Assembly: GCA_013407085.1 (NCBI GenBank)
Contig: JACCGJ010013839.1
Location: forward strand, 99,653-163,652
Length of the DNA: 64,000 bases
From: Atriophallophorus winterbourni
Lineage: Eukaryota > Platyhelminthes > Trematoda > Plagiorchiida > Microphallidae
Direction of reading: 5' to 3'
The position numbers were made by a program, and so were the translations under genes. This document shows, one piece after another, positions 1 through 64,000 of the stretch. Position 1 is the stretch's first letter, and every line of letters starts with the position of its first letter. Below the pieces are notes generated by a model that ran no database searches, was not told the DNA's origin, and saw only the letters and a list, made by a program, of their open reading frames with translations.

Positions 1-428
1 GTACGCACAACACGTATCTGTATGGACCTCTGAATTTTGAACAAATTTAACCAAAATACGTGCAACTTGACGATCAGTGAATTCTATACTACATTTCTAT
101 AAACCTTAACACAGTTGGTCTCTGTCCACGAGTCTCATCATTATCTTTCATTTGAGCAAACAAACAGTCCGTTTGTGCGGAATTTTGTCTGGTTCCAGCC
201 TCGTGATTTCATACATAATTCATATTTGAACTATTCGAAGTGACACGGAAAAATCGTAGGCAAGTGAATGACAGCCAACGGTTGACGTTCTTCTGTTTTT
301 CCAGGCCTAGGAAAATCGTTGCGTTATACATTTTCGAAAGTGTTTAAACCTAATCTCTCACCATGTCAAATTGAAAACGGGTACCAAAAATAATGGTAAA
401 TGCGAAAAATTTCGACTTTATTCAGTGC
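1..428. other. Left edge without recognised gene
   Basis: No ORF of note, splice-flanked exon or recognised repeat is seen here. The sequence is moderately AT-rich and lies outside the hAT element that follows. Confidence 0.5.
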
Positions 429-436
429 GTATAGAC

Positions 437-853
437 CAGGGGTGCGCAACCTGCGGCCGCATGCGGCCGTGAGAGGTATGATATGCGGCCGTTAGTAACT
501 TACTTTTGCATTGAGAACTTGAAGAAGAAATTGGAGCAGAGAAAAAACGTTTCAGACATTTTTAAATAGAACGACTGCATCCTAGTCTAGTCATCTACAT
601 ATAATGGGAATTAAGTATATTAAAGAAATAAAAGAATCATTACAGTCACTTTACATGGAAACAAGTAAATGTATAGTTATTGCTTCACCCGCTGGATTCA
701 TGTGATTTCATTGTTAGGAAATACAATTTAATGTAAAATCGAGTGTTACCACACTTGCAGACTTTTTAGAATCAGGACGAAATATGTGCGGCCGTAGTCT
801 CTGTGGAAAGAAAGGGGTTGTGGCCTGTTGGATAGAAAGTTTGCGCACCCCTG
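437..853. mobile_element. Non-autonomous hAT-type DNA element (417 bp)
   Basis: The element begins with CAGGGGTGCGCAA and ends with its exact reverse complement, a 13-bp perfect terminal inverted repeat of the CAGGGGTG type common in hAT transposons. It is flanked on both sides by the 8-bp duplication GTATAGAC (429-436 and 854-861); 8 bp is the hallmark hAT target duplication. Subterminal GCGGCCGT-like motifs recur near both ends. No transposase ORF fits inside, so it is a MITE-like passenger that would need a transposase in trans. Confidence 0.93.
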
Positions 854-861
854 GTATAGAC

Positions 862-1121
862 ATATCACCACATAAGTTGGTGCTGATGAAACCTCAGGTG
901 ATCACCTGCTCAAAAGGATTAAAGACAAGACACAAAATAATGTTCTCGTATGTATTTTACGATCAGCGCCAATCAATTTAAAGTGGTATCACCCTAACAG
1001 CATAAAATATCGCAGCATTGTTGTGGCAGAATTACAGTAAATCTAAATGTTTTATATCGCGTCGCCAGGCTCGAAGTGATCCCTATGTGCATTAAAAATG
1101 CAAACCGATTTTCAGTGATTC
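862..1121. other. Spacer between hAT element and RTE-A
   Basis: No coding or repeat feature was recognised between the hAT element and the presumed 3' end of the RTE LINE. Confidence 0.4.
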
Positions 1122-1531
1122 CCATCATCATCATCAAAGACAGCATTACACCGGTAGCGCGTACCGAATGCTTAACTGCCACACAACCATGAAAAAGTAA
1201 AAGCCTAAAAGATGGGGAAGGGTGGGACTTAAATAGCTACGGAATCTATAGAAGAGTAAGCACAAACAAACTGGGTAGAGGTGCCTACACCTCGAATGGA
1301 ACATGCATTCAAAAAAGTTTCGTGAACGAGTAGAGCGACATCAGCATGGCAGCTTCTTTACGGCTTTCACTGTCATGCATCATAAACAGCTTTTCTCGTC
1401 ACTCTGCTTAACAACATACAAGATTAAGCAAACACTCCAAGAAGATGCTTAGTGCAAGACCGCCATTGAACACGGTTTCGGGACATATCCTGAAGCGTAA
1501 CTAACCATTGCGATATATGATCGCGGGAACA

Positions 1532-2188
1532 CTAGCCTGGAAGACGCGCTGCGCCTACTTTGGAAAGGTTACTAGTAAGAATTTTTAGCTGCCTATGCCA
1601 TGTGACGGTTTGGCCACCCCGAGATTTACGCCAATCAGGATGTGGCGTCACAAAAAGAATCTGTTTCGGAAGTCGGTGGTCCGGCATCCGTAAAACGTGA
1701 CCCAACCAGTGTAACCTATGTAGGTTGTTTTGCTTCTCTATATCAACATTACTACCGAGCAACTTAATTCGGAAAGCATCGGTGCGTATGCGATTGTAAC
1801 AGCTAACCCCTAGAATGTTGCGGAGACATCGGTTTTCAAATATTTGAAGACACTGAATGTGTTCTTTACGTAGGGTCCAGGTTTCGCACCCATACAGTAA
1901 CACAGCCCGCACTGTCGCTTTATAGACTCTACCCTTGAGTAGCAGAGACAGTCCTTTCTGACGCCAGAGGTGACCTAGGTTGCGGAATGCTACGGTCGCT
2001 TTAGAAATGCGTGCCGAGACCTCGTTATCTAACGATGCAGAATTATTGATACAACTACCGAGATACGTAAAGCGATCGACAATTTCAAGCGCCTGATTGT
2101 CAAGTAATAAAGTGCTGTTTGATAAGTCGATGTCTTGCAGCAGAACACGGCACTTAGAGGGTGCAAAACGCATTCCAAATGCGGACAC
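1532..2188 (-). pseudogene. RTE-A C-terminal region
   Basis: This continues RTE-A after the YADD motif. It reads FGMRFAPSKC, VDRFTYLGSCI, KGRVYKATVRAVLLYGCETW, LGHVLRMPDHRLP and RGGQTVTW and ends at the LPG of the RTE-typical LPGW motif, where a stop replaces the tryptophan. The same succession occurs in RTE-B (52799-53458) and RTE-C (60353-61570). It carries no known catalytic residues. Confidence 0.85.
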
Positions 2189-2205
2189 AATACTAGATAG
2201 CTTGT

Positions 2206-3243
2206 TCAGTATCGCATGTGCATCTGTGTACGAATCGAAGAGCAGACTATATCATCAGCATAGTCCAAGTCGAGAAGCTTGCAGCCTGGCATTATGTGAA
2301 CTCCGAAGGCTGGGGCACCGTTGCTGCATAATTCCATGATAGCATCAATTACGAAATTGAACAAAAACGGCGAAATCGGACATCCTTGTCGGACGTTACT
2401 AGCAGTGTGGAATTTGGAAGAGAGTTCCTTGTAAACCTTAACGCATCCGGATGTATGTGCATAAAGTGCACGTAGTATGTTGACATACTTTTGTGGAACG
2501 CTTTTGCACAGCAAGGTGTTAAACAGGACATTTCGATCGACTGAATCAAATGCTCCTTTGAAGTCTAAAAAGATGGCTATTGTCGGCTGTCGATAGGTGT
2601 GCCGCAGTTCTAAGATCCATCGAAGAGTGAAAATGTGGTCGACACAGCCTCTGCCAGGTCGGAAGCCAGCTTGCTGCTCTCGGATCTGTGATTCCCTATG
2701 CGAGGTTAATCTTCGAAGGCATATGGACGCTAATAATCTCGTAATGATGGGAGTGAGATTTATCCCACAGTGATTGGAGCATGAGCTTCGCACACCTTTT
2801 TTAAATATAGGTATGATAACCGATTCGCCCCAACTCGGAGGGACGGATTCTGACAACCACACTTCACGGAGGAGATTGCCTAATGTGCTGATTAGGACTT
2901 GGCCAACTTCTTTGAACAAAACAGGCGGTATGTCATCGGGGCCAGCGGCTTTGAATCGTTTTATGGATTCGATACACGCTTTAATTTCTAAATCATTAGG
3001 GGGATCTACGCTAACAGGCCAAGGATCACACTGCCTCAGGTGAGGGAATGGTTCTGTTGCAGGCGACCAGCTGAACTGTTCTTCAAAATGTTCGGCCCAG
3101 CGTGAGAGGCGGCGATTCTTATTAGTGATAAGAGTACCGTGTATTTCAGCGATAGTCTCACTCACTCCTTTTTTCGTAGGCCCGGTCGATCGAATAAGTT
3201 GGAAGAGTTTTCGCACGTTACCCGCATTATTTGCTATTTCCAT
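2206..3243 (-). pseudogene. RTE-A reverse transcriptase domain
   Basis: This encodes the LINE reverse transcriptase. In order it shows GPDDIPPVLFKE, the IIPIFKKG motif, GFRPGRGCVDHIF, the motif A equivalent FLDFKGAFDSVDR, the motif B equivalent RQGCPISPFLFNF, and the catalytic LDYADDI. The frame is lost just after YADDIV, where a deletion near 2240 moves the rest of the protein to the frame of the next entry. Only that break stops a continuous RT to C-terminus read. Confidence 0.88.
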
Positions 3244-3253
3244 TTCTTCGACC

Positions 3254-3664
3254 TTATTTAGCCACCACTTTTCTGTCTAGTCTTAAGCTCCGTTTAAGTT
3301 CATTCCTCACGCGTCTACGCTCTGTATTGTGCCCAGGACCGTGTGGTATTTGGCATCGCTGGTGAAGAATTTCTATAGAGCGTTGTAAAATCCAGTGGGA
3401 CTTTTGGGTTGATTGTGTAGTCTCACAGGCTGTTGTTGCGGCGGCTCGAATAATCCCAGCTAGTTTGTCCCACCTTTCGTCGGCAGTTGCACACGGAGCA
3501 AAGGGGAGTGAGTTACTCAAGGTGGCCCTATAAATGTCTTGAACTGCAGGCAGAGAGAATTTTCGACCACAATGCGTTTTCCAATCAAAGGCTTCGTACC
3601 GGAGAACTTTAACGAGAACCTGCATCGCACAAGAGCATGATCTGAATCTATGTAGGTATTCCAA
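3254..3664 (-). pseudogene. RTE-A linker between endonuclease and RT
   Basis: This 136-codon open stretch continues RTE-A between the endonuclease and the reverse transcriptase. It contains the arginine-rich segment RRRVRNELKRSLRLDRK that precedes RTE reverse transcriptase domains. RTE-B has the equivalent region near 54436-54787. The frame change at about 3250 separates it from the RT. Confidence 0.6.
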
Positions 3665-4236
3665 AAGGAGCGGCAGTCCTCAATGCAACCTCTCCAGCGA
3701 GTACTTATGGCGATATGGTCGATTTGGGCCGAAGGTTGGCTTCCATCCGGCGAGCGCCATGTGGCACATTGACATCTTTTATGGCGAAAGGAGGTGCTGC
3801 TAATGAATAATCGAGATTGTGCACAGAATTGTATAAACCGTTCACCGTTATCTGTGCACTGGCCTTCAAGACCAAACATGCCACCTAATTGTGATTCAGA
3901 TGTATCTAAGCGACCCAGTCTGGCATTCATATCTCCCGCTAAAACAACAATATCTGAGAATTTTGCACGTCGCAAAAGAGCATAAAGATAGTCGTAGAAG
4001 GCGTTCTTCTCGTCAACGGAATTGGTGTTCGTCGGAGCGTAAGTTGCTACAAAAAACAAGCATCTCTGATTAGAAGATTTTGAGTATGGTCTAATATTAG
4101 TGGCTAGTCTAACTGCGCACATCCTGCTATTCCAAGGAATCCAATCGATTAGACAGGATTCGGCACGCGAATTCAGCACTATACCAACACCCGCCTGTCC
4201 TGAAATGGCAGCTACAGAATCACCAGAGCAGCGCAA
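3517..4236 (-). pseudogene. RTE-A endonuclease domain
   Basis: This is the apurinic/apyrimidinic-like endonuclease that nicks target DNA for target-primed reverse transcription. Visible family motifs include AGVGIVL, FVATYAPTN, VVLAGDMNARLG and the terminal SDHALV. A TCLSETR-like motif (CCLSETRLYD) lies further upstream, around 4330, in another frame because of a 1-nt loss near 4255, judged against RTE-B. The frame runs past the domain end and breaks again near 3600, where the downstream linker is in a different frame. Confidence 0.82.
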
Positions 4237-4965
4237 AAAGTAACGAGTTAAAAGGTTTGGGCAGTAAGTTCAGTAATTATAGACGGATCATATAAGCGCG
4301 TTTCTGATAAACAGCAAACATCCATAGATAGACTATCTAAGGTAAGAGCCAATGCAGCTTGCTGGCCTGTGTCTGAGAGTTCTGACATTCATGGCTCCAA
4401 TGTGAGCAGAGGTCCGTGGTTTCAGAAAGTGATCTGTAAATTCGCGAACAGGAAATGTTCCAACATGTTCAGAGCGGTCTTTTCTAAAGCTGGGATTGAC
4501 AGACGGAGTTGATAAGAGTGGATGGAGGAGGGTAAGGATCAGAAACAGCTTGAAGTGTAGGGCCAGCAGTAGCTTGTTTTCGCTTACCCGCCCTGCTGTA
4601 TGCAGAAGGTAAGGCGACCCTGTTTATCGTGCGCGACGGCCGATGCACTTTGGAATTGGGTTTCGTAGTAATAGTCATGGTTGTATGCGGGCTGAGATAC
4701 TGCCAGGTCGCCTATGCGTAGACAGGAGAACAATTAGGGTTCTCAACCAAAGCCTTTGGCTAAAAAGCCTGACCCACAAGGCAGCGGGTTAGGTTGAGAC
4801 GGTGTTCGTCTGACCTCTATCCATTGACCTTCCTGGTATGAGTGGCTCTGAAGGTGCTCGAAGAGCACAACCCAGCATAGCTCAATGGGTCATAGAGGTA
4901 CACAAACCACCGCACCACGTTAAGGTCCAGTCTCAGCGCGATTCCCACTGTGAGTCGAGGTACAC

Positions 4966-5757
4966 TACATCAATATCTATATATCGGAAGGACAGCGTTA
5001 ATCTCTGGTTAACTACAACGGGAATCCTGAGATTTCCCTGATTTCAACAGCTTTAGAACATAAAGGCTGGCAAACAATGCCAGTTATTGTTTGCTATGTA
5101 TAAATTTAGACAGATCAAATCGAAAAAACTGAAACGGGCAGAATGGTCACAGGTACGGGATCAAACGAATTCGGCTTATAGATTGGTGCTTTCATTGAGT
5201 CAATATGATGAATCAACAACGGGAGTCAGGAATAAAGAAAGCACCGATGAGCTATCTTTTCTCGCATGTGCCAGCAACTTAGCTCATTAGCAGTCTGACT
5301 GTATGGTAATGTTTAAAGCAATTTTTCGGATTTCATATGCACGCATTAATACTAAAGCTACATTGTGAAAATACAACCAGAATACGAACTACTAACATCA
5401 GCAGTAGTGCAAGGTTAGCTCCAGGTTAAACTGAGATATGAAGTGGTGTAAATCGATGAGCAATTTAAGCAAAGAACAAAGAATAGTCAACGGTATACAA
5501 ACCTGGTCATCAAAAGGCAGTTTAGGACGAACACCGCTTACAATTTTATTAAAAAATAATATCGATGGTATATGACTTGACACGGATATTGCAACAACGA
5601 TTATCTAACAGGTAAACGATTCACCAAAGCAGTATACGGCGTGGAATCAAGAGCCACCCTGTCATCTTTGAAGTATGGATGAGATAAATTGAAAAATGGC
5701 CGTTTATTTGAATTAAACAGATACAAAAGGCCATTGGGATGGCAATCTTAGGAAAAG
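4966..5757. other. Region without recognised gene
   Basis: Short ORFs here show no recognisable motif and no clear match to the other repeats of the window. I can assign no function. Confidence 0.4.
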
Positions 5758-5991
5758 TTAATGGGAACCCGGTTCTGTGGGTGGTTCAGTTTTTGGTGGG
5801 TGCTTCAGTTTCTCATCGCGTTTATTCTCCATACTGTTTATTTGATTAGCAGCAACTACACGACCAGATCGATTACCCGAAGGCTTTTTATGTTCTTTCA
5901 AATCAAATTTGTCACGATTTCGACCACCTTTGGTACCGATAAACTTGTCTTCATCAAAGGGTTCATCATCATCCACCGAGGAAGAGTTCAT
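5758..5991 (-). CDS. Small charged hypothetical protein or exon
   Basis: A 77-codon ORF starts at an ATG and has no resemblance to the transposon proteins around it. The N-terminus is acidic (SSSVDDDEPFDEDKF), the middle is basic and glycine- or asparagine-rich, and the C-terminus is proline- and lysine-rich; it is probably disordered. Splice sites and a polyadenylation signal are not evident. It may be an exon of a host gene, a processed pseudogene or a chance ORF. I do not recognise it. Confidence 0.22.
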   Translation of the reverse strand: MNSSSVDDDEPFDEDKFIGTKGGRNRDKFDLKEHKKPSGNRSGRVVAANQINSMENKRDEKLKHPPKTEPPTEPGSH

Positions 5992-6164
5992 TTTTGCGCA
6001 GCAAAGTCTAAATTGGCTATATCGCTTTTGAACAGATAAAACAAACCATAAAGTTACAGATTACAGAGTAAGTTCGAAAACTGTGAATTTACTAGAAAAA
6101 AAGTTGTACGGAATGTAATTCTATTCCGAATTATCATATTTCAGGCGTGAGTGATATATTTCAG

Positions 6165-6295
6165 TTCAGTTTAGTTCACATTAGTTGCAAAAAACAGTAA
6201 GTGGCTAACGAGCCAATCGAGGGGCCAGAATTTCTTCCGGTAGAATGCTGCAGGGAAGCAATCACCACTACCGAAAAGTTTTTTTTGTGCGTCAG
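6165..6295 (-). repeat. LINE 3'-end fragment with pentamer tail
   Basis: On the minus strand this reads the motif ending in GATTGGCTCGTTAGCCAC followed by degenerate AACTG units. Related copies lie at 36470-36620 and 39280-39390 on the plus strand. The simple-repeat tail marks it as the 3' end of a CR1-type element. Confidence 0.7.
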
Positions 6296-6361
6296 ATATT
6301 ATGGCCTTTTTAATCATTGTAAATTTTATTATGTTCATCATACATATTTTGTCATTGGTTT

Positions 6362-7086
6362 TGTTATAATCACAAGATGCAATTTTATAAAATTCTTCCT
6401 TTTCCTTCGTCTTTACCTTATATTCCGAATCAATTTTCAGAATCTAAATTTTGTTGATTATATTTTCCGGTATTTTGTATTTATGCTGTATTTGATGGAA
6501 AACATTCCTTTTGTTATTAAAAACTTGCTATTGTAAATCTTTTCTTTACACGCCTTTGGTCAATTATTTGTTTTAATTGTTCGTTTCGGTCCATGTCGGT
6601 CATTGTTTTCGAATTTGGTTGCCATTTTGGGCACTTGTAATTGGCCTGTATTTTGACACCACTTTTGGGTGTCTTGTCTTTGATAGACATTTTGGACGGC
6701 AATTTTCGTAACTCCTTTCATTCTATTTATATCTCAGGTCGTCATTGAACTTGTTTGCCTTTGATATAATTGATTCTGAAGTATTTGGCTCCACTGTTTG
6801 CTGTACGTTCCTACACAGTTGAGGTTTGTATCATTATAGTTGTTGTAATTGTTTCTAATTACAGTATCGTATAGCATCCAAATTGTTGTTTTGAACTTCT
6901 CGAACTAAAAAACGGGTGGAATACGCGTTTCTCACGTGCGAAACGTTACAGTACTCAACTTAGAATTCGACTTGTACCGTATTTGTCTCAATTGAAGAAA
7001 ATACAGTACTCAACTTGGAATTTGATTCTTCTCGAACTTTGCGAGAAGTGCAGTTGAAGATTCGCGAATCGATTCAGTTTACAATA
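6362..7086 (+). repeat. BEL-I 5' LTR
   Basis: The region from about 6378 to 6950 is nearly identical to 9411-9954. The rest, up to a GGTGACGT motif at 7089, is supported by similarity to the BEL-II leader (18480-18680). The GGTGACGT motif shared by both BEL copies right after the inferred LTR end is a candidate primer-binding site. The left boundary (TGTT at 6362) is inferred by alignment with the TGTA starts of the 3' LTR and the BEL-II LTR. Confidence 0.75.
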
Positions 7087-7146
7087 TCGGTGACGTCCCT
7101 ATTTTATTTTGTTTCTTTTTTATCCCTTTGAATCCTTTTGTATAAA

Positions 7147-8067
7147 ATGCCTAAGGTTGCTTCTAAGGTAGCATTGACAGAGTGCGATAAGCCAGAGGGC
7201 ATAGAGTTCAACGATACAGCTTCTCAATGCGCATTGGATTTAGAGCGGGAATTATCGGTAGCTAGATCCACGATAGAGCGCTTGGAAAGGGAAAAAAGAG
7301 AACTCGAGGAGAACAATTTGATAGCTGGCAAAAGCAGCAGGCCAGAACGGAGCGGGACGACAACAACCAAACTGGAACCCTCAACAAATATCGGCCTCGG
7401 ACTACCCAAGGTTGAATTATCATACTTTGATAGTAATTCGACTGATTATTGCAAATTTATGAGGCAATTTGAATGTTACATCGAATCGCGACTTATGGAC
7501 CCGGCACAACGATTGTTATATCTGATGTTTTATTGCCATGATAAGGCTCGTAAAGCTATTGATGCCTGTGTCATGCTGCAACCCGCTGAGGGTTATGCGA
7601 GAGAAAAAACGATACTGCGAGATTTGTTCGGGCTACCACATGTCATTGCCCGGTCTACACTGGATGAATTGTTTGCAGAAGTCAGAACGCTTTTAGAGAA
7701 GGTAGATGGTTTACCGGAATTGGCAATAAAGATGGAAAATTGCCAAATTATGCTGACACAAATGAAGTGTGAGGCCGACTTGAATTCGGTCAACACTTTA
7801 GAGGTTATTGTAAGGTGCCTACTTGTAGCCTTACAGCAGCAGTGGGCCGATGCTGCTGACGCGATTACGGCTGAAGGTTTTGATGTAAACTTTGAACGAC
7901 TTTCCGAGTTCGTTTCTCGTAAGGCAAGAGTTGCTAGGAGTCGATTTGACCAGCTTTGTCGCTCTGACACGTCGCAGAATTCAGCAGCATATGCTGTAAA
8001 TGTTTGCGATCAAAGGAAATTCAATGCTACCCTTGTTGGCAGGTCCACAAACAGCTTGGAATGCTGA
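7147..8067 (+). pseudogene. BEL-I gag
   Basis: This encodes the capsid-type gag of a Pao element, which would assemble the virus-like particle. It begins at the ATG of MPKVASK; a heptad-like charged segment lies around residues 30-60 and the conserved Pao gag core (VELSYFDSNSTDYCKFMRQF, then RKARVARSRF) follows. It stops at a TGA that replaces the tryptophan of the zinc knuckle, whose remaining Cys and His residues are readable downstream with a second stop. BEL-II gag is clearly homologous. Confidence 0.82.
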
Positions 8068-9224
8068 AATTGCAAGGGACCGCACAAATAACATCAATGC
8101 ATCGAATTTCAGAATCTTGACGTAAAGAGTCGTTGAGATCTGGCTAAACGGGTATCGGCTTGTTTCCTCTGCCTACGCAGTTCCATAGGTCTGCCAATTG
8201 TATGAGTGGATCTCGGTGCACTGCAGAAAATTGTGGCGATTGGCACCACACGCTCTTGCATAACGATCAATTAGCAAGAAATCCGGCGGCAAACATCAAT
8301 TGCAGTCACGCGGCATTTAGTGCCAGGGTATGTTTAGGATCCGTGCCTGACAAGATCGAGACATCGTCGGGCCTTATTCACGCAGTAGCCCTGCTGGATG
8401 GTGGTTCAGAGGCCACATTAATTCTTAGTGAATTCGTTGAAAAATACAATATGCCTAAGTGCCCTGCACAAGTGTCGCTTTCAACTTTGGGCCATCAACG
8501 GTTAATGAACTGCTCATGTCCCAACTTTAATATTCTTTCTGTAGATGGTGGAGAAGTCATTCAGGTTTCGAATGCTTACACCGTAGAAACCTTGTCGCAT
8601 GTGTCACAATCGTCAACTAGTGCTCTGCGTGAGCGTTATGATTATTTAAAGGGTGTTGAATTATTTGACGTTCATGATCAGCCGGTGACAGTGCTGATTG
8701 GTTGTGACGTTCCTGAAGCACACTGAGCGTTGGAACAGCGCCTCGGTGGAAGAGGCCGTCCGTTCGCAACGAAGACATTGCTGGGTTGGTTATTGCAGGG
8801 GCCTGCGTGTGAAACGTCTGGGGATATTGACCTTTGTGTTGTCGGTTGTGATCAGGAAGCTGAGTTACCTGACAATGAATTAGCTCAGTCGGATTTTGTG
8901 ACTGAATTTCCCAACACTAAATCGGATCAGATGGAGAGCAAGCCTGGCTCACCTGACACCAAATCAGCCAAAATGAATAGTAGGCCTGGTTCACATGAGA
9001 ATGAATCAGCCGACGTGGGGGCGGCAGATGGTCGGCGTGACAATTCATATGATTGGCGCAAGACGTTCGGTTGTGTACCCGATGAGCCATTTGTGTTTCG
9101 GACACGGGATACACTTATTTCAATTTGCAGATTAGAGTTGTTTAGATGGCGCAAGATGTCGCTATTTGAGGATGTAATACACAAGGCTCGTTCGGGTCGG
9201 AATGCACGCATAAGCTTCTTGTAA
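8068..9224 (+). pseudogene. BEL-I zinc knuckle and aspartic protease region
   Basis: After the broken zinc knuckle comes a second cysteine-rich segment (CFLCLRSS; CTAENCGDWHHTLLH) and the retropepsin-like core VALLDGGSEATLI, in which the D-S/T-G triad reads D-G-G. The stretch ends with LIGCDVPEAH, a stop, then ALEQRLGGRGRPFATKTLLGW, matching BEL-II at 26008-26080. The following residues to 9224 have no counterpart in BEL-II and carry a repeated SKPGSPDTKS-like motif. Confidence 0.75.
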
Positions 9225-9235
9225 AAAACGTTGGC

Positions 9236-9350
9236 AGAACCGGAGGACGTGGTGGGTCTTAGTCTGGCAAACTATTTCCCTTTAAAAAGCCACATGTGTC
9301 CAATGTTGGCAATGCGACGTGGCGTGTATGACTCGCCTTAAAATAAAGTC
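9236..9350 (+). repeat. Dispersed GGACGTGGTGGG repeat module
   Basis: About 110 bp shared with 58622-58740 (plus), 44270-44345 (plus) and 39595-39665 (minus). The core contains an AAAAAGCCACA motif followed by a TCCAATG motif. It sits between the BEL-I protease remnant and the 3' LTR, at the place where pol should be. Confidence 0.7.
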
Positions 9351-9403
9351 ATTTACCGTTCTGGGTTTATACGTTAATGTCCTTGGAAGAATGTGGCCGG
9401 AGG

Positions 9404-9954
9404 TGTAAGTTGCAACATTATGAAATTCTTCCTTTTTCTTCGTCTTTACCTTATATTTCGAATCAATTTCCAGAATCTAAATTTTGTTGATTATATTTTC
9501 CGCTATTTTATATTTTGTTATTAAAAACTTGCTATTGTAAATCTTTTCTTTACACGCCTTTGGTCAATTATTTGTTTTAATTGTTCGTTTCGGCCCATGT
9601 CGGTCATTGTTTTCGAATTTGGTTGCCATTTTGGGCACTTGTAATTGGCCTGTATTTTGACACCACTTTTGGGTGTCTTGTCTTTGATAGACATTTTGGA
9701 CGGCAATTTTCGTAACTCCTTTCATTCTATTTATATCTCAGGTCGTCATTGAACTTGTTTGCCTTTGATATAATTGATTCTGAAGTATTTGGCTCCACTG
9801 TTTGCTGTACGTTCATACACAGTTGAGGTTTGTATCATTATAGTTGTTGTAATTGTTTCTAATTACAGTACCGTATAGCATCCAAATTGTTGTTTTGAAC
9901 TTGTCGAACTAGGAAACGGGTGAAATACGAGTTACTCACTTGCGAAACGTTACA
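9404..9954 (+). repeat. BEL-I 3' LTR, truncated
   Basis: Starts with TGTAAG after a purine-rich GTGGCCGGAGG tract that fits a polypurine tract. It repeats the 5' LTR closely except for an about 30-bp deletion near 9510 and ends at the point equivalent to 6950. Confidence 0.82.
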
Positions 9955-10156
9955 ATAATGACACATGTAAATATGTACACAATTTGAATATATTATTCAC
10001 GCTGCTCGCGTGTTCTGCTTTGGAAGAAGTCTATCGTCTGATTGTTTTTGATCTGTATGCCGTGTTCCGTTAAGAAGTGTGTTCCGATTTGTTGGGTACA
10101 ATAATCAGAAGGCGTACGCAGTTAGTGGTGAAATCTCCGCTGGATCAACCGCTACA
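9955..10156 (+). repeat. Gypsy LTR (3' part)
   Basis: The last about 110 bp (10050-10156) recur at 27781-27894 and end in CTACA in both. At 10159 a TTGGTGAGCC motif follows, which resembles a tRNA-derived primer-binding site; a tRNA-Trp primer is known for CsRn1, and the match here is imperfect. The left boundary is not fixed. Confidence 0.6.
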
Positions 10157-10338
10157 AATTGGTGAGCCACGAACATTTATTTTTTTGAATTTTTCGTTCG
10201 TACCATATACTCCAATTTATTTTGATTTTGCTGTCATATATATTTTTCATATAAGACATAGATCTCAAGTCAGCATTTTATGATACCCCATCTTAGGACA
10301 TTCCTACAGACTCTAAGTCACACTTTAGCCTTCGCTCT

Positions 10339-10412
10339 TTTGTTACGAACGACCCAGTCCTCTGGTTCGCACAAATCGAAGCCCTATACGAGTCTTACTG
10401 TATCCGGAACTG
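10339..10412 (+). pseudogene. Gypsy gag N-terminal fragment
   Basis: The frame reads FVTNDPVLWFAQIEALYESY, the conserved N-terminal gag signature of CsRn1-like Gypsy elements. It then breaks, and the continuation (QYNRVVGMLPPSAAKKVADL) is found at 15209, beyond the LINE. This pair of half motifs shows that the LINE landed inside gag. Confidence 0.72.
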
Positions 10413-10869
10413 ACCTGCTCTGCGGACGCATATATTTGTGCTCTCATACTTTTGGATTTATTTCCTCACAATTTTGCCTGAACTGGACGGTTCATATATA
10501 ATTGAACTCGTCTCAATTTGCTCTTTCGGAATATACCCATTTCAACTTCGAGCAAGGTGAATTCTTGAAAATTCAAATTTTCAAGTTTTAACCCAACTTT
10601 ACCGACGCGTGCAATATCCTTGGCGATTCAGAATATTGTTCCTGTTCGAATACTATTGAGAGGATCACATCATTTCGAATTGACTGATAGTTTTTTCAAC
10701 ACTATCAGATCGAAACTCGTTCAACCGCACCACTTTTATCCAACTCGTTCGTATTTTACCGCTTGGATCGCATCACTCCGATCCAACACAATCACTCCAC
10801 CAGTACCTACCGATCGATAAACAACTGCACCGGTAAGTGCATTGACCCATCACTCGTTGGATTGTAACA

Positions 10870-12234
10870 ATGACGCAAAGGATGACCTCGATGACCCAGA
10901 TAAAGAAGGCAGCACGTGATGTGTGTCAAATTTGTAACAAAGGGGTAAGCGCCAAATCCAACGCTGTTAAATGTTTTGGCTGTTTGAGTAAAATACATAC
11001 TAAATGTGATAAAGCCCTAACGAAAGAAGTGATATGTTTTATTAACAACGTTGATTTACCCGGTGTTTGCTACGTATGCTGTGCATGTCGAAGTAAACAG
11101 CCTATCGATACGACTACAAATCCTCCCCACGAGGCAAAGCTGGAATCTCGAATAGAGATTTTGGAAAATTGCTATCGAAAACTTGAGGAAACGTTTAAAC
11201 CGCTTTTGGTAGATACACTTGCCAACGCAATTCGACCCGAAATAAATGTTGCTCAAGACAAAAAGGAAAAGGAAATTACACCAATAACTGCTCTCTTAAC
11301 TGAATGTGTTGATAGCTCATCCGTAAGTAATAAAGATGGACCTACTGAAACCTGTTTACCTAGGTCCTCATCTGGTAAAATTGTGAACACTTTGTCCAGG
11401 ACTCCCCGTTGTCTAGTTGCTAGATCCGAGCCTCCCAAAAAAAGCAATGTTACCGCTCATTCTACTACGACAGATATCGCTCTCAGTGTAATCTGCACAA
11501 ATATCCCGGAATCGACAGATTCACTTTTCTCAGCAAGAAAAGCACATGAGCTCAATGAATGGACTAAGCTCTGTACACACATGGGCTTGAAAGCTTTGGT
11601 ACCTACATCAATGACGCGCTTAACCCGGCATAAAGACTCCCCACACGTAGACCGGCCGCGCCTATTAAGGGTGACACTACGAAATAAATCTGAAATGGAA
11701 GAAGTCATACTCAATGCGTATCTACTCGGTGCTTGTCCCGGTTTGACCTGCCGAGTACAAGCCGACATACCTTGGTGGGAAAGGAAAGGTCAATCCACTC
11801 GTCGAGACCACTCTACTTCACGTAGTTTAATATTCCTCGGTGTCCCCGAAAATGTTGATGTAGTATCAGCATCGGAATCAAAGCAACATGATTTGAAGCA
11901 ATGGTTATACATTGCCGATGCTATTGGATCTCGTGATTCCATTGTCGTAGATACTTTTAGAATACCCAGATCCTCCAACTACAAAGGCAATGGGCCCAGT
12001 CCTCTGAAAATCACTTTTCTAACGACTGAAATGGCTATCGCTATGAACACCGACTGGAAATCTAACCGCTCAAAACTTCCACCAGACGTGAGACTAAGTG
12101 TGCCCAAGCGTGTTCCCTCACTGAAACCCAGAGAACCATCGCAACCACAGCCTGATTGCAATCTTGTTATTGACAGTTCAAATGTTACCCCAAAAAACGA
12201 AAAGGGTCCGGCTCATCGCGAGTCGGACCAATAG
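10870..12234 (+). CDS. CR1-I ORF1 protein with PHD-like finger
   Basis: A 454-residue RNA-binding, chaperone-type protein expected to form the LINE RNP. Residues about 18-75 form a C4HC3-like finger (CQIC, CFGC, HTKC, CYVCCAC), typical of CR1 ORF1. A short coiled-coil-like segment is near 92-115. Two RRM-like blocks follow: ALSVICTNIPES to LLRVTLRNKSEM, and RSLIFLGVPENV to PLKITFLTTEMA. The ATG at 10870 is the first in frame. The last codons contain the AAAAAAC heptamer and stem described separately, and ORF2 follows in the -1 frame. Confidence 0.85.
   Translation: MTQRMTSMTQIKKAARDVCQICNKGVSAKSNAVKCFGCLSKIHTKCDKALTKEVICFINNVDLPGVCYVCCACRSKQPIDTTTNPPHEAKLESRIEILENCYRKLEETFKPLLVDTLANAIRPEINVAQDKKEKEITPITALLTECVDSSSVSNKDGPTETCLPRSSSGKIVNTLSRTPRCLVARSEPPKKSNVTAHSTTTDIALSVICTNIPESTDSLFSARKAHELNEWTKLCTHMGLKALVPTSMTRLTRHKDSPHVDRPRLLRVTLRNKSEMEEVILNAYLLGACPGLTCRVQADIPWWERKGQSTRRDHSTSRSLIFLGVPENVDVVSASESKQHDLKQWLYIADAIGSRDSIVVDTFRIPRSSNYKGNGPSPLKITFLTTEMAIAMNTDWKSNRSKLPPDVRLSVPKRVPSLKPREPSQPQPDCNLVIDSSNVTPKNEKGPAHRESDQ
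12192..12234 (+). promoter_or_regulatory. Candidate -1 ribosomal frameshift cassette, CR1-I
   Basis: The heptamer A AAA AAC (12192-12198) lies in the ORF1 zero frame (codons CCA AAA AAC). A 6-nt spacer (12199-12204) precedes a stem of GGTCCGGCTC (12205-12214) with GAGTCGGACC (12220-12229), ten pairs including one G-U, around a 5-nt loop. The ORF1 stop TAG begins at 12232. The -1 frame is open from the heptamer through ORF2. Heptamer, spacing and stem match known -1 frameshift signals; function is inferred. Confidence 0.78.
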
Positions 12235-12254
12235 CTACAGTACACGATTCGACA

Positions 12255-15062
12255 TTGTGTAAGACAAATACGATCAGGTGCATATATACAAATGCTCAGT
12301 GTTTAACTAACAAATTAGCTGAACTATGTGAGCTTTGTGATAGACTTTCACCCGATTTGGTTGCAGTTACAGAGACTTGGTTCCAGCCCTGCATGACTGA
12401 TGCTGAGCTTTTGATTCCGAAAATGTCACTACTTCGTCGCGATCGTGATCGAAGATCCGGTGGTGGAGTTGCAGTCTACTATCACGAACGTTTAGCGCAG
12501 TGTAACGTCATCGATCATCCTGACCTCAGCCTTCCTGATACGATGTGGTGTTCAGTAAAGCTAGTCAATGGAGATGAATGTACGATCGGCATCATTTACC
12601 GCTCGCCATCATCCGAAAGCTCATACAATGATAAGCTCATCGAATCATTGCAACACATCACAAGATGCCAGACTATGCAATTGCTAATCATTGGCGATTT
12701 TAATCTCCCGCATCTGTTTTCGAGAGGTGAGCACTCCCTGCATTCGTTTGAACATAAATTCAAGGAGGTTATGGAATTTGCTTCACTACACAATCACGTT
12801 AACCAGCCAACTCGCTGGCGGGGTGTTGACCAACCTTCACCCCTTGACCTTGTCTTAACGCCTGAGGCAACCGCAGTAGAGGGTATACAATACCTGGCAC
12901 CACTGGGGAAGAGTGATCATGTTGTGCTTTTGTTTGATTATGTATGTAGTGCGGAACGATTGTGTGAACAGACGAAAGTCATAAGGAAAATACAATTTGA
13001 ATCCTTAAATATCAGTCTCAGGGATGCATACACTCATGAGTTTGATTCAATGGATCCTGGCTCATATTACAATTCGTTTCTAAATTATCTCAATTCGAAG
13101 ATTTACGAAAACTCGATTTTTGTACCACACAAATGCAGCTACAACAACCAGTTTGTTATGCGGAGTAGAACTAAGAAATGGTTAGCTGTTATGCGAGAGT
13201 CTTGGGTAACTCATAAGACGTTTGGTACGGAAGAAACTTGGAAGCGATTCTGTAAGATACGGAATAACGTCACGACTCTTGTAAGAGAAGATCGCATGCA
13301 ATTCCAATGGAACTTGCTTAAGAGAATGGAAAAGAATCCTAAGCTTCTCTACAAGATAGTAAATGAACGATCGAAGATCAAACCAGGTGTATTCTCTGTA
13401 CTAACACCTCATGGATTGACCCACACTGCCCAAGATACCGCCGACGCTTTAGCAACGTTTTACTCATTTGTCTTCAATCCCAAGCGTTGTATACCATATC
13501 AAGTTTCATCAAGTTCACCACATTTCGAATTATTAAGTGAAATGACTATCAACGAATACATGGTTGGGCGGGAACTTTGTCGACTAAACGAAAAGAAGTC
13601 CCCTGGCGCAGACAAAATTACCCCCGCCGTACTTCGCAGGTGTCGCGTTGCTTTGACTGCTCCTCTCACTCGCATATTCAATCTCAGCTTAAATGAAGGA
13701 AAAATACCACCGCAATGGAAAGCAGGGATGATAACTCCTATTTATAAAGGCGGTAGCCGTTCAGACACAGCAAACTATAGACCGGTAACGTTACTTCCGG
13801 TGATCTCCAAATTAATGGAACGCATTGTGACTGCGCGCATAAGAGAACATTTTGAAAACCAAAATATTTTGACCGCAGCACAACACGGTTTTCGAAGAGG
13901 TCGTTGCTGTTTATCTAACCTTCTTACAACGTTCGAGGATTGGACCAAGGCACTAGACGAAGGTGAGGCTGTACATGCTTGCTACATCGATATTTCCAAA
14001 GCTTTCGATAGAGTCAACCATGACATCTTAATTAAAAAGCTCGAATCCTATGGAATAACGGGAATATTGCTGAATTGGATAAGGGACTATCTTACTGATA
14101 GACACGTCCAAGTTCGCGTTGGCAGCACCTTATCTAGAAAAATAGACGTCACGAGTGGAGTTCCGCAAGGCTCGGTGCTTGGACCTCTTCTATTCTTGGT
14201 GTATATGAACGATATAGTAGAGGATATTGGATGCAACTTGATACTATTTGCCGATGATATTAAAATTTGGAAACGTGTCAGGTCTGTTAATGACTGTATG
14301 GCATTACAACGGGATCTAAGCATCTTATTTCGTTGGTCCCAGTTAAATGAGTTACCATTTAACCCTGCGAAATGTAAAATGCTGCAGCTTGGGAAATCTC
14401 TGCACCACACGTATCAGCTTGGCACGCAAGATCTCGTCTGGACCACAGCAGAAAAAGATCTGGGTATCTGGGTTTCGTTTAACCTGAAGCCTGGACAGCA
14501 TTGCCGGATGGTGTACAATAAAGCTTGCCGTATCTTGAGTCTTCTTAAAAGAATATTCCGGATTTTTACGCCCGGAACCCTACCCCGGGTAATTAACACG
14601 TATATACGTCATGTTATGGAATATTTCATTCAAGCCTGGGCACCATGGCTGAGGAAGGATATCGAACTACTCGACAGGATTTATCATCGTGCTACAAAGT
14701 TGGTCTCCCGGTACAGAAATTTGCCTTTCACAGAGCGAATGTTAAAACTGAACCTACCAGATTTTACCCAACGGCGGATACGTAGTGACCTTATGTTGAC
14801 CTTCAAAATCCTGCATTCTGTAAACCATCCCCTTAAACACTTGCTAAAGCCCAATGACCTTACTAGAACACGAACACATTCAAAGGCTTTAAGCATTCCG
14901 CATTCTCGATTGGATATACGTCGTAATTTTTTCTCCGTAAGAATTTGTTTCACTTGGAACTATTTGCCTGAAGAAATCACACGATCAGAATCTGTTGAGG
15001 TTTTCGCTTCCAAACTCGATGAGTTTATGACGAACCATGCGGTATGCGAATGTCCCTATTGA
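12255..15062 (+). CDS. CR1-I ORF2: endonuclease and reverse transcriptase
   Basis: About 935 residues from the TTG at 12255; the open frame begins further upstream and overlaps ORF1 in the -1 frame. No ATG precedes the endonuclease. The endonuclease shows IYTNAQCL, VAVTETWF, IIGDFNLP and SDHVVLLF (residues about 10-225). The RT shows SPGADKITP, GFRRGRCCLSN, YIDISKAFDRVNHD, SGVPQGSVLGPLLF and catalytic FADDIK near residue 664. The C-terminus has the CR1-type IQAWAPWL and RNFFSVRICFTWNYLP. The frame is intact. It would nick target DNA and copy the LINE RNA there. Confidence 0.92.
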   Translation: MCKTNTIRCIYTNAQCLTNKLAELCELCDRLSPDLVAVTETWFQPCMTDAELLIPKMSLLRRDRDRRSGGGVAVYYHERLAQCNVIDHPDLSLPDTMWCSVKLVNGDECTIGIIYRSPSSESSYNDKLIESLQHITRCQTMQLLIIGDFNLPHLFSRGEHSLHSFEHKFKEVMEFASLHNHVNQPTRWRGVDQPSPLDLVLTPEATAVEGIQYLAPLGKSDHVVLLFDYVCSAERLCEQTKVIRKIQFESLNISLRDAYTHEFDSMDPGSYYNSFLNYLNSKIYENSIFVPHKCSYNNQFVMRSRTKKWLAVMRESWVTHKTFGTEETWKRFCKIRNNVTTLVREDRMQFQWNLLKRMEKNPKLLYKIVNERSKIKPGVFSVLTPHGLTHTAQDTADALATFYSFVFNPKRCIPYQVSSSSPHFELLSEMTINEYMVGRELCRLNEKKSPGADKITPAVLRRCRVALTAPLTRIFNLSLNEGKIPPQWKAGMITPIYKGGSRSDTANYRPVTLLPVISKLMERIVTARIREHFENQNILTAAQHGFRRGRCCLSNLLTTFEDWTKALDEGEAVHACYIDISKAFDRVNHDILIKKLESYGITGILLNWIRDYLTDRHVQVRVGSTLSRKIDVTSGVPQGSVLGPLLFLVYMNDIVEDIGCNLILFADDIKIWKRVRSVNDCMALQRDLSILFRWSQLNELPFNPAKCKMLQLGKSLHHTYQLGTQDLVWTTAEKDLGIWVSFNLKPGQHCRMVYNKACRILSLLKRIFRIFTPGTLPRVINTYIRHVMEYFIQAWAPWLRKDIELLDRIYHRATKLVSRYRNLPFTERMLKLNLPDFTQRRIRSDLMLTFKILHSVNHPLKHLLKPNDLTRTRTHSKALSIPHSRLDIRRNFFSVRICFTWNYLPEEITRSESVEVFASKLDEFMTNHAVCECPY

Positions 15063-15162
15063 TTTTTGAGATATTTTATATTTTTTTATATATTTTTATA
15101 TGTTCCATATACCTTGTCATCCTATGGTTATTGTTAAGCTTAATGCTTTTTCTACCATAAAA

Positions 15163-15192
15163 TTTTCTGAGTTCTGAGTTCTGAGTTCTGAA
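15163..15192 (+). repeat. CR1-I 3' heptamer tail
   Basis: Four direct TTCTGAG-type heptamers close the element, immediately before the resumed Gypsy gag. Confidence 0.88.
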
Positions 15193-15193
15193 A

Positions 15194-15483
15194 ATCTCAC
15201 GGAGCTCAGTATAATCGTGTTGTTGGTATGTTGCCACCGTCCGCCGCAAAGAAGGTTGCTGATTTAATATACAACCGTCCTGCTGATAATCCGTACGATG
15301 CACTTAAACATGCCATCATCTCACGCACTTCATATACTGACGAGCAAAACCTACGGAAACTGTTGTCCGGCTTAGAAATGGGTGATCACACTCCGTCACA
15401 ACACATGCGACACATGCTCCAATTACAAGGAGACAAGCCTGTTGATGAACGATCATTCGTGAATTATGGCAGCAGAGTCTAAC
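15194..15483 (+). pseudogene. Gypsy gag, C-terminal part
   Basis: The frame contains QYNRVVGMLPPSAAKKVADL, then YDALKHAIISRTSYTDEQNL and LLSGLEMGDHTPSQHMRHML, the standard gag spacing for CsRn1-like elements. It ends at a stop at 15481. It is the downstream half of the gag interrupted at about 10412. Confidence 0.8.
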
Positions 15484-15689
15484 AGCCGACGTCTTAGCCA
15501 TTATGGACAAGCAAAAAGTCTACAACACTTGGCACGCATTGCAGACGAAGTTCACGATATCTTGCACAGCGTTGCATTGTCTCACGTTTTTGCTATCATT
15601 ATTATAATCGTCGATTCGGTTCAAAGGCCCTGCATTGCACGCCATCTTGCTCTTACAACTCAAATTTTTCCAAGCAGGGAAACCGCAAA

Positions 15690-16700
15690 GCCAAACAGTA
15701 GACCCTGCAGCTTTGTCTGGCACCCTTCAAAACCGTCTCTTCTACATTACCAACAGGGCCGAAATTAGCGTAATCCCACAATCCAATATGGAACGCAAAA
15801 ACCCGTCTTCGTTGACGTTACAGGCGGCAAACGGCACGAAAATTTCTACTTTGGGTCAGAGATCACTTTCTGTCGAATTAGGTCTCAGGCGTAACTTTCG
15901 ATGGGTTTTCACACTCGCCGATGTCAAAGTACCAATTTTGGGCGCACAAATCCTTTCACATTTTGATCTTTCGATCAATATAGCTACACATAATCTTATT
16001 GACAATATAACAATGATTATCTCATTTGATAACTTCTGTAACTCCTCCATCCGAACCTTTCCACTACTTACCCCTGACATCCCATCACCGTTCAGTGACT
16101 TACTGACAGAATTTTTCAAAGCTTTCAAGCCGGTTTCGCAATCTACTACTATTAAACATGATGTCAAACACCACATTCTGACCCATGGTCCTCCAGTGTT
16201 TAACAGACCCCGTCGTTTGGCTCCGAACAAGTTCAAGGTCACAAAGCTTGAGTTTGAACACATGCTTGAACTTGGAATCATACGGCCATCCAAATCGCCC
16301 TGGGCAAGCCCCCTTCACATGGTTGAAAAGAATAAATCTGACGCCTGGCGTCCATGTGGACATTACCGTGCTCTTAACAGAGTTACTGTTCCGGACCGTT
16401 GCCTTATCCCCCACATACACGACTTCGCACTTTCCTTGCATGGAAAGATTGTGTTTTCCAAACTGGACCTGGTGCGTGCTCACCACCAGATACCTGTCAC
16501 CGAGGAAGATATTCCGAAAACAGCCATCACTACACCTTTTGGTCCTTACGATTTTCTAAAAATGCCATTTGGTTTACGCAACGCTGCTCAAACTTTCCAG
16601 AGATTCATGGACCAAGTTTTCCAAGGATTATCTTTCATGTTCATGTATATATTGATGACGTCCTCATTGCTAGTTCGTCTCAAGTGGAACATGCAGTATA
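15690..16700 (+). pseudogene. Gypsy protease and reverse transcriptase
   Basis: The start has a degenerate protease segment: [19 protein letters not shown] and [18 protein letters not shown] are the typical C-terminal protease blocks. RT follows: [43 protein letters not shown] and [21 protein letters not shown] frameshift near 16640 moves the catalytic YIDDVLIAS into another frame. The usual D in the CGDYRxLN motif is H here. Confidence 0.87.
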
Positions 16701-17470
16701 TCTGCGTTCGTTGTTCCAGCGACTGTCACAGTTTGGCGTGGTGATTAACCCGGATAAATGCCTGTTTGGTGTCGCTGCTCTCGAAATCGGCATTCGCCCC
16801 TTGCCGGATAAATTCTCGTCCATTAACGACCTTCCATTACCCAATTCTCTTCGAAAGTTAAGTCGATTTCTTGGTTGAGTCAATTACTACCGAAGATTCA
16901 TTCTCGATTGTGTTAACATATCTCAACCAATGACTGATTTGTTACGCGGAAATGAGCGACAATTTAAAATGGATGCTGATGCTGTCGGATCGTTTCGAAG
17001 ATTGAAGACCGCATTGAATGAAATATCTTCCTTATCCTACATGTCTAGAAATCCTCATGCTTCACTTTCGCTTGCGACTGATGCATATCAAGCAGCAGTC
17101 GGTGCTGTCCTCCAGCAAAGTATTGACAGTGTTGTCAAACCGCTTGCATTCTTTTCCCGTCGTCTTTAACCCACCCAGACACGCGACAGCATGCCTAGGA
17201 AATCCAAGAATAAAACATTTATTTATTTATTTATTTTCCACATTCGCTCGAAGGCCGCAATTTCACTGTTTGGACCGATCACAAGCCTCTGACGTTTGCT
17301 CTGTCTACTACAGCTGATAGATATTCACCCCATGAGATACGTCACCTTGACTATATTTCGCAATTTACGAGTGATATACGTTAGCTGTCTGCTTCATCAA
17401 ATACAGTTGCTGATGCATTTTCTCGCATGCAACTCACCGCAATCAGTAGATCGAATTTTGATCTCAAGCA
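16640..17470 (+). pseudogene. Gypsy RT end and RNase H
   Basis: [19 protein letters not shown] carries the catalytic [14 protein letters not shown] and LSRFLG follow, then a stop at 16876 before VNYYRRFI. RNase H is read as SLATDAYQAAVGAVLQQ and, in other frames, FTVWTDHKPLTFAL and TVADAFSRM near 17270-17440. An ATTT simple repeat (about 17211-17234) interrupts the RNase H. Integrase is absent. Confidence 0.82.
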
Positions 17471-17540
17471 TTTACCAGAGGCTCAGCAACATGACAGTGA
17501 CTTAGAGCAATATCATTTTACCTCATACCTCAGAGTTCAA

Positions 17541-17967
17541 CCTGTCTTTTTCTTTTTTTCCGAATCATCACAGAGCACCAAGTTAAGCTTAGATCTACCA
17601 TGCGCTTCCAAGATTGAAATCGTTCTGTACGACGTAACCGAATAAGGCTATTACATATTCCCCTTACTCGCACTAAAGTTCGACAAAACTTCTTTTTAAT
17701 TAGGTATGCGCATCTTTGGAATTCTCTTCCACTCCATTTTCGCATGTGCACATCTACAGGTAAATTTGAAACACTAGTAGATTCTCTTACTGCTCCATTG
17801 CTATGCGAAATTCTCAAAATAAACACTTCTATAGACAATATATTTTGTCACGGTATTGCTGGTTATTGAACCAGTTGTAAGTATTTTGTACATTAACACA
17901 CGTATTGAACTGTTCACAATGTCCGAAATACATGGTATCATTAAGCGTCAGGTTACTTAGTGTCTAT
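17541..17967 (+). mobile_element. 5'-truncated LINE of the CR1-II type
   Basis: About 430 bp nearly identical, in opposite orientation, to the end of CR1-II (20686-21100). It carries the last ORF2 residues, readable as RTKVRQNFF and RYAHLWNSLPLHF in broken frames, and the 3' UTR. It joins the Gypsy RNase H end on the left and the BEL-II LTR on the right. Confidence 0.85.
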
Positions 17968-18671
17968 TGTAAATGACAAAAATTTGTGTAAAATTCCTTC
18001 TTATTTTTCTATTTAAACAAATTGATTTTTTCTTAATTCTTCACGGTTCTACCTATTTGTGTATATATTTTTGATACTGTTCGATCCACTTGTACACATT
18101 TTTTGTTTTGTTGAACTAATCGATTTTGCTTGGCTGCCATTAAATTCCACATATTTTTGCACGTGGTATTTGGGCTCATTTTATTGTTTCATTTTGGACA
18201 CCAATTTGTGTGTCATTTGTTGTTTGATACGGAAATTTGGACGACAACATTGGTAAATTAACTATTTCTAGTTTTTATGCGTCAGGTCGTCATTTTCATT
18301 GAATCTATTATTGTTGGAGTTTTGACTCCATTGTATTGGTGCGTTCCGATATAATTGAGGTTTGTATACTATTATTATTGTCACTGTCATTAATTACAGT
18401 ACCGTAGTAAACCCAAATCGTGGTTATGAATTTGTCGAACTAGGGATGTGGGATCTACGTGTTAACTGACGACATTAGTCGTAACAGTACTCAATTTGGA
18501 ACTGGATTTTGATTCTTCTCCAACTGGACGAGAAGTATTCGTTTTCTTCCCGAACTTGACGGGAAGCACTCAAATCGAATTGCCTAATGGGATACGGTCA
18601 ATTGGATCGCCAATCCAGCGGAACGAGGATCAACTTGGACCCTCGTACATCTACTCATTTCTGTTCAAACA
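17968..18671 (+). repeat. BEL-II 5' LTR
   Basis: Starts TGTAAATG and ends CAAACA just before TTGGTGACGT, the same candidate primer-binding site as BEL-I. Blocks shared with the BEL-I LTR include TCAGGTCGTCATT, GAGGTTTGTAT and AATTACAGTACCGTA. Only one LTR of this element is left. Confidence 0.72.
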
Positions 18672-18717
18672 TTGGTGACGTTCTTCTCTTTTTTTATTTT
18701 TTGTTTCGCCATTTTTG

Positions 18718-19152
18718 ATAAGGCCACGTAAATCGAAACGTCTGAACACTACTGATAAGCTTGCCTGTTATTGTGATAGTGACACTATTGGTTCCGCCTC
18801 GCGTAGCTCTTGTATATCATCTCGAGGTAGTTCTAATTTCGACTCTAAACATGGGCCGTCTGTGCGTGAGCTCGAATTAGAGAGAGATTTAGTGATTGCT
18901 AAGGAGACGATAGCTCGTTTGAGCGGATGCAGTGTCAACGACAACTATGTTGCTGAAGTTCCGGTTAATCGACATATTGAGTCGGAAGCGGTAAAGATGT
19001 CACAAAAGGTCGTCAACGATGTTGCTTCATTGCCTAGGGTAGAGTTATCTACATTTGATGGCAATTCGGTGGATTACTGAAAATTTATCCGGCAATTTGA
19101 GTGTTATATAGAATCGAAAACTTGCGATTCCGGACAGTGTTTGCTATATCTT

Positions 19153-19153
<1 letters not shown>
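18718..19153 (+). pseudogene. BEL-II gag, N-terminal part
   Basis: Homologous to BEL-I gag: LELERDLVIAKETIARL and VELSTFDGNSVDY, a TGA, then KFIRQFECYIESK and CLLYLI. The expected start ATG appears as ATA, so no proper start remains. The frame ends at the LINE junction (19154). Confidence 0.78.
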
Positions 19154-19189
<36 letters not shown>

Positions 19190-19300
19190 TATAATAATAA
19201 TAATAATAATAATAATGATAATATTACATATTCTTTGACATCCAAGGCATGCAATACATGATAATAATAATAATAATAATATATATTCTTGGATATCCAA
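19154..19300. repeat. AAT microsatellite with duplicated spacer
   Basis: (AAT)n runs alternate with two copies of a spacer containing ATCCAAGGCATG and AATACATG. It stands at the 3' extremity of CR1-II on the minus strand and may be its tail. Confidence 0.8.
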
Positions 19301-20315
19301 GGCATGTAATACATGATCAGTTTATCAAAATTGGAACAGCAAAAGAAAAAATATAACGGTGCAAATGACCGAAGTGAGCGGGATTTTTAAACATTTTTTT
19401 CCGTTCAATAATGGAAACGAATATACAGAAAGTAAGAAAAAAATCTTCATGTCTAATAACAATAAGATTTCATTTAAATTTTGTCAGAAGTTACGAACTG
19501 CAAGGATGGGAAAACATGGAGAACATAAATGGAAGGTAATTATGGAAAATGTGAAGTGAATTGTAATAGATTGTCATAAAAAATTGATAAATAAATTATA
19601 TATGTATCAATTTATGTTTTTTTCACGGAGAGATTGGTTGAGAGGATGGAAAAGTGAACATAAATCCATCAGAATAAGAAAATTTGAGAAATTCTAGGGG
19701 ATGAAAGAGGGTGTGGTTAAAAGCATGGGAGTAGGGTACTCCAATACTCTCGAAAGATTGTCGACGATTCGAGCCAAAATGTGTTCACCAGCCGGGTTTT
19801 CGTTATCTGCAGGAGAGTGAATCGCAAATGGAACAAATCTCGGGCGGATAGATTTCGAGCCAGTTTCACTGATGGTTCGGTATTCGAAGACACTGGAATA
19901 TAATGAAAGGTATTCTCTTCACCATCTTGGTGAGAGGTCATCAAAGTAAAATAGTTCATCATTTGAAAAATAAGAATGTACATTAAAAACATAATGTTTT
20001 TCAGGTTTTTTTTACTTTTTTATTTTTTTGGTAGATTTTATTGTTTTGCAAGTTTGGATAAAAATGTGACATTTATAAGATATATACATAATGGTGTATA
20101 GAAAATGTCATGGAAGGCAATGTGGCAAATAGAAAAATGTGATGCAAGTCCCAACCTATGACGAGACATGCATAGACCCTATGTAACCTGACACTACAGC
20201 AGCGTTATAAATAGCTAATCAGAAAAATAATTTTTTTAGATGTTTCTATTTTTTTAGAGACATTTGTTCACGATAGAAACCTGAATTGAAACGATAAGGA
20301 TAACTGCACATGGGC
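19301..20315. other. CR1-II 3' flank without recognised gene
   Basis: No protein motif was recognised; a lone copy of the CCCTATGTAACCTGAC motif of the 89-bp repeats occurs near 20172. This is taken as the outer 3' UTR of CR1-II, but it could contain a separate insertion. Confidence 0.4.
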
Positions 20316-20697
20316 TAAGATACTGTCAGGTTGCCCAGGCCTAGACAGATATGAGATGGGGAATAGAAATAGATGTAACATACATAGGCCCTAAGTAACC
20401 TGACTAAGATACTGTCAGGTTGCCCAGGCCTAGACAGATATGAAATGGGGAATAGAAATAGATGTAACTTACATAGACCCTAAGTAACCTGACTAAAGAG
20501 ATACAAAAAGTAAGGGTACATATAATACTAGTCCCAGGTTTTGATGTATGTATGAAAGCACAAGCCCGATCCAGGCAAAGTGCCGCACAGTCAGAGACTG
20601 CACATGGGCTAAGATAGTGTCAGGTTGCCCAGGCCTAGACAGATATGAGGGAAGAGTAGAAATAGATGAAACATACATAGACACTAAGTAACATGAC
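20316..20697. repeat. 89-bp repeats carrying the SINE-like core
   Basis: Two tandem units start at 20316 and 20405 (period 89) and a third at 20610. Each contains CAGGTTGCCCAGGCCTAGAC, then AATAGAAATAGATG and a TAAGTAACCTGAC-like end. The third unit is preceded by the full SINE-like repeat start (20546). Confidence 0.85.
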
Positions 20698-20774
20698 ACT
20701 TAATAATACCATGTATTTCGGACATTGTGAACAGTTCTATACGTGTGCTAGTGTACAAAATACGTACAACTGGT

Positions 20775-23762
20775 TCAATAACCAGGAATACCGTGACAAA
20801 ATATATTGTCTATAGAAGTGTTTATTTTGAGAATTTCGCATAGCGATGGAGCAGTAAGAGAATCTACGAGTGTTTTAAATTTACCTGCAGATGTGCACAT
20901 GCGGAAATGAAGTGGAAGAGAATTCCAAAGATGCGCATATCTAATTAAAAAGAAGTTTTGTCGAACTTTAGTGCGAGTAAGGGGAATATGTAATAGCCTC
21001 ATTCGGTTACGTCGTACAGAACGATTGCAATCTTGGAAGCGCATGGTAGATCTAAGCTTAACTTGGTGCTCTGTGATGATTCGGAAGAAAAGAAAAAGAT
21101 TAAGGCGAATTCTGCGTAACCATAGCGGGTCAATGTCTAGTAGATTGCATCTTACTTTATAAGGTGAAGGATTAGAGTAGCCTAACATGATTTTGCTAAT
21201 TCTACGTTGAAGGCTTTCTAAGAGAATACAGTCACGCCTAGCGATGTGAGAGTAGGCTATATTACAGTAATCAAGAAGTGGTAATACTTTCATTTTATAT
21301 AGACTTAGTCTACTTTCACGAAGGAGGAATTTTTGATTTATCAAACCAAAATTCTGTCTAGCTCTTGCTATGAGAAATCTTACTTGTTCGTTGAAATTGA
21401 GAGATGAAGAATATCTAAATCCTAAGTCTTTGATTTCGTTAGAAGGTGCGAGTGGTGTATTGTTGAGAATAATACTACCGGGGGGTATTGAGCAGCGTAT
21501 ACCCATGAATTGCGTCTTCAGAGCTGAGAATTCTAAACCCCATTGTGAGCCCCAACTTGAAAGGGTTGAAAGATCGTCGTTGAGAGAGTCTATAGCCTGT
21601 GATACCTCTATGGCTGGAAAAGCTAAAACAAGTTTAATATCATCCGCAAAGATAAAAAGCTTTGAGTTTTTTACGAAATCCTGCACATCATTAATATATA
21701 TAAGAAAAAGGAGGGGACCTAGTACGCTACCCTGAATGACTCCACTTGGTATAGGTTGTGTTTCAGAGGATATGCCATTAACGGAAACGGAGAAGGTGCG
21801 ATCAGAAAGATATGAGCAGAACCAATTAAATAGGGATCCGGAAATCCCAAGTGATGATAATTTCCGAAGAAGAAGAGAATGAGGAACCTTATCAAATGCT
21901 TTGGTAATGTCTAAGAAAACTGTCAGTACAGCTAATCCATGATCTATGGAGGCCGTTATATGGTCCAAATATTCCAGCTGACAGGTAATGCAGGACTTTT
22001 GATTTAAAAAACCATGTTGGAATGGAGAGAAAGCGTTTGGGCCCAAGTAAGCTATTAATGCGTTCTTGATCAACTTTTCGAATAGCCTAGAGAGAAAAGG
22101 TGTGTGATTAATTGGGCGATAATTAGTGACGATGTGCAAATTCCCTGTTTTAAGCCGAGGTACAATGACAGAATGTTTCCATTCGAGAGGAAAAATACCA
22201 GATTTAATAGAAAGATTAAACAGGTTTAATAAAATTAATGGTATATCATCCGTATTTAGTTGCAAGATTGCTGGAACAAAGCCCACAATATCAGGCTTGT
22301 AAGAAGCTTTGCTTCGCCGACACATTGAGCTAACTTCTTGTAAACTAAAGGAGATGGAATCCATACACATTGAATTAATATTTTGATTTGGGAGTACAGG
22401 GTATACGCTGGTATTGAATGACTGACTAAAATAGTTCAGAAAAAGCTTACTTATTGCTAAAGAGTCTGATGTTGATGATTCCCTACCATCATCGTTGAAC
22501 ACAAGTGTAGAAATTTCATGTTTACTTAGATTATATCGAGATCTCGTCAGACTGTTCAAAGACTTGGTCTTCGAAGCACTGTTCAGGGCCATTCTTTCTT
22601 GATTCTCGATGAATTGTAATTTGATTGTTGTAAAAGAGCTAAGAAGTTCCTTGAGACGTAAAAATGAATAAAAGTCTGGTGTGTGGTTGACAAAAGCAGA
22701 AAGACGGGCTATCTTTTTTTCAAGAAGTTTTATTTTATCAAGTTTAATAGGTTTAGTCTTTCGATGAAGTGATGCAGTTACAAGACATCTAGAGAGATTT
22801 TTATGAAATATGGAAGAGATAAGATTAAAATCTGGAGATATAAAGAAGTCAGTCCAATCAGAGTTTCTGATTAGAGTCGAAAACTTTATCCGATCAATAT
22901 AAAGACAATCATTATCTGTGCTGATGGATGTCCGAGTTTCATGAAGATGAAGTTGGCACATAACCATTTTATGATCACAACCAAGAAGGGGCGGTATGAC
23001 TTGCACATTACTAGGATTAGGACCCAATGTGAAAATAAGGTCTAGAAGGCTTGATTGCCTTGTAGGTTTATCTACTGCTTGAGTGTAACCTAGTAAGCTG
23101 ATTGCTTCGGAAAAAGAGGAAAATTTTCTAGATAGATGGGGGGAATTCCAGCATGTATAAGGCATGTTAAAATCACCAGCTATAAGTTTATTTTTATGAG
23201 GGGTCAGTGAAACTTCAATAAAAGCATTTTTTATCTTATCAAGATTATGTGAAGATGGAGGAGGTGGGTTGTAAATACAACCGAAAAGGGCGTCCAGTGA
23301 AGGTATATCGATCCATACCGAATCACCAATATCATCCAGTGTAGAAGAAGAATAAAGTTTGGCCGGGATATCCTTAGTAATATATATGATGCAACCACCA
23401 CCACGAGTGGAGCACCGATTTTTACGAAAAATATTATAATTTGGGAGGAAAAGGAGTGCGTCTGCATCTTCATCAGTCGTCCAAGTTTCAGTGATTAAGA
23501 CTACATCAGTCGGGTTATTAGATAGGAAAAATTGAAGATCAGACATTTTAGAAGTAATGGATCTCGCGTTAAATAGAAGGATGCGGATAGGGGAAGTAGA
23601 AAGAGGGGTATTAATGATAGGGGCCGGAGATTTGAAACTAGATTGCGCTACATCGTGTAGATGGGTGGAAACACAAGGGGAAAATTTGAAGGTTGGAAAT
23701 GGTCTGGGTAAAACTGGGTGGGGGCGTATGATGGATATATTTGTGGAGCAGGGTGTGGCCAA
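20775..23762 (-). CDS. CR1-II ORF2: endonuclease and reverse transcriptase
   Basis: About 995 residues from a TTG at 23762; the frame opens after a TAG a few codons upstream and holds no ATG before the endonuclease. Endonuclease motifs are ILLFNARSITSK, LITETWTTDEDAD, IAGDFNMPYTCW and GCDHKMVM. The RT has YRPINHTPFLSRLFEK, FQHGFLNQKSC, FLDITKAFDKVPH near residue 619, QGSVLGPLLFLIYINDV and catalytic FADDIK near 705. The C-terminus has LPLLDYCNIAYSH and YAHLWNSLPLHF. ORF2 overlaps ORF1 by over 110 nt in the -1 frame. It looks intact. Confidence 0.92.
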   Translation of the reverse strand: MATPCSTNISIIRPHPVLPRPFPTFKFSPCVSTHLHDVAQSSFKSPAPIINTPLSTSPIRILLFNARSITSKMSDLQFFLSNNPTDVVLITETWTTDEDADALLFLPNYNIFRKNRCSTRGGGCIIYITKDIPAKLYSSSTLDDIGDSVWIDIPSLDALFGCIYNPPPPSSHNLDKIKNAFIEVSLTPHKNKLIAGDFNMPYTCWNSPHLSRKFSSFSEAISLLGYTQAVDKPTRQSSLLDLIFTLGPNPSNVQVIPPLLGCDHKMVMCQLHLHETRTSISTDNDCLYIDRIKFSTLIRNSDWTDFFISPDFNLISSIFHKNLSRCLVTASLHRKTKPIKLDKIKLLEKKIARLSAFVNHTPDFYSFLRLKELLSSFTTIKLQFIENQERMALNSASKTKSLNSLTRSRYNLSKHEISTLVFNDDGRESSTSDSLAISKLFLNYFSQSFNTSVYPVLPNQNINSMCMDSISFSLQEVSSMCRRSKASYKPDIVGFVPAILQLNTDDIPLILLNLFNLSIKSGIFPLEWKHSVIVPRLKTGNLHIVTNYRPINHTPFLSRLFEKLIKNALIAYLGPNAFSPFQHGFLNQKSCITCQLEYLDHITASIDHGLAVLTVFLDITKAFDKVPHSLLLRKLSSLGISGSLFNWFCSYLSDRTFSVSVNGISSETQPIPSGVIQGSVLGPLLFLIYINDVQDFVKNSKLFIFADDIKLVLAFPAIEVSQAIDSLNDDLSTLSSWGSQWGLEFSALKTQFMGIRCSIPPGSIILNNTPLAPSNEIKDLGFRYSSSLNFNEQVRFLIARARQNFGLINQKFLLRESRLSLYKMKVLPLLDYCNIAYSHIARRDCILLESLQRRISKIMLGYSNPSPYKVRCNLLDIDPLWLRRIRLNLFLFFRIITEHQVKLRSTMRFQDCNRSVRRNRMRLLHIPLTRTKVRQNFFLIRYAHLWNSLPLHFRMCTSAGKFKTLVDSLTAPSLCEILKINTSIDNIFCHGIPGY
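23648..23687 (-). promoter_or_regulatory. Candidate -1 frameshift site, CR1-II
   Basis: The heptamer A AAT TTT (minus strand, 23687-23681) lies in the ORF1 zero frame (TCA AAT TTT). Slipping back one base gives AAA TTT and continues directly into ORF2 (FKFSPCVSTH). The ORF1 stop is at 23650-23648. Downstream pairing is weak: TTGTGT can pair with ACACGA across a 12-nt loop. Confidence 0.6.
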
Positions 23763-24859
23763 GTGGAAATTCTATGGGCGTTTGTTTGTGGTGGCTTAAA
23801 AGTTTGAGGGTTGGGATAAATATAAGGAAAGTTAAAGTTCCTATTTAGTCTAAGGTTTTGTGGATTTTCACCATGCTGCGTAGAGTGAGGGTAGGACCAC
23901 GATGCAGAATTGAGACGACCGTAAGGTGAAGGACCATAATAATTAAAGGTGGGAGCGTGTATAGGTAATTGGTGAAAATTTTTTCTTGAATAACTAGAAT
24001 TACTCTTTATAAAAGAGCCATTCGTATAAGGCCTAATAATTGGCGCTTGGTTGAGGAGAGGAGCTATTGCTCTAAATGTTGGAAGCTTAGCTTTTTTGTT
24101 ATCCTTAATAATTGGGCGAGGGACAGTTTGTGGATCAACGATTACCTGGGGTGTAGCAGGTGATCCGACGTCTAAGCTGATAGATACATTTTCAGTCAGG
24201 ACACTTATGTCAGTGAGGTTAGAAGTCTTGTTGCTACAAGATGGGGATTGGGTGCTTTCCGTCGCGGGCTTGGGAATTTTGCGGGTGAACTTACGTTGTA
24301 GGGGTGTGTTGTCACGTTTAAGCAACACATTCGAGAATCGAGGAAGTGAAGCTAGAACATGCTTGTTTTTTAGGATGTGAGAAGCATATTCTTCGTTAAT
24401 AAATTTGATAAGGATTGGGGTGCGTCTAGCAATTGACGATTTACGAAGCCTAATGAGTGTCGCTGAGTCAGCCGGAAGGCCGTAATGAGAGAGGATTGAC
24501 CGTTTGAGTTCATCCAACGGGTATTTATCGTCTATATTCAAAAGGATTATGTTCTTAGCTCTGATTCTCCGTTGCTCTATTTCCGAGGTTAGAGATTCAA
24601 CGAAGCGTCCCGTGCGCTGAAGCAGATCATAGTCAAGATTATAGTTGGGGTCAAGAAGAATTGCCAATGGTTCTAGTACCTTGAAAAGGCGCGATATACT
24701 GTTCACTTTATCAACCATGGTTTCAAAATTAGTCTCCAAATTGTGTAATTTAGAGAGTAGAGTCGACATATTAGAGTCTAGTACGACTGAACATTTATTC
24801 GATCGTGCAGTGACACGTTGTGTGTTTCGTGATGTTTTCAAGTATTTAGAAAGCACCAT
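23648..24859 (-). CDS. CR1-II ORF1 protein
   Basis: 403 residues from the ATG at 24859 (MVLSKYLK). The N-terminal third has heptad-like leucines (LSKLHNLETNF to ISRLFKVLEPLA), then an RRM-like block (AKNIILLNIDDKYPLDELKR to TPILIKFINEEYAS). The C-terminal half is rich in proline, asparagine and tyrosine and likely disordered. No PHD finger is present, unlike CR1-I and CR1-III. It is expected to bind LINE RNA. Confidence 0.8.
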   Translation of the reverse strand: MVLSKYLKTSRNTQRVTARSNKCSVVLDSNMSTLLSKLHNLETNFETMVDKVNSISRLFKVLEPLAILLDPNYNLDYDLLQRTGRFVESLTSEIEQRRIRAKNIILLNIDDKYPLDELKRSILSHYGLPADSATLIRLRKSSIARRTPILIKFINEEYASHILKNKHVLASLPRFSNVLLKRDNTPLQRKFTRKIPKPATESTQSPSCSNKTSNLTDISVLTENVSISLDVGSPATPQVIVDPQTVPRPIIKDNKKAKLPTFRAIAPLLNQAPIIRPYTNGSFIKSNSSYSRKNFHQLPIHAPTFNYYGPSPYGRLNSASWSYPHSTQHGENPQNLRLNRNFNFPYIYPNPQTFKPPQTNAHRISTWPHPAPQIYPSYAPTQFYPDHFQPSNFPLVFPPIYTM

Positions 24860-24885
24860 AATTGGCAAATAAACGTATGAAACAA

Positions 24886-25375
24886 TATATGCGATAGAGA
24901 GAACAAAGAAACTTGCCGAGTTTCAAACTGCCCGCTTTTAGTCGTTGCACGCTCGTTATTGACCGAGGTGTTGAGTGAAGCAGCCAAAGTGAGAAGCGAT
25001 TCGGATAGTCTGTCAAACCTTGCTTTGAAGATGGAAAGTTGTCAGATTGCTTTAAAGCAAATGCGCTGTGAAGCAGACTTGAACTCTGTCACCACCTTGG
25101 AAGGATTGGTCAAATGTTTGCCGGCTGGACTACAACAGCAATGGGCTGAACTGGCAGATGCAATTGCCGCTGATGGTTCAGAAGTTGAATTTGCACGTTT
25201 ATCCGAGTTTGTCTCCCGCAAAGCGAGAATCGCCAGGAGCAGGTTTGGCATGCTCATTAATGAGACTAAGCCATCAGAGAAATTGAAATTGTCCGAAGGA
25301 CGGAGAGTGTACATGACCACAAGTTACTCCCCATCAATGCGAATAGAATGCTACCAGTGTAAAGGACCTCATTGA
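24886..25375 (+). pseudogene. BEL-II gag, C-terminal part
   Basis: Gag resumes after the LINE with VVARSLLTEVLSEAAKV, MESCQIALKQMRCEADLNSV and LSEFVSRKARIARSRFGM, all aligned with BEL-I gag. It ends in the zinc knuckle CYQCKGPH, where a TGA replaces the next residue before IENC. Confidence 0.82.
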
Positions 25376-25384
25376 ATAGAAAAC

Positions 25385-26122
25385 TGCCCTACATATCTGA
25401 AGGCTGATGTGAAAGACAGATGGGCTATTGCTAAGAAACACGGTATGTGCTACGTTTGCTTGAACCGGTCTCATAAAGCATGCGACTGCAAGGTGCCGAC
25501 TGTTTGCTCCGTCGAAGGGTGTGGTAGACGTCACCATTCGCCTCTACATTATAATCGTATAATTGAGCAACAAAAAAATATTAATTACAGTGCTACTGCT
25601 CTCAGTCCAGCAGTAAGCCTGGGTTACCTGACGGTGAAAATTGACACTCCTTTGGGGCTTGTTCCAGTCCTAGCGTTACTCGATAATGGCTCGGATACCA
25701 CTCTGATCTCACAAAGATTTGTTGAAAACTTCGGTATGCCTAGTGTCGCAGTTGATGTGTCGATAACCTCGCTCGGTTTGCATCGAAAATTGAAAAGTTC
25801 AGTATTGAGTTTCAATGTACATTCCGTTGACGGGGATGAAGTAATTCATGTTGCCGAAGCGTACACGATTTCCAAGTTACCTGAAGTAACAATGAATTCC
25901 CCGAATAGTATCATCGCAAGATATGATCATTTGAAGGATCTAACATTCTCGGAGAATGTTGGACAAGAAATAACCTTGCTGATTGGATGTAACGTTCCGG
26001 AAGCGCATTGGGCGTTGGAACAGCGATTGGGAGGCATGCGCCGTCCATTTGCAACGAAAACATTGTTGGGTTGGATTTTGCAAACCCGGCATGCCAAGAC
26101 TCGAAAAATGTCTTCAGTTTAA
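25385..26122 (+). pseudogene. BEL-II aspartic protease region
   Basis: Cysteine-rich CYVCLNRSHKACDC and CSVEGCGRRHHSPLHY precede the retropepsin-like core LALLDNGSDTTLISQRFV. The block ends with LIGCNVPEAHWALEQRLGGM and RPFATKTLLGW, the usual Pao protease-to-RT junction. The frame closes at 26120; the RT continues with frame changes. Confidence 0.82.
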
Positions 26123-27404
26123 ATTCTTCTACGGATGAAGGGTCCATTGATGAATGTATCAGGAGGCTATACAATACTGAATTTGCGGATATTGCCACAG
26201 AAGGCAAGGAACGATCGCGTGAGGATGAAGAAGCATTTTCTATAGTGAAACGATCAAAAATTATTGACGGTAACTTCCAGGTGCCGCTACCGTGGAGGGG
26301 TGATAGACGTAAATTTACCGCAAATTATTGGATAGCGGAAAAGCGCTTGGGCTACTTTAGGCGTCGATTCGAACGTGTGACAGTGCGTTATTCGAACGCT
26401 ACAACAAGATAATGGCACATCATTTGACTACTGGTTATATCGGAACCGTTCCGAGTAATGCAGATGAGAATCATGCTTGGTATTTGCCTCACCATCCTGT
26501 TTTCAATCCTAAGAAACCAGAGAAGCTTAGAATTGTGTTCGATTGTGCTGCTAAACACAACGGTGTATCGTTGAATGATGCCCCACTTCAAGGACCAAAT
26601 CTGACAACAAATTTGATCGACGTGTTGATACGCTTCCGCTTACACGCCTATGCCGTCGCCGCTGATATCGAAGAAATGTTCTTACAGGTAAAGGTGCCAG
26701 AGCATGATAGAGATGTTGTTCGAATTCTCTGGTGGGACAAAAATGACATTTCGGGTCCCATTAAAACGTTTCGGATGACGGTTCATCCTTTTGGTGCAAC
26801 GTCGTCTCCATTCTGCGCAACGTTCGCACTGCGTAAAACGGTTGAGCAATTCGGGCATCTATTTGAAAGGAAAATCGGAGACTATGTTTCAAGAAATTTT
26901 TATGTGGATGACTGTTTGATATCAGTGCCTACTGAACTCGAAGCAAAATCCTTGGTGAAGCAGTTGTCTGCATTGTTACGAATGGGAGGGTTTCGTTTGA
27001 CAAAATGGATTTCCAATGATCGTAATGTACTTGAAGATGAGCCGGAGGACGAACGCGCACCTAATGTTCGAGTTATTAGCCAAGATAAGCTTACGACCGA
27101 AAGAATGCTGGGTGTTAAATGGGATGCAGACACTGACGAATTCGCGTTTGATCTGAATCTGTCAAAACGCCCAACGACGAAACGAAGTTTGTTGTCAGTT
27201 TTAAGTGGGTTGTATGACCCACTTGGCCTCATGAGTCCTTGGATTTTTCCTGGGAAGGTTTCACTACAAAATTGTTGCAGAAAACCTTTGGGTTGGGACG
27301 AGACGATGTGTGATGATCTTCAACTAATGTGTGATAAGTGGATCAGTAGCATGCATGCAATCAAGGAGTTACGTATTCCAAGACGCATTAGCGAAAATGA
27401 ATGA
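26120..27404 (+). pseudogene. BEL-II reverse transcriptase
   Basis: The Pao RT shows YLPHHPVFNPKKPEKLRIVF, NDAPLQGPNLTTNLIDVL, VAADIEEMFLQVKV, HPFGATSSPFCATF and catalytic FYVDDCLIS near 26900. The thumb and linker continue through LSVLSGLYDPLGLMSP and IFPGKV. The segment 26120-26411 (IIDGNFQVPLPW to KRLGYFRRRF) belongs to the same domain in another frame. Confidence 0.88.
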
Positions 27405-27780
27405 GAGTATGTCGTCCTTGAGTCTTCACGTTTTCAGCGATGCTTCGGAATCTGGCCATGGCGCTGTTGCATATGGACGTTTGTATAATGATTCGGTCAT
27501 GTCACCGGTTCGTCTATTATTTTCAAAATCTCGAGTGAATCCATTGAAAGCGGTATCGATTCCTAGGTTGGAATTAGCCGCAGCTGTACTTGCGGTACGT
27601 GTATATCTGATTCTGAAATCCGCCTTTGGTGAACTTGTCAAAAACGTTTTCTTTTGGACTGATTCGATGACCGTTTTGTATTATATTACCAATCGAACTA
27701 GTCGTTTCTCAACGTTCGTAGCGAATCGTTTGACCTTCATACATGAACACACGATACCTTGCCAGTGGAGGCATGTTGAT
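27398..27780 (+). pseudogene. BEL-II RNase H
   Basis: Pao-type RNase H with VFSDASESGHGAVAYGRL, VSIPRLELAAAVLAVRV, FFWTDSMTVLYYI and HTIPCQWRHVDC. The match to the family stops right after the HVDC motif, where a Gypsy LTR fragment starts. Confidence 0.85.
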
Positions 27781-27894
27781 TGTTTTGGATCTGTATGCCG
27801 TGTTACGTTGAGAAGTGTGTTCCGATTTGTTGAGCACAATAATCAGAAGGCGTACGTAGTTAGTGGTGAAATCTCCGCTGGATCACTCGCTACA
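27781..27894 (+). repeat. Gypsy LTR end fragment
   Basis: About 114 bp closely matching 10050-10156, both ending CTACA. Here it is not followed by a primer-binding-site motif, so it is a stray LTR piece fused to the broken BEL-II RNase H. Confidence 0.8.
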
Positions 27895-28281
27895 ATATAT
27901 TCGACGATCGTGACGACAATTGATTATGTATTTAGGGAGCACCTAGTTAAGAATAATGCTGGAAAAATGTAAAGCAATTTATCTTCACAAGTTCAACTTA
28001 TTTTAAACAGAGAGTTTTTTATTATATTTTTATCAATATTGTGCAAATAACTTCCGGTGGAATGTCACACAATAGCATCTACTACTAACTTCAAACCTTT
28101 CACAATATCTTTTGGTTTTAATTTACTCAAAACATTCAAATTGAAAATATTCGTATCGATAGTCGAGGAGTGACAGCACTTTGTCCCAAAAACCAAATGG
28201 AATACATGACAAATTTCTATGATGGTAAAAAAGCTCACACAAAGTTATGTGTTGCTCACGGTTTACTGACACATACTCGCC
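27895..28281. other. Region without recognised gene
   Basis: AT-rich sequence; no coding motif or repeat match recognised. Confidence 0.4.
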
Positions 28282-28375
28282 AAACAATTAATCACCGACA
28301 CTTAATCCCCAGACATTTAATCACCAAGTCACTTCATCCCCAATCAATTCATCTTCAGTCACATAATCCCCATTT
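28282..28375. repeat. Degenerate 15-bp minisatellite
   Basis: Six imperfect units of about 15 bp on the theme CACTTAATCCCCAGA (with TTCATC, TAATCA and CATAAT variants). The period is a multiple of three, so one frame gives pentapeptide repeats such as HRHLI and PRHLI. Confidence 0.75.
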
Positions 28376-28935
28376 TCATAACTTCTGAAGAATCCAGAGT
28401 ACTTTCAAATAAGCTTAATTAGCAGGATAGATATGCAATCGATTTTATAAACGTCAATATTTCCGTTGTTGTGTGTTGCTGAATTGCTCGTGATTTCCTG
28501 GTGCACATCTCAGCATACTTGTTCTTCTGTTTGATATGAACCCCAGCAATTGCTTGAAAAACAGAGGCCGAATGCTGTCGGCAATCCTTTTGCAAACAAT
28601 TAAGAAATGTTCACATGGTGGGATGTTTACATTAAAAGAGTGACTGTAAATCATGATGCCAGCATTCTACAGCATCATTCGTTCGGGCAGAACCACTGTT
28701 TGCGATTTCATACTTATTCCAGGTTTGAGGTTGAAAAAAAGCTGGTGCAAAGTGTTCTTTTCTACCTCTAATTCGTCGACCTCGAACACAGGTATGTTTA
28801 AAATGAGATAACAGTTCATTCAACCTCTCACTTTGAGGGATAGATTCGGCTAATTCTCAAATTTAACGACTACATCAACGGCACTGAAGCCAACGCTGGT
28901 AGGCATCTAATCATGAGGCGTAAATTATCATCTGC
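28376..28935. other. Region without recognised gene
   Basis: Short ORFs only; nothing recognised up to the Gypsy target duplication. Confidence 0.4.
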
Positions 28936-28940
28936 CTCAT

Positions 28941-29123
28941 CTCGTAGAATGGCCACTACAATAATGTTCCAAAGAATGTTGGAGATAAAGCACAGAAGAT
29001 AGAAGATTTATTGTGGTATCCAAAACGTGCACAAAGGTACAGCGGAAGCAATCACGGAACACGAAACAACGGGAAGTGCATATCAAGGTTAATTGATAGG
29101 TAGAGTAAAACAATGTTGTTACA
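28941..29123 (-). repeat. 3' LTR of the short Gypsy element
   Basis: 183 bp on the minus strand from TGTAACAACA to TTCTACGAG. It contains an AATAAA polyadenylation-type motif. It aligns over its full length with 30756-30938. Confidence 0.87.
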
Positions 29124-30049
29124 CAGCACCCTTCCAAGAAGTCTGGTAAGAGGAGACTTCTGGTCAGGAATTGACATTTGAACGACTCAAGCGGTATCAG
29201 GTCATTCCAGGCTGGAACATAGTCTATCAGCAACCAGTCACTCATAAGTCAGCCAAGACACTTGATCTGCGTGGGTCGATTGTCGGTGGTGATCAGTGTA
29301 GGATACACGGAAAACCGATAATTACTAAGCTGAGTCACGTCTCACATGGAGTGAACGTGCTGCCAGAGCCGAATCATATACGGTGAACGTGCCGCTAGCG
29401 GGAATTGCCTGTCCTGCATGGTCTTAGTATGAACCCAGTAGGAGCAGATGTACGCACATCTGTAGACTTGACAGTGAAGAACATAGTCCGCAATGAGAAT
29501 TTCCTGAATCCCCAGGGTTGATGGCAATCCGCCTCGCCTGAGTAAATCTGAGTGGCGTGTAGTCGGGCTGGTACGGATCTTGTCTGATGGATGTCGTGCT
29601 GGACGGTGAGTGCTCATGGGACTTCTGGACAGGATGACGACAAGCGATCCGTGAGTGACGCGTGCCATGGTTTCCAGAGCGAATGGGGCATGTGTAGCGG
29701 AATGGCTACACGGAGAATGCGTGTATTTCGGCATACTGAGTAGGAGTGCGACAAGCGTCGAGGATCCGTGGGTGGCGCGTGTCACGGTTTCCACAGCGGA
29801 AGGTGCATGTGAACCTGTAATGTGAGAAGAAAAATACTATCTATTGCATGTGTTAAAGGCCACGACCGAGTTATACTGAAGAGGCACATAAAACATGCAT
29901 GGGATATACCAAGTGATAATAACGTGTTATATATCCGCTACATAATTGGCAAATGTGCCGTTTCGGACGTCTACTCGCTGTGGAGATAGCGGATTGTGGT
30001 TAAATACTTGACGTACAAGTGTTTATTATCAAATATGGTGGGATTGCCA
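29124..30049 (-). other. Degenerate interior of the short Gypsy element
   Basis: A 150-codon minus-strand open stretch (29342-29794) exists, but I cannot align it confidently with integrase. It probably holds decayed pol or 3' UTR sequence. Confidence 0.4.
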
Positions 30050-30590
30050 TGATAGTGTCATGCTGAACGTACCCACTTGTTTTCGGCCATACAAATTTTC
30101 CTGTAAGAAACTCAACGCAAGCACGAATGCCAGGATGGGAAAGATTGCGCATGTTATGAATAGTGGCCGTCTAAACGCAGAAGAGGTATGTAGTCGAAAA
30201 GCGCTTTGCGATAAGACGCAAAGGATATCGCCTAAGCCATCAGGCAATAGAAGGTGTGATGAAAGAATAGGCGTCCCTGAGTAGTGCGATGCCGGCATCA
30301 GTAGCTTGCACTGCAGCGATTTCGCTGAGGTTGAGGGAGAGTGGCAACTCTATCACACACCTTTTAGAGATAGGAATTGTGGCACCTGTGATACATGGTG
30401 TTTCACTCGCGAACTGACTGACAAAATCCTGGTGCGTAATTTCTCTAGGAGAATACCTACCCCTGGATCTGTTCAATGATGAACGAAGGGCCTTATAAAC
30501 AGTAAACACGGTAAACTGTTTTCCCTGAGAATGTGTTCCAACCAGACATGTGAATCGATCAACAAGTGATGTTATGTGACGCATATGGCA
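30050..30590 (-). pseudogene. Gypsy pol remnant: RNase H end and integrase start
   Basis: On the minus strand, broken frames give YSPREITHQDFVSQF, then LPLSLNLSEIAAVQATD and HNMRNLSHPGIRACVEFL with KFVWP. The last is the integrase zinc-binding region of CsRn1-like Gypsy elements. The integrase core was not recognised downstream. Confidence 0.72.
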
Positions 30591-30755
30591 TACTGATGGA
30601 AAATTTGATGAAATAATGTAAAAATATTAACATGAAATAACGCCGATGTAAATAGGGAAATGACGTACCGGAAAATTCTCAAAGGGTGCGTGGATATTGG
30701 GCTCATCAATTGTAGTACACTAAGGTTTCGTGCATCACGTCAGGCTTGCAAATTT

Positions 30756-30938
30756 CTAGTAGACTGACAACTACGATAATGTCCCAAAGAACGTTGGAGA
30801 AAAAGCACAGGAGATTGAAGATTTATCGCGGTAGCCAAAACGTGCACGAAGTTACAGCGGAAGCAATCACGGAACACGAATCAACCGGAAGTGTATATCA
30901 AGGTCAATTGTTAGGTACAGTAAAACATTGTTGTTACA
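30756..30938 (-). repeat. 5' LTR of the short Gypsy element
   Basis: 183 bp from TGTAACAACA to GTCTACTAG on the minus strand. It differs from the 3' LTR at many scattered positions, pointing to an old insertion. Confidence 0.85.
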
Positions 30939-30955
30939 CTCATATTCTGCTTTCA

Positions 30956-31215
30956 TCCCTAGTTCACCTATCCACTGTTTCAATGCTCACTGAACCTAAT
31001 CTATCCTTCTCCACCTGATGATCGCAACCGCCAGAATCCGCTAGTGGTGTGTATGTGCGGGGTATGTGAGCAACACATTACGTTGGTCATACACAAGCGC
31101 CTTTAGTGCTTGACCAGGACTCACTATTTGATTATGTGTTTAAACAACGTGGTTGGTTGTACGAACCCTATGTACAGTGGCATGAAAGCGAACACAGTTT
31201 CAATTCTCATCTCGA
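30956..31215. repeat. Dispersed repeat, modules B and A
   Basis: 30956-31021 (minus) matches 36626-36685 (plus) and 31055-31200 (plus) matches 36700-36835 (minus). The relative order of the two modules is swapped between the two places. Confidence 0.65.
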
Positions 31216-33548
31216 AAAATTCAATTAAAATGAAGCACAAAACGTTGATGGAAAATGGTTTTCTTTCGTTTCCCACTATTTCAGTGATGAAATGCGTAAT
31301 GCAGTAGCTGTGCTTTCAACAGCCTAATTAAAGAATATGAAACCACAAGAGATTGGGATCGCACATGCAACACTCCAATAATCTGTTGTATACTATCTGG
31401 CCAAACATCATTCAGCTTTTCAACAACTTGTTACAAAAGATATCTCTTCTGAAATGGTGATGAATAATAGCTAGCTGATTGCTTGATGAGAATTTCGACA
31501 TCCAAGAAGCTATATTGAGCGTTTGGAAGAAACTTGACAGCTCTTGCATAAAAATGAAATTTTAAGCGTCGCTATAAAGTCATCGATCATATCGAAGAAA
31601 TGTATCGGCCTAATAAACGATAATCAGTTTGTGAGAGTTGATAACACCCATGTGATACCAAATTTTTATTGCTTTGGTATGAGACCACCAGTAACGATGA
31701 AACCAATTTTGGCTACACGAAAACTGTAGTTTACTGAGCTCACATCCTCAAATATATGCAAGTACAAACCTGTCACCTCCCGCCTCTTGTAAGAAATAAA
31801 ATAGATTTGTTTAGGTTCGATTAATATTTTATGAACCCATGCTCAGCGAAGCATTCAATAAATTCAAATGGAGATGGTGAAGATACAAAGTTTTCTATGA
31901 TTACTTTTTGTAACTTTTTATAACTTAGAGAGCATCTCCGATTAAAATCTTCAACCAATTAAAAATTCCGAAAAAGTATTGAAATTTGCTAGAAATCAAT
32001 TAGAGCGTAGTACATACATCCGATTACAATATTTGTTTTAAACAAATGTGCGAGAAATTTCATTGCTTTACTTTTTCTAGCGTTTTCAAGACCGAGATTA
32101 ATTATCAATTTATAGTCACATATATTAACTGTTCGTTTCGCATAAAAATATCACAATTTTCCAAAGCACGTTTTCTTTTCTGAAATTTAGGAATTAGATT
32201 TTGTATCATGTTCCAGTGGTTGTCTACGAAAATCTATACATACATGCATCACTATAAATAGAAGTTTTGAGAAAAACATAAACTGCTAAAAGCTGCAAAT
32301 TTTGCTTGAAATTCAGCAAATAAATTTTATTAGATATGGATTAAGAAAAGGACGTTGCTGAGAGCAATCATTATGAGCTTCCTGTAAAAAGTCACAAAAT
32401 TGATAGTAGAGACAAAAGCTAGAGTAACGCGTTACCTAGTCATCCTTTCGATTGTTGCTTTAGTAAATCACAAATATTTTCTCTAACGCCCTCGAATATT
32501 TTGTTCTACTTTTGATTGATTAGACAATCATTAAACGAATCGTTCATGTTATTTCAAGTTAGTTCATGCGTGATCGAGAGAATAAAATTTATCATTATTA
32601 AACCTCAAATGTTTGTTGATATTTCGAGCGCACTTTTACTTTTCCATAAATCATCTAGCATCCTAATTTATTCACACATTTCTGTAGGCTCAAATGAAGA
32701 AAATTACTTATGTTTCTTTGGATTGCAAATTTATTTTGGGACATTAATGTTAAACGTTATTTCCCACTTTCAAAATAAATGACCGTGTAATGATACACGT
32801 TTTGATTATGGCATGCTATTAAGCGTAGTTTCGAATAAAATACGTTACTTTCTTCACAAGTTTGGTTAAATGGAACCACACTTATGTAAATAAGTTTTGA
32901 ACCCCTATCATGAACAAAATAATAATTTGAATGCATTTTCTTACACGCGGATTGTACGACCAGTTTAGTGCTCCTCGCACTTATCAGGTAGGGACAGTAT
33001 GATCAGGATCTGCATGCGCTCGAAACAGTGCAACAATGGTAAACAATTTGCATTTGTATGTCGCTTTTCGATAAAGCTGTGACGAGAAACCTGCTGAATG
33101 ATAGGAGTCCACACTCATGCAGATAGTGTTTGAACGCATGATCATGGCCAACAAAGCCTATTTGCATGCGTTTCTAAAACACACCCCACGACAGATTTCA
33201 TGCTGTTTGCAATCACAATGTAGGGAAAGCATGATGTGGACCCACATGCGCCTGATATATTCCGCGTTTCATATTCTGTTATGTCTGTGTGTACTGCTAG
33301 ACTAGTGGTGGGTTTTATAGTAATATTGTAATTGCACTAGTCTTCTGACTGATGTAATGAATATCACAGTCACTACAATGATAGATAAACACATTATTTG
33401 TTATCGATCAATATTAATTGGAGAAGGATTGATAGATGCATTAATAATGATCATTGCGCCGCATGCGACGCGACGCACTTTAGCTGCGTAACTTTTCGGA
33501 AGACAGTCAACATATGTTCTCTTGTAAGGATTCACATACAGAGGATTT
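31216..33548. other. AT-rich region without recognised gene
   Basis: Only short ORFs, none with recognisable motifs; base composition is clearly more AT-rich than the LINE-dense regions. Confidence 0.45.
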
Positions 33549-34140
33549 ATGCCTATAAGATGCGCGATACAAAATAATTCAATTATTTCGTACAATGAAA
33601 AGATATGCAAACTTAATATTAAAGCCAAACAAAGTATGCGTATTATACACAGATCTATAAATCAACCTCATTGCAAAATGGAAATCTATAAATTATTCAC
33701 AATTCCTATTCTAGACTATTGTAACATAATCTATTATAACTCAAATTAATCAGATGGCATACTTTTGGAAAAGATACAATGTTCTTTGCTTAAAATCTAT
33801 AATCGGTTATAACTCCGAACAGTATCATAGAGGAAGATGTATACAGCGGAAACTCGATCCGCAATGGTTTCACACACTCCACCGTAATCTCAACTTATTC
33901 GTCAGAATAATGTCATTCGATGATACAGAAATAAGTTCGAATCTTCATATAAAGCATGAGTTGATGTATAACTTGATATACAGTGAAAAACAATAAAATT
34001 ACCAAGGTTTTTTACTCAAATTAAGAACAATTTCTTCTTGACTAAATATGCTAAACTGTGGAAGCTTCTTTAATTTATATGGGACTCAGCCCTTTTTTAC
34101 ACGAATTAAATTCACATCTGGCTTCATTCCTTAACAAAAA
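33549..34140 (+). pseudogene. Decayed LINE C-terminus resembling CR1-II
   Basis: Broken frames read IPILDYCNIIYY, LLEKIQCS, RNLNLFVRIM and FFLTKYAKLWKLL, matching LPLLDYCNIAYS, LLESLQRR, IRLNLFLFFRII and FFLIRYAHLWNSL of CR1-II ORF2 in the same order. It is far more AT-rich than CR1-II, as expected for an old copy. Confidence 0.68.
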
Positions 34141-35929
34141 ATACGCGATATTATAATAAAAGATATTGTACCTGATGGTCTATGAAATAATGGCATACCT
34201 GGGTATTAATATTAAATAATTTTTTTGCAACTTTGGTGAGAACATTCACTTGCTTTCGAGTATTACCTTTTCTGCATAACTTCTAAACCAGCACTCGAAT
34301 ATAACTGGTCCGCATGAGAACACAACTTAATGGAATGAATCCCATTCGCATACCGGATAATAGAACAGTTCATACTTAGGATAGACTAATATATTTCGAA
34401 CAAATAAAATGAATTATCAGAAAGTTATAAACGCAGAACATCACGCATCCAAGATGAACATTAACTGTTGAACTGCAGTAGTTTTTACTACATTCATTGA
34501 TTTCTCTTTCTCTCCATGCCAGTATTTTTCTTGTATAATAACAGATCCCTACTGATCAGCTAAAAGTAATTTTCAAAATGTGTTTTCATAAAATGTGTTC
34601 GCGATTTTACATACTACAATTTAATTTTACTAACATTTAGCATATATTGATCACGAATAGCCTGCCTTGGGTATGAAAGAATCAATCAATTTATTAAAAA
34701 CAATATATTTATTGTTCTAGAGAATAAGCGTGTAAAATCTATGATTTACATGGCCCAAAAAACCTAAATCGGTTCGGATGAATTTGCGCTTATGTCGGAG
34801 ACGATGTTCTACAATTTTGTGCAAATTGTGTTTTATCGCAATAGTTCGTGTCGAAATGTTTCGTAGTTTGCCTTTATCGGCTGTAGCTTTCCGGTGAAGG
34901 AAAGTGGTTTGCAGATATCATTCATCACGTTTCCAGTAGAGCTATGATAGAAATTTGATAAGCATTTGTTTTCAGATCTTGTTTGTTTTTGTAGTTCGTT
35001 GATAGTTAGGCCAACAGGATGAGCCTACTATGACAGGTGAGTGCTTCCGTTGTCTTGGCGACCATTTTCTGGTGAACATATTGAAACTCGTCCAAACGTT
35101 TTTGGGTTTTCGCGCAGTTTCAAATTAATATTTTTAGGCCTGTGGTTTGAGGGATACTTTCAGGAAATGCGAGCTCATTAAAACCTTTGGGTTTGCCTTA
35201 TGGCATCTTTGCGTTTGATTTGTTCAAATCCATGAGTAATGAGTATATCCACATGTTATTTTAGAAATTTAATTGCTAGCATTGCTTAACGGTGATGATG
35301 ATAGTTTTAATGGCTTAAGAAAAAGTGCTTTACAGTATACACTCTTACATTATCAAAAATGAAGATACAATCAAATTCAGTATTCCGAAAGATTGTCACT
35401 TGTGGTTGGTCACTACGTGGGTCATCAGAAATCCATGCAAAGTTAGCGTGAATGAATGTTAAGTTGATTCGAAAAAACGACACAACATCATAATGAAAAG
35501 TTACTTTTGGAGTCATAAATAAATTTTTTTCAAATTATTCTCATAAAATATCTTTATAAAATTTATCGCCCGTTATTTATATATGATTTATCTGCAACAG
35601 TCGTTCCACTGACCTGTCGAAGGAAATCCTTAATTATTTTTCTAGCATCGGTTATAATGTGATGTGTTCTATATATTTTGGTTAATATCATGCAACGTAT
35701 AGGATGTGATACGAACAAAAAGTAACAAACGTTTTGAAAGTGATAGCAGTTCATTGCATCATTCCACATCACGTAATTTCTGCGAATCATCTGCTAGTAT
35801 TACAATAATAGTCCTGCGCAAACTGAAATGAACTTAACAGAACTAATACACAATAATAAAAATAAAAATGAATAAAGGGGAAATTTATTTGTCCGTTTCC
35901 ATAATATTACCGAATTACAGAAGTTTGCC
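34141..35929. other. AT-rich region without recognised gene
   Basis: No ORF over 75 codons and no motif recognised on either strand. Confidence 0.45.
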
Positions 35930-36415
35930 AATAAAACAGCCACATGGGGTAATTCTATGAAATCTCATAAGAGTAGACCCAGGCGAATGCTACGTGAGCA
36001 CTTTTTCAGTAACCGTGTGGTAAACCACTGGAATAAGCTCCTAGTTGGTTTAATGAACCTCCGCAATCTGTTCAGCTATAAGAGGGAATTTGACGCTGAA
36101 TGAACATTTCGAACATTATCTAAGAAAAATAAAATAAAAAACAAAGAACATAAAAACGCAAATAAACATGTATTTGTATTGTTCACGCATATAATTGCAC
36201 ATTTTCTAGAATCGACGAACTCTCATCGTGCTGGTAAAGAAAATCCCTACTTTAATTTCCAGATATCCGGAAACAAGAACGTGTGAACCCTATGAACTGC
36301 ATACTCAATATCAAAGTAACAGGTGCTCCACCGCGTATCAAAAAGGTAATCTGGGCTCGTGATTGGCTTTTAGCCACCTTCATGCCAGTTCAACTTGAAA
36401 TTAAACACGATCATG
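35930..36415 (+). mobile_element. CR1-IV LINE, 3' end fragment
   Basis: Matches the end of the CR1-IV copy at 38290-38870, from the last ORF2 codons through the 3' UTR. It lacks the SINE-like repeat that sits in the other copy at 38527-38626. Its tail has one CTTGAA-type unit. Confidence 0.82.
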
Positions 36416-36469
36416 TTCAAGGTGATGCGTTGTTCACATTTCCCGAACAGACGCGTCGTGATCAACGAA

Positions 36470-36620
36470 GATTTCAAACAGACAAAAAGAAAAAAACGTT
36501 TTGCCAGCGGTAGGTGCTTCTCTGCAGCTTTCCACCGAAAGAAATTCTGGACGCTTGATTGGCTCGTTAGCCACATACTGTCCTGTGCGAACTGAACTGA
36601 ACTGAACTGAACTACCGGTT
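36470..36620 (+). repeat. LINE 3' end with AACTG pentamer tail
   Basis: Ends in GATTGGCTCGTTAGCCAC and four AACTG units. Same family as 6165-6295 and 39280-39390. Confidence 0.8.
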
Positions 36621-36625
36621 TCTGG

Positions 36626-36835
36626 CTGTTTGCCGTCATCAAGTGGAGACAGTAGGATTATTTTCATTGAGCCTTGAAACAGTGTATAAGTGGTAAACAA
36701 ATTTATACTTGAATGCCACTGTTGCATATGTTTCGTACAACGAACCACGATGTTCAAACACAGAAACACAAACTGATTCCCGATCAAGCACTCAAGGCGT
36801 TTATGGATGACCAAAGTGAACATATTCACATATCA
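36626..36835. repeat. Dispersed repeat, modules B and A (second copy)
   Basis: See 30956-31215; module B is on the plus strand and module A on the minus strand. Confidence 0.6.
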
Positions 36836-36887
36836 CATAGTAGAATGTTCTATTTGATCAACGTTTATCACTGCTGTTGACAGAAAA

Positions 36888-38461
36888 ATGAATAGCATTT
36901 TCCAAAAACTCCAGACACAAGATAATCTTTCAGTCACTTTTCAACCGTACAATTTGAACGTGAACTTTAGCTCGGTGGAGGTTGATCAGGAAATGGTCAC
37001 CACAGTTCTGTCGCAGCTGGACAAAACTAAGTCAGCTGGCCCGACGGTATACATCCGGCTATTCTTCAACCGCTCGCGAATATAGTTAGCCTTGCAATCA
37101 GAAATCTTTTCGAAGCTACCTTACTCCAGGGTATACTACCGGATGATTGGAAACGAGCGGCGGTAATAGCCATATACAAAAAGGGTCCCATTTCGGATGT
37201 ACGCAACTACAGGCCAGTAAGCCTGACAAGCATTCTTTGCAAGTGCTTGGAAAAATCATTCGGCACCAGGTATGTAAACATTTGGTAGCCAATTCCTTAC
37301 TATCCGATGCCCAGCACGGATTCTGGAAAGGAAGGTCCTGCCTAACCAATCTTCTAAGCTTTCTGGACGAAGTGACATTACGCCTTGATGAAGGGAGAGT
37401 AGTCGAAGTCTGCTATCTTGATTTTCAAAAGGCATTTGACTCGGTGAACCATAGGTACCTTCTGCACAAACTAAGTATGTGTGGCGACACAGGTGACCTA
37501 TATCGATGGTTAGACAGCTTCTTAACTAATCGCACTAACTAAGTTAGAATTGCAGGGGAGTGCTCGCAGGAATCACTGATTCTCAGTGGAGTGCCTCAAG
37601 GCTCGGTGCTTGGTCCATTAATTTTTCTTATTTTTGTAAACGACCTGGCAGCGTGCTTGAGTTCACGCTGCTTTCTGTTTGCTGATGATGTTAAGATCCT
37701 AGAAACCGACAGTAGAGATACGCTTATCTCTGATTTAGAAAAAGTGATCGAGTGGACAAAGACCTGGGACTTGCCACTAAACCTGGGGAAGAGCTGTCTT
37801 CTGACGACTGATTTAGCGACAACCCAACTAGAAGTTGGAGAAGGAACTATCAGAATAGCGGCTGCTCAGAAAGTGAAGGATCTTGGCATTACTATAACAG
37901 GCGATTTTAAATGGGCTACTCAATGTGCCGAAGCTGCAAACAAGGCTCGCAGAGAATTGTTCAGACTTCGCTCAGCGTTATCTTGCCGAAAACCTTCAAT
38001 CTTCATTCCCTTATACAAAGTAGTCGTGCGGCCTCACTTGGAGTACTGCGTTCAATCCTGGGCACCGTACTTAAAAAAGGATATAGCATGTCTTGAAAGG
38101 GTCCAGCGCCTTGCGACTAGGATGGTTGAGGGTCAGGCAGGTAAAACTTATGAGGCTAGACTCAAGGACCTCGGTTTGTTCTCACTAAAGAGACGGCGGC
38201 TGCGAGGTGACCTAATAGAAGCCTTCAAGATTCTAAAGGGTCCTACAGGTGATATTATTACTGAAATCCTTAAACTGCACCTAAAGCAGCTACAAGGGGA
38301 AATTCCATGAAACTTCTTAAGAGTAGGCCCAGGTTGCTGGCACGTGAGCACTTTTTCAGCAACCGTGTGGTCAACTTCTGGAACAAGCTCCCAGATTGTA
38401 TAGTAAGCCTCCCAAATGTGTTGAGCTTTAAAAGGGAATTAGACGTTAAATGGTCTATCAT
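36888..38461 (+). pseudogene. CR1-IV ORF2, RT and C-terminal part
   Basis: Fragments in order: LDKTKSAGP, AVIAIYKKG and RNYRPVSLTSILCK, QHGFWKGRSCLTNLLSFLDE, YLDFQKAFDSVNH, a stop near 37541, GVPQGSVLGPLIFLIF, catalytic FADDVKIL and VKDLGITITGDFKW. The C-terminal block SWAPYLKKDIACLERVQRLA is CR1-like. At least three frameshifts or stops break it, including one near 38310 before the final REHFFSNRVVNFWNKLP. Confidence 0.87.
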
Positions 38462-38526
38462 ATTTCCGCATATTGTCTAATAAAAAAAACTTTAAAAAAA
38501 CAAAAAAACGTATTTTTACATTTTTA

Positions 38527-38626
38527 TCATATCTGTCTAGGCCTGGACAACCTGACAGTAAATTAGCCCACATGCAGTCTATGACTGTGTTTCACTTTAC
38601 CTCAACTAGGCTAGTGATTTCATACA
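38527..38626 (-). repeat. SINE-like repeat inserted in CR1-IV 3' UTR
   Basis: 100 bp, minus orientation, from TGTATGAAAT to CTAGACAGATATGA. The homologous CR1-IV copy at 35930-36415 lacks it, giving an empty-site comparison. Confidence 0.8.
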
Positions 38627-38880
38627 CCACACATTGTTCACGCATATTATTGCATTGTTTCCTGAATTGCTGACCTCTCACCGTGCTGGTAAAGAGAAAC
38701 CCTACCTTACTTTCCAGATATTCGGAAACAAGAACGTGTGAAAAGTACGAACTGTATACTCGATATCGAAGTGCCGGGTGCTCAACCGCATACTGTCGAA
38801 GGAAATCTGGGCGCGTGATTGGCTTTTAGCCACCTTCAGCCCTGTGCAACTTGAACTTGAACTTGAACTTGAACTTAAAG

Positions 38881-39279
38881 TTGCGCGTGATTTAACTCAT
38901 TTATAAATTTTCTTGAAATAGATTTTTCGTCCAAATTCTCTCTTTTACAGTTTCACTGACTGTGATTATCTATTTTTGGTTCAAAATTGACAATTTCGCA
39001 AAAAATATGAATTACACAATGATCTACAATATTACGTCAAGCCCACATTTCATGTTTGATCGAAAATGTTTACTTTACCCCAGATTTTCTCATTCTGGAT
39101 TAAAAGTATAATGTAGGATAAGTAGTTTGAGCTTTCCAATTAATTTTAATTTTTGTACGTACTTTTTAGAATCCGTAGGTATTTATGTCCAACCCTTCCC
39201 AATTTTCTCCCCACCTATTGGTGAGGGGAGTTTTTCTGTCGCATTCCAGATTACTCTCATACCAGAAGATATTTGTGAA
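38881..39279. other. AT-rich spacer without recognised gene
   Basis: Nothing recognised between the CR1-IV tail and the next LINE end. Confidence 0.4.
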
Positions 39280-39390
39280 GATATTGTTTGAAGTGGTGGA
39301 CGCTCTTCTGTGAAATACCACCGAAAGAAATCTGGACGCTCGATTGGCTCGTTAGCCACATACAGTCCTGTGCAAACTGAACTGAAATTT
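39280..39390 (+). repeat. LINE 3' end with AACTG tail
   Basis: Third copy of the GATTGGCTCGTTAGCCAC family, with two pentamer units. Confidence 0.75.
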
Positions 39391-39416
39391 TAGTATTTTA
39401 CCTTTTTCATACTTAA

Positions 39417-39437
39417 TAGTCAATAGTCAATAGTTTT
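39417..39437 (-). repeat. CR1-III 3' heptamer tail
   Basis: Nearly three CTATTGA units on the minus strand. The related copy near 44984-45000 ends in the same heptamer. Confidence 0.82.
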
Positions 39438-39811
39438 ATTGTGGTAATAAAAGCTGATAGCTTGTAAGAAACCACTGGGTGGTGTGTACAGAGGGTCGCA
39501 CAAAGCGTGCTAAAAAGCATACATGAAGAGATAAAAAACGGAGGCAAATAGGCCTTATAGCGGGCCATGTTCGCGTATAGCATACACCTTGATTGGACAT
39601 TTGTGGCTTTTTATAGGGAGAAGTGTCAGCCCAAGACACATTCCCACCACGTCCTCCAGTGCATGACGGACTTGCGGACGGTTGCTTTGGCGTGAGCAAC
39701 GTTGATGCTTGCAAGCTGGGGAGAAAAAACTGGAAAAATGTTAGTTATTTATGGATATGTGAGTGGTATGTAGTATAATGGGGTAGAACGGAATGGCGAA
39801 AGATAAACAAG

Positions 39812-42611
39812 TCATTTGAAAGTTGATTGCCAAAGGTGTTTGTCTAGACGTTGCTTAAACGAAGACAGTGACTCAGCACATACCCCCTCCGGCGGGAGAG
39901 CGTTCCATACACGGCATATGCGAAGGGGTAGGAAATACCGTCGACTGTTCAATCGGCTGTTCTGATGAGCAATCTTGAGATTGTGCCCACGATGAGTACG
40001 TCGATTGGATAGAGGCATCAAGGACTTGCAAGGGTGGTGATTCTCTGTGAGAATGCGAAAGGTCAAAAGCAAATCACCGCGGAGGAGTCGGTAGCGGATT
40101 GAGAAGAGGCCGCTATACTGCAGCCGTTCTTCGTAGGACATGTTTTGAAGGCCGTTAATAAGCTTAGTTGCTCGCCGTTGTGGCTGTTCGAGGGCGTGCA
40201 TGTCTTGTTGGAGCCACGGATGCCACGCACTGACTGCATATTCCAGCGGGGGGCGGATGTAGGCGGACAGTAGCTGTGGGAAGAGTCGTCGGTCAAAGCG
40301 TCTGAAAAGTCGCCTCAGAAGACCAACACTGTGGTTTGCGGTTCTTGCAGCCTTGTTGCACTGGCTGGAGCAGCCCAAGTCGTGCTGTACGATGACGCCG
40401 AGGTCGCTTACCTGGTCCACATGGCGCAAAAGTTCGTCCCCCAAGTGATAAGCGTAACGAACAGAGTGTCGAATGGTCAGAATGTGGCATTTTTCTGAGT
40501 TGAACGGTAAATTGTGTTCTAATGACACTGATAGAGGCGGTCGAGGTCACGTTGCAGGATTTGATGATCTTCGAAGCTAGATATACGACGCCAAACCTTG
40601 AGGTCATCCGCGAAGAGTAAAAATGAGCTTGATAAGATCATGCTGATATCATTGATGAATATAAGGAAGAGAGTGGGTCCGAGTACGGATCCCTGCGGAA
40701 CCCCACTGGTTACCGGGAAACAGTCTGAATAGGCGTCTTTGACGCGCACACACGATGTGCGATCTTGCAGAAATCGGCTGATCCACGTCAACAAGGGGTC
40801 ATCGATTCCGTAGTGGCGTAGCTTTTGAATGAGAATAAGGTGATCAACTCTATCAAAGGCTTTCGAAAAATCCAGGTATGCCACGTCAACTGCCACCCGG
40901 CAGTCCACGGCTTTCGTCCAATCGTCCCTGGCCAACAGGAGGTTGGATAGGCAGGAGTGTCCTGGCCGGAAACCATGCTGTTCATGAGCAAGGATGTGAT
41001 TTTCCTCAAGGTGGCGTGTGATGGTGTCAGCTATAATACTTTCCATGACCTTTGAGATCACAGACAGCAGGGTCACCGGGCGGTAATTAGCTGGTAAGGT
41101 GCGGTCGCCTCCTTTAAAGACCGGAGTGATCAAGCCTTGTTTCCAAGTTTGTGGGACTTCAGCTGAGTCGAGTGAACGCTGGAAATATAGCGCCAGATCG
41201 TTTGAGATATATGCTGCGACTGCATTCAAAGCCTTTGGGTGTATGTGATCTATACCCGGGGAGCTATTCTGTCGCAGGTGGGTCAATTTGTGGTAGACGG
41301 CGTCGCGGCTGAAGATGATTGAGCTCAATGAAGGCACAGGAGACACTGGTGCAAGTATGACTACGGACTTAGGGGCAGCACGAAAGATGGGAGCGTACTG
41401 CGCGCCCAAAGTGCTGGCGACTTCTTCAGGTGACGTGGATAGACCCGAGGGTGTCTTGAGCGAAGGGATACCTGTTTTCACTTTCCTCCGAGCGTTGATC
41501 TCCTTGTATAGCAGCTTCGGGTTGTCTAGAAGTCTCAAAGTTAGCTGTTGTTGGTAAAGGAATTGATCATTGCGTTTGAGAGATGTACACTGGTTTCGCA
41601 ATAATCTGTAGAATTCCCAGTTCTCTGAGGTGGGGCATCGAGAGAAAGTATGCCATGCAAGGTTCCGTAGTGCCATCATTTTTTTGGTCCGGCTTCTAAT
41701 TGTCGGTCGGTCGCGTTTTGTTGGTATTGCCTTCATGGTCGATGATAGGTCAAGTAATGTGTGCCATCGTGTAACAAAACAACTCCAAGCAGTATCAAGT
41801 TGCGTAGTATGTAGCAAGTCCCACGTGTTCGCGGCAACAAGCTCACGCAGTAGCGTGTAGTTCGTAATCCTCCTAGTAGTGGCGTCCGGTATCCCCTCAT
41901 AATGAGAGTAGCAGAGGTAGTCAAATATCAGCACGGCATGATCAGCATGACCCAGTGGTGGTTCGATCATCATGTTTTCGACCATCAGTTCTTCGTTGGT
42001 GAGTATCAGATCGAGGGTAGACGGGATCTGGTGGCCGCAGAATCGTGTCGGTTCGTTGACATGGCTGTACAATGGATGGGTAGCAATCAATTCTGATAAG
42101 TCACGTCCAAACTGATGGCTGGGCGAGCCTGACGATACACCCGGAGAGTTGAAGTCTCCCATTATGAGGACATGCGTGAAGTGTTGAGAAAGTCCGAGTC
42201 GGATGGCAGTCAGCAAAGAAGAGTCTGTATGAGAATCCGCATTTGGAGGGCGGTAGATCACACCCAACAAGGCTACATCGTCGTGCTGCAAGAAAACTCT
42301 ACACCACAAAGTGTCAGGAACAGACAGATCAGGGTTCTCGATCTCTTCACAGCGTAGTGCTTGATTGTAATACAGTAGGACACCTCCACCTCTAGTCTTA
42401 CGATCAATGCGAAATGACAACATGTTTGGGAGCATTAGTTCAGTTTCTAATATGGTTGGGGTCAACCAGGTTTCTGTGATGGCAATGAGATCAAAGTTTT
42501 TTGTCGAATGAAGCAGTTTTAATTCGGAGAATTTGTTCGTGAATCCTCGGATGTTCGTATAGCAACAGGACAGTGTATGGCGGTTGCGTTGGGCGTCGTG
42601 AGGTGTACCAC
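39812..42611 (-). pseudogene. CR1-III ORF2, one frameshift
   Basis: The endonuclease starts upstream of any ATG: CCYTNIRGFTNKFSEL, LIAITETWLTP, LIMGDFNSPG and HADHAVLIF. The RT has SSPGIDHIHPKAL, QHGFRPGHSCLSNLLL, YLDFSKAFDRVDH, SGVPQGSVLGPTLFLIF and catalytic FADDLKVW. One base is lost near 40525 (between RLYQ and SLEHNLPFN); the rest, to LPLRICRVWNALPPEGV, reads through. A single lesion makes this a recently active copy. The frame is -1 relative to ORF1 and connects to it through the heptamer at 42648-42654. Confidence 0.9.
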
Positions 42612-42654
42612 CTAGGAAGCCGATCCGGAAGGGATCGGCTGTGGTAGGTTTTTT
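42612..42654 (-). promoter_or_regulatory. Candidate -1 ribosomal frameshift cassette, CR1-III
   Basis: Minus strand: heptamer A AAA AAC (42654-42648) in the ORF1 zero frame (TCA AAA AAC), spacer of 7 nt (42647-42641), then a perfect 9-bp stem AGCCGATCC (42640-42632) with GGATCGGCT (42626-42618) around a 5-nt loop, and the ORF1 TAG at 42614. The -1 frame is open into the endonuclease. This matches the CR1-I cassette in geometry but not in stem sequence. Confidence 0.78.
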
Positions 42655-44030
42655 GAGGCGGCTGCTTCACGTAATTCCGGTTGTTCGACCTCGGGTGTTG
42701 GGTCGGTAATTTTCGTCTCGGGTCTAATCCGATTGGTATCGATAGACGAACGAAGGCGAATTTCTGATGGAGCTTTCCATCGGTTCGCGTACCAACATTC
42801 GAGCGCCGACGTGACCATACTTTCCGACTGGAATGTTATTTTCGTAATTCGGGGGGCATTGCCTTTATAGTTCGGTGACTTGGGTAGGCGTTTTAGCGAC
42901 GTTGTGAGTGTGGCGGTTATGTCAGATTGTTGCTGTATAAAGCGCCATTGCTCACAGTCGTGAATGTTGTTTTTGGATTCGTCGGCGTCGGAAAGCTCAG
43001 GAATGCCGTGTACGTATATACTACGTTTGTCATTATCCTGCTTCCAGTCAAATGACGGCTTTTTCTTGGCTTGCCGTGCTGCCCATGGTAGATCGGCGAA
43101 GATGCGGATTGGAGTAGGGGATTTGCGAAGTACGTACGTGGAGAGAAGCACGGTTTCAGCTGCTTCAACGGACTTTAGTGTGACACGCAGAAGTCTGGGT
43201 TCTCCTAGGTGAGACGAATTCGGAGGCCTGGACAACCGCACCACGCTATCGGCTTCCGAGGAAACCTGAAGGGTACGACAAATTTGATCCCATTGCGAAA
43301 CGTCTTCGGATAGACGTTCTTTAAAACACGGCGACTTGGATTCGGGCACGTTTGTGCAGATCACCGTCATTCTACCATCGCGAGAATTCTGCTTAGGGTT
43401 TTTCTGTTGGTTAGCAGAAGGACGTGTTGCATCTATCGCTGGGACTAATGGTAGCTTCGAGATATGGGGATCAGTTTGTACACGAAGTGACGCAGCAACG
43501 ACTTTGGAGTAGCCAAGCTTGGTGGCGATCTTGGGGCGGATATCGTCCTTAATAGAATTAGGTGGTGATGAACAGGTCGTAAACTTCGAAGGAACAGCAA
43601 CCCTTTTCAACTCGGACTGTTGACGAGTACACAGAGAACCTTGGCTGTTTTCTAACCGGAGCAGTCTACTTTCAAGAGATGCAATTTTCTGAGACTGGGC
43701 AACTTGAACTTGAACTTGTTGGTCTAACAACGATAGCAGACAACGGACAGTTGGGTTTAACGAGCAAGCTGCACAGAGCCAAAGCTTACTTGCGTTTTGT
43801 TTGTGTTCATTAAAAACAGCGGACGTCAAACCCGAGCAACCAGGATGAAACCAGGAAGAGCAGATGCTACATTCTATCCCTTCAAGAACAGGGGTGGAAC
43901 AACCGGCTTTACCGCAATTAACTGTAGCTTCAGACGGCTTTTGGGGTTCAGGAGCTTTTCTACGTGCATTTTGTTGCAGTGAAGAATTCCCGAGACTACT
44001 CTCAGTAACTTTTGATCTACGAGCAACCAT
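42612..44030 (-). CDS. CR1-III ORF1 protein with PHD finger
   Basis: 472 residues from a true ATG. Residues about 38-92 form a PHD-like finger (CGKAGC, CSIC, HPGC, CAAC). A coiled-coil-like segment (VAQSQKIASLESRLLRLENS) follows near 110-130. Two RRM-like blocks are present: MTVICTNVPESKS to RLLRVTLKSVEAAETV, and RSIYVHGIPELSD to ITKITFQSESMV. Domain order equals CR1-I ORF1 although sequence identity is low. The 3' end carries the frameshift heptamer and stem. Confidence 0.87.
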   Translation of the reverse strand: MVARRSKVTESSLGNSSLQQNARRKAPEPQKPSEATVNCGKAGCSTPVLEGIECSICSSWFHPGCSGLTSAVFNEHKQNASKLWLCAACSLNPTVRCLLSLLDQQVQVQVAQSQKIASLESRLLRLENSQGSLCTRQQSELKRVAVPSKFTTCSSPPNSIKDDIRPKIATKLGYSKVVAASLRVQTDPHISKLPLVPAIDATRPSANQQKNPKQNSRDGRMTVICTNVPESKSPCFKERLSEDVSQWDQICRTLQVSSEADSVVRLSRPPNSSHLGEPRLLRVTLKSVEAAETVLLSTYVLRKSPTPIRIFADLPWAARQAKKKPSFDWKQDNDKRSIYVHGIPELSDADESKNNIHDCEQWRFIQQQSDITATLTTSLKRLPKSPNYKGNAPRITKITFQSESMVTSALECWYANRWKAPSEIRLRSSIDTNRIRPETKITDPTPEVEQPELREAAASKNLPQPIPSGSAS

Positions 44031-44054
44031 TATCTAGAAAATTTGTTACGTTCT

Positions 44055-44115
44055 AAGGTAGTTAAGCGTTCGGTCCATGCTACCAGTGTAATGCGGTCTC
44101 CGATAAAGATGGTGA
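44055..44115 (+). repeat. RTE-type 3' end fragment
   Basis: Resembles the minus-strand sequence 1125-1185 at the end of RTE-A (TAAGCGTTCGGT, GCTACCAGTGTAATG), including a degenerate GAT tail. Confidence 0.55.
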
Positions 44116-44209
44116 TGAAACTTTTGTGTCGATTAACCGACTCCCACTACAGACTTGTGGATGTCACGGAATCTTGGTTACCTCGTAATTACAATGTTCT
44201 GGTCTTTTC

Positions 44210-44485
44210 TCCCCAGCTTACAAGGATCGACGTTGCCCACGCCAAAGCAACCGTCCGCAAGTCTGTCATGCACTGGAGGACGTGGTGAAAATGTGTCTTC
44301 GATTGACACTTCTTCCTATTAAAAGCCACAAATGTCCAATCATGGTGTATGCTATACGCAAACATGGCCCGCTATAAAACCTATTTGCCTCCGATTTTTC
44401 TCATCATGTATGCGTTTTAGCACGCTTTGTGCGACCCTCTGTACACACCACCCAGTGGTTTCTTACAAGCTATCAGCTACCAAGA
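44210..44485 (+). repeat. CR1-III-type 3' UTR, inverted copy
   Basis: About 275 bp nearly identical to the reverse complement of 39440-39735, so the CR1-III LINE is bracketed by its own 3' UTR sequence in inverted orientation. Confidence 0.85.
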
Positions 44486-44489
44486 TAGG

Positions 44490-44700
44490 TGAACTGTTCC
44501 ACACAGTCCAGACCGTCAGAGTGGGCTGCATCCCCTCCCAATCATGAAGAAGAACCTTACACTTAGTTGGAGCTAGGTGCAAACCCTACCTAGACGCCTC
44601 CAATGCTAGCTGGTTCAGGGCATTCTGTAGGAACACCGGATCATCACCAAGCAAAGCAATGTCATCGGCATTGCTCCTCGTTGATCTTGCTATTCCCTTT
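44490..44700 (-). pseudogene. RTE RT fragment
   Basis: Minus frames give ADDIALLGDDPVFLQNALNQ, LALEASR, TKCKVLLHDWEGMQPTLTV, equivalent to YADDIALLGDDPHIMQ and the following residues of RTE-C. The region to about 44960 has no further recognised coding. Confidence 0.65.
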
Positions 44701-45069
44701 GGTGAAATTATCTCTTTGTACGACGAACCTGCAGGTAATGTCAGCTTCGCTCATGTTTTGAAGAAAGCTTATAGTGTTAAGCTGCATCTACCGTAGTCCT
44801 AACACTAGTTTGGAGGATGATGCTCTTTCGTAGGTTCAGTCTTCGTCTATTTTGGCCATGGCACTACGTTTTGCAATACTTGGTAAATTTTACCACTGAA
44901 TGTCGATGGCACTCTGCTTGAATGGATTGCAGATTTTCTGTTTGGCTGGACGAATCAAGTTTGTATGAACGCTTTTCCAATAGTCAATAGTCAATATATA
45001 TTGTATATTATGGTACAAAAAGCTATGAGCTTAATATATAACCATAGGATAGTTAGTACAGGGGGTCTA

Positions 45070-45392
45070 GTGGAGTTCAAGGGGTTCGGCGTCATTTGCC
45101 AAAGTTCCGTAAAGGGTGTGGTTATGTATCATAACAGTCAATACAAGGGGAGATGAATCGGCGTAGTTCCTGGAAAGGAAGAGGAAAATGGGTGCAGTAT
45201 CGGGAAGAAGGAAAAGCGAAAATCCATGAAACTTGTGGAGAAAAATAGAGATAAGCGTCAAGTCGCTCTTTAAAAATGGAGAGGGATGGGGAGGTCACGA
45301 CAAAATAGGGTGAGTCATTCCAAACACGAGGAATACGGACAGAAAAGAAAAATTTACGGCAGTTCAACCGACTGGGCTGGTGGGCTAGCTTG
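45070..45392 (-). pseudogene. CR1-V ORF2 C-terminus
   Basis: Reads KLAHQPSRLNCRKFFFSVRI and PRVWNDSPYFVVT, equivalent to NSRRYFLPLRICRVWNALP of CR1-III. It is separated from the preceding residues (ILEENKHPCH) by the RTE insertion at 45402-46052. Confidence 0.8.
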
Positions 45393-45401
45393 AAGACGTG
45401 T

Positions 45402-46052
45402 CCCAATGGTCAGGCGAAAGATGAAGTGAAGTTAAGGGTCGATCGTGCTCGTAATGCGTTTTTGCAGTTGAAAGGCACCCTTTGGCGCAAGCCCGGGATC
45501 AGCCTAAAAACTAAGACGCGTGTTTATCAAGCAGCGATCCGCCCTGTACTGCTTTACGGATGCGAGACATGGCCTTTAAGGTCACAGGATGTACGCACAT
45601 TATAAGTGTTCGACCATTGCTGCCTCAGGGTAATCTTGGGCATCCGATATACTGACCGAGTATCTAACGCAGCCGTACGAAAGCGTTGCAGCGGACTATC
45701 TCCACTTTCCGCTCACATACAACGGCGAAGGCTGCAATGGTTTGGCCACGTCCTCCGTAAGACAGACACAGCACTTCCAAAACTCGTCCTCGACCCCAAA
45801 CCCGTTCGCACCTGGCGTCGGCGGCAAGGTGGTCAAGTGAAAACCTGGCTGTCAACTGTGAAAGAGGATGTAGACACCCTGGGTCTGCGTACCGTCTACG
45901 GAGTTCGCAGGTGGGAACGAGACTGGATCACGATCTGCAACGATCTCGCCTCCGATCCACGTGCGTGGGCTGGTGCGATCCGAGACATCAATGAAGCCGG
46001 CTAATCCACTCGTGGAGCCAGCCGCACAAAAGTAAAAAGTAAGTAAGTAAGT
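45402..46052 (+). mobile_element. 5'-truncated RTE LINE (third RTE family)
   Basis: 651 bp flanked by the 9-bp duplication AAGACGTGT (45393-45401 and 46053-46061). It ends in an AAGT tetramer tail (46031-46052). Inserted in the CR1-V C-terminus. Confidence 0.9.
45414..46004 (+). pseudogene. RTE family 3 C-terminal region
   Basis: Reads KGTLWRKPGISLKTKTRVYQ, AIRPVLLYGCETWPLRSQDV, an in-frame TAA near 45603, then VILGIRYTDRVSNAAVRKR, LQWFGHVLRKTD and GGQVKTWLSTVKEDVDTLG. This parallels the C-terminal part of RTE-A to RTE-C with clear divergence. Final residues AWAGAIRDINEAG are followed by a stop. Confidence 0.82.
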
Positions 46053-46096
46053 AAGACGTGTACCCGGGTTTCCTAACTGGGTGCCATCAAAAGCAG

Positions 46097-46743
46097 TCAG
46101 TGGCACGGATGTTTGTTCTCCTCAAGGATCTGGAAAACAAGTATCAGATCCCCTCGGATGCGACGGTAACTCGTCGGGAACACATTGAGTTGCTGGAGGC
46201 GGTCTTCATAGTTCAGCAAACTGAGACCTTTGATGAGCTTTGTGAATCTCCGTTGAGCCTGCTCTAGGACGTGATGGTCACGCTTTAGCCATGGAGACCA
46301 AACGGACCGCATATTCCAGGTGGGGTCTGATGTACGCGTGTAGGATCGAGGAAAAGAGGCGGCGGTCAAAAGACCCGAAGACCCTTTTGAGGAGCCCTAC
46401 GTTGCGAATGGCGACTGATGATGAGAGGGAACATTGGGCTGAGCACCCAAGATCACTTTGAACCAATACGCCGAGGTCTTTTTATAGCATACTCACCGAA
46501 AGTTCGGTGTCTCCTAGCTTGTACCTAGGTTCGCCAGGATGACGAATGCGAAGAGAGCGGCATTTTCGTGTGTTGAAAGGTAGCTGGTTCGACGTTGCCC
46601 AGTTATTAAGTGAGGTAAGATCCGCTTGCAGGTCATCGTTCGAAGAAGAGATAATGCGCGATAGTTTGATATCATCCGCGAGAATCAGAGACAGTGAGTT
46701 CACACATGCTCCAATGTCGTTGATGAACATCAAGAACAGACGC
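46097..46743 (-). pseudogene. CR1-V RT, catalytic part
   Basis: Reads LFLMFINDIGACVNS, the catalytic region as LILADDIKLSRI (first residue of FADD altered to L-A-D-D), QLPFNTRKC, LVQSDLGCSAQC and YIRPHLEYAV. Frame changes occur near 46480 and 46370. Confidence 0.82.
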
Positions 46744-46754
46744 GGACCGAGTAC

Positions 46755-47116
46755 TTACTTACTTTTTTACTTTTGTGCGGCTGGCTCCACGGGTGGATTA
46801 GCCGGCTTCATTGATGTCTCGGATCGCACGAGCCCACGCACGTCGATCGTAGGCGAGATCGTTGCAGATCGTGATCCAGTCTCGTTCCCACGTGCGAACT
46901 CTGTAGACGGTACGCAGACCCATTGAGTCATCATCATGAAGTTTCTTGGGGGCAGTGTACAAGTGATGTCCCCAGCATCACTCGGTGTTTGTTCGAGTAC
47001 ACCTCTTTAGCCTTTGCACAGCCAAGTGCAACCTACAAGGCAGCAGGGAGTTGGCAGATAAACGCGCTGTGCGCCAGTTATCTACCTACGGGACTTCTCT
47101 CCGGATTCTTCCTCTG
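46755..47116 (-). mobile_element. 5'-truncated RTE family 3 insertion
   Basis: 362 bp flanked by the 11-bp duplication GGACCGAGTAC (46744-46754 and 47117-47127). The 3' part (46755-46921) is the reverse complement of 45880-46052 with an AAGT-type tail; the other about 195 bp are not matched elsewhere in the window. It interrupts CR1-V in the conserved SVLGP motif of RT motif B. Confidence 0.9.
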
Positions 47117-47127
47117 GGACCGAGTAC

Positions 47128-47370
47128 AGAGTACTGGGGTAATCCGCATTGTATTGAAAAACAATCGGAGAACGATTGTCTGACGCGAAGTGTCCTGGAG
47201 CGGAGGAATTCGGCTAACCAAGACAAGAGTGGTTTACCAATTCCAAATCGGCCAAGCTTTTTCAGTAAAATAGCGTCGTTAACACGGCCAAAAGCTTTGG
47301 AGAAATCTAGGTATATAACATCGACATCTTTGGTCCAGCTGTCCCGCGCCAAAAGCAAGTTTGTTGTACA
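47128..47370 (-). pseudogene. CR1-V RT, motif A part
   Basis: Reads TTNLLLARDSWTKDVDVIYL, DFSKAFGRVNDAIL and FRSRTLRVRQSFSDCF up to PQYSVLGPR. The motif A aspartate triplet is altered (KAFG for KAFD). Confidence 0.8.
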
Positions 47371-47375
47371 GGAGT

Positions 47376-47613
47376 TTCCGCAGCTGATTGCCGATTTGGA
47401 GTATGCCGACGACATCGTAATCTTGGGGGAGGATCCTGGAACGCTTCAGACGATCTGGAACTCCTCAGCTCATTTGCTTCTATGCTGGGGCTACGAATCA
47501 ACACGCGCAAAACTAAGTATTTCACCACCGCCACTGGACCTCATCTGCCTCTCAAGATTGATGGCGAGAACTTGGAGATGGTGAACACTTTTCGTTACTT
47601 TGGTTCGTCCGTG
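47376..47613 (+). pseudogene. RTE RT fragment inside CR1-V
   Basis: Plus frames read LIADLEYADDIVILGEDPGT, LQTIWNSSAHLL, LGLRINTRKTKYFTTATGP and FRYFGSSVLP, the YADD and following region of an RTE. Boundaries are approximate. Confidence 0.75.
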
Positions 47614-48170
47614 CTACCTTGTTATGGTAATCCAACTTATCTTGACGCACTAGAGACGTACGGTGGTTTAGTACTTGTCGATATGCTTCCCAATTCCGCA
47701 CACACTCTTCCGATCGGAACGTATGCCATGCAGCGTTTCTGCAGCAGATCCACTTACGAGTTCTACTATTAATGAAAGTACGTAGGATACGTCGTTTGTC
47801 TAGTTTGGAAGTCGATGATTGATGCAGTAGAAAGTGCCACTGGGAGACAAATTTAGACCAGGTGAGCTCAGGATTGCCATTTAACATGAAGTTGAAATTG
47901 CTAGCAGTGACAATTTCTTGAAAAGCCTTGTAGTCCGTGACTATCCGTACCAGGGGTACCTCCTCGTCGAGGAATTCGGCGTAAGAAACTAAAAAATGTA
48001 AGGACGATGTGGTCGCTCTTCCCTAATGGTGGTTCATAATGAATTTCTTCTACCATCAGTTCCTCATTAGTCAGCACTAGATCGAGTAAAGATGGACAAT
48101 CGCCACTCCGAAAGCGTGTAGCAATATTCTGAACCTAGAGACGCGATCTCAGTGTCCCGAAAAGGTCCGC
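47614..48170 (-). pseudogene. CR1-V endonuclease end and linker
   Basis: Minus frames read CPSLLDLVLTNEELMVEE, EPPLGKSDHIVL, LTWSKFVSQWHFLLHQSSTS, INSRTRKWICCRNAAWHTF and SLVRQDKLDYHNKVA, matching CR1-III ORF2. Confidence 0.78.
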
Positions 48171-48209
48171 CCTCGATCCCTTTCTATTTAAAGCGCTTGT
48201 TATTTTTTG

Positions 48210-49229
48210 ACAACCATGATGCAATCGAAGTGCTTGTTATTTGCAGACGATCTTAATTTGTGGGCAACATCCCCGGACTGCCTGGCAATTGAAGCTTCAA
48301 ATGTATGACATGTACCTTGTGCCTAACACGTGTAAAACACTTACCAAGGACTGGGGCGGCTCTCTTCCAAACCTAACTGTCTGCGATGTCAATCTTGAAT
48401 TGGTCGACAGCTTTGTTTATCTTGGCAGTTGTATCTTTGCTGGCGGTTGTGTCGAGGACGAGATCTCACGTGTTCGCAAAGCGAGTGTAGCGTTTGCTAA
48501 ACTTCGCCAATTATGGCGTCGACGCGATGTTTCACTCCATACTAAAGGCCGAGTGTACAACGCAGTGGTGCGTGCTACACTACTTTATGGCTGCGAAACC
48601 TGGTCTCTCCGAGCGGAAGATGTCTGTCGTCTTTCTGTTTTCGACACCCGTAGAATTGATCGCATTCCGTGTGTGCAAGCGGGTGTTAGGACCAGGTAGC
48701 CACGGACTGAGATAAATGCTGATGCTTGCTCGTTTTCGATGGCTCGAATATGTTTCAAGAATGCCTCCTCACCGTTTACTGTACCGTGCCTTATTCGCAG
48801 AGCCTGGCAGAAGCTGGGAGAAACGACCGGGTGGCCAGTCCATGACGTAGCGCGTTGGATTGATGAAACTCACCTTAGCGCCAGGCTCAGTTGGGCGTAT
48901 TCGTTTGCTTGGGTGGGGTCCAAAATCTCCACCTAATAGTTGGCTGGAAACCTTACGAGATATTGCTGCAAACCGACGTCAGTGGCGACAGTGTATTTTA
49001 TTACGTGTGTCATAATTTTTGGATCCAGTATTATTTGATGAAAAATCACAATTTCGCATGCAATGAAACTACAAAAACAAGCTGCTTTTTGCGCATTTGC
49101 TTTTGCATATTCCGCTTGCCTGCTTTCCCCTTTTCACGCGCTTGCATATCTGCCTTTACTGATTCATATTGCTTGGCACTATGTCTGGCTCCAGACTTGT
49201 GCTTCTTGATGATGATGATGATGATGACT
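48210..49229 (+). pseudogene. RTE-C-type LINE fragment
   Basis: Starts with FADDLNLWATSP, then TCKTLTKDWGGSLPNLTVCD, VDSFVYLGSCIFAGGCVEDE, LWRRRDVSLHTKGRVYNAVV and LLYGCETWSLRAEDV, about 90 percent like RTE-C (60830-61180 by eye). Later frames are broken. The 3' UTR ends in a (GAT)n run at 49207-49229, the same tail as RTE-C. Confidence 0.83.
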
Positions 49230-49640
49230 ACGGGAGAGTGTACTGCGCTAGAGCAAGTGCAGTGCCGTGCAACAAAGATGGTTCGCAACAGTGACTCATT
49301 GAGTTATGAAGAGCTTCGAACAAAATTCGACTTTTTCCCTCTCGATTACTGCTGAGATATGATTTGCTGATGACAAGGCGGATCTTGCTGGGAAAGTATG
49401 GTGACGAGCTGTCGAATTATTTCATGATCACGACGAATGCCAAAATAAGAGATCATGCTACGAAACCTCAGAAACTCAGAAATCAACGGCTTTCTGCTAA
49501 GTGCACTGTATCCGCCAGGATAGTGAACATATGGAATGCCCTTCCGGGAACACTTCGCTGCAACCTCGGAAGAGCAGTTCAAACATGCACTTGACAAATG
49601 CTTTCCGATTGTTTTGTAAAGGCAATCCACTGTTAAATAA
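49230..49640 (+). pseudogene. CR1-type ORF2 C-terminal fragment
   Basis: Reads TALEQVQCRATKMVRNSDSL, SYEELRTKFDFFPLDYC, then in other frames LSAKCTVSARIVNIWNALPG. This is the CR1-type C-terminal block. A weaker minus-strand relative is at 51255-51400. Confidence 0.65.
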
Positions 49641-49784
49641 AACCCGTTCATAAAAATGGCGATCATGCCAATGGCTGAACTATGTCAATGAACAGAATGT
49701 GATGCTGCTTACACAGGGCAACCCTCTGCCGTCTATTCAGAAGAAAAAATAAACAGGGGCGACAAAATATCTTATCCCCAGGAA

Positions 49785-50165
49785 TCACGAATGATTTTCT
49801 ACACTCCCAGCAATTCAAAGGCACATAAACGAACCCACTGGATTCCGCCATGGTCATTTTTCATCCACTCTGGACCAGGATTGCTGAAAGTACTAGTAAA
49901 TGTGATTTATCTGCCACCATTAGAAAAAGGTGACCACGTAGTGTTAGTCTTCAAGTTAATCTTGTCCTTCGGTAAACCCTCAGTTAAGCTAGTTTGATGC
50001 TTCCAAGGCGTCGACCTTGCTGCAGTAATGCAGGCAGCACAACTACTTCTACAGCAAAACCTTGATCACGTGAGAGGTGATATCGAAGCACTTAAAAACG
50101 ATTTCCTACTTCAGAATCGATTTGCCGCTCTGATACTAGTTCGCAACAATAGTAAATTTCAATAG
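49785..50165 (+). pseudogene. CR1-type endonuclease fragment
   Basis: Reads IQRHINEPTGFRHG, then in another frame VNVIYLPPLEKGDHVVLVF, corresponding to HVNEPTRF and PPLGHADHAVLIF of CR1-III. Residues after it (LDHVRGDIEALKNDF) fit the region after the endonuclease but are not conserved. Confidence 0.6.
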
Positions 50166-51552
50166 TGATTAGCCTCAGTCTCTTAGCGTACGTCGTCGCG
50201 ACGCTAGTTTGAGGCGTTACCAGATTGCTTCTTTATGTGGGACTTGGACCCGGTACAAGGATATTGCGCAATACCGCTATCTCTAAGATACGCGTTGCAG
50301 AATTCTGTTCCGAAACGAGATTCATACAACCCAGCTCACTACCGACGGCCAATCAATTTAGCACGATGTTAGCCGCACAGCACAGAAATGCTGCACAATT
50401 GCACATCCGTGTATGTTTTGGACTGTGGTAGGTGCTCTTTTTGCAGCATCATTCATAGGAATCAGTTACCCTCATCTCTTTTTATAAAGAAAAAATCAGT
50501 GGGAAACCGTTTTTGAAATATACAAAAATAAGCTTCTTTGCTTTGGTAATATCGATCGTTTTTATTGTATTTGACGGTTGTCCATCATCTTTTAAATCGA
50601 TTTGACACGAAACATGCTAAACTCTCATGTTTTGGTGATGCGATTTCTCACCCTTCATTCACAAATGCACACCTGTGCTTTCTACGAAATAATTGTGGCA
50701 ATGTCGAGTGTTTTCAATCACCCTTCTAAAAGAATCTGAGCACTCGTGTCGACTTGGCCGGCGATCGCTTTGTGATACTGATACTTCATTAGGTTTCATT
50801 GGTGAGAGTAAAGAACCACCACTATACCGCCCTACAATTCGAGTTTTGGTATCTATAAAGATGCTAATCGAACGTGTTTTCCAACAGCTTATCTGGCAAT
50901 ATGGACGTATTCATTTGGTAGCCGATTATAATTATTTAGCAACTGCATAGATAATGTGCATTCTTTTCCGAATTCGAGCATCGTAAATCTATGCTAATAA
51001 ACCACGATATTCAAAGTCGTTTCTTCGCCACCACTTTCAATGAGTTTACTCACCATGGAAGGCGACTAATTTGTCCTTTTTAGCAAAGACTAGCGATTCG
51101 TCCATCAGACCAATTTTCTATGACTCATTGCTAGTACTTTTTTCTTCTTTTTAGGCGTCACAGATTTGCCCCGTGTAAGCTGTATCGTTTTTTCCCATTT
51201 TGACGCAATCCGTTGGCATAATCGCTTATCAGGAGAATGGTGTCAATTTAATAGAGGATCTTCTTTGCAAAAAAGCTGACAGACGCTTGTCAGCGTCTTT
51301 AAATTGCTCTTCCGTGCTAGCAGTCAAGATTTTCCCTAAGGGCATTCCAGATGCTACTCTCTTTTTAGATAGTATCACCTATAAAAGCATTTATAGGGTA
51401 GCCAAACTCCGTCGAATTACGCTAGTTTATGAGAGTCGTTTACTCATCAGTGATTTTCAGTAAACCATGCTGCGGTGCATATTAGCGCCCACAACTCAAT
51501 CGGAAGTCTCCACCGTTCCCTTGATCAACTGTTTTCAGTCATCCTGTACATA
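50166..51552. other. Region without recognised gene
   Basis: A repeat module around 50330-50400 (AATCAATTTAGCACGATGTTAGC) recurs near 51700 and 55930. A faint LINE fragment is on the minus strand at 51255-51400. Otherwise nothing recognised. Confidence 0.45.
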
Positions 51553-51656
51553 TGTATGAAATCTCAAGCCTGATCCAGACAAATTGCTGTACAGTCAAAG
51601 ACTGTAGCTGGGCTACGATATTGTCAGGTTGCCCAGACCTAGACAGATAAATATGA
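51553..51656 (+). repeat. SINE-like repeat
   Basis: Same order of motifs as 20546-20650: TGTATGAA, GATCCAGACAAATTGC, ACAGTC, GGCTACGATATTGTCAGGTT, CTAGACAGATA. Confidence 0.75.
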
Positions 51657-52161
51657 ACCTTAAAACAGAAAATGGTAGTAAGACTAACGTGCTTAAATGC
51701 GCAGCTCAGTACCCATGGAAAATCAATTTATCATGGTGTTAGCTGTGCAGTAGAAAAGGTTCTGCGCGACTTCTCATCCGTGTATTGAGGTCATCGTGCT
51801 AAATCCAAACCTGCTTCGATGGTTTGTGTATCTTAATGGCCTATCTAGGTTTACTAGCTGGTGCATTCGGACATCAACGGATAGCTATCACTGCTACAAA
51901 CATGAATTTGCAATCAGCAATACGCCTTCGAGGAAATACTTTACAGAGAATCGCGTGTAAGTAAGCAGTCAGCTAACTTTCATCATAAAAACACATTTTG
52001 GCTCTGAAATATCTCAAAACTCATTGACTGTCGATAATAGCTCACATTTTAGCCTTCAAATGAGCATTTAAACTCTGTATATCGAAGCGTCTTGTTTAAT
52101 ACATTTTCTCACAAAATTATAATGACACACTACGTACAATTTATACTCATACATGTATGTA
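51657..52161. other. Region without recognised gene
   Basis: Contains the AATCAATTTA-GTGTTAGC module near 51720-51745 and nothing else recognised. Confidence 0.4.
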
Positions 52162-52262
52162 TGTATGAATGCACAAGTCTGATCCAAGCAAAATGCCGAA
52201 CAGATAGAAACTGTACGTGGGCTAAGATACTGTCAAGTTGCCCAGGCCTAGACAGATATGAG
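52162..52262 (+). repeat. SINE-like repeat
   Basis: Copy with TGTATGAATGCACAAG, GATCCAAGCAAAATGCCG and CCCAGGCCTAGACAGATATG. It is preceded by a short ATGT repeat. Confidence 0.8.
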
Positions 52263-52739
52263 AAAGGAAACTCATACAGCTATATATGTTAAGGTTTAAC
52301 ATTACTTTCACAGCTGGCTTCTGATAAGAAAGCTTAATTCGTCCCTTCTATTCAGTTTTAAACTTTATGCTTTAATTTAATTATGCAGCGAGGGTGCCCC
52401 AAATTTTTGAGCTCATTTTACTCTTTATTGAGATGACACGATGACATTTTCTGCTTTACGACCACTACACAATTGCACAGGCTGTACTAAACAAGCTATC
52501 CTTTATTGTACCAGCTTTCAGAATGCTTTGTGAACAAATTGAATGCAGTGTTTTGCTGCAGGACCAATATATTACAGCAATTTGGTAATTATGTTCAAGG
52601 TGCTCTAAACTTTCGATCATCCCACGTATCTCCGTAGTTGTGTCAATAATTCAGCATCACTAGATGACGACCTTATTATCCGAAACCTTAGTTACATATG
52701 TCGTTTATTGCTCAAGGGTACAGTCTACAAAGCAATGTG
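52263..52739. other. Region without recognised gene
   Basis: Nothing recognised; the left end of RTE-B follows. Confidence 0.4.
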
Positions 52740-52798
52740 TGGGGAAAAGACGTGCTGCACCGACTTTGTAAAGGTTCCTAGTAAGGGTTTTTAACTGC

Positions 52799-53458
52799 TT
52801 ATGCCACGTGACGGTTTGGCCAATCGGGATGTGGCGTCGCAAAATGAATCCGTTTCGGAAGTCGGTGGTCCGGCATCCGTAAAACGTGACCCAACCAGCG
52901 TAACTTATGCAGGTTGATCTGCTTCTCTATATCAACATTACTACCGAACAACTTATTTCGGAAATCATCGGTGCGTATGCGATTGTAACAGCTAACTCCT
53001 AGAATGTTGCGGATACATCGGTTGTCAAATACTTCGAGACGCTGAATATGTTCTTTACGTAAGGTCCAAGTTTCGCACCCATACAATAACACAGCCCGAA
53101 CTGTCGCTTTATAGACTCTACCCTTGAGTAACAGAGACAGTCCTTTCTGATGCCAGAGGTGACCTAGGTTGCGGAATGCAACGGTTGCTTTATTAATGCG
53201 TGCCGAGACCTCGTCATTTAACGATGCAAAATTATTGATACAACTACCGAGATACGTAAAACTATCTACAATTTCAAGCGTTTGATTGTGAAGTAATAAA
53301 GTGCTGTTTGATAAGTTGATGTCCTGCAATGGGACACTGCACTTAGAAGGTGCAAAACACATTCCAAATGCGGGCACAATACTAGCTAGCTTGTTCAGTA
53401 TCGCCTGTGCATCTATGTACGAGTCGAAGAGCAGAACTATATCATCAACATAGTCCAA
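52799..53458 (-). pseudogene. RTE-B catalytic end and C-terminus
   Basis: 219 open codons starting at DYVDDIVLLFDSYIDAQAI, with V replacing the A of YADD, then FAPSKCSVPLQDINLSN, VDSFTYLGSCI, KGRVYKATVRAVLLYGCETW and LGHVLRMPDHRLPKRI. It keeps the frame that RTE-A lost. Confidence 0.85.
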
Positions 53459-53515
53459 GTCGAGAAGCTTGCCGCCTGCTATTATGTGAACACCGAAAGC
53501 TGCGGCTGGTTCGTT

Positions 53516-54213
53516 TCATAATTTCATGATTGCATCAATTATAAAATTGAACAAAAATGGAAAAATCGGACACCCTTGTCGGACGCCACTTGTGGTGGTG
53601 AATTTGGGTGAGATTTCTTTGTAAAACCTAACGCATGAAGTGCACGCAGTATGTCGACATACTTTCGCGGAACGCTTTGCATAGCAAGGTGTTAAACAAG
53701 CCATTTCGATCGACTGAATCAAAAGCTCCTTTGAAGTCTAAAAAGATGGCTATTGTCTGCTGTCGATGAGTGTGCCGCAGTTCTAAGATCTGACGAAGAG
53801 TAAAAATAGTGCTCGACACAGCCTCTGCCAAGCTGGAAGCCAGATTGCTGCTCTCGGATCTGTGATTCCCTATGCGATGTTAATCTTCGAAGACATATGG
53901 ACGCTAACAATCTCGTAATTATTGGAGTGAGACTTATCCCACGGTGATTAGAGCATGAGCTTCGCACACCTTTTTTAAATATATGTATGATAACCGATTC
54001 TCCCCAACTCGGAGGGACGGATTCTGACAACCACACTTCACGGAGGAGATCGCCTAATCTGCTGATTAGGACATGGCAACCTTTATTGAACAAAACAGGC
54101 GGTATATCATCGGGGCCATCAGCTTTGAATCGTTTCATGGATTCGATACATGCTTTAATTTCTAAATCATTAGGGGGATCTGCGCTAACAGACCTAGGAT
54201 CACACTGCTTCAA
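53516..54213 (-). pseudogene. RTE-B reverse transcriptase
   Basis: Reads FKADGPDDIPPVLF, IIHIFKKGVRSSCSNHRGIS, AIFLDFKGAFDSVDR and GVRQGCPIFPFLFNFIIDAI in two or three frames. A stop lies just before the YADD position; the YVDDIVLLF block is in the next entry. Frame changes occur near 53820 and 53640. Confidence 0.83.
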
Positions 54214-54787
54214 ATGAGGGAATGATTCTGTTGCAGGCGACCAGCTGAATTGTTCTTCAGAATGTTCGGCCCAGCATTAGAGGCACCGATTCTTATTAGT
54301 ACCGTTTATTTCAGCGATAGTCTCACTCCTTTTTTCTTAGGCCCCGTCGATCGAATAAGTTGGAAGAGTTTTCGCACGTTACCCGCATTATTTGCTATCT
54401 CCATTTCTTCGACCTTATTTAGCCACCACTTTTCTCTGTCTAGTCTTAAGCTCCGTTTAAGTTCATTCCTTACGCGTCTACGCTCTGTATTGTGTCCAGG
54501 ACCATGAGGTATTTGGCGTCGCTGGTGAAAACTTTCTATAGAGCGCTGTGAAATTCAGTGGGACTTTGAGGTCGATTGTGTAGTCTCACAGGCTGATATT
54601 GCGACCGCTCGCATAATCCACCTTTCACCGCCAGTTGCACACAGAGAAACTGAGAGTGAGTTACGTAAAGTGGTCCTATAAATTTCTTGAACTGCAGGCT
54701 GATAAAAGTTTTCGACCGCAATGCGTTTCCCATTCGAAACATTCGCACCACACAAGAACATGATCTGAATCTATGCAGGTATTCCAA
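54214..54787 (-). pseudogene. RTE-B linker
   Basis: Equivalent to RTE-A 3254-3664 and the start of its RT; readable only in short frame-shifted pieces (EYLHRFRSCSC, KPLRVRNELKRSL-like). Confidence 0.5.
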
Positions 54788-54827
54788 AAGGAGCGACAGT
54801 CTTCAATGCAAAATTTCCAGCGAGCAC

Positions 54828-55476
54828 TTATGGTGATATTGTCGATTTGGGCCGAAGGTTGGCTTCCATCCGGCGAGCGCCATGTGGCACATTGACATCT
54901 TTTATGGCGAAAGGAAGTGCTGCTAATGAATAATCGAGATTTTGCACAGAATTGTATAAACCGTTAACCATTATCTGTGCGCTGGCCTTCAAGACCAAAT
55001 ATGCCACCTGATTGTGATTCAGAAGTATTTGAGCAACCCAGTCTGCCATTCATATCTCCCGCTAAGACAACAATATCGGAGCTTTTTGCACGTCGCAAAA
55101 GAGCATATAGATCGTCGTAGAAGGTGTTCTTCTCGTCGTCCGAATGTGTGTTAGTCGAGGCGTAAGTTGCTACAATACACAAGCATCTCTGATTAGAAGA
55201 TTTGAAGTTTGGTTTAATATTAGTGGAAAGTCTAACTGCGCACATCCTGCTATTGCAAGGAATCCAATCGATTAGACGGGTTTCGGCACGGGAATTCAAC
55301 ACTACACTAACACCCACCTGTTCTGAAATGGCAGCTACAGAATCACCTGAGCAGCGCAAAAAATAGCGAGTTGAAAGGTTCGGGACAGTAAGTTCAGTGA
55401 TTATAGACGGATCATATAACCGCGTTTCCGACAAACAGCGAACATCAATAGGTAGACTATCTAAGGTGAGAGCCAA
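54828..55476 (-). pseudogene. RTE-B endonuclease
   Basis: Reads LTLDSLPIDVRCLSETRLYD, YFLRCSGDSVAAISEQVGV, CIVATYASTNTHSDDE and VVLAGDMNGRLGCSNTSESQ, then in another frame IDNITISARW. RTE-A lacks one base where this copy reads ELTVPNLSTRYF, which located a frameshift in RTE-A. Confidence 0.82.
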
Positions 55477-55756
55477 TGCAGCTTACTGGCCTATTTGTTT
55501 GAGAGTTCTGACATTCATGGCTCCGATGTGAGCAGAGATCCGTGGTTTCAGAAAGTGATCTGTAAATTCGCAAACAGAGAATGTTCCAGCATGTTCAGCG
55601 CGGTTTTTTCTAAGGCTGGGATTGACAGACGGAGAGTTGTTAGGAGGGGATGGATCAGAAACAGTTATAAGAGTAGGGCCAGCTTGTTTTGCTTACCGCC
55701 CTTTGTGGTTATTGTTGTTGTGGCCTCCTTCGGTCGATGTCGATCATGGCTGTATT

Positions 55757-55859
55757 GTATGTTATGAAGCACACGCCGATCCAGGCAAAGTGCCGCACAG
55801 TCAGAGGAATGCACGTGGCTACGATACGGTCAGGTTGTCCCAGACTAGACAGATATGAG
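55757..55859 (+). repeat. SINE-like repeat
   Basis: Contains GATCCAGGCAAAGTGCCGCA, ACGTGGCTACGATACGGTCA and CTAGACAGATATGAGG. About 70 bp downstream comes GGCCAATCAATTTAGCACGG, also seen after the 51553 copy. Confidence 0.78.
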
Positions 55860-56009
55860 GAAGAAAAGACAGGAAAAAACCACAGGAACTGGCACCGCTT
55901 GAAATCCACCTGTTTCAGGCCTGCAGCTCACTACCTCTGGCCAATCAATTTAGCACGGTGTTAGCGCCACAGCACATAAGTAATGCCATTGATGTACATC
56001 ACAATCTCG

Positions 56010-56720
56010 TGAATATTCAAGTTTTGCAGCTTTTGGAGTGACTAAACAGTCCTATTTGGGAGGAACAATCTCTCTCACAGCGCTGGCAACGAAAGTCAGA
56101 ACTCGGTTGTATTGCGTCAGTTGCACGCCAGCGACGTGATCTGCGTTTAGCAGCCAAGAGCTGTATCTGCTCCTCCCCAGCTTGCAGACGACGCTTTACA
56201 CAGTGCCTCCAATGTGAGCGGTCAAGAGCAAGTTCTTCCCAACTCGCCGGGTCAATGCCAAGAGCTTTCCTATCTCTTTTGCAAACGTCTTTGTACCGCA
56301 AGTGTGGTCTGCCCATATGGTCGACTTCCTAAATTGACACTCACCCTGGGTAAATCTTTCGGAATTCTACATTTTCCCCCATTTTTTAGACATGAACCAA
56401 GCCAGCGCCGGCGGCGCTGTCGCACTAGGGTGAACATGCTCGCAGATCAGCTTTTGAAAGCATTTCAAATGTTAGTACTTGTCCATCCACGATATGTTCA
56501 AGATACGACGGATGCTTCGTAGATGGAAGCATTCAGTTCCGTCGTGTCTCGGTGGGTGTCCAGGTTTCGCCTGCCGTACAGTAAAGCATTTAGTACGCAC
56601 GCGCTGTATACCATCATCTTTGTCTTTATAGTCAGCTTGCAGTTACCCCAAACACTAGAGTTCAAACGGGACAGAATGACAGCTGCTATGCCAATCCGCT
56701 TCTGTATGCGGCCGATGCAC
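56010..56720 (-). pseudogene. LINE C-terminal fragment with C2H2-like finger
   Basis: Minus strand reads CKLTIKTKMMVYSACVLNAL with LLYG, later GRPHLRYKDVCKRD, LKALGIDP-like ALGIDPASWEELALDRSHWR and the terminal finger CQRCERDCSSQIGLFSHSKS. This block is the familiar end of a group of endonuclease-RT LINEs in invertebrates. It differs from the RTE families around it. Clade not assigned. Confidence 0.7.
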
Positions 56721-57010
56721 TATAGAGTTGGGTTTCATAGTTATAGTCATGGTTGTATGCGGGCTGGGATTATGCCTGGTCGCACATGCCTAGACAGGAC
56801 AACAATTAGGGTTCTCGACCAAAGCCTTTGGCTAAAAAGCCTAACCCACAAGGCAGCGGGTTAGGTTGAGAGCGTGTTCGTCTAATCTCTATCCATTGAC
56901 CTTCCTGGTATGAGTGGCTCTGAAGGTACTCGACGAGCACCGACCAACATAGCTTAATGGGTCATAGAGGTACACAAGCCATCGCACCACGTTAAGGACC
57001 AGTCTTGGCG
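56700..57010 (-). repeat. RTE 5' leader module (inverted with 57515-57780)
   Basis: Strongly similar to 4620-4935 of RTE-A, including GGTTAGGTTGAG, CATTGACCTTCCTGGTATGA and CACCACGTTAAGG. It is in opposite orientation to the leader of RTE-C. Confidence 0.8.
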
Positions 57011-57059
57011 CATTCCATTTTCCGGTGCGGGGTTCTTGCGATGCGAGGTCACAGTGGTT

Positions 57060-57340
57060 AGTTAGACTTGAGGATCTGTCTCAAAACCGTAAGCATCTTA
57101 TTGGAGTGTTTGCTTAATTTTGTGTGTTATCAAGTGGAGTGCATAGCAGTGAAAGCCGCAAGTAAGCTGTCGTGCGGATGTCTATCTACTTGTTTACCTA
57201 ACTTCATTGGATATGTGATTCATTCGAGGCGTAGGCACCTCATCCTAGTTTCTATCCAATCTTCTACAGATTCTGTATGTTTTCAAGTTCCCCTTTTCCT
57301 ATGCTTGCATGGGTATTTTAAGCCGTGATTGTATATCAGT
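57060..57340 (+). repeat. RTE-A-type 3' end fragment
   Basis: Resembles the minus-strand 3' part of RTE-A (1510-1220): the final codons before the stop (SCKHLIGVFA-like) and GATTCATTCGAGGCGTAGGC. Orientation is plus. Confidence 0.6.
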
Positions 57341-57780
57341 TAAGCCTTAAGAACTTGCTATCGGTGCAGCACTATTTTCGTTGATGTTATGGATGCCCAA
57401 GAATTTACTCAAATAGCTGACTAAGGATCATGTTTAAATGCAAGTAGGCTTTCATGCCGATTTCGTTTTGCTCCCCGCAAAACCATGGAATCGTACACGG
57501 TCAAACATGTAATGCTGTCGCGCTGAGACTGGACCTTAACGTGGTGCGATGGTTTATGTACCTTCATGACCCATTGAGCTATGTTGGGTGGTGCCTTTTG
57601 GTGCCAGCAGAGCTACTCATACCAGGACGGTCGATGGATAGAGGTCAGACAAACTCAGTCTCAAGCCACTGCTTTGTGGTTCAGGCTTTTTAGCCAAAGG
57701 CTCCGGGTGGGGCCCCCTAAGCTAACCCCCTACTTCGGCCTGGGCAACCGGGTAGTATCACGCCCACAAGCAATTATGAA

Positions 57781-58560
57781 AATAAAGGTAAAAATGACAG
57801 ATCCCGTGCTATCGCGCTCTCTGCTCTCAAGCTCTTTGCTCTCTGCTCAAAATGCTTTACATGATCTCACACTGCATGCAAACTTTTTCAATAACTGTTT
57901 TCCGTTTTGTGGTTCTTTTGTTAGCCCTGACAGAAGTGCAGCTTGTTCATCGAGGTTTCCAAATTCAGCTACTTCGAATATTTTGCCTGCTTCGAATGCC
58001 TCCAGAGCGTTCTTCCGCCCACGCGTACCATTCAAATTAGCTGCGTTTAATGTACGGACTTTAGCTAGCATCCGACAGCAGGCAGCCTTGGCTCGCACGC
58101 TTGATAGCCTCGACGTCGATGTGTGCTGTTTGTCGGAAACACGCATGCATAACTCTAGCTCAGTTACACGATTGTCTAACCCTTCTAACTTACGTAAGTC
58201 ACACTATCTACGTTTGTCCACTGATGACGATGCCATGGTATCTGGTCACGCTGGTGTCGGAATCGTCTTGAGTGAGCGAGCTGAGGTCGCACTGTTAGAC
58301 TGGATCCCAGTCGACAGTCGCCTTTGTGCAGTAAGACTACAGGGTTCGTGCAAAAAGGCCGATTTCGCAACCAATCCCGCGACCTGTTTGTGGTTGCTGC
58401 CTATGCACCGACTAATTGTAGCTCTGAACGTGACAAGGATGAGTTTTATGGAAGATTACAAGCACTCATTAGACTTGCATCGAGAAGTGACATCGTTGTC
58501 CTAGCTGGAGACATGAATGCACGTGTTGGCCGTCTATCCTTAAACGAGGCTGGCTTGCCG
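57781..58560 (+). pseudogene. RTE-C endonuclease, first part
   Basis: Reads PFKLAAFNVRTLASIRQQAA, LARTLDSLDVDVCCLSETRM, GHAGVGIVLSERAEVALLDW and SRLCAVRLQG; a frameshift near 58350 leads to FVVAAYAPTNCSSERDKDEF and VVLAGDMNARVGRLSLNEAG. The insertion begins at about 58555. Confidence 0.87.
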
Positions 58561-59140
58561 AAATACCTCCACGTGGTGCCAGCTGGGTGGGCTCGGTTCT
58601 CCGAGCTCAGCGAAAGGTTCGGCGGTGGTGTCTGAGGGTGTGGTGGGTTTTCGCCTGGCAAGCGTTCTCCCTATAAAAAGCCACAAAAATCCAATGATGA
58701 CATCACGACGCGTCGGATGTGACTCGCCGCTCCAAAAGTCACTGCCCCTTGTCCTATCCAAGGACATTGTATGGTGCACAGGCAAAAACTGAAGTCACCA
58801 ACATATCAACGGGGTTATCGGGCTCCGAACTGGAAATTCCCAGAAAAGGGCGTATGAACCGCTTCATCGGTCACCGGCCACCGATAGGTGCGAACCTCTC
58901 TCGCTCCACTGCCTTGTGGGTAAAGGCTCGGGGTGGGACCCCCTAAACGAAATCTCCCTACTTCGGTGTAGGCAACCAGGTAGTATCATGCCTACGTTCA
59001 ACGATGCCGATGACAACGCTTTGTACCCCCTTCTCGCTTTGTACATCTCATTGTTTATGTTGAACGGCACTATATCTGTATTAGATTGTGCAAATATAAC
59101 ATAATAATCTTTTACACGATCATTTCGTGGGTGGACTGGT
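58555..59140 (+). repeat. Insertion in RTE-C endonuclease made of repeat modules
   Basis: About 585 bp. It holds the GGTGGG-AAAAAGCCACA module (58622-58740, like 9236-9350) and a GTAGTATCATGCC-ended module (58910-58995) related to the RTE-C leader at 57660-57775. The two together look like one composite mobile repeat. Confidence 0.65.
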
Positions 59141-60400
59141 TTGGTCTCGATGTCACCGTAATGACAAACGGCGAAAGCTTGCTTAACTTGTGCTCAGCGC
59201 ACAGACTGTACCAGCACCTAACTTCCGCCATTCGAAGCGCCACTCTCCACTTGGCGATCTCCATCGGCGGCCTTGTTCACGCAAATTGACCATATTGCTA
59301 TCAGCTACTCCTGGCGAGGGAGTGTGCAAGATTGCCGCTCCTGCTGGGGCACCTGTCTAGAGTCCGATCATGCGTTAGTCTGTGCTAAGCTCTCGATGCG
59401 TTTTGGTGGGAAACGTAGAAATGTTGCAAGGCAGTTGAATGGGGCTAGGCTTAACGATCTCCCGAGGGTTTCAGGCCAATTTGAGTCTGCATCTGTCTAC
59501 AGTTCCCCAAAATAGTATCGATGACCAATGGAGTGGGATTCAAACTTCCTTGGAAACAGCTGCGTTGGATAGTTGTAGGTTGACTTCCCGTGTAGCTCAG
59601 CACTGGGTTTCTGCGAATTCTATCCAATTAATGGACCAACGTCGGTTGCTTTCTGCTGATAGCATACATGATGCGTCACGGAGGCTTATCAAACGTAAAC
59701 TGGTTGCCAGTTTGAGAACCGACAGGGAAAGTTGGTGGAGTTCTAAGGCTACGGAAATGGAATCTGCGGCAGCTGTAGGCAATTTCAGAAAATTGTTCCA
59801 ACTCATCAGAACAACTGGTAGCGGGCGACCAGGCATCAGTGAGTTGATACGTGAAGCAGATGGTTTGCCAGTTTTTAACATGCACAGACGCATGGAGCGA
59901 TGGGCAGAACATTTTGAAGCACAGTTTAACTGGCCTTCTGCACCCACTGATTTCGAGAATACTGAACACTGTACCCCATGGTCGATTTCTCTTGAGGCTC
60001 CGACTCAATCAGAGATTTACAGTGTAGTCCGGAGCCTTAAGCGCCATCGGGCATCAGGTGCTGATGCTTTGCTTCCGTCATTGTTCAAAGATGGCGGTTT
60101 CGCTTTAGTTCGCGAACTTCAAGCGCTGTTTGCCAACATATGGGCTGAGGAACGCGTTCCGATCCCTTGGAGAGAATCAATAATTGCTCCTATTTTCAAA
60201 AAGGGACGGCGCGATTCCTGTGAAAATCATCGGGGTATCAGTCTCAGTTCAGTAGCTCCTAAAATACTGGCGTCCATTCTGCTTCACCGATTGAGTACCA
60301 AACGGGAAGAGCAAATCCGTGAGGAGCAAACTGGGTTTCGTGCCGGCCGAGGGTGCATAGATCAAATTTCACACTCCGTCAGTTACTGGAGCAACGCCAC
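59141..60400 (+). pseudogene. RTE-C endonuclease end, linker and first RT part
   Basis: Endonuclease resumes with FGLDVTVMTNGESLLNLCSA and TQIDHIAISYSWRGSVQDCR with SDHALV. After a frame change near 59440 come DSCRLTSRVAQHWVS, RRLIKRKLVASLRTDRESWW, FRKLFQLIRTTGSGRPG, GADALLPSLFKDGG, SIIAPIFKKGRRDSCENHRG and EEQTGFRAGRGCIDQ, where a frameshift (near 60365) moves to the next entry. Confidence 0.86.
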
Positions 60401-61570
60401 ACTTTTCGTAAACCAACTATCGTGGTATTTCTTGACATCCGAGCGGCATTCGATTCAATCGATCGTGAAAGTCTTTGGAACTGTCTACTGAGACATGGAG
60501 TGCCCGAAAAGTATGTTTGGATCTTGAAAGCATTATATTGCCAAACTTCGGGCAGGGTTCGAGCGTACGGACAATTGTCGTCCTCGTTCAATATCTCCCG
60601 CGGGGTGCGGCAGGGCTGCCCTATCTCGCCGTTCCTTTTTAACTTCGCGATCGACGATGTCCTGAGAAAAGCTTTAGCTGGCCTGGTGGGCACAGGTGTT
60701 GAACTTCTGCCGGGTGAGCGAGCGACCGATCTAGAGTATGCCGATGACATTGCACTTCTGGGAGATGACCCTCATATAATGCAACAAGCCCTGGACCGCC
60801 TGGCACTTGAAGCTTCAAGGTATGGCATGTGCTTTGCGCCTAACAAGTGTAAAACACTTACCCAGGATTGGAACGGCTCTCTTCCAAACCTAACTGTGTG
60901 CGATGTCAATCTTGAATTGGTCGACAGCTTTGTTTACCTTGGCAGTTGTATCTCCGCTGGAGGTTGTGTCGAGGACGAGATCTCACATCGTGTTCGCAAA
61001 GCGGGTGCAGCGTTTGCTAACCTTCGCCACCTGTGGCGTCGACGCGATGGTTCACTCCATACTAAAGGCCGAGTGTACAACGCAGTGGTGCGTGCTACAC
61101 TCATTTATGGCTGCGAAACCTGGTCTATCCGAGCGGAAGATGTCCGTCGGCTTTCTGTTTTTGATACCCGTTGCCTGCGTAGAATTTCTCGCATTCGGTG
61201 GCAGCATCGTGTTACAAATATAGATGTCTGCAAGCGGGTGTTAGGACCAGGTGGCCACGGACTGAGAGAAATGCTGATGCTTGCTCGCTTGCTATGGTTG
61301 GGACATGTATTAAGAATGCCTACTCACCGTTTACCGTACCGCGCCTTATTCGCAGAGCCTGACAGAAGCTGGGAGAAAAGATCAGGTGGCCAGTCCATGA
61401 CGTGGCGCGTTGGGATGAAGAAACTCACCGTAGCGCTAGGCTCAGTTGGGCGTATTCGTTTGCCTGGGTGGGGTCCAAAAGATCCACCTAATAGTTGGCT
61501 GGAAACCTTACGCGATATGGCTACAAACCGAAGTCAGTGGCGCCAGTGTATTTTATTATGTGTGTCATAA
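60353..61570 (+). pseudogene. RTE-C RT catalytic part and C-terminus
   Basis: 405 open codons. Motif A is VVFLDIRAAFDSIDRESLW, motif B GVRQGCPISPFLFNFAIDDV, motif C LEYADDIALLGDD. The C-terminus has CKTLTQDWNGSLPNLTVCD, LYGCETW-like IYGCETWSIRAEDVRRL, IRWQHRVTNIDVCKRVLG, LGHVLRMPTHRLPYRALFAE, GGQSMTWRVGMKK and the RTE-typical LPGWGPKDPPNSWLETLRDM. No break is visible inside; only its junction to the upstream frame is lost. Confidence 0.88.
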
Positions 61571-61796
61571 TTTTTTATTCGGTATTATTTTACATAAAAA
61601 AAACAAACAAAACAAAAAACCCAAAAAATCGCATGCAGTGAAACTACAAAAACAAGCTGCTTTTTTGTGCATTTGCTTTTGCGTATTCCGCTTGCCTGCT
61701 TTCCCTTTTCCACGCGCTTGCTTATCTGCTTTTTCTGCTTCATATTGCTTGGCACTTTGTCTAGCTCCAGACTTGTGCTTCATGATGATGATGAGT

Positions 61797-62502
61797 GTTA
61801 AAAGTGGTCAGAGCAATAAATTTCCTTCGCAATGATTATTAACTGCTCCTTATATCTGACCCGGCTTCCATTGTCCGCGTATAGTGAACGAATGTTGAAG
61901 CACACAGACTCCGGTTTAACTCAGACTTCCACAGTCAGCTTGGGAGCGAAACGTTATGCTGTTCATTCTAATCTAATTTGTTCTCTATTTCACGGTGGCA
62001 TCGCCATGATTGCAAAGACATAGTTGCCCGTTCAACACGATGAGGACTTTTATTGTGCTTCATCAGGGTTTTGTGTTAAGCGATTTATGCCTCCAACATT
62101 TTTGCTTTGTAATCAGCCCTGCCTAGGTTTGCTACATCGTTTAAAGACTTTAAACACAAAGTTGTGAACGGACTGTTTTTCCTTTACAGGACTTTGTAAG
62201 CTGACTCTCGCTTAGCCAACATCTGGTGCAATACACTGGGGCCATTTGTCTTCTTTTTCTTCTTTTTAAAACGTGTTCATCCCACAAAATGGTCGGAACA
62301 ATTATTATCAAACACATTATATCTAACACCTTTCTCTAATCAACTAAATTGGTGGTGCCCTTACAGTCATACGTTCGAGCATCATCGAAATTATGTGTGC
62401 GTTAACAGCACAACGCTTGTTCTATCCAATTTTTAATCAAAATTTGCCTTGGTTATCTTCCATCGTGTTCGCATTTGATATAACCCTTTTACCCGCCTAT
62501 AG
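61797..62502 (+). other. Probable intron upstream of citrate synthase exon
   Basis: No coding motif recognised. It ends in a pyrimidine-containing acceptor with CTATAG at 62497-62502. The citrate synthase exon that should precede it was not found in the window. Confidence 0.5.
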
Positions 62503-62712
62503 TACGTTTATGAAGATTCCGTGGATTTGGTCGCCAAGTTGCCTACGATTGCTGCAATGATCTATCGAAATTTGTACCGCGATGGCACTTCGGTGTGTGC
62601 GATCGATCCGAAAAAGGATTGGTCGGACAATTTCTGCCGCATGCTCGGTTACGAGAAGCCGGAATTTACGGAAATGATGCGACTCTATCTGACTGTTCAT
62701 TGTGACCATGAG
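62503..62712 (+). CDS. Citrate synthase, internal exon
   Basis: Citrate synthase condenses acetyl-CoA and oxaloacetate, the entry step of the mitochondrial TCA cycle. This 70-codon exon begins [20 protein letters not shown], continues [15 protein letters not shown] and [20 protein letters not shown], and ends [12 protein letters not shown]. The terminal HxDHE holds oxaloacetate-binding histidines known from the animal enzyme (pig His238 region). An AG acceptor precedes it and GTAATG follows; both ends are phase 0. The next exon continues the protein without gap. Product name is certain; no symbol is given since the species is unknown. Confidence 0.95.
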
Positions 62713-63146
62713 GTAATGTTTGGTGCACTTTGCGTTTGTTCTGTATACTGTTTACAAAAATGTTCTTCTCTGTTGATATTGGAAGCAATATCTTTATTAA
62801 CTTAGTGGTATTTATGTCTAGTCAAGTAGAAAACCCCCGCTTTATTTGAGGTGCTGAATCCTGTAACCATATTTTATGCAGTATCAAGTTCAAATGGTTC
62901 GCTTTTAACTTCGTAAATGCGCTAAATCGTAAGGCCTAGATTGTCATCAACTGTCAAAGGCTCCACCACAAAGATCAGCCAGCAATATCTAAGTCAATGT
63001 TTCGTTTTACTGATCACCCTGTTATCGACATCCACGTCTTGTATCCATTATAAATTCCTCGGTTACCGTATTTTGTACAATAACTGTTTCTTTTGGTACC
63101 CTTGAGTGACATTTTTAATCAACTGTGTTTATCATTTGTGAATCAG

Positions 63147-63368
63147 GGTGGTAATGTGAGTGCGCATGCTTGTCATTTGGTCGGCAGTGCCTTGTCTGAC
63201 CCATATTTGAGCTTCGCCGCCTCGATGTGTGGACTGGCTGGCCCGCTACACGGCTTAGCTAATCAAGAAGTGCTTATCTGGATCACCCAACTGAGGGACG
63301 CTCTCGGGGATAACCCAACAGACGAACAAGTGTCCAAGTATGTGAACGACACCATCAAAGCAGGGAGG
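63147..63368 (+). CDS. Citrate synthase, next internal exon
   Basis: 74 codons after a 434-bp intron with GTAATG donor and ATCAG acceptor. It reads [40 protein letters not shown] and [20 protein letters not shown], ending KAGR before GTGAGT. The histidine of SAHA corresponds to catalytic His274 of pig citrate synthase. The following exon with the PGYGH motif (His320) must lie beyond position 64000, since it is not seen here. The gene is thus cut by the window end, not broken. Confidence 0.95.
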
Positions 63369-63681
63369 GTGAGTTTTCACTGTGTTCATCGTTTACGGTT
63401 TACAACATTGTAAAGGGGTCATTGTTTTTATTCAAATTTGCCAATTATTTTACTCTATCAACCTTTTACGTGCAAAGAGCACGAAACTGACATGGATATG
63501 CCTTTGGCGTTAAAGCTGGCGTGGGTGACGTATCGTGAAAATTGCATCAGTTCAGCGAGGATTCATTCCTGTGTCAACTCATTCTTAGTAATACTCATTC
63601 TGTTTGCTTATGTGTATCTTGTACTGATGTGGTTGCTGAGGTTTGGATAGAAAAGCAAATCACGTCCAGAATTGCTAAAGC
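63369..63681 (+). other. Citrate synthase intron, first part
   Basis: Starts with a GTGAGT donor. Short ORFs here match no citrate synthase exon. Confidence 0.55.
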
Positions 63682-64000
63682 CAACTAGCATTTACCAGAC
63701 TTAAGTGTCTCTGGAAGAGACGTGATTTAAGCTCGAGTTTGATGGGCGGGATAAATTCCACCTCGGTAAGGACAGTATTGCTTTACGGGAGTGAATGTTT
63801 GACAGTTCGCGCAGATGACGTTATAAGGCGGGAGGTCTTCGGCCAATGTTGTTTGCAAAGGATTGCTTACGTTCGGTGGCAACATCACGTTTGCAACTCT
63901 GAGGTCTTAGGTAGCAACGGCACTAGCCTTCAAACAGCCATTAACCGATGTCATCTACGCTAGTTGGGGCACGCCCTGCGCATGAAACCCGAACAATTGC
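63682..64000 (+). pseudogene. RTE LINE fragment in citrate synthase intron
   Basis: Reads LKCLWKRRDLSS, VRTVLLYGSECLTVRADDV, LQRIAYVRWQHHVCNSEV and LGHALRMKPEQL, parallel to LWRRRDGS, VRATLIYGCETWSIRAEDV, RISRIRWQHRVTNIDV and LGHVLRMP of RTE-C. It is same-sense with the host gene and continues past the window edge. Confidence 0.78.

Follow-up and report, generated by a model that had tools for sequence, protein, structure and literature searches.

A predicted -1 ribosomal frameshift signal at the ORF1-ORF2 junction of CR1-type LINEs in Atriophallophorus winterbourni

Introduction

How the second ORF of a LINE is translated is a long-standing question, and the reviewed answer, in the portion of PMC2881922 that treats it, is reinitiation. 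The CR1-III element, on the minus strand of the window (the whole 64-kb stretch of Atriophallophorus winterbourni DNA analysed here), raises this question at its ORF1-ORF2 junction, where the two ORFs overlap in different frames. The clade name CR1 was taken over from an earlier, sequence-only reading of the locus and does not come from RT phylogeny. Overlapping LINE ORFs with proposed frameshifts are mentioned for other clades. In the open-access literature we found no description of a heptamer-hairpin device in a CR1 element (most subscription papers and the Repbase notes lay outside this search).

We suggest that a canonical -1 programmed ribosomal frameshift signal occupies the 43-nt CR1-III junction and yields an ORF1-ORF2 fusion. 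We regard this reading as probable (about 0.86), and rival explanations are weighed below.

Results

Slip site, spacer and hairpin at the CR1-III junction

Direct reading of the minus strand gave the end of CR1-III ORF1 as TCA AAA AAC CTA CCA C, followed by AGCCGATCC, the loop CTTCC, GGATCGGCT and TCC TAG; in ORF1 codons this is TCA AAA AAC CTA CCA CAG CCG ATC CCT TCC GGA TCG GCT TCC TAG. The slippery heptamer A_AAA_AAC (42648..42654) lies in the ORF1 zero frame. It is followed by a 7-nt spacer, CTACCAC (42641..42647), and a predicted hairpin (42618..42640) with a perfect 9-bp stem (arms 42640-42632 and 42626-42618) and a 5-nt loop (42631-42627). The ORF1 TAG stop (42612..42614) begins 3 nt past the stem and 33 nt after the heptamer. 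The sequence-only reading had described the zero-frame AAAAAAC, the spacer, the stem, the loop and the stop in just this arrangement, and the description is exact to the base. Spacers of 5-9 nt are usual for -1 frameshift signals.

The ORF2 frame is offset by 2 from that of ORF1, i.e. -1, and is open from 42666. The two ORFs overlap by 55 nt, and A_AAA_AAC is the only phased X_XXY_YYZ heptamer within the overlap; one other in ORF1, GGGTTTG, lies 1212 nt upstream of the stop. An outer pairing, TACCAC/GTGGTA, was also predicted around the hairpin, spanning the ORF1 stop (window 42606-42646, minus strand). A G-to-T change in GTGGTA breaks it in 12 of the 29 CR1-III copy rows (28 distinct copies, L037 holding the same copy as L006), and we consider it probably not part of the device.

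Domains of CR1-III and comparison with CR1-I

CR1-III ORF1 runs from stop to stop at 42612..44033 (minus strand), with an ATG codon starting at 44030. It encodes, in order, a PHD-like zinc finger, a long helix that is likely a coiled coil, two RRM-like domains and a disordered tail bearing the slip site. An ORF1 with PHD and/or RRM domains is expected of a CR1-clade LINE; two RRM-like folds were found here, and the PHD match (E 9e-4) is below the Pfam cut-off. The AlphaFold2 model of ORF1 (16-row alignment) has a mean pLDDT of 72.5, and its best fold matches are the tandem RRMs of HuD (E 4e-6) and HuR (E 5e-6), with low TM-scores.

The first part of ORF2 (40519..42666, minus strand, -1 frame) encodes an AP-type endonuclease and a reverse transcriptase, with PF03372, PF14529 and PF00078 above their cut-offs. 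Its last part (39812..40546, minus strand) is in another frame, this copy being interrupted near 40519-40546. A PDB sequence search with the N-terminal part of ORF2 returned no match, and an Rfam search of 39500-45500 returned two matches, both under the gathering score. Short arrays of a 7-base unit (GACTATT, minus strand), at window 39415-39434 and 44978-44996, mark what appear to be the 3' termini of CR1-III and a neighbouring 5'-truncated CR1 copy. By eye, CR1-III is flanked on both sides by about 150 bp in inverted orientation (window 39560-39720 and 44200-44350).

The CR1-I element (10846-15062, plus strand) has ORF1 at 10846-12234 and ORF2 at 12174-15062, again in the -1 frame. Its A_AAA_AAC (12192..12198) is in the ORF1 zero frame, followed by a 6-nt spacer (12199-12204), a predicted hairpin (12205..12229) of 10 bp with one G.U and a 5-nt loop, and a TAG stop (12232..12234) 2 nt after the stem. 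The ORF1 proteins of CR1-I and CR1-III are 35% identical over 214 residues, the endonucleases 41% and the ORF2s about 40%. The two junctions had been said to agree in heptamer, spacing, stem length, loop size and stop position; this is true of the heptamer and the loop size, and of the other three only to within 1 nt or 1 bp.

Stability of the junction hairpins

The lowest-energy 36-nt window of ORF1 is the junction hairpin in CR1-III and CR1-I alike. Only 6 of 1387 ORF1 windows in CR1-III and 5 of 1354 in CR1-I reach the hairpin energy, and all of them overlap the hairpin. The CR1-III hairpin (9 bp, spacer 7) is predicted at -15.9 kcal/mol. None of 5000 dinucleotide shuffles was as stable as the junction hairpin in either element (z -5.5 for CR1-III and -5.8 for CR1-I). 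Synonymous recodings constrained to preserve the ORF1 peptide and an uninterrupted -1 frame were rarely as stable (4/5000 and 2/5000, respectively); therefore the ORF1 peptide does not force the hairpin. A simple H-type pseudoknot search detected nothing stronger than the CR1-I and CR1-III hairpins.

We scanned 304 kb, the 64-kb window and 240 kb more of the same genome, for AAAAAAC sites that have, 5-9 nt downstream, a hairpin at least as stable as -8 kcal/mol. This was found at 12 of 143 AAAAAAC sites, 11 of them CR1 junctions, including an L055 junction whose endonuclease match is 98% identical to CR1-I. Permuted 7-mers in the same 304 kb had a hairpin at this distance in 2/128, 4/153, 2/178, 2/153 and 0/119 cases. 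CAAAAAA gave 10/131, nine of these overlapping an AAAAAAC. The other control heptamers gave 0/119 (AAATTTC), 0/99 (TTTAAAC), 0/185 (AAAAAAT), 1/89 (AAAAAAG), 2/98 (GAAAAAC) and 0/45 (AAAAGAC).

Recurrence of the junction in the genome

The genome searched comprises 537,331,230 bases in 15,840 contigs. A sample of 28 endonuclease-start junctions was drawn from the window, the LINE locus L002 (see below) and 200 kb of a single contig; because endonuclease matches with as little as 24% identity were admitted, the sample may include non-CR1 elements. AAAAAAC is in phase with an open frame at 12 of the 28, AAATTTT alone at one (element X), and 15 have no phased heptamer in the open frame. Irrespective of phase, AAAAAAC is present in the roughly 190 nt upstream of 18 junctions, and three of the 10 without it read AAAAAGC at the equivalent place. 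AAAAAGC stands in the junctions L041 +1518, L042 +8508 and L052 +3946; the similar L036 +9096, L040 +1556 and L051 +2439 read AAAAAAC.

Five families (I, III, IV, V and VI; the names IV to IX were assigned in this analysis) share an in-frame A_AAA_AAC with a predicted hairpin at 6-8 nt. Families I and III, with the stop 33 nt after the heptamer in both, have spacers of 6 and 7 nt and stems of 10 and 9 bp, each with a loop of 5. Family VI has a spacer of 6, a 9-bp stem, a loop of 7 and the stop again at 33 nt. In family IV the spacer is 8, the stem 9 bp, the loop 5 and the stop 42 nt after the heptamer, and in family V the spacer is 8, the stem 7 bp, the loop 7 and the stop only 6 nt after the heptamer. 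Over the five, stems range from 7 to 10 bp, loops from 5 to 7 nt and heptamer-to-stop distances from 6 to 42 nt, a wider spread than that between I and III. The stem sequences are unrelated among III, IV, V and the I/VI pair, and the endonucleases of the five families are 29-55% identical. The earlier argument, that a conserved geometry with diverged sequence points to selection on a frameshift device, gains support from the five families and from the unrelated stems of III, IV, V and the I/VI pair.

Family VII has a weak stem and reads AAAAAGC in three of six copies. In family V (L050 53-130 and 5994-6080) the ORF1 stop lies before the hairpin and an AUG lies upstream of the endonuclease, possibly a mixed translation strategy. 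Element X (window 20775-24922, minus strand) is a two-ORF LINE with overlapping ORFs in the -1 frame and an ORF2 about 30% identical to that of CR1-III. Its possible slip site, AAATTTT (23681..23687, minus strand), is in the zero frame and ends 30 nt before the ORF1 stop at 23650-23648. We rejected element X as a further case of heptamer plus hairpin: the heptamer is phased, but 566/5000 shuffles and 495/5000 synonymous recodings were as stable.

Pairing among copies

With up to 3 mismatches allowed, the opening 26 bases of the CR1-III junction match the genome at 155 places; the reversed control has no match. In these copies the heptamer, spacer and 5' arm are fixed by the search. Among the 28 distinct copies read we counted five changes over the five loop positions and one over the nine positions of the 3' arm.

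The pattern of families I and VI (heptamer, 5-8 nt, GGTCCG, 8-18 nt, CGGACC) has 740 genome matches, and its reversed form none. The outer stem is common to both families; at pair 7 family I has G.U and family VI A-U, and at pair 9 family I has T-A and family VI G-C. Comparison of I with VI gives one double change, and the overall covariation score, from four distinct rows, is reached by 98/500 shuffles. Pairs were counted in 99 of the 100 matches listed out of the 740, one row with a shorter inner stretch being left out. In these 99, all with an inner stretch of 13 nt, pair 9 reads T-A 60 times, G-C 31 times and T.G twice and is unpaired in 6, i.e. paired in 93; 98 rows form pair 7, 94 form pair 8 and 65 form pair 10. 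Among the matches listed, pair 9 is formed in 17 of 22 distinct inner sequences, a value reached by 38/20000 shuffles, and pair 7 showed nothing beyond shuffles. Because a single divergence between lineages (I/IX against VI) accounts for most of the pair 9 variation, we count it as one compensatory change plus single-sided ones.

Mispairs without any compensated double change are seen in the six family IV copies, in which 87% of cells pair, a share not above that of shuffles. This is as expected if these copies are dead. A lack of pairing conservation among copies had been named in advance as evidence against the device. The copies answer this in part: pairing is kept through the T-A/G-C exchange at pair 9 between I/IX and VI, and family IV shows no compensation. 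Formal evidence of covariation is thin overall.

Lys-Asn in ORF1 tails

Protein searches gave the ORF1 homologues P0001-P0015, which include proteins of Dicrocoelium dendriticum and Paragonimus westermani. We counted Lys-Asn, which is what AAA AAC encodes (the homologues' codons are not visible in proteins), in 13 homologues and the two window ORF1s. It occurs within the last 25 residues in 14 of these 15 proteins, at 10 times the density elsewhere, P0004 being the one without; none of 20000 shuffled-tail sets reached 14. The two partial proteins were left out of the count: P0010 lacks Lys-Asn, and in P0009 one stands 15 residues from the end. In seven homologues Lys-Asn stands exactly 12 residues from the end, and the tails otherwise differ. 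In the 16-row ORF1 alignment (29% mean identity) the tail Asn is invariant and the Lys is at least 90% conserved. The residue before the tail Lys-Asn is always encodable by an A-ending codon (0/19 exceptions, against 4/30 elsewhere), which is not significant (p 0.15). A stem search in back-translated homologous ORF1 tails gave p 0.30 when CR1-I and CR1-III were left out.

The search for CR1 relatives in viral and genome contigs gave one useful locus, L002. This is a 4239-bp contig (JABSPP010000188.1) filed under a Flavobacteriaceae MAG and filled by a LINE, presumably a eukaryotic contaminant of the bacterial reference. Its ORF1 has no Pfam match and ends GTA TCA AAA AAC ... TAA, with the heptamer in frame and 36 nt to the stop, and its ORF2 is in the -1 frame. 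No strong stem starts 4-10 nt after the L002 heptamer; about 80 nt have to be folded before a larger structure emerges. L001 and L003, which lie on the same contig, have RT matches of 26-29%, and L004 and L005 have no LINE ORF in their ORF listings.

Start of ORF2

The main rival explanation has ORF2 translated by termination-reinitiation or by internal initiation, the routes proposed for SART1 and human L1, with the heptamer and hairpin incidental or only stalling the ribosome. Reinitiation is the mechanism reviewed for LINEs (in the sections of PMC2881922 on ORF2 translation), and in family V, when the ORF2 frame is numbered from the heptamer, residue 16 is an AUG codon that precedes the endonuclease core. 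In CR1-III, CR1-I and L002, however, no AUG was found in the ORF2 frame at or just past the ORF1 stop. The first in-frame Met of ORF2 is residue 78 in CR1-III, 73 in CR1-I and 174 in L002. As the sequence-only reading had claimed of CR1-III, the -1 frame has no early ATG: its first Met lies past CCYTNIRGFTNKF and TETW (residue 64). An Asn and a Glu that are invariant in a four-element alignment (CR1-III residues 38 and 65), which we take to be catalytic as in AP-type endonucleases, precede the first Met. The same reading had held that an ORF2 initiation site of its own would speak against the device; for CR1-I and CR1-III no AUG precedes the conserved endonuclease residues, and in family V such a start is possible. 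Reinitiation or internal initiation would also explain neither the phased heptamer nor the heptamer-hairpin spacing, and we regard it as unlikely.

We give still less credit to an ORF2 that begins with a non-AUG codon or from an IRES in the hairpin region. The near-cognate codons ATC, CTG and ACG do occur in frame ahead of the CR1-III endonuclease residues, but such a start would leave the heptamer phase, the heptamer-hairpin distance and the Lys-Asn conservation unexplained. Least probable of all, the hairpin would be kept for another RNA role (packaging or reverse transcriptase recognition) and AAAAAAC would be low-complexity chance; L002 and family VII have the heptamer without a good near hairpin and the two parts are therefore separable, but the stems are unrelated between families while their position relative to the heptamer is kept, which suits a mechanical and not a sequence-recognition role.

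Discussion

We suggest that -1 frameshifting at the CR1-III junction would proceed as follows. On arriving at A_AAA_AAC (Lys-Asn), ribosomes that translate ORF1 would be held up by the hairpin, which lies 7 nt further on. Some of them would slip back one base and continue in ORF2, and the product would be an ORF1-ORF2 fusion of the PHD-RRM protein with the endonuclease-RT. The remaining ribosomes would end at the TAG just past the hairpin, yielding the ORF1 protein alone, and frameshifting would set the ORF1 to ORF2 ratio. In many retroviruses gag to gag-pol frameshifting sets the product ratio. Slippage, its rate and the fusion as a working enzyme are what we infer from sequence, phase, spacing, predicted structure and recurrence. 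Element X, L002 and family VII, which have no good near hairpin, fit frameshifting poorly, as does family V with its AUG ahead of the endonuclease and its stop before the stem.

The CR1-III and CR1-I junctions resemble the -1 signals of retroviruses and RNA viruses in the zero-frame X_XXY_YYZ heptamer, the short spacer, the predicted stimulatory structure and the -1 ORF without its own start. They differ in that the host is a non-LTR retrotransposon and the predicted structures are simple hairpins. The part of PMC5009743 on slippery sequences lists A_AAA_AAC as one of the heptamers on which mammalian cytoplasmic ribosomes shift most.

In its domains (PHD-like finger, long helix, RRM-like domains, AP endonuclease and RT) CR1-III is like the CR1-lineage LINEs described in the main text of Metcalfe and Casane 2014 (PMC4120745), from which main text the word 'frameshift' is absent. 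The excerpts of PMC2881922 on SART1 and human L1 describe, likewise, two ORFs on one RNA and an ORF2 that depends on ORF1 translation. Unlike SART1 and human L1, CR1-I and CR1-III have no ORF2-frame AUG near the ORF1 stop, and they would produce a fusion protein. The Drosophila elements HeT-A and TART are non-LTR as well; the passages of PMC5009743 that concern them mention frameshifting in the HeT-A gag and an unexplained step in TART, and describe no heptamer-hairpin ORF1/ORF2 device in either. HeT-A differs further in encoding no reverse transcriptase.

We further consider that A_AAA_AAC frameshifting may be an old and general route of CR1-type LINEs to a gag-pol-like fusion, with the heptamer conserved through deep divergence and the hairpins repeatedly replaced by unrelated sequences at the same distance. 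We would lay even odds on this wider proposal. The occurrence of several unrelated hairpins in the same place in one genome would provide a natural experiment on the origin and turnover of frameshift stimulators. In a large LINE group, a retrovirus-like device would define the ratio of ORF1 to ORF2 and supply a fusion protein. If true, CR1-type LINEs would control their enzyme dose in the retroviral way and not by reinitiation.
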